The position numbers and the translations under genes are program-made. This document shows positions 1 to 20,553 of a stretch of DNA of 20,553 nt, piece by piece. The notes below the pieces were generated by a model, which saw only the letters and a program-made list of their open reading frames with translations, had not been told where the DNA came from and did not search any database. The DNA is taken from the IMG/VR virus record IMGVR_UViG_3300042988_001181, positions 1-20,553 of that record; one strand, 5' to 3'. Numbering within the stretch: position 1 is the first letter of the stretch; each line of letters opens with the position of its first letter. The stretch comes from a virus.

Positions 1-56
1 ACGTATCCGGGGCAGCCTACGACGCCCTGGACAGGATTATAGCGTCGAGAAAATGA
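1..56 (+). CDS. Terminase small subunit, C-terminal end (partial)
   Basis: An open frame enters from the left edge (first full codon at base 3) and ends with TGA at 54-56. It encodes VSGAAYDALDRIIASRK. The stop overlaps the start of the large terminase in an ATGA arrangement (53-56), typical of translational coupling between the two terminase subunits. The identity is inferred from position and from a short, charged C-terminus that fits small terminases; only 17 residues are visible, so no domain can be shown. It would recognise the packaging site on phage DNA. An unrelated small gene ending here cannot be excluded. Confidence 0.5.
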   Translation, partial: VSGAAYDALDRIIASRK

Positions 57-1708
57 ACTACGTCGGCCGGGTGGCCATCCCTGACACGGAACGCCAGCCC
101 GCCCACGTCCTCCGCGCCGTCGCGCTTACGCCCGGCGCCACCTACAAACAGGCACACGCCGACTACGCCGCAGCGTATTTCCCGCGCTATCTCCGCCACT
201 ACAAAGGCGAGTGGGCCGGGCGCCCGTTTACGCTGTCGCCCTGGCAGGAACATCACGTTATTCGGCCGCTGTTCGGCTGGAAACGCCCGGACGGCAGCCG
301 CCTATTTCGCCGCGTCGGCCTTTGGGTGGCGCGCAAAAACGGCAAAACGCTGCTCATGGCGGGCACGGGCGCGTTGTGCTTCACCGGTGATGGTGAGCCG
401 GGAGCGGAAATTTATTGCCTTGGATCGAAAAAGGAGCAGGCCGAAATCGCGTTCAACGACGGACGCAAAATGATCCAGGCATCTCCCGACCTGGCGGAGA
501 AATTGCAGGTTTTCAAAAACAAAATCATCTATCCGGAGGGCGGCTCCGAATGGATAGCGCTGACTGGAAAACCTCAGGGCAAACACGGCCTGAACGCTCA
601 TTGCAAACTCGGCGACGAGCTGCACGAGTGGAACACGGGAGAGCTGGACGACTACGTCCGCCAGAGCATGGGCGCCAGGCGGCAACCGCTGGAATTCGAC
701 TGCTCGACCGCGGGTGACGTGCGCGGCTACGGCTATGAGGTGTTTCAGCGCGATCAGCGGATTGCCGAGGGCGTGCTTGAGGACCCGGAAACGCTGGTTG
801 CCATCTACGCGGCCTCGCCGGATGACGATTGGCAGGCGTCAGCTACCTGGGAGAAGGCAAACCCTAACCTGGATATCTCTGTGAAACGCACGTTTCTGGA
901 GGCCGAGGCCCGCAAAGCGCTCGACGATCCAGCGAAAGAAACAAATTTCCGCCGCTACCATCTGAACCTCTGGACGCAGAGCGGCACGCGCTGGATACAG
1001 GCGCACAAATGGGCCGCGTGTGCTGACGCCGAGGACGGCTGGCGCGGCATGTTGCAGCGGTTTCGCGGGCGGAAATCGTTCTCCGGCCTCGATTTGTCGT
1101 CGAACACAGACTGGACGGCGCGCATCGACGTGCTGCCGCCCGCCGGTAGCGATCCGAAAACGCGCGTGCACTGCCGTTTCTGGATACCGCGCGCCAAATG
1201 GGATTTGCGCCGCCGCCGCGACCGCGTCAACCTCGACCGCTGGGAGAAAATGGGGTGCCTGACGGTCACCGAGGGCGACACCATCGACTATGAGCAGGTG
1301 TTCGCCGACACGCTCGCCGATCTGGCGGCGTTCCAGGTGGCGGGCATCGGCATTGACCGCAAATTCGCGAACTGGATCGGGCCGAAATTGCTCGATCAGT
1401 ACGGCGAGGACGTCGTCAAATATATCGGGCAGTCGTTTAGCGGCATGGGGCCGGGTTACAAAGAGATCGACCGCCTGATCGAGGGCGGCGGCGCTCTTCT
1501 CGACCACGGCAACCACCCGGTGTTGAAGTGGATGGCGTCGAATGTGGCCATCGTGACCGGCCGCGACGGCGATATTCTCGCGATCAAGGACAAATCGTCC
1601 GACCGCATCGACGGCATTGTGGCGATGGCCATGGCCTGCGCGATGGCGGTCGGCGCGGAAGTGCCCAGCGAGAGCGTTTACGAAACGAGAGGTTTGATTG
1701 TCATATGA
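53..1708 (+). CDS. terL: Terminase large subunit (Terminase_1/HK97-type)
   Basis: ATP-driven motor and nuclease that packages phage DNA into proheads. It has 551 residues, a usual length for the family. The ATPase domain shows a deviant Walker A, VARKNGKT (residues 92-99), and a Walker B-like LGDELHEW (186-193) with D188/E189 as the likely catalytic pair. The C-terminal RNase H-like nuclease shows GLDLSSNTDW (acidic D347), GIDRKFAN (D435) and SSDRIDGIVAM (D517/D520), matching the expected order of metal-binding acids. The start ATG overlaps the stop of the upstream partial gene, and the stop overlaps the next start (ATGA at 1705-1708). All core motifs are present and the protein looks functional. 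Assignment to the Terminase_1 (PF03354) group is from recognised motifs, not a search. Confidence 0.96.
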   Translation: MNYVGRVAIPDTERQPAHVLRAVALTPGATYKQAHADYAAAYFPRYLRHYKGEWAGRPFTLSPWQEHHVIRPLFGWKRPDGSRLFRRVGLWVARKNGKTLLMAGTGALCFTGDGEPGAEIYCLGSKKEQAEIAFNDGRKMIQASPDLAEKLQVFKNKIIYPEGGSEWIALTGKPQGKHGLNAHCKLGDELHEWNTGELDDYVRQSMGARRQPLEFDCSTAGDVRGYGYEVFQRDQRIAEGVLEDPETLVAIYAASPDDDWQASATWEKANPNLDISVKRTFLEAEARKALDDPAKETNFRRYHLNLWTQSGTRWIQAHKWAACADAEDGWRGMLQRFRGRKSFSGLDLSSNTDWTARIDVLPPAGSDPKTRVHCRFWIPRAKWDLRRRRDRVNLDRWEKMGCLTVTEGDTIDYEQVFADTLADLAAFQVAGIGIDRKFANWIGPKLLDQYGEDVVKYIGQSFSGMGPGYKEIDRLIEGGGALLDHGNHPVLKWMASNVAIVTGRDGDILAIKDKSSDRIDGIVAMAMACAMAVGAEVPSESVYETRGLIVI

Positions 1709-2181
1709 GCGAAATCACTACGAACTGGCCCGACGGCTTCGCGGAGAAGAAACAGGAAGCGTTATTGCTGACGACAGCGCGCCTAGTGCGTGCCCATTTG
1801 AACGACCATCTTGGTTGCGCGCACAGCGAGCAAACGATTAGCGATTTGAAACGCGACATCGTCTCCATTAACGAAGCTCTTGCGCCGTTCGATGGTTCGA
1901 AGGCGGAACCAGTCAGTGAGTGCGCGACAGAATTCGCTGATGATCCGTATCATTCCATGCTGAATTCATGGAAAAAAAACGGTGGAATTCGCCCCGGAAA
2001 ACGTCCGGATGACTTTCCAACTCGGTGCGACACTCAATTTTGGACCAAAGCGGAGGTCGCGATATCGAATGCGATGGAAGCCGTCGAGGCTGCCGGAGCG
2101 AGTGCTGCGCTTACTGATGCTGTAAATCTTTTATCCCAGGCTCGTGATCGCGTGGCTGATCACGTTGAGGGTATCGTGTAA
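1705..2181 (+). CDS. Hypothetical protein, possible accessory (moron) gene
   Basis: 158 residues beginning MSEITTNWPDGF. The frame is open further upstream, but this ATG overlaps the terminase stop in an ATGA coupling, and the upstream extension only reads the shadow of the terminase, so this start is chosen. The protein is mostly hydrophilic and looks helical, with four cysteines spread through it and a C-terminal amphipathic stretch around AVNLLSQARDRVADHV. No signal peptide or membrane segment is seen and I recognise no family. Base composition is visibly less GC-rich than the terminase and portal, with codons such as tta, att and gat used freely. It interrupts the usual terminase-portal pair, which suggests an acquired accessory gene; a host-interaction or anti-defence role is possible but unsupported. 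Confidence 0.8.
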   Translation: MSEITTNWPDGFAEKKQEALLLTTARLVRAHLNDHLGCAHSEQTISDLKRDIVSINEALAPFDGSKAEPVSECATEFADDPYHSMLNSWKKNGGIRPGKRPDDFPTRCDTQFWTKAEVAISNAMEAVEAAGASAALTDAVNLLSQARDRVADHVEGIV

Positions 2182-3522
2182 ATGCCACCCGTCCCCGCCG
2201 TCCGCCAGCGCACAGCCTCCCGCCAGGCCTCCGCCGCGCGCCCCGGCATCCTCTCGCGCATCGGCCGCATGTTCGGCGCCACGCAGCCCGCGACCGGCGG
2301 CCGCATCATCACCACGTCGCAGCAGCTCGCCGAGGAGCTGCGCGTCGGGCAGCGCACGGATGCGGGCGTCGATGTCTCGCCGTCCTCATCGATGCAGGTG
2401 GCGGCGGTGTATCGCTGCGTTTCGATCATCTCCGGAACAATGGGCATGTTGCCCTGGCGCGTCTATGAGCGCGACGGCGACCGCGAGACCATTTCTCCGG
2501 ACCACCCGGTCGACATTCTGCTGTCGCGCTCGCCCAATCGCTGGCAGACGCCGTATCAGTTCAAACAGTGGATCGCGCTGTGCCAGTGTTTGCGCGGCAA
2601 TGCGTTCGTCTTCGTAGTGCGCAAAAACGGCGTGCCGGTCGAGCTGGTGCCGCTGCATCCCGACCATATGACCGTCCAGCAGATCGGCGACTTCGATGTG
2701 CGGTACACGTACACCACCTTCGACGGGCGGCGGCAGATATTCGCGCCCGAGGAAATCATGCACTTCCGGACCATGAGCCTCAACGGGCTGTGGGGGTTGT
2801 CGCCGATCGACGCGGCGCGGCAGGGCATCGGGCTGGCGATGGCGGCCGAGAAATTCGGCGCGCGGCATTTCGGCAGCGGCGTCCGCCCCACCGGCTCGCT
2901 GACGCTGCCCGTGGGCACGAAACTCAGCCCCGAGGCCATCGAGCGGCTGCGCGCCGACATCAACACCGTTCTGTCCGGCGTCGACAACAGCCACAAGGTG
3001 GCTATTTTCGAGGAGGGCATGGAATGGAAATCCATCTCCATGACCGCTGACGAAGCGCAATATGTGGACGCGCGGAAATTCCAGCGCAGCGATATCGCCA
3101 TGTTCTACGGCGTGCCGCCGCATATGCTCGGCGACGTCGACAAACAAACGTCGTGGGGATCGGGCATCGAAAGCCAAGGCATTGCGTTTATTATTTACAC
3201 CATGCTGCCGTGGCTGGCCTCGGCGCAGGACGTGGCCAACGGGCGGCTATTCGGCCTCGACGAGCCGTATTTCACGCAGTTCCGCACAGACGATCTCACC
3301 CGCGCCGACCTGGCGACGATGGCCAGCGCCATCAACACGCTGACCAACGCGGGCACGATCAGTCCGAACGAGGCTAGGCGCATGCTGCGCATGAACCCGC
3401 GCGACGACGCCGCGGGCGACAATTACGTGGTGCCGGGCGCGAAGGCGATTGACGCCAAAGACAAAAACGATCCGGCGGCAGGTGCTACGTCGCCAAAAGA
3501 AGGAGCTGGCGCTAATGTTTAG
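2182..3522 (+). CDS. Portal protein (HK97 gp3-type)
   Basis: 446 residues; forms the dodecameric ring at the capsid vertex through which DNA is packaged and ejected and to which the terminase and connector bind. Recognisable portal features run in order: VAAVYRCVSIISGTMGMLPWRVYER (around residues 74-98), the stem region after LCQCLRGNAFVFVVRKNG, the clip/crown section with LSPIDAARQGIGLAMAAEKFGARHF, and the conserved DARKFQRSDIAMFYGVPPHMLGD. The C-terminal tail is low-complexity (KDKNDPAAGATSPKEGAGANV), as usual in this family (PF04860). The ATG follows the preceding TAA with no gap. Its last codons overlap the next small gene by 8 bases. Composition is GC-rich, unlike both neighbouring small genes. 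Confidence 0.95.
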   Translation: MPPVPAVRQRTASRQASAARPGILSRIGRMFGATQPATGGRIITTSQQLAEELRVGQRTDAGVDVSPSSSMQVAAVYRCVSIISGTMGMLPWRVYERDGDRETISPDHPVDILLSRSPNRWQTPYQFKQWIALCQCLRGNAFVFVVRKNGVPVELVPLHPDHMTVQQIGDFDVRYTYTTFDGRRQIFAPEEIMHFRTMSLNGLWGLSPIDAARQGIGLAMAAEKFGARHFGSGVRPTGSLTLPVGTKLSPEAIERLRADINTVLSGVDNSHKVAIFEEGMEWKSISMTADEAQYVDARKFQRSDIAMFYGVPPHMLGDVDKQTSWGSGIESQGIAFIIYTMLPWLASAQDVANGRLFGLDEPYFTQFRTDDLTRADLATMASAINTLTNAGTISPNEARRMLRMNPRDDAAGDNYVVPGAKAIDAKDKNDPAAGATSPKEGAGANV

Positions 3523-3736
3523 GTGGATCAAATCGCTGTTTGCGTGGCGATGCGTCGGAGAATTTGGTGTGTACGAATATTTTGAGAACGCCGTCACGGG
3601 AAAACGGAAGGCTGTCAAGATATCGATGTGCCATGGCCCGATTAACAAACGTTGGCTAAATGGCGGGGAATTTTTTGACCGCGCACCAACAAATCCTCCT
3701 CCCAGTCCTCAACCGAAAAGAGCAGGGAATGCCTGA
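3515..3736 (+). CDS. Small hypothetical protein between portal and protease
   Basis: 73 residues starting MFRWIKSLFAW. The start ATG sits 8 bases inside the portal gene, with an AAGGAG Shine-Dalgarno at about 3500-3505, and the stop overlaps the start of the protease gene by 8 bases, so it is embedded in a coupled chain. The N-terminus is short, basic and aromatic (FRWIKSLFAWR) and could sit on a membrane surface. The middle (VYEYFENAVTGKRKAVKISM) looks like a small beta-rich fold, and the tail is proline-rich (APTNPPPSPQPK). No family recognised. Composition is less GC-rich than the portal and protease genes. Probably a real accessory gene; function unknown. Confidence 0.7.
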   Translation: MFRWIKSLFAWRCVGEFGVYEYFENAVTGKRKAVKISMCHGPINKRWLNGGEFFDRAPTNPPPSPQPKRAGNA

Positions 3737-4448
3737 AATCGACCTCTCCGGCCTCGCGCCGCTGCGCTCGCGGCTGTCTCGTGCACCGCAGGCCCGCGCA
3801 CATCGCCTCGGCTTCGCAAATGAGGCTGACGGCTGCGTGCGGCTCGACATCATGGGCGATATTGACCCATATTTCGGCATTTCCGCCGCCAATGTGTTGG
3901 CGCAGCTCGACGGCATCACCGCGACCGAGATCAAAATCCGCATCAACAGCGGCGGCGGCGACGTGCTGGAGGGTGTGGCGATCCATAACATCCTCGCCGC
4001 GCATCCTGCGCGCAAAACTGCCGAGATTTTCGGCGTCGCAGCCTCGGCGGCGAGCTGGATTGCGATGGTCGCCGAGGAAATCGTCATCTGGGAAGGCGCC
4101 ATGATGATGATCCATCAGAGCTGGCAGGGCCTCGCTGGCAACGCCGACATTCTGGAGGAAGCGGCCGCCGTGTTGCGCAAAATCGATGACAGCATGCGCG
4201 TGGCCTACGCCCGCCGCACCGGCATCTCCGACGACGAAATCCGCGCCATGATGGCGGCGGAAACCTGGATGACAGCCGAGGAAGCCGTTGCCAAGAAATT
4301 CGCCGACCGCCTGCTGAAGATCGGCGCTTCCGCAACTGAACCCACCGCGAAAACGGCGGAGCGCCCGGCGGCGCAAGTGAAGAGTATCACGCCGGAAGTC
4401 CTGGCGGGGCTACGCGCCCTCGCCGCCAGCATGACCGCTGGGCGATAA
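3729..4448 (+). CDS. Head maturation protease, Clp-type (S14 family)
   Basis: 239 residues with the chosen ATG at 3729, preceded by a CAGGGA purine stretch and overlapping the previous stop; an in-frame ATG at 3660 would add 23 residues that do not look like the family. The ClpP fold is clear: IRINSGGGDVLEGVAIHN (residues 71-87, oxyanion-loop strand), IFGVAASAASWIAM with nucleophile Ser106, and MMMIHQSW with catalytic His129; the third residue is probably an acid in the following helix. It cleaves the N-terminal scaffold part of the capsid protein during prohead maturation. It lies between portal and capsid genes, the standard place. The C-terminal region (about 200-239) is a variable linker. 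Unlike HK97 itself, this head uses a Clp-type protease. Confidence 0.95.
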   Translation: MPEIDLSGLAPLRSRLSRAPQARAHRLGFANEADGCVRLDIMGDIDPYFGISAANVLAQLDGITATEIKIRINSGGGDVLEGVAIHNILAAHPARKTAEIFGVAASAASWIAMVAEEIVIWEGAMMMIHQSWQGLAGNADILEEAAAVLRKIDDSMRVAYARRTGISDDEIRAMMAAETWMTAEEAVAKKFADRLLKIGASATEPTAKTAERPAAQVKSITPEVLAGLRALAASMTAGR

Positions 4449-4471
4449 GTTACCCTCAAGAGGAGATTGAT

Positions 4472-5908
4472 ATGCCTGATGTCGATAACGCGGCGGTGCT
4501 CGCCGCACTCGAAAATGTAAATAAATCTGTCACGGCGATGCGCGCCGAGATCGACAGCATGAAAACGCCGCGCGGCCGCACCGACACCGACGTGGTGCAG
4601 CGCGAGAAGATCGACCGCATCAACGCCGCAGTGGGCGACAACCAGGACGTTATCGACCGCGCCCGCCGCGCCTCCGCCAATGCGCAGAAGGTGCTGGACC
4701 GCGTTCAGGGCGCCCGCGCCGGTGGCAATTCCAACGCCCAGGCCGCCCTGCAGCGCATCCGCGCCGCCCGCGCCGAACGCCCCGGCGTTGCTTACCGTGT
4801 TGGCTCCGCCGCCACTCGCCGCCAGCCGCGCGCGAGCCGATTGCTGCCGCGCGACTGGTTTGCCCGCGGTCTCAACCAATTTACCGGTGCGCCCCTGACC
4901 GGCGAGCAAATTCAGGCCCGCGAGGAGTACGCCGACAAATTTTTTGGTTGGGCGCGCAATGGCCAGGGCGGTACCGACCTGCAGCGTCTGGCGCCGAAAG
5001 CGGCGTATATGCAGACGCAGGATGACGCCAAGGGCGGGTTTTTCGTCACCGACGAGATGGAGAACGCTATCATTCAGCTCTCGACGCTCTATTCCGCTAT
5101 TCGCGGCCTCGTCGATGTTCGCACGATCACGCGTCCGAGCTTGAAGCAGCCCGCTAACATGCAGGGTGCAACGGCCGGATGGGTCGGCGAGACGGAAACG
5201 CGCTCGGAAACAGACGCTGACGATGCGGCTATGCTGCAATGGTTCCTGATGCAGCAATACGCCAAACCAAAAATTTCTAATGATTTACTCGACGACGCCG
5301 ACGTCGATATGGAAGCCTGGCTCGACGATGGCATCGCGCGTGCGTTTGCTACGAACGAGGGCGCGAGCTGGATTACTGGTAGTGGTGTCAAGGCGCCTCG
5401 CGGCATTCACAGTTACACAATTGTCGCAAATGCAAGCTGGGCATGGGGAAAGTGGGGTTATATCGCCTCCGGCGTTACCGCCGCGCTCACAGACACCACG
5501 CATAACGGCGTCGATGCGATGATTGACGTGATTGCCGGGACTGGGCGCCCGTATTTGCCCAATGCCACGTGGCTGATGAACCGGCTCACGCAAGCAGTGA
5601 TCAGAAAGATCAAAGATACGGCCGGCCAATACATCTGGCAGCAGTCCATTAGCGCGGACACGCCCTCGACGCTGCTTGGTTATCCGGTGGAGACCGACGA
5701 CAACATGCCGTCCATCGCCGCCGACGCCTATCCGATCGCATTCGGCGACTGGAAACAGGCGTACCGCATCGTCGAGAAAGCGGGCACGGCCATGTTGCGC
5801 GATCCTTACACGGAATCGGGGTTCACCAAGTTCTACACGACACGCCGCATCGGCGGTGGCGCGAAGAATTTCGAGGCTCTGAAACTGCTGAAAATCGCCG
5901 CGAGCTAA
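4472..5908 (+). CDS. Major capsid protein (HK97 gp5-type) with N-terminal scaffold domain
   Basis: 478 residues. A strong AGAGGAG Shine-Dalgarno (about 4459-4465) precedes the ATG. Residues 1 to about 165 are charged and helical (AAVLAALENVNKSVTAMRAEIDSM, then long Arg/Ala-rich helices) and fit a delta-domain scaffold removed by the upstream protease. The HK97 fold begins around GGFFVTDEM (188-196), a hallmark at the mature N-terminal region, followed by GWVGETETRSETD, the spine helix with WLDDGIARAFATNEGASWITG, and LLGYPVETDDNMPSIAADAYPIAFGDW near the C-terminus. The predicted scaffold part is longer than the roughly 100 residues removed in HK97. It builds the icosahedral shell. A 10-bp inverted repeat follows the stop. 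Confidence 0.95.
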   Translation: MPDVDNAAVLAALENVNKSVTAMRAEIDSMKTPRGRTDTDVVQREKIDRINAAVGDNQDVIDRARRASANAQKVLDRVQGARAGGNSNAQAALQRIRAARAERPGVAYRVGSAATRRQPRASRLLPRDWFARGLNQFTGAPLTGEQIQAREEYADKFFGWARNGQGGTDLQRLAPKAAYMQTQDDAKGGFFVTDEMENAIIQLSTLYSAIRGLVDVRTITRPSLKQPANMQGATAGWVGETETRSETDADDAAMLQWFLMQQYAKPKISNDLLDDADVDMEAWLDDGIARAFATNEGASWITGSGVKAPRGIHSYTIVANASWAWGKWGYIASGVTAALTDTTHNGVDAMIDVIAGTGRPYLPNATWLMNRLTQAVIRKIKDTAGQYIWQQSISADTPSTLLGYPVETDDNMPSIAADAYPIAFGDWKQAYRIVEKAGTAMLRDPYTESGFTKFYTTRRIGGGAKNFEALKLLKIAAS

Positions 5909-5940
5909 CCCACAACCTGAGAGCGAGCGTGTATTGCGTG

Positions 5941-5976
5941 AGCGGCGGGGCTGGCTAAACCTGGGTCCCCGCCGCT
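5941..5976 (+). terminator. Stable hairpin after capsid gene, possible attenuator
   Basis: A perfect 10-bp inverted repeat, AGCGGCGGGG (5941-5950) and CCCCGCCGCT (5967-5976), with a 16-base loop, lies 32 bases after the capsid stop. No T-run follows, so it is not a classical intrinsic terminator. It may protect the 3' end of the capsid message or weaken read-through. Confidence 0.4.
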
Positions 5977-6009
5977 GATCTCTCACCCCAAAATTCTGAG
6001 GTATTCCCC

Positions 6010-6447
6010 ATGAAAGACCTGGTTTCCCAAATCGGCCTCGTGCAGGTGTTTGGGCCTGCCGTGCTCTCCGCTGACCAGACCGCCGTCGCCACCGACCTGC
6101 AGGGCTATCACTCTGCGGTCGTCGAAGTGGCGGTCGGCGTTGGCGGCATCACGTTCGACGCCGACAACAAGATCGATTTCAAACTTGAGCACAGCGACGA
6201 CGGCACCACCTACACGTCCGTCACCGAGGCCGACCTCGTTGGCGACGCCGTGCCCGCCACCGTTACCACCGGCTACTACCTCTCGCTCGTCGCCGCGCAT
6301 GCCGCTGCGACCGTGCAGAAGTTCGGCTATATTGGCGGCAAGCGTTACCTCCGCCACGACATCGAGTTCTCCGGCACCCACGGCACCGGCACGCCGATCT
6401 CCGTGACGCTCATCAAGGGCGACGCCGAGCTGCAGCCGGTCGCGTAG
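6010..6447 (+). CDS. Small probable virion protein after capsid (decoration-like)
   Basis: 145 residues, MKDLVSQIGLVQVF at the start. The ATG follows TGAGG (about 5997-6001) by 8 bases. The sequence is beta-rich with many Val/Thr/Gly residues (FDADNKIDFKLEHSDDGTTYTSV, YIGGKRYLRHDIEFSGTHGTGTPISVTLIKGD) and has no membrane segment or signal. I recognise this pattern (LQGYHSAVVEVAVG, EHSDDGTTYT, GGKRYLR, SGTHGTGTPIS) from small proteins encoded directly downstream of HK97-type capsid genes in many phages. These are usually left as hypothetical; a capsid-surface or decoration role is inference from position. Hairpins on both sides (5941-5976 and 6499-6526) separate it from its neighbours, suggesting its dose is set separately from the connector genes. 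Confidence 0.85.
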   Translation: MKDLVSQIGLVQVFGPAVLSADQTAVATDLQGYHSAVVEVAVGVGGITFDADNKIDFKLEHSDDGTTYTSVTEADLVGDAVPATVTTGYYLSLVAAHAAATVQKFGYIGGKRYLRHDIEFSGTHGTGTPISVTLIKGDAELQPVA

Positions 6448-6495
6448 TTTTTCCGCCAGTAAGCGTTGCGTATTGCGTCCAGTTCGTGCCCCCCA

Positions 6496-6529
6496 AGGCC
6501 CCGGCGGCTTCCCCGTGCCGCCGGGGTTT
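6496..6529 (+). terminator. Hairpin with short T-run after decoration-like gene
   Basis: Inverted repeat CCCCGGCGGC (6499-6508) and GCCGCCGGGG (6517-6526), 10 bp with an 8-base loop, followed directly by TTT; A/T and G-U pairs extend it by three. It resembles a weak intrinsic terminator that would reduce transcription from the capsid genes into the connector genes without blocking it. Confidence 0.55.
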
Positions 6530-6540
6530 GAGGAACAACC

Positions 6541-7125
6541 ATGTACCTATCCCGCACATCAGCGCCAGCGACGACGCCCGTCAGCCTCGCCGAGGCCAAA
6601 TCGCAGCTTCGCGTCGATTTTACCGACGACGACGTGATGATTAGCGCGCTGATCGACGCCGCGACGTTGCATTTCGATGCCCGCGACGGTGTGCTCGGCC
6701 GGGCGCTGGTGACGCAGAGCTGGGATTATCGTATCGACGCGTTCCCCCGCACCTGGCCGTTCGCCATCGAGCTGCCGTTTCCGCCGCTGGTGTCGGTGGC
6801 ATCGGTCAAATATTTGGACGGCGCGGGCGTCGAGCGGACGCTGACCGCCAACACCGATTACGTCGTGGAAATCGCCGAATTCGTCGGCCGTATCCGGCCC
6901 GCCTACAACACCGACTGGCCGGATACGCTCGCCGATTTCAATGCGGTACGCATCGCGTTTACCTGCGGCTATGGCGCGGCTGCGTCCGTTCCCGCTCCGA
7001 TCCGGCAGGCGATTTTGCTGCATGTGCAGAAACATTACGACCGCAACCTGGATGCCTCCGCGCAAACCGCGCTGATGAGCTGCATCGAGGCGCTCGCCGG
7101 TCCGTTTCGGATGAGGAAAATCTGA
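6541..7125 (+). CDS. Head-tail connector protein (gp6-like, adaptor)
   Basis: 194 residues. The N-terminal segment TPVSLAEAKSQLRVDFTDDDVMISALIDAATLHFDARDG is the helical signature of the phage gp6-like head-tail connector family (PF05135/TIGR02215). It is followed by a strand-rich central region (ELPFPPLVSVASVKYLDGAGVERTL) and a C-terminal helix ending IRQAILLHVQKHYDRNLDASAQ. This longer two-part form is common in alphaproteobacterial phages and gene transfer agents. It forms the ring under the portal that receives the tail. The start follows TGAGGAACAACC, a usable Shine-Dalgarno. Its stop shares bases with the next start (TGATG at 7123-7127), so translation is coupled. Confidence 0.92.
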   Translation: MYLSRTSAPATTPVSLAEAKSQLRVDFTDDDVMISALIDAATLHFDARDGVLGRALVTQSWDYRIDAFPRTWPFAIELPFPPLVSVASVKYLDGAGVERTLTANTDYVVEIAEFVGRIRPAYNTDWPDTLADFNAVRIAFTCGYGAAASVPAPIRQAILLHVQKHYDRNLDASAQTALMSCIEALAGPFRMRKI

Positions 7126-7481
7126 TGGCGGCGGCGGTGACGGCTGGCGATCTGCGCGAGCCCATCGACATCTACCAGACCGACGACCAGGCGGACGGCT
7201 CCGGCGGCGCTATTCCTGGCTGGCGGCTGTGGCGGCGCGTGTCGGCGCGGGTGCAGACGGTGCGCGCGAGCGAGGACGAGACCAATGGCGGCCTGCGTCA
7301 GGTGCAGGTCTGCCTATTCACGATCCGGCGTCCGGTCGCGGCCGCGCTCGATGCCGCTGGCGGCTCGTCGATGCGCATCACCTGGCGCGGCAAACACTAC
7401 GACATTCGCGAAATTCGCCTCGGTCCGCCGAGCGAACCATTCACCGAAATCGCCGCCGAGAGCGGCAAAACACAGGGATAA
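7125..7481 (+). CDS. Head-tail adaptor / head closure protein
   Basis: 118 residues. The pattern GDLREPIDIYQ...GGAIPGWRLWRRVSARVQTV followed by FTIRRP and MRITWRGKHYDIREI is characteristic of the head-tail joining (SPP1 gp16-like, PF05521) beta-barrel family. It seals the connector after packaging and forms the interface with the tail. Its start overlaps the connector stop (TGATG). It is the expected neighbour of a gp6-like connector and the two act in sequence on the portal. A small unrelated gene (7489-7794) follows before the next core gene. Length and composition are ordinary for the family. Confidence 0.92.
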   Translation: MAAAVTAGDLREPIDIYQTDDQADGSGGAIPGWRLWRRVSARVQTVRASEDETNGGLRQVQVCLFTIRRPVAAALDAAGGSSMRITWRGKHYDIREIRLGPPSEPFTEIAAESGKTQG

Positions 7482-7488
7482 AGCAGCC

Positions 7489-7794
7489 GTGGCTAATTCA
7501 ATTGATGATCTCACAAATGCAGCAGAGCAAATACGCGCCCTGAAATATCAAATATTGGCTGTCGATGGGGAGGCCGTGAAGATCAACGACGCACTCAACG
7601 CCATGGGAGACGATGAGACAGACCCACAATACCAGCCGTTGAACGACGTGTACAACGAGTTATGGGAGCAGGTCGCCGCTTTATGCAGACAGATTGAGGC
7701 AATTTACGATGATATCGGCCTCCCCGCTGATAAATTTTGGGGGGAGCTGATCGACGAGCTGCAGGTTCTCCCTGACGCTGTAACTAACCACTAA
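7489..7794 (+). CDS. Small acidic hypothetical protein (inserted gene)
   Basis: 101 residues starting MANSIDDLTNAAEQ from a GTG codon at 7489, with AGGGATAA upstream as a plausible ribosome site; no better in-frame start lies nearby. The stop overlaps the next start (TAATG at 7792-7796). The product is acidic and almost certainly helical, with leucine/isoleucine spacing compatible with a coiled coil (IRALKYQILAVDGEAVKIND, VYNELWEQVAALCRQIEAIYDD). It has no signal or membrane segment and no family I recognise. Composition is clearly less GC-rich than the adaptor and gp10 genes on either side. It splits the normally adjacent adaptor and gp10 genes, so a transferred accessory gene is likely. Confidence 0.75.
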   Translation: MANSIDDLTNAAEQIRALKYQILAVDGEAVKINDALNAMGDDETDPQYQPLNDVYNELWEQVAALCRQIEAIYDDIGLPADKFWGELIDELQVLPDAVTNH

Positions 7795-8366
7795 TGCCCT
7801 CCGACATCAAGCGCAGCGACGGCAAGCCGGGCTCGCTCTCCAGCATATTCGACGATCTGGAGCACGGGCTCGGTAACGGCGTGCGCGCTGGCGTCGAGAT
7901 GTGCGCGCGCATGACGCAGAAAGAGGTCGTCGCGCGCTGCCCAGTGAAGACCGGAAATCTCAAGCGGTTGTTCTCGGCGCCCGAGGCGGTGGGAAAAGAC
8001 GAAGGCGGGAAATGGGTTTTCGGCCTCATCACGCCGGAGCTGGCCGCGCGCGGTCAGTATTGGAAATGGGTCGAGTTCGGCACGAAGGGCCGCCCCGTTC
8101 GCGGTGCGCGCCGTGGCCGCAAGCGCGGTCGCGTTCTGCGCGCCGGAATTCCACATCCGCCGCATCCGTTTTTCCGGCCCGGTGTTGCTGCCGCCCGCAA
8201 AAAGTGGATGGCGATCATGATGTATCAGATGTCCATCGCGCTGCGCATTCTCGGCGTTCGCGCAGATCGTTCGACCAGCGCATTGGCTGAAAGTTCGGAA
8301 ACGGCCGAGTTCGCGCTCGGATTACAAATCGCCGCCGAAATGGACAGGCGGGCACGTGCAGATTGA
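7794..8366 (+). CDS. HK97 gp10-type tail completion/terminator protein
   Basis: 190 residues. The family signature is visible: MTQKEVVARCPVKTGNLKRLF (around residues 40-60), then YWKWVEFGTKGRPV and HPPHPFFRPGVAAARKKWM, matching the HK97 gp10-like group (PF04883). It lies between the head-closure and tail-tube genes, where this protein acts at the tail end facing the head. Two things are unusual: an Arg-rich loop RGARRGRKRGRVLRAG, and roughly 40 extra C-terminal residues (after MSIALRILGVRAD) compared with typical members of 110-150 residues. The start is coupled to the small inserted gene by TAATG; the native neighbour was probably the adaptor. Confident in family, less so in exact function. 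Confidence 0.88.
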   Translation: MPSDIKRSDGKPGSLSSIFDDLEHGLGNGVRAGVEMCARMTQKEVVARCPVKTGNLKRLFSAPEAVGKDEGGKWVFGLITPELAARGQYWKWVEFGTKGRPVRGARRGRKRGRVLRAGIPHPPHPFFRPGVAAARKKWMAIMMYQMSIALRILGVRADRSTSALAESSETAEFALGLQIAAEMDRRARAD

Positions 8367-8376
8367 GGAGATTTAA

Positions 8377-8829
8377 ATGACCTACCGTCCGATTAGCAAT
8401 CCCGGCGAGACGCTGTACATCTCGCCGACGCCCACGGGCACGCCGACGCTCGAAATCCTCGGCATCGAGGCCATGCCGTCGTTTGGCCCGGAGGCCAAGG
8501 AAGTCGATGTCACGACGATGCGCGACACCGCGAAGGTGTTCACGGCGGCGGCGCTCGACGACAACGGCAGTCTGCAAATCAAGGGGTTCTGGAGCAACCA
8601 GGACGCCGGGCAGCAGATGCTGAAAACGGCGCAAGCGGCAAAAACCGCGTACAATTTCAAGCACACGCTGCACGATGCCGCTCAGCTCGGGCTGACCAAC
8701 AACACCACATTCACGTTTTCGGCGATGGTGCTGACGTTCAAGACGGACGGCTCCAGCAAAGGCGGCGAGAAAATGTTCACGGCTCAGTTGCGCATCACCG
8801 GCGCCATTACCGAAACCGTCGCGTCTTAA
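8377..8829 (+). CDS. Major tail tube protein
   Basis: 150 residues following a strong GAGGAG ribosome site (about 8366-8371). It is a beta-rich protein with the layout of siphovirus tail-tube subunits: N-terminal strand region NPGETLYISPTPTGTPTLEILGIEAMPSFGPEAKEVDVTTMRDTAKVFTAAALDDNGSLQIKGFW, a helix near QDAGQQMLKTAQAAKTA, then strands FTFSAMVLTFKTDG and MFTAQLRITGAITETV that match the lambda gpV-like N-domain pattern. Hexameric rings of it stack to form the tail tube. It is correctly placed just before the tail assembly chaperone and tape measure. One inverted copy of the intergenic hairpin element follows its stop. Confidence 0.88.
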   Translation: MTYRPISNPGETLYISPTPTGTPTLEILGIEAMPSFGPEAKEVDVTTMRDTAKVFTAAALDDNGSLQIKGFWSNQDAGQQMLKTAQAAKTAYNFKHTLHDAAQLGLTNNTTFTFSAMVLTFKTDGSSKGGEKMFTAQLRITGAITETVAS

Positions 8830-8850
8830 TAGGCTCGCTCGCGCTCGCGC

Positions 8851-8896
8851 GCCTCGCATCCGCGAGGCTTCTGCCCGCTTAGCCGCGGGCCCCGAA
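8851..8896 (-). repeat. Double-hairpin intergenic element, copy A (inverted)
   Basis: Read on the minus strand this copy has hairpin 1 GCCCGC-ggctaa-GCGGGC (plus-strand arms 8873-8878 and 8885-8890) followed by hairpin 2 with a 7-bp stem GCCTCGC/GCGAGGC and a GGAT loop (plus-strand arms 8851-8857 and 8862-8868). It fills the gap between tail tube and chaperone genes. On the plus strand CCCC-GAA-GGGG-TTTT at its edge (8890-8904) also holds the purine-rich ribosome site of the next gene. Confidence 0.8.
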
Positions 8897-8906
8897 GGGG
8901 TTTTCC

Positions 8907-9575
8907 TTGATAAATTCCAATAAACCGCATCCCGCGCACGGCGTTACGATTGAGATCGGCGGCCGTGCGCGCACGCTGCGCGGCACGTTCGCGGCGTCGA
9001 TCGCCATCGAGCAGGAGTTCGGCTCCATATTCGAGTTGGGCCGCCAGGTGATGAGCCGCGAATGCAGCGTCGAGCGTCTCGCCGACGTGCTCGCCGTCAT
9101 CCTGGTGGACGCCACGCCGGAGGAGATCGAGGCGCATTTCGACGAGGTCGGCATCGGCGGCATCGTGACCGAGGTCGGCGCGGTGCTGACGCAGATGCTC
9201 GTTGGTTTCCGCGCCATCAGCCGGGAGGCGGAAAAGTCCGGGATCACCGAAAACCCTCCGCTGGCGGCTCCGGTGGAAACTCCGGCGGGGCGCAAGGAGC
9301 GGGCGGACAAGGGCAGGCCGCGGGGGCCGAGGACGGCGAAAGCGACGGATGTCTCCCCTGGGGCGATCTCATCGGCGGCGCCTATCGTCTCGGCATCATG
9401 CCCGAGCAATTCTGGCGAACCACTCCCTATGAATTCGCCTGCGTCTGGCGCGCTGCCCGGCCTGGCTCTGTTGGAGCCGAGCGTCCAGCCGATGAACGGC
9501 GCCCAGCAGCCGACCCCGCCGAGCGAGCCGCAGAGCTACGCTCTTTTTACCGATCCCGTCCAGGGCACCGCGTGA
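8907..9575 (+). CDS. Tail assembly chaperone, upstream frame (gpG-like)
   Basis: 222 residues from a TTG start at 8907, placed 6 bases after GAAGGGG; no in-frame ATG occurs before residue 48. Residues about 10-110 (ITIEIGGRARTLRGTFAASIAIEQEFG, LADVLAVILVDATPEEIEAHFDEVGIGGIV) match the gene-transfer-agent TAC_11-type chaperone (PF11836). These bind the tape measure and are absent from the finished tail. After about residue 110 the frame becomes Pro/Ser/Ala-rich and low-complexity, while the -1 frame carries a recognisable second chaperone domain. The natural products are probably this G protein and a longer G-T fusion made by -1 frameshifting. The residues after the shift point look like non-selected overlap, although the frame stays open to 9575. 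Confidence 0.85.
   Translation: MINSNKPHPAHGVTIEIGGRARTLRGTFAASIAIEQEFGSIFELGRQVMSRECSVERLADVLAVILVDATPEEIEAHFDEVGIGGIVTEVGAVLTQMLVGFRAISREAEKSGITENPPLAAPVETPAGRKERADKGRPRGPRTAKATDVSPGAISSAAPIVSASCPSNSGEPLPMNSPASGALPGLALLEPSVQPMNGAQQPTPPSEPQSYALFTDPVQGTA
9230..9254 (+). other. Candidate -1 frameshift region of tail assembly chaperone
   Basis: In the reading frame of the upstream chaperone, G-GAA-AAG occurs at 9230-9236 and C-GAA-AAC at 9248-9254. In each, the A-site codon can re-pair after a one-base backward slip (AAG or AAC to AAA); the P-site match is imperfect. They lie between the end of the first chaperone domain and the -1 frame domain. Which, if either, is used cannot be decided from sequence alone. 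Confidence 0.4.
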
Positions 9576-9664
9576 ATTCGAGCACTCAACCTGGGGCCCA
9601 TTTCGACGTAAATGGGCAAATGCACGGCGCGGATACGCCGGGCGAGGTAAAGCATGGCCAATAA
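9236..9664 (+). CDS. Tail assembly chaperone, -1 frame extension (gpT-like, TIGR02216-type)
   Basis: This frame runs -1 relative to the upstream chaperone and ends with TAA at 9662-9664, inside the tape measure start. It encodes LPWGDLIGGAYRLGIMPEQFW followed by RTTPYEFACVWRAARPG (about 9353-9460), which I recognise as the short TIGR02216/TAC_6 (PF09550) tail assembly chaperone. No ATG, GTG or TTG lies close upstream in this frame; the nearest ATG (9062) would prepend an Arg-rich shadow sequence, and the internal ATG at 9398 would cut the domain. A Gly-rich linker (GGSGGNSGGAQGAGGQGQ) joins it to the first domain. It is therefore probably translated only as a fusion, of about 250 residues if the slip is at 9236. 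The left boundary given is provisional. Confidence 0.72.
   Translation, partial: VRDHRKPSAGGSGGNSGGAQGAGGQGQAAGAEDGESDGCLPWGDLIGGAYRLGIMPEQFWRTTPYEFACVWRAARPGSVGAERPADERRPAADPAERAAELRSFYRSRPGHRVNSSTQPGAHFDVNGQMHGADTPGEVKHGQ
9592..9653 (+). repeat. Double-hairpin intergenic element, copy B
   Basis: Hairpin 1 is GCCCATTT (9596-9603), loop cgacgt, AAATGGGC (9610-9617), an 8-bp stem whose inner pairs differ from the other copies but remain paired. Hairpin 2 is CGGCG (9625-9629) and CGCCG (9636-9640) around GGAT, with a C-A mismatch at the loop base. The element ends in GGGCGAGGTAAAGC, which serves as the ribosome site of the tape measure gene. Confidence 0.8.
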
Positions 9665-11636
9665 CGTCGGCGGCACGATCGGGATTGACGGCGACGTTTC
9701 CGGCCTCAAAAAGGCGTTGGACGACGGCCGCAACGCGATGTCGGGTTTTGAGGCCGCGGCCGCGCAATCTCTGAAAAACGTCGACAAATCGCTGGCGGAT
9801 CTCACGGGCGCCATGTCGAAACTCGGCGAGGCGAGCAACACGTTCACGGCGGCGATCACCGTGCTCGGCGCCGTCGGTATCGGTGGCGGCATGCTGGCGC
9901 TGTACAAGGAGCTGAAACAAGCGGTCGCCGAGGTCGCTGAAATATCGGAGAACGCGGCGAAACGAGGCATTTCCCCGGAATTTCTCCAGGAAATGGGGTA
10001 TGCCGCGAACGAGTTCGGCGTGAAAACGTCGACCACGAACGCGGCACTGGCGGAGTTTTACAAGAAGGTCTCGGAGATACGGATCGAAGGTTCGGCGGCG
10101 GCGACGTCTCTGGGGGAGATGAACGCGGCGTTGCTCGCGCAAATACGTGCGTCGAAGGACCAGCGCGAAGCTTTTATGGCGACTGCAAACGCTATCCACG
10201 ACACCGAAAGTGCCACGGATCGCGTGAAACTGACGACATTCATGTATGGCAGCGCCAACGCTGAACTGGTGTTTGCGCTCGGCAGGGGCGGCGATGCGCT
10301 GGAAATGTATGCTGAAAAGGCGCGCGCCGCGGGCGTTATTCTGAGCAAAGAGGTCACCGAGGAGGCGCGGCGGCTCACAGGTGTGTTGCAAGAACAGAAA
10401 ACGGCACTTTCCCGCTGGGCAGCGGAGACCGAGGTCTCCATGGCGAAACACGGCGCGATTTTATTCGGCTCAGAGTCGATGCGGATAAAGGCCCTGGATA
10501 CTGACGCGTTAGAAAGAGAAGTGGAAATATTCAAATCTAAAGTACAAGAATTAAAGGAAAAGATTAAATCGGTTAAAGATGAAACAGAGATCGAAGTTAG
10601 GGATTATAAGTACACTGGCGATCCGTTAGATTTTGCAGCCAAACTAAATTATACACTGACAGTGCTAGCCGGGAATTACTCTAACGAGATAAAAGGAGAA
10701 CACGTAAAAATTCGATCAGAGCGGGCTGAGATCGAAAAACAGATCCAGCAATTCGAAAATTTTATCAAAGAGGCCAATGCGCAGCTAGAGGCGCGCAAAA
10801 CATGGAAATCCGATGTCGAGGCCGTCACATTGCGTGACGTGGGTGGAAGCGCCGCTGCTGGTACCGCTGCCGCCAACACCACCGCCGCCGACAAATGGTT
10901 CGAGACGATGACCCTGAAGGCGCTGCGCGATCAGGGCGATTTTTACGCCGCCATCGAGTTGCAGCGTCAGATGGATCTGCAGCAGTTCGACAAATACGTC
11001 GAGAAGCTCGGCGACGCCTGGGAGAAGCAGGCCGAGGCGCGGCTCGCCATCGAGGCGAAATACGCCGCCGAGATGCGCAAGGCGTTCGACAAGGAGTACG
11101 TCGCGCCGGTGTCTCAGGCGATCTCTTCCGATCTGGAACGTGCGTTTTCGAGCTGGATGCAGAAGGGCAAAATGGATTGGCGCGACCTCGCCAACAGCAT
11201 CATCCAGGACACCGCGCGGATTGCGCTGCGCATGGCCGTGTTGCAGCCGCTGTTCGGCGGCGGCTCGACCGGCGGCACGGGCGCGTTCGGCAGCATGATC
11301 AGCGGAATGTTCGGGCCGACCGCCAGCGCCAACGGCAACGTGTTCGACGGCGGCAATCTGGTCGCGTTTGCCGATGGCGGTATCGTCGATCGCCCGAGCA
11401 TATTCGGGATGCGCGACGGAAGCACGGGCCTCATGGGCGAGGCCGGTCCGGAGGCGATATTGCCGCTGGCGCGCGGCAGCGACGGCCGTCTCGGCGTGCA
11501 GGCTGGCGGCGGCGCACAGCCGATCAATGTGCATTTCACGGTCAACGCCACGGACGCGGAAAGTTTCCGCCGTTCCGAGGGACAAATGTCGGCAATGCTG
11601 CGGCGGATGGTGAGCCGCGGCGAGAGAAGTAGTTAG
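9654..11636 (+). CDS. Tail tape measure protein
   Basis: 660 residues; sets tail length and, in related phages, takes part in DNA ejection. The start follows GAGG by 7 bases. The N-terminal part (IDGDVSGLKKALDDGRNAMSGFEAAA) is helical, with a hydrophobic stretch at residues about 65-85 (AITVLGAVGIGGGMLALY). Residues about 280-380 are a Lys/Glu-rich coiled coil (LEREVEIFKSKVQELKEKIK) encoded by visibly AT-richer DNA. The C-terminus has the lambda-family signature DLERAFSSWMQKGKMDWRDLANSIIQ, IALRMAVLQPLFGGG (about 490-540) and FADGGIVDRP...GLMGEAGPEAILPL (about 570-605; PF09718-like). At about 1.5 angstrom per residue a tail near 100 nm is expected. It is flanked by + strand copies of the hairpin element. 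Confidence 0.94.
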   Translation: MANNVGGTIGIDGDVSGLKKALDDGRNAMSGFEAAAAQSLKNVDKSLADLTGAMSKLGEASNTFTAAITVLGAVGIGGGMLALYKELKQAVAEVAEISENAAKRGISPEFLQEMGYAANEFGVKTSTTNAALAEFYKKVSEIRIEGSAAATSLGEMNAALLAQIRASKDQREAFMATANAIHDTESATDRVKLTTFMYGSANAELVFALGRGGDALEMYAEKARAAGVILSKEVTEEARRLTGVLQEQKTALSRWAAETEVSMAKHGAILFGSESMRIKALDTDALEREVEIFKSKVQELKEKIKSVKDETEIEVRDYKYTGDPLDFAAKLNYTLTVLAGNYSNEIKGEHVKIRSERAEIEKQIQQFENFIKEANAQLEARKTWKSDVEAVTLRDVGGSAAAGTAAANTTAADKWFETMTLKALRDQGDFYAAIELQRQMDLQQFDKYVEKLGDAWEKQAEARLAIEAKYAAEMRKAFDKEYVAPVSQAISSDLERAFSSWMQKGKMDWRDLANSIIQDTARIALRMAVLQPLFGGGSTGGTGAFGSMISGMFGPTASANGNVFDGGNLVAFADGGIVDRPSIFGMRDGSTGLMGEAGPEAILPLARGSDGRLGVQAGGGAQPINVHFTVNATDAESFRRSEGQMSAMLRRMVSRGERSS

Positions 11637-11644
11637 GGAAGTTG

Positions 11645-11708
11645 TTCGGGGCCCGCAATCCTTTGCGGGCAAATAGGCGGCGCGGATGCGCCGACTGAGG
11701 AGAGAAAA
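11645..11708 (+). repeat. Double-hairpin intergenic element, copy C
   Basis: Begins TTCGGGGCCC. Hairpin 1 is GCCCGCAA (11651-11658), loop TCCT, TTGCGGGC (11663-11670). Hairpin 2 is CGGCGC (11678-11683), loop GGAT, GCGCCG (11688-11693). It is followed by ACTGAGGAGAGAAAA, the ribosome site of the next gene. With copy D it brackets the 11709-12068 gene in opposite orientation. Confidence 0.82.
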
Positions 11709-12068
11709 ATGGCAGACATTACAGTTCAGGATATGGTTATTGCCGGCATCGTGCCGACGATGGGCGCGGCGGCGGCTGGCGATACGATCCCGATGACGGC
11801 GGCGGACCGCGTGTTCCTCGACGTGCTCAACGGCAGCGGATCGTCGATCAACGTCACGCTGACAGCAAAAGCCACGCCGCAGGTTATTCCCGGTTTTGGC
11901 TCGACGACGATCGCCGACTTGGTCGTCGCGGTTGCCGCTGGCGCCGAGAAGTTGATCGGCCCCATCCCCAGCGGCTACATCGACCAGACGACCGGCAAAG
12001 TCAGCGTGGCGTACTCGTCCACGACGACAGTCACCCGCGCCGCGATCCGCGTCCCGGCGCCGGTTTAA
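11709..12068 (+). CDS. Small beta-rich probable virion protein
   Basis: 119 residues starting MADITVQDMVIAG, after a strong GAGGAG ribosome site. The sequence is rich in Val, Thr, Ala and Gly, with a predicted beta-sandwich character (RVFLDVLNGSGSSINVTLTAK, TTIADLVVAVAAGAEKLIGPIPSGYIDQTTGKVSVAYSS). It has no cysteine, membrane segment or signal. Similar short proteins with LxVxNGSGSSxxVT, EKLIGP and GKVSVxYS motifs occur widely in phage structural operons, often near the capsid, and are usually unnamed; that is from memory. Here it sits between tape measure and distal tail genes, an unusual spot in gene-transfer-agent-type tails, and is bracketed by hairpin elements in opposite orientations. 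Probably a virion surface protein; function not established. Confidence 0.82.
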   Translation: MADITVQDMVIAGIVPTMGAAAAGDTIPMTAADRVFLDVLNGSGSSINVTLTAKATPQVIPGFGSTTIADLVVAVAAGAEKLIGPIPSGYIDQTTGKVSVAYSSTTTVTRAAIRVPAPV

Positions 12069-12125
12069 TATTTGTCTCGCCCGGCGCATCCGCGCCGTGC
12101 ATTTGCCCGCTTAGCCGCGGGCCCC
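12069..12125 (-). repeat. Double-hairpin intergenic element, copy D (inverted)
   Basis: On the minus strand it reads as a full element: hairpin 1 GCCCGC-ggctaa-GCGGGC (plus-strand arms 12105-12110 and 12117-12122), spacer AAATGCA, hairpin 2 CGGCGC-GGAT-GCGCCG (plus-strand arms 12082-12087 and 12092-12097), then GGGCGAGACAAATA, nearly the pre-start sequence of copy F. A further GCGCGC/GCGCGC hairpin (12127-12132, 12143-12148) follows on the plus strand. Confidence 0.82.
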
Positions 12126-12170
12126 GGCGCGCATACTTCGTTGCGCGCGTGAATACGGATAGGGCTGCGA

Positions 12171-12809
12171 ATGGCGTTTCATGAGGTCCGTTTCCCCGAC
12201 GACATCGCGCTCGGCGCGAGTGGCGGGCCGGAACGGCGCACCGACATTGTCACGCTCGGCTCCGGCCATGAGCAGCGCAATCAGCGCTGGGCAGACAGTC
12301 GCCGCAAATACGACGCGGGCTATGGCGTGCACACGGTGGCGCAGCTCGCCGAGGTGGTGGCGTTTTTCGAGGAGCGGCGCGGGCGTTTCCATGGGTTCCG
12401 CTGGCGCGACTATGCCGATTACAAAAGCTGCCATGTGAACGAAACGCCGTCGGCGCTAGACCAGGCCATCGGCACCGGCACCGGCGCGCTGGCGACGTTC
12501 CAGCTCGTGAAAATCTACGGCGCGGCGTTTGCGCCGTGGACGCGGACGATCAATAAACCGGTGGCGGGCACGGTGCGCGTCGCGGTGGCGGGCGTCGAGC
12601 AGGTGCAGGGCACGGCCTACACGGTGGACACGGCGACGGGCGTGGTGACGTTCGGCGTCGGCCATATTCCAGCAACGGCTGCGGCAGTGACGGCGGGTTT
12701 CGAATTCGACGTGCCCGTCCGCTTCGACGCCGACAACATCACCGTGAGCCTGTCGAATTTCGCGCAGGGCTCTGTGCCGCAAATTCCAGTGGTGGAGATC
12801 AGGATATGA
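12171..12809 (+). CDS. DUF2460 family distal tail protein (GTA gp12-like)
   Basis: 212 residues. The N-terminus FHEVRFPDDIALGASGGPERRTDIVTLGSGHEQRNQRWADSRRKYDAGYGV and the following FFEERRGRFHGFRWRDYADYKS are hallmarks of the DUF2460/TIGR02217 family (PF09343). In the R. capsulatus gene transfer agent the homologue forms the distal tail ring that joins the tail tube to the baseplate hub. The C-terminal half (GTVRVAVAGVEQVQGTAYTVDTATGVVTF, FDVPVRFDADNITVSL) is beta-rich as expected. It starts after an AGGG site, behind inverted copy D of the hairpin element, and is followed by copy E. It should work with the DUF2163, NlpC/P60 and hub proteins downstream. Confidence 0.95.
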   Translation: MAFHEVRFPDDIALGASGGPERRTDIVTLGSGHEQRNQRWADSRRKYDAGYGVHTVAQLAEVVAFFEERRGRFHGFRWRDYADYKSCHVNETPSALDQAIGTGTGALATFQLVKIYGAAFAPWTRTINKPVAGTVRVAVAGVEQVQGTAYTVDTATGVVTFGVGHIPATAAAVTAGFEFDVPVRFDADNITVSLSNFAQGSVPQIPVVEIRI

Positions 12810-12834
12810 TGTCGCGATCTATCGTCCTGGTGAC

Positions 12835-12891
12835 CGGGGCCCACGGCCAAGTGAACCAAATAGGCCGGGCGGATGCCCGGACTGGGCAAAT
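12835..12891 (+). repeat. Double-hairpin intergenic element, copy E (first hairpin degenerate)
   Basis: Begins CCGGGGCCCAC. Hairpin 1 is reduced to CAC (12842-12844) and GTG (12851-12853) around ggccaa. Hairpin 2 is strong and differs in sequence from the other copies: CCGGGC (12865-12870), loop GGAT, GCCCGG (12875-12880). It is followed by ACTGGGCAAAT and the start codon of the DUF2163 gene. Confidence 0.75.
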
Positions 12892-13791
12892 ATGAAAACT
12901 CTCCCCGCCGGGCTCCAAACGCATCTCGAAAGCGGCACGACGACGCTCGCCTGGTGCTGGCGGCTGACGCTGGCCGACGCCACGGTTTACGGATTTACCG
13001 ATCACGATCGCGACATTGTATTCGACGGCACCACTTTCGAGGCCGCCAGCGGGTTTACAGCAAGTGAGGTGCGCCAGTCTCTCGGCCTCAGTGTCGACGA
13101 TGCCGACGCGGCCGGGGCGCTGTCCTCGGCGCGGCTGAATGAGGCCGACCTCGCGGCGGGGCGGTTCGATGATGCTCGCGTCGAGATCTGGCGCGTGAAT
13201 TGGGCCGACACGTCGCAGCGCGTGCTCATGATGAGCGGCAGCATCGGCGAGGTGCGGCGCGGCGAAACCGCGTTCACGGCCGAACTGCGCAGCCGCGCGC
13301 ATTATCTCAATCAGGAGCGCGGGCGGACATATCAATACGCCTGCGACGCGCAGCTCGGGGATACGCGCTGCGGCGTCGTCGTGTCCGGCGCGGCATTCAC
13401 CGGCACGGGCGCGGTGACGGCGGCGCCAGCGGCCTACAAAATCGAGGCGAGCGGCCTCGGCGGCTACGCGAGCGGATGGTTTGACGGCGGGCTGATCACC
13501 TGGACGAGCGGCGCAAATGCCGGGCGCTCGATGGAGATCAAACGGCATTGGGTCGCGGGCGCCACGGTGGTGCTGGAGTTCTGGCGCTCGATGGCCGACG
13601 CGATCGCCATCGGAGACGATTTCACGGTGGTTGCGGGCTGCGACAAAACGTGGCCAACATGCAAGGCAAAATTCGCCAACGGCACAAACTTTCGCGGGTT
13701 TCCGTATATTCCGGGCAGCAGCTACATGCTAGATGTCGCGAAAGACGGCGAGTATTCGCTCGTCGCGGGGCGGAGCATGTTTAATGGGTGA
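12892..13791 (+). CDS. DUF2163 family tail hub protein (GTA gp13-like)
   Basis: 299 residues, the usual size for the DUF2163/TIGR02218 (BR0599-like) family. Recognisable parts are WCWRLTLADATVYGFTDHDRDI (residues 21-42), LGLSVDDADAAGAL, the central ELRSRAHYLNQERGRTYQYACDAQLGDTRCGV and the C-terminal GCDKTWPTCKAKFANGTNFRGFPYIPG. Four cysteines, C151, C160, C250 and C257, are spaced as in hub proteins of this type. Lambda tail-tip protein gpL is known to bind an iron-sulfur cluster, so a 4Fe-4S site here is a reasonable inference. It forms the hub ring below the distal tail protein. Its end overlaps the start of a small membrane protein gene by 8 bases. Confidence 0.94.
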   Translation: MKTLPAGLQTHLESGTTTLAWCWRLTLADATVYGFTDHDRDIVFDGTTFEAASGFTASEVRQSLGLSVDDADAAGALSSARLNEADLAAGRFDDARVEIWRVNWADTSQRVLMMSGSIGEVRRGETAFTAELRSRAHYLNQERGRTYQYACDAQLGDTRCGVVVSGAAFTGTGAVTAAPAAYKIEASGLGGYASGWFDGGLITWTSGANAGRSMEIKRHWVAGATVVLEFWRSMADAIAIGDDFTVVAGCDKTWPTCKAKFANGTNFRGFPYIPGSSYMLDVAKDGEYSLVAGRSMFNG

Positions 13792-13942
13792 AGGGCTATG
13801 CGGTGCGGTGACGACAGTATCTGTGGCATACGTGATCGGCACCGCCATCGAAAATCCAAGCGTGGACGGCGCCGTGCTAGGATTATACGCGGTAATTTTG
13901 GCCGCTGTTTACGCGAAAATGAAGTTTTTCAGTTGTGAGTAA
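13784..13942 (+). CDS. Small membrane protein, 52 residues (unknown)
   Basis: Starts at ATG 13784, 8 bases inside the DUF2163 gene, with GGAG 8 bases upstream, and ends 8 bases inside the NlpC/P60 gene, so it is embedded in the coupled chain. The product MGEGLCGAVTTVSVAYVIGT... has two hydrophobic stretches: residues about 7-21, and about 27-45 (VDGAVLGLYAVILAAVYAK). It ends with a basic and aromatic MKFFSCE. This fits a one- or two-span inner-membrane protein. Small size, membrane nature and the adjacent peptidoglycan-type peptidase would allow a holin-like or superinfection-exclusion role, but nothing identifies either. Composition is less GC-rich than its neighbours. This gene is absent from the canonical gene-transfer-agent order, in which DUF2163 and NlpC/P60 are adjacent. 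Confidence 0.65.
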   Translation: MGEGLCGAVTTVSVAYVIGTAIENPSVDGAVLGLYAVILAAVYAKMKFFSCE

Positions 13943-14387
13943 TGCTCGTGTTGTTGCGGTGGCGCGGACCTGGATCGGCACGCCCTACCACCATCAGGCG
14001 AGCGTGAAGGGCGTCGGCTGCGACTGCCTCGGGCTGGTGCGCGGCGTCTATGCCGAGTTGTATGGCGCGCCCGCCGAGGAGCCGCCAGCCTACAGCCGCG
14101 ACCTCGCCGAGGCCACAGGCGTCGAGACGCTGCTCAATGCTGCGGGTCGCCATCTCGTTCATGTGCCGCCGTTCGACGAGATGTGCGCGGGCGACGTACT
14201 CGTGTTCCGGCTGCGGCCGGGAGCGATGGCGAAACACTGCGGCATCGCCACCAAAATCGACGCGGCCGGTATGGCCTGCCGCATGATCCATGCATTCGAA
14301 AGCGCCGCCGTTTGCGAGGTGTCGCTAACCCCATGGTGGCAAAAACGATTTGCCGCCGTTTTCAGATTTCCGGAGGTTAAACAATGA
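13935..14387 (+). CDS. NlpC/P60 family tail peptidase (GTA gp14-like)
   Basis: 150 residues from a GTG start at 13935 (product MSNARVVAVARTWIGTPYHHQASVKGVGCDCLGLVRGVY); its start overlaps the previous gene by 8 bases. GCDCLGL holds the catalytic cysteine C31. The partner histidine is most likely H101 in AKHCGIAT, with H119 in MIHAF as third-residue candidate. This is the TIGR02219-type NlpC/P60 protein of alphaproteobacterial prophages and gene transfer agents, which sits at the tail tip and probably opens peptidoglycan during DNA entry. The family is normally encoded directly before the large hub gene; here about 3.6 kb of accessory genes intervene. The stop is coupled to the next gene by ATGA. 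Confidence 0.94.
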   Translation: MSNARVVAVARTWIGTPYHHQASVKGVGCDCLGLVRGVYAELYGAPAEEPPAYSRDLAEATGVETLLNAAGRHLVHVPPFDEMCAGDVLVFRLRPGAMAKHCGIATKIDAAGMACRMIHAFESAAVCEVSLTPWWQKRFAAVFRFPEVKQ

Positions 14388-14668
14388 CGGCAAATCCGTT
14401 TCACGGCGGTCATAACGGGCTGATCGCGCCGATCGACATGGAGAAGGCGCACCCGATAACGGCGCACGCCACGAACACGCTGCAGACGACGGACGCCCGC
14501 GCATACATTCCGCGCGCGCTTGTCGCCGATGTGGCAGGAACCATTGTGGCGAAGACGCCGACGGACAAGACGCTCACGCTGTATTTGATCGCCGGTTACA
14601 ATCCCATCGGCGGCATGGACCGCGTGACCACCATCACCACCATCACGTCGCTGCTCGGCGTCGAGTGA
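14384..14668 (+). CDS. Small hypothetical virion-associated protein
   Basis: 94 residues starting MTANPFHGGHNGLIAPIDMEKAHPIT, with its ATG overlapping the NlpC/P60 stop (ATGA). The central part TTDARAYIPRALVADVAGTIVAK resembles small phage proteins that carry a short R(A/G)L-V-AG-(V/I) strand and are found near spike or decoration genes. That resemblance is weak and from memory. The sequence has no cysteine or membrane segment and ends in a Thr/Ile-rich strand (VTTITTITSLLG), produced by repeated accatc-type triplets. It is the first gene of the accessory block between NlpC/P60 and the hub gene. A structural role is inferred only from place. Confidence 0.7.
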   Translation: MTANPFHGGHNGLIAPIDMEKAHPITAHATNTLQTTDARAYIPRALVADVAGTIVAKTPTDKTLTLYLIAGYNPIGGMDRVTTITTITSLLGVE

Positions 14669-14711
14669 CGGTTGCCATAATCATCGTTATGAGAATTGGG
14701 AGAACTAAACC

Positions 14712-15176
14712 ATGACCGCAGGCGCATGGACGACCTACAATCACGTGTCTGAGTTGGCGCTGAAGGGCGTGGATTTTTCCGCCGCGTCTCATTTCCGCGT
14801 CGTGTTGGTGGACTCGGGATACACACCAGATTTGACACACACGGCGTGGTCAAGCATCTCCGCGAATGAGAAGGCTACAGCGAACGGCTATACGGCCAAC
14901 GGATTTGGCATCACGCAGACTGTGACGCGATCTGGCGCAAAATCCACGTTTGATAGCGACGATCCGAAATGGACTGTTAGCGGGTCTGCACTGGCTGCGC
15001 GTTATGCAGTGCTCGTTCGGGACGCAAACGGCGATGGTGCATTGGCGGCCGGAGATTACCCGATTGCCTATAGCCTGCTGGACGCAACGCCACAGGATTA
15101 CTCAGTAAATCCCGGCAATGATTTCACTGTACAGATCAATGCTGACGGCTATTTTAGCCTCAATAAAGCGGCATAA
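14712..15176 (+). CDS. Hypothetical phage structural protein (fibre-associated type)
   Basis: 154 residues starting MTAGAWTTYNHVSELALKGVDF, with GGGAG upstream. The pattern ALKGVDFSAASHFRVVLVDSGYTPDLTHTAWSSISANEKATANGYTANG, then KWTVSGSALAARYAVLVRD and a final DFTVQINADGYFSL, matches a widespread class of phage proteins encoded near tail-fibre genes in many hosts. They are usually unnamed; I place it there by recognised layout, not by search. It is soluble and beta-rich with an acidic surface. DNA composition is less GC-rich than the core tail genes. It most likely belongs to the tail-tip or fibre assembly together with the next three genes. Confidence 0.78.
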   Translation: MTAGAWTTYNHVSELALKGVDFSAASHFRVVLVDSGYTPDLTHTAWSSISANEKATANGYTANGFGITQTVTRSGAKSTFDSDDPKWTVSGSALAARYAVLVRDANGDGALAAGDYPIAYSLLDATPQDYSVNPGNDFTVQINADGYFSLNKAA

Positions 15177-15179
15177 ATC

Positions 15180-15506
15180 ATGCTCGGATTGTCGCTAGCG
15201 ATAACGAATGTTGCAGTGTGGGGTTCGGGTGGTGGTCACCCATCCCCGTCGCCTGCGCAGATGGGATTATCTGGTTACGCGCCGGTTATGCTGCCGCTCA
15301 TTTCAGGCGCGGCGGATGCTCTGGCGGAGACTGGTTACGCCGTCGCATGCGCACCGATCCCGTCTACAGAAGTGATGGCGATCTCTGGTCGATACGTCGT
15401 GGTGCCAGTCAATATCGCTACGGCGACCGCGCTTGAGATAACAACATACGCGCCAACTCCGGATGATGGCGGTGGCTCTTTTGACACGAATTGGTGGTGG
15501 ATGTAA
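15180..15506 (+). CDS. Hypothetical protein in fibre block
   Basis: 108 residues starting MLGLSLAITNVAVWGSGGGHPSP, 3 bases after the previous stop; the ribosome site is weak and coupling with the upstream gene is likely. A hydrophobic N-terminus is followed by a Gly/Ser/Pro linker, a mid-region of strands (MAISGRYVVVPVNIATATALEITTYAP) and an acidic, aromatic C-terminus ending FDTNWWWM. No family recognised. The N-terminal hydrophobic segment could be a weak membrane or export signal, but it lacks the basic residues expected of one. Its stop overlaps the next start (TAATG). Similar short proteins ending in WWW are seen beside collar-type proteins in some phages, but I cannot name one. Confidence 0.65.
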   Translation: MLGLSLAITNVAVWGSGGGHPSPSPAQMGLSGYAPVMLPLISGAADALAETGYAVACAPIPSTEVMAISGRYVVVPVNIATATALEITTYAPTPDDGGGSFDTNWWWM

Positions 15507-16084
15507 TGGCTAATAATCTAGGCGTCAAGGTCGGAACTGACGCGAATATCAAAACAACCGACAATGCTGGCGTGCATACGCCGCATCACAACGTTGATGC
15601 AATTGCGGCAGGTGAAAACCACGTCGGGCAAATCTCTGGGCATTCGTTTGATGTGACGGTGCAGCCGACCGTTACAAACGGCGCGTATTCTGCCGGGGAT
15701 ATTGTAGGCGGACTACTCGAAGTGGCTGCGGCGCGCGTTGCAAACGGCAAAGTCACGCTGCAATCGGTGCAGGTCGCGCTGAAAGCCGCTGTAGTGTCCA
15801 CGTTGTCGGTGATCATCTTTACTGCCGACCCGTCTTCTACGACAAAAACAGACAATTCGGCCTATTCTCTTAACGCGGCGGACGTGTTCAAGGTGGCTAC
15901 GGTTGTCACCGGTTTTGCGCTGACTGATCACGGCACACCGAACACCTATGCTGTTCACAGTCTAAACCGCATCATCTCATGCGACGCTGCGAGTAAATTT
16001 TACGCGCTGATCATTGACGGCACAGGATTTACACTAACGTCAACGTCTGATCTGCAAATCCGGTTTACGGGGTATCAAGACTAA
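15506..16084 (+). CDS. Hypothetical beta-rich phage structural protein
   Basis: 192 residues with the ATG at 15506 overlapping the preceding TAA; an in-frame ATG at 15491 exists but would add a poor extension, and TAATG coupling favours the later start. The N-terminus MANNLGVKVGTDANIKTTDNAGVHTPHHNVD is followed by repeated strand-like segments (GDIVGGLLEVAAARVANGKVTLQSVQVALKAAVVSTLSVIIFTADPSSTT, KFYALIIDGTGFTLTSTSDLQIRFTGYQD). This layout is known from small virion proteins near tail fibres in several phages, normally unnamed. No catalytic motif, membrane span or signal is seen. The stop overlaps the SGNH gene start (TAATG at 16082-16086), so the two are translationally coupled and may form one assembly. 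Confidence 0.75.
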   Translation: MANNLGVKVGTDANIKTTDNAGVHTPHHNVDAIAAGENHVGQISGHSFDVTVQPTVTNGAYSAGDIVGGLLEVAAARVANGKVTLQSVQVALKAAVVSTLSVIIFTADPSSTTKTDNSAYSLNAADVFKVATVVTGFALTDHGTPNTYAVHSLNRIISCDAASKFYALIIDGTGFTLTSTSDLQIRFTGYQD

Positions 16085-17460
16085 TGCCTCTGATATTTCC
16101 ACATCGAGCGCTGCACAGACAGGCAAACGAGTGGTCGCCTCTGGCGTACGGGCGTGATTTGTTCGCGTGGTGGAGTGCGTCACGCGGGGAAAACGTCGTT
16201 CGAGATGTCTCCAACGTCGTATCGCAGATCAATGCCGTGAACGTTGCGCCTCCGCTATACGCCGAAGGCGGCCCCGTATTTAGAGCCCACAACAGGTTGG
16301 ATTTCGGTGCTGGGGTTTATTTTGACGGTGCTGATGATGCGCTATCAAATGCGGATATAACTGGTATGCCGTCTGGATCGGCTGGCCGAACCCTCGTTTT
16401 TGTGATGAACAAAATCGCAACGTCGGGACAGCGCGGATTATTCGGCTACGGGGACGGATCGACGCGCGGTCGAGTTTACCTAAAATTGCACGAGTCTACC
16501 GGCCAACCGGCTGCCACAGATGGTAGTTCAAATCCATACTACTACGACGCTAACGTAGACGACCGAGTATCGGTAACGACGCTGACATTTGATGGTGGTG
16601 TGCAAAAATTGTGGGTTGATGGATGGATGGACAGCACCGGGACGGTAAGCGGTGCGTTCAACACGGCGTCAAATCCTGGAATAGTTGTGTGTCGTGATTT
16701 GCTAGCTAATCAGTATTACGCAAACATTGTATTGCGCGACGTGGTGATATTTAATAGAGCATTGTCAGATTACGAACGCAAAACTGTGGAAAAATACTTC
16801 TACAATATGTACCGATGCAGCTATATACGGGATACGGATCACCCCGGATATCCGAGCGCAAATATAATATTCGAGGGTGACAGCATAACTGCCCAAGCTG
16901 CATACGGGGTCGCGTACTCGTACTCTCTACAGGCTCCATATATTATAACAAATAGTAATGTGAGTTGGTATCTGGCGGCGGGTTCTGGGTCAACAGTTGG
17001 AACAATGACAGGTCGCGCCGCAACAGTTGATGGAAAAATAAAAACAGGTGCGGTTAATATACTATCAATATTGATTGGTACAAATGATTACGGTGTTGAT
17101 GGGGATACCGTTGAAACGTTTTTAGGCCAGCTAGGCACGTATTTAGACGCCAGAATATCGTCGGGATGGATGTCAAACGGCAACAAAATACTGCTTAGTA
17201 CGTTGCTACCACGTACGTCTGGGGCGTTTTCGGCGTGGCGGACAGCAGCGAACGCGCAGTTCCGGGACTGGCTCGGTGTTAAATGCAGCGCGATCAACGA
17301 TTTTGCAGCTAACGCTACAATGGGGCCCGATGCTGCGGCATCAAATGCGGCTCTATACTCAGACGGCTTGCACCCAACACTATTCGGACAGCAGTATTTG
17401 ACAGATCAGATCCGATGGTCGTTGGACAGCCTCATTCCACCTCCGATTAGGTATCTGTGA
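16084..17460 (+). CDS. LamG-like domain fused to SGNH/GDSL hydrolase (tail-associated esterase)
   Basis: 458 residues. Residues 1 to about 245 look like a concanavalin/LamG jelly-roll (YFDGADDALSNADIT, RTLVFVMNK, RGLFGYGDG, LTFDGGVQKLWVDG, NIVLRDVVIFNRALSDYERKTVEKY). Residues about 258-455 are an SGNH hydrolase: IIFEGDSITAQ (block I, Ser267), AAGSGSTVG (block II, likely Gly300), ILIGTNDYG (block III, Asn334) and YSDGLHPTLFGQQYL (block V, Asp427 and His430). All catalytic positions are present, so an active esterase is expected, most likely removing acetyl or other acyl groups from capsule, lipopolysaccharide or other surface glycan. It closes the accessory block before the terminator at 17508. 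DNA is AT-richer than the core genes, especially 16680-17110. Confidence 0.9.
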   Translation: MPLIFPHRALHRQANEWSPLAYGRDLFAWWSASRGENVVRDVSNVVSQINAVNVAPPLYAEGGPVFRAHNRLDFGAGVYFDGADDALSNADITGMPSGSAGRTLVFVMNKIATSGQRGLFGYGDGSTRGRVYLKLHESTGQPAATDGSSNPYYYDANVDDRVSVTTLTFDGGVQKLWVDGWMDSTGTVSGAFNTASNPGIVVCRDLLANQYYANIVLRDVVIFNRALSDYERKTVEKYFYNMYRCSYIRDTDHPGYPSANIIFEGDSITAQAAYGVAYSYSLQAPYIITNSNVSWYLAAGSGSTVGTMTGRAATVDGKIKTGAVNILSILIGTNDYGVDGDTVETFLGQLGTYLDARISSGWMSNGNKILLSTLLPRTSGAFSAWRTAANAQFRDWLGVKCSAINDFAANATMGPDAAASNAALYSDGLHPTLFGQQYLTDQIRWSLDSLIPPPIRYL

Positions 17461-17469
17461 TACAAAGTT

Positions 17470-17478
17470 TGCTATAAT
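17470..17478 (+). promoter_or_regulatory. Candidate extended -10 promoter element
   Basis: TGCTATAAT at 17470-17478 is an exact extended -10 (TGnTATAAT) in otherwise GC-rich DNA, 10 bases after the SGNH gene stop. No good -35 is found at 16-18 bases upstream. Transcripts from it would meet the terminator-like hairpin at 17508 within about 25 bases. Confidence 0.35.
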
Positions 17479-17507
17479 GTCGATTATGCGCGTGCGCGTT
17501 AACCATG

Positions 17508-17532
17508 CCCCGGCCCCAGCGCCGGGGTTTTT
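17508..17532 (+). terminator. Rho-independent terminator after SGNH gene
   Basis: Stem CCCCGGC (17508-17514) and GCCGGGG (17521-17527) with a 6-base loop, followed by TTTTT (17528-17532). It is the best intrinsic terminator in the window and lies between the fibre block and the DUF3168 gene. An in-frame ATG at 17505 lies just before it, but the stem makes that a poor translation start. Confidence 0.8.
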
Positions 17533-17546
17533 GCTTTGAGGTGGCT

Positions 17547-17933
17547 ATGACGATCTGGGAGGCAGTGCATCTCGCGGTGCGGGACAAACTCACTGCCGCG
17601 CTCAGCGGCGTGGCCGCCATCTACGACGACGTGCCGCATGATGCCGATTATCCCTACGTCGATATCGCCGCGCAGAACCGCGCGCCGACGGATACGCTCC
17701 GCAACCACGGTTTCACGTTTCAGTTTTTCCCGGCGATCTACAGCCACTACAAAGGGCAGCGCGAGGTGCGGCAAATTCTCGACGCCATCGACACCGCGCT
17801 GCATGACGCGCACCTGGTGCTCGCCACCGGGCACGCTGTGCGCTGTCAGGTGACAGAGCAGCGCTGTGTCCGCGATCAGGACGGCCGGACGTATCAGGGC
17901 GGCGCGACCATCGAGATTTTCGCGGTTGTCTAG
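17547..17933 (+). CDS. DUF3168 family tail completion protein (displaced)
   Basis: 128 residues from ATG 17547, preceded by GAGGTGG; the earlier ATG at 17505 would put the terminator hairpin inside the coding sequence and adds atypical residues. The layout WEAVHLAVRDKLTAALSGVAAIYDDVPHDADYPYVDIAAQN, then FTFQFFPAIYSHYKGQREVRQILDAIDTALHDAHLVL and a final strand EQRCVRDQDGRTYQGGATIEIFAVV fits the DUF3168 family (PF11367), which acts at the head-proximal end of the tail as tail terminator/completion protein. These genes usually lie between the gp10 and tail-tube genes; here the gene is about 9 kb downstream, just before the hub gene. Composition is GC-rich like the core genes. Family assignment is good; function is inferred from the family. 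Confidence 0.85.
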   Translation: MTIWEAVHLAVRDKLTAALSGVAAIYDDVPHDADYPYVDIAAQNRAPTDTLRNHGFTFQFFPAIYSHYKGQREVRQILDAIDTALHDAHLVLATGHAVRCQVTEQRCVRDQDGRTYQGGATIEIFAVV

Positions 17934-17960
17934 CGGAGAGCTAATTTTGGCCACCACTGT

Positions 17961-18020
17961 TTCGGGGCCCGCGGCTAAGCGGGCGAGTGCACGGCGTGGA
18001 TACGCCGGGCGGGGCAAATA
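17961..18020 (+). repeat. Double-hairpin intergenic element, copy F
   Basis: Begins TTCGGGGCCC. Hairpin 1 is GCCCGC (17967-17972), loop ggctaa, GCGGGC (17979-17984). Hairpin 2 is CGGCGT (17992-17997), loop GGAT, ACGCCG (18002-18007), a T-A pair replacing the C-G pair of copies C and D. It ends GGGCGGGGCAAATA directly against the hub start codon and closely matches inverted copy D over its whole length. Confidence 0.82.
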
Positions 18021-20553
18021 ATGGCCACGTTAGCACTATCCACCATCGGCGGCGCCGTCGGCGGTATGATCGGCGGCCCGATGGGCGCCATGGCTGGCCG
18101 CGCCGTAGGTGCGCTCGCTGGCGCCTATATCGATCAATCGCTGATGAGCAGCAGCGGCCAGGAGAGCACGCGCAACGTCCCGAAGGTGAGCGACGTTGCC
18201 GTCACCTCCGCCGCCGAGGGCGACGCCATTCCCCGTCTCTATGGCCGTGCCAAACTCGCCGGGCAAATCATCTGGGCGACGTATCACGAGGTCGAGGTCA
18301 CGACCAGCGACAGCTCCGGATCCAGCAAGGGGATGGGCAGCAGCTCATCATCCACGACGCAGACCACCTACGCCTATTACGCGAATTTTGCCGTTGCACT
18401 GTGCGAGGGCGAGATTACCCGCATCGGCCGTATTTGGGCGGACCGCAAGGAGGTTGACCTCACCGGCATCACCTACCGCATCTACACCGGCACCGACAGC
18501 CAGGCGCCCGACAGCCTCATCGAGGCGAAGGAAGGTGCGGGCAATGCGCCCGCATTCCGCGGCGTCGCCTATATCGTGTTCGAGCGTTTCCCGCTCGCCG
18601 ATTATAGCCGCCGTGTGCCGTCGTTCGAATTCGAGGTGTTTCGCTCGGTCGACGCTCTGGAGTTCGAAATTCAAGGCGTCACCATGATCCCCGCCGCCGG
18701 TGAGTTTGCATACTCGCCGACGGAAGTGCGCGTCGATGACGGCGCGGGCACCAGCTACGCCGAGAACCGCCACGCCGCCGCCGCCGCGAGCGACTGGTCG
18801 GCCTCGCTCGATCAGCTCCAATCGACGCTGCCGAACGCGGCCGCGGTGTCGCTGTTCGTGGCGTGGTTCGGCGCCGATCTGCGCTGTGCGAGCTGTACCA
18901 TCAAGCCGAAGGTCGATGACGCCGCCAAAGCGGGGACCACGATCCCCTGGGCCGTCGCTGGCCTCACGCGCGCGACCGCTGAGACCACCTCCCTCGACGA
19001 CGGCCGTCCGGCCTACGGCGGCACGCCCTGCGACGCGACCGTCATCGCCGCGATCCAGGATATGCACACACGCGGCCTCGACGTGCTGTACACGCCGTTC
19101 ATCCTGATGGACATCCCGTCCGGTAACACGCTGACCGATCCCTACACCGGCGCGGGCACGCAGCCCGTCTACCCCTGGCGCGGCCGCATCACCTGCTCGC
19201 CTGCGCCTGGCGTCTCGGGCACGCCGGACAAAACCGCCGCGGCCGCAACGCAGGTGAACGCGTTCTACGGCACGGTCACGGCCGCGCATTTCACGGTGGC
19301 GGCTGGGGCTGTCACCTACACCGGCCCAGCGGAATGGACATTTTCCCGCTTCGTGCTGCACAATGCTGCCCTTTGTGCGGCTGCGGGGGGCGTCGAGGCG
19401 TTTGTCATTGGCTCGGAAATGCGCGGTCTCGCCTGGGTCCGAGACAGCGCCTCGACGTATCCGTTCGTGGCGAAGTTGCAGGCGCTCGCCGCGCAGGTGG
19501 CGATCCTGCTGCCGGGCGCGCAGCTCACCTATGCCGCCGACTGGAGCGAGTATTTCGGCCACCATCCGAGCGACGGTTCGGGCGACGTGTATTTCCACCT
19601 CGATCCGTTGTGGAGCGACGCCAATATCGACGCGGTGGCCATCGACAATTATTGGCCATTGAGCGACTGGCGCGATGGCTACACGCATCTCGACTATCTC
19701 GACGGCGTGCGTGACTGCCACGACCTCGCCTATCTGCAGGGCAACATAGAGGGAGGAGAAGGCTATGACTGGTATTACGCGAGTAGTTCTGACCGGGACG
19801 CGCAAACACGTACGCATATTGCGGATGGTGGCGGAAAGCCTTGGATATACCGTTATAAAGACGTCCGTTCTTGGTGGGGAAACCTACATTATAACCGTCC
19901 CGGAGGAACTGAAAGCGGCTCGGCAACTGCTTGGGTCGCTAAATCCAAACCTATCTGGTTCACAGAGCTAGGGTGTCCGGCAATAGACAAGGGGTCAAAT
20001 CAGCCGAACGTCTTTTACGATCCGAAATCCTCAGAGAGTTTTTACCCGTATTACTCCAGCGGCGCGCGCGACGACCTGCAGCAGCGCCGCCATCTGCGGG
20101 CGTTCCTGGAGTGGTACGCTGCCGACGCCAACAATCCCGCGTCCGACGTCTACACCGGCCGTATGGTCGATGTTGCCCGCATCATGGTCTACACCTGGGA
20201 TGCGCGGCCGTATCCGGCATTTCCTGGGCTGTCGTTCGTGTGGTCGGATGCTGCGAATTGGCCGCTCGGCCACTGGCTCACCGGCCGCACCGGCGAGGCT
20301 CCGCTCGGCGAGACCGTCACGCAATTGCTGTGGGATTATGGATTTTCGGATTTCGACGCCGGAGCGCTCTCCGGCAGCATGTCCGGCTATGTGATCGACA
20401 ACGTGATGTCTGCGCGCGACGCGTTGCAGGCGCTGGAGACGGCGTTTTTCTTCGACACCTTCGAGAGCCAGGGCAATGTGAAATTCGCGCATCGCGGCCG
20501 GGCTGGCGAGGTGGCGACCGTCGATGCGCTCGATCTCATCGACAGCGGCGGCG
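18021..20553 (+). CDS. TIM-barrel tail hub / host-specificity protein (GTA gp15-like), 3' truncated by window
   Basis: The frame is open from ATG 18021 to the window end (844 codons); the protein continues beyond. The N-terminus is a Gly/Ala-rich hydrophobic segment (TIGGAVGGMIGGPMGAMAGRAVGAL) followed by VTSAAEGDAIPRLYGRAKLAGQIIW, typical of this family. Residues about 420-720 form the GTA TIM barrel (PF13547-like), with YAADWSEYFGHH (about 503-515), IEGGEGYDWYYAS, WGNLHYNRPGG and IWFTELGCPAIDKG (about 645-658); the two Glu residues in ADWSEY and FTELG resemble glycoside hydrolase catalytic acids. The visible end (YVIDNVMSARDALQALETAFFFDTFESQGNVKF) is the start of the phage-tail_3 hub domain (PF13550-like). 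It forms the tail-tip hub that contacts and penetrates the envelope. Codons from about 19740 to 20050 differ markedly from the rest. Confidence 0.95.
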   Translation, partial: MATLALSTIGGAVGGMIGGPMGAMAGRAVGALAGAYIDQSLMSSSGQESTRNVPKVSDVAVTSAAEGDAIPRLYGRAKLAGQIIWATYHEVEVTTSDSSGSSKGMGSSSSSTTQTTYAYYANFAVALCEGEITRIGRIWADRKEVDLTGITYRIYTGTDSQAPDSLIEAKEGAGNAPAFRGVAYIVFERFPLADYSRRVPSFEFEVFRSVDALEFEIQGVTMIPAAGEFAYSPTEVRVDDGAGTSYAENRHAAAAASDWSASLDQLQSTLPNAAAVSLFVAWFGADLRCASCTIKPKVDDAAKAGTTIPWAVAGLTRATAETTSLDDGRPAYGGTPCDATVIAAIQDMHTRGLDVLYTPFILMDIPSGNTLTDPYTGAGTQPVYPWRGRITCSPAPGVSGTPDKTAAAATQVNAFYGTVTAAHFTVAAGAVTYTGPAEWTFSRFVLHNAALCAAAGGVEAFVIGSEMRGLAWVRDSASTYPFVAKLQALAAQVAILLPGAQLTYAADWSEYFGHHPSDGSGDVYFHLDPLWSDANIDAVAIDNYWPLSDWRDGYTHLDYLDGVRDCHDLAYLQGNIEGGEGYDWYYASSSDRDAQTRTHIADGGGKPWIYRYKDVRSWWGNLHYNRPGGTESGSATAWVAKSKPIWFTELGCPAIDKGSNQPNVFYDPKSSESFYPYYSSGARDDLQQRRHLRAFLEWYAADANNPASDVYTGRMVDVARIMVYTWDARPYPAFPGLSFVWSDAANWPLGHWLTGRTGEAPLGETVTQLLWDYGFSDFDAGALSGSMSGYVIDNVMSARDALQALETAFFFDTFESQGNVKFAHRGRAGEVATVDALDLIDSGG

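Follow-up and report, generated by a model that had tools for sequence, protein, structure and literature searches.

A probable conserved programmed -1 frameshift in the tail chaperone gene of a phage with a gene-transfer-agent-like tail, with A_AAC_CCT as the most likely slip site

Results and discussion

In a tailed phage whose tail is of the gene-transfer-agent-like (GTA-like) type, the tail chaperone gene is very likely a G/GT-type gene, in which a programmed -1 frameshift, most probably at the heptamer A_AAC_CCT (9251-9257), would join two chaperone domains encoded in overlapping frames. This is very probably a known kind of programmed -1 frameshift that has been conserved, and its class of slip site looks new. 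A frameshift joining the two domains had been proposed in the initial annotation of this DNA, and gene order, the missing start codon and about 200 homologous loci support it. From sequence comparison we infer slippage itself, its efficiency, its exact site in the window (the whole stretch of DNA analysed, a virus record of 20,553 b), how the tRNAs pair and that the products act as chaperones.

Reading frames and domains of the tail chaperone gene

The frame-0 open reading frame (8907-9575; this and the other features of the gene lie on the + strand) started at TTG 8907, the sole ATG, GTG or TTG of that frame between the stop at 8880 and position 9000, and encoded a short product of 222 aa, with AAGGGG located 6 nt upstream of the start. 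The AAGGGG, a possible ribosome binding site, belongs to CCCCGAAGGGGTTTT (8890-8904), which lies just before the TTG and resembles an intrinsic terminator. Residues 13-98 (8943-9200) matched Phage_TAC_11 (PF11836) with 29 bits, above the Pfam gathering cut-off of 27.8, confirming the TAC_11-like domain that had been assigned to this frame.

The -1 frame was open from 8954 (stop at 8951), its reading frame extending from ATG 9062 to a stop at 9664, and both frames were stop-free over 340 b (9236-9575). It carried the Phage_TAC_6 (PF09550) core domain at about 9353-9469 (26.3 bits, gathering cut-off 23.4, model positions 2-39 of 58), which was also detected by an HMM built from homologues (E = 4.8e-6). 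This domain had been described as TIGR02216-like; TIGR02216 itself (rcc01693 family) gave only a weak match of 20.4 bits, far short of the NCBIfam cut-off of 56.1. Between 9062 (within the TAC_11 domain) and 9398 (within that of TAC_6), the -1 frame contained no ATG, GTG or TTG, so the second domain lacks a usable start, as first noticed. The -1 extension (9257-9664, stop included) kept residues that align with conserved TAC_6 positions to about 9570. By reading-frame arithmetic, the predicted fusion comprises 117 frame-0 codons and 135 -1 codons, i.e. 252 aa.

The chaperone frames were located between the genes for the major tail protein (8377-8829) and the tape measure (9654-11636), followed by the distal tail gene. 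The distal tail protein model TIGR02217 matched the window with 301 bits (cut-off 136.65 exceeded), and the RcGTA tape measure model with 137.2 bits, below its cut-off of 220. As in G/GT-type genes, two overlapping frames in a -1 relation lie just 5' of the tape measure gene, the second frame has no start of its own, and a slippery site is conserved in the overlap (N_NNC_CCT or X_XXA_AAR in homologues, A_AAC_CCT in the window). Near gene junctions, five sites also shared a repeated palindrome, at most about 58 nt long and present in both orientations (8844-8896, 9609-9660, 11665-11693, 12069-12126 and 17961-18027; the arms of the best pair were 90% complementary), one copy overlapping the 3' end of the -1 reading frame.

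The AlphaFold2 model of frame-0 residues 1-122 had a mean pLDDT of 79.9. Foldseek searches of the chaperone models against PDB and BFVD returned no match at E<=0.001; the BFVD neighbours of the TAC_11 model include proteins named tail assembly chaperone, none at E<=0.001. PDB profile matches (TAL-effector, RecA and others) were rejected; in none of them did a stretch pass by itself.

Homologous loci

In viral contigs, no relatives were recovered with the window chaperone, major tail protein or tape measure as protein query; in a phage collection, the chaperone had no match, the tape measure partial matches only and the major tail protein a single weak match. Since direct searches gave no relatives of the chaperone, the anchor chosen was the distal tail protein, with the best 80 loci in viral contigs and the best 80 in genome contigs. 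Profiles were built from 14 TAC_6 and 10 TAC_11 domains, then iterated. Of the 160 anchor loci, 55 had both domains, including 19 from the viral 80, and the other 105 had neither at E 0.01. A search of 297 genomes from a single bacterial order found TAC_6 in 176; the matches listed provided 147 additional loci (three genomes already counted were omitted), all 147 with both domains. The total was therefore 202 homologous loci and the window (203), or 160 loci after dereplication at 85% identity. A later class-wide sample covered 289 genomes, 31 with TAC_6, from which 29 loci were examined, three of them from genomes already counted.

The TAC_11 domain of the window is remote: the homologue TAC_11 profile missed it, its position being taken from Pfam, and its tree branch was very long. 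Slip-site homology is therefore drawn from context rather than from close kin.

Registers and start codons

TAC_6 was in the -1 register relative to TAC_11 in 180 of the 203 loci, in the +1 register in 14 and in the same frame in nine. All nine same-register loci had a stop between the two domains, none being a single-ORF fusion; they include the Albimonas loci L106 and L158, where TAC_6 has its own ATG. Three start-less loci were found outside the -1 register (L007, L281 and L295). One of them, L007 (4010-4585), a close relative of L006, has TAC_6 in the TAC_11 frame because of a 4-nt insertion relative to L006; this may reflect a defect, faulty assembly or some other mechanism.

An assembly error or a decayed gene is a most improbable source of the frame change in the window. 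Such an origin is compatible with the window being a single virus contig, with the register shift by insertion between L006 and L007, and with the return of the frame-0 codon score after 9450 (see below), as expected from two compensating indels. It is opposed by the recurrence of the same -1 register in 180/203 loci, named isolates included, by the conserved TAC_6 residues that the -1 frame keeps to about 9570, and by the lack of any single-ORF TAC_11-TAC_6 fusion among the same-register loci.

An ATG, GTG or TTG was present within 60 nt upstream of TAC_6 in 71 of the 180 -1 loci, including those where the ATG overlaps the TAC_11 stop (ATGA), and absent in the other 109. On a FastTree tree (145 labelled rows), frameshift and start types changed 25 times, compared to 47.3 in shuffles, with seven changes forced by well supported branches. 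The seven well supported independent pairs on the tree were too few for a test (median p = 0.5).

This interchange of types, together with the ATGA overlap of several relatives, would suit a TAC_6 protein made separately, with coupled re-initiation at a start of non-standard type. In the window, such re-initiation is nevertheless very unlikely, as there is no ATG, GTG or TTG within reach in front of TAC_6, and a frame-0 stop 220 nt past the TAC_6 start rules out ordinary stop-start coupling.

Probable slip sites in the homologues

All 109 start-less -1 loci had an in-frame C_CCT (87) or, where this was lacking, A_AAN (22) in the permitted stretch, A_AAN being a broad criterion, compared to 30 of the 71 -1 loci with a start codon (C_CCT alone: 25/71), where linkers are shorter; these counts, like the codon and motif counts below, ignore phylogeny. 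With a narrower list, 81 of the 82 dereplicated start-less -1 loci, window included, had a site: 17 had A_AAC_CCT (the window and 16 homologues), 30 another N_NNC_CCT upstream, 17 C_CCT at the TAC_6 start, nine X_XXA_AAR, five A_AAC_CCC, two a site at +4 only and one another A_AAR, while L177 had none. Among the 30 tightest brackets (21-63 nt), 26 contained C_CCT or A_AAR and three A_AAC_CCC (L296, L307 and L310), and the remaining one was again L177. In the class-wide sample, 11 of 13 new start-less -1 loci had C_CCT or A_AAR, five of these only at the TAC_6 start, whereas neither C_CCT nor A_AAN was found in the permitted stretch of the other two (L330 and L341).

In 19 of the 109 start-less loci, sites occurred only at the TAC_6 start (PFPW). 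As coding itself favours CCCT there, these loci were tested apart. In the dereplicated start-less loci without another site, the codon before FPW was CCC in 16 of 18, the other two being non-Pro; in own-start loci, CCC accounted for nine of 29 Pro codons, with 44 more non-Pro codons. Restricted to Pro codons, the difference was significant (16/16 vs 9/29; p = 4e-6).

Codon usage and phase pointed to the same motif. In the 81 dereplicated start-less -1 homologues, CCT made up 61 of 1838 linker codons but only four of 7836 codons in the TAC_11 domain (Fisher, 1e-39), and in these linkers it was preceded by C in 47 of 61 cases, compared to 32/182 for other Pro codons (5e-17). The linkers contained A_AAC_CCT 15 times, and 19 of their 61 CCT codons belonged to a perfect X_XXC_CCT. 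Phase mattered in both controls: CCCT occurred 47 times in the TAC_11 frame and three and three times out of frame, and AAACCCT 15 times in frame and never in the two other phases. Loci with a clear start of their own showed a smaller CCT excess (7/438 linker codons vs 5/4602 TAC_11-domain codons), which may mean that some of these loci also frameshift, or did so until recently. Downstream RNA structure at the slip sites showed no excess over the upstream control in 45 loci (mean z -0.28 and -0.58, respectively), and an RNA hairpin was rejected as stimulator.

Overall, the site commonly conserved in start-less homologues appears to be N_NNC_CCT, with A_AAC_CCT as its recurrent perfect form and X_XXA_AAR as a minority. 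Comparison of homologues, as suggested in the initial annotation, pointed mostly to a motif other than the proposed GGAAAAG, which is a minor candidate, exactly matched before the stop of one homologue, L020.

Candidate slip sites in the window

The slip region of the window reads GCG GAA AAG TCC GGG ATC ACC GAA AAC CCT CCG. Two heptamers had been proposed, GGAAAAG (9230-9236) and CGAAAAC (9248-9254), both correctly placed and rightly called imperfect, but neither is the commonly conserved site. The proposal overlooked AAACCCT (9251-9257), a perfect X_XXY_YYZ heptamer in frame 0 that overlaps CGAAAAC by four bases. The only other + strand copy of AAACCCT in the window is also in frame, in an upstream gene (859-865). 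In codon shuffles of the 50-codon linker, any perfect in-frame heptamer arose in 32% and X_XXC_CCT in 1.5%; the window by itself is thus weak evidence, and the decision falls to the homologues. As their sites are mostly N_NNC_CCT, AAACCCT (9251-9257) is taken as the probable site in the window. Its context also recurs in relatives (C_GAA_AAC_CCT_CCG in L277, C_GAA_AAC_CCT in L120 and L278, and T_GAA_AAC_CCT_CCG in L347). Isolates with a start-less GTA-like cluster carrying A_AAC_CCT or CGC_CCT include L120, Rhizobiales bacterium YIM 77505, and the Bosea L113. A slip at C_GAA_AAC would give the same predicted junction peptide as one at A_AAC_CCT, SGITENPSAGG...

For G_GAA_AAG, an A-rich site like those of lambda type, a slip would yield EAEK-VR-DHR-KPSAGG... 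at the junction, a possibility that we regard as unlikely. In E. coli, no tetramer is more slippery than A_AAG (PMC4066793), G_GAA_AAG directly precedes the stop in L020 (G_GAA_AAG_TAG), as G_GGA_AAG does in other homologues, and GAA AAG is likewise found upstream of AAC CCT in phage 103231 (L313). In L313, however, a -1 frame stop (TGA) overlaps GAA AAG; moreover, P-site re-pairing from GAA to GGA is imperfect, while A_AAC_CCT is perfect and commoner among homologues.

The other candidate, equally unlikely, is C_TCC_CCT (9353-9359), a second in-frame C_CCT at the TAC_6 start, with the linker then encoded by frame 0 and a predicted junction of ...ATDVSPWGDLIGGAYR. Frame 0 of the window would allow such a slip, as it runs on to a stop at +220 relative to the TAC_6 start, the furthest of the 203 loci. 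C_CCT is found at the TAC_6 start in many homologues, with the CCC bias described above in those without another site (16/16), and the site is compatible with codon composition: the best frame switch within the linker fell near 9315, with 9258 and 9357 about equal. Composition was accordingly set aside as a locator of the slip, as it was not decisive and did not single out 9255. Against C_TCC_CCT, the heptamer is imperfect, in most such homologues the motif (NNC CCT TTC) stands two codons earlier, and the +4 site is the sole one in just two dereplicated loci. In favour of A_AAC_CCT, the frame-0 stop precedes TAC_6 in 17 of the 21 start-less loci with this heptamer, so that a slip at the TAC_6 start is impossible in those loci. 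A_AAC_CCT is retained as the most probable site.

Coding in the overlap

A dual-coding stretch of about 340 bases had been proposed. Both frames are indeed open over 9236-9575, and coding by frame 0 past the TAC_6 core is suggested by codon composition, which is the weaker point of the reconstruction. With a codon score calibrated leave-one-gene-out, 8907-9254 scored as frame 0, 9258-9317 was ambiguous, 9321-9449 scored as -1 (none of 925 frame-0 scoring windows was so low), and 9450-9572 scored as frame 0 again, with a value of 18.3 that none of 931 scoring windows truly coded in -1 attained. This frame-0 tail (9450-9575) overlaps a -1 frame in which the TAC_6 residues that are conserved (W, FW, E, L, L, P) can be aligned as far as about 9570, and a helix is placed in that stretch of the -1 frame by a model of modest quality (mean pLDDT 69.4). 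At 9450-9572, both frames may be in use, or the frame-0 signal may be a relic. Dual coding could not be argued from the open frame itself, as the chance that frame 0 stays open across the TAC_6 region is about 0.24.

Comparison with known systems

The lambda chaperone slips at an A-rich site, G_GGA_AAG, and lambda gpG and gpGT belong to protein families other than TAC_11 and TAC_6. G/GT frameshifting is described as widely conserved in long-tailed phages, and the window gene resembles lambda gpG/gpGT in its predicted products, a short tail chaperone and its -1 extended form, acting on the tape measure protein (PMC5009743). It differs from lambda in its C_CCU site and in a frame 0 that continues about 320 nt past the slip.

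In the Rhodobacter capsulatus phages described, the chaperone genes are said to have a frameshift as a rule (PMC8601537). The Rhodobacter phages RcOceanus and RcRudolph have GTA-like tail genes, as the window does, and a chaperone annotated as a two-piece join before the tape measure, with the second frame at -1; their chaperone sequences nevertheless look unrelated by eye, and RcRudolph has G_GGA_AAC before the stop. In phiCbK-like Caulobacter phages, the chaperone frameshift is reported at AAAAAAC or GGGAAAC (PMC3556154). The 21 heptamer patterns pursued in PMC4066793 include no N_NNC_CCU, while the SEA-PHAGES data presented in a tool paper contain all four bases at each position of three-three motifs (PMC10885494), which gives C-rich sites some precedent.

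A parallel in arrangement is Bacteriophage sp. 103231 (MW091529, L313), with a TAC_11-like domain followed by a TAC_6-like one at -1 and the series GAA AAG ... AAC CCT TGA. Unlike in the window, its frame 0 ends immediately behind the slip site. The chaperone (L313:5354-5916) is annotated as two hypothetical proteins; A_AAC_CCT immediately precedes the first stop, and the ATG assigned to the second protein lies well inside the -1 frame.

By family assignment, RcGTA also resembles the window, since its g10 shares PF11836 (PMC11409702) and its second tail chaperone, rcc01693, belongs to the TIGR02216 family. In contrast to the window, the two are treated as separate genes in accounts of GTAs (PMC11409702, PMC9765227). 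A literature search, with most subscription journals outside its scope, found no publication on a GTA chaperone frameshift, chromosomal GTA-like clusters included, nor on an AAACCCU slip site or conserved use of N_NNC_CCU.

Proposed mechanism and implications

Under the proposed mechanism, most ribosomes starting at TTG 8907 would stay in frame 0 and produce the 222-aa TAC_11 protein, while a minority would slip one base back into the -1 frame and add the Gly-rich linker and TAC_6, giving the 252-aa fusion. At A_AAC_CCT, tRNA-Asn would shift from AAC to AAA, while the Pro tRNA would exchange CCU for CCC with equal or improved A-site pairing; a host Pro tRNA with a GGG anticodon would favour this second move. 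If the analogy with lambda gpG/gpGT holds, the tape measure protein would be coated by the short form, and the role of the fusion would be to bring in tail tube subunits.

Taken together, we judge it rather probable, as a combined claim, that a large alphaproteobacterial tail-chaperone family, found in phages and chromosomal GTA-like clusters, slips at N_NNC_CCU, best in the form A_AAC_CCU, using the rare Pro codon CCU; that it has repeatedly switched between frameshifting and start/stop coupling; and that the frame-0 tail is coding in this phage, with about 320 nt dual-coded. If so, a C-rich class of slip sites, passed over by a systematic heptamer search (PMC4066793), would be added to those known. 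In many GTA-like clusters, the second tail chaperone, commonly regarded as a small gene of its own, would often be no more than the end of a frameshift product. Annotations would change accordingly, and the ratio of short to fused chaperone would become a testable factor in tail assembly.
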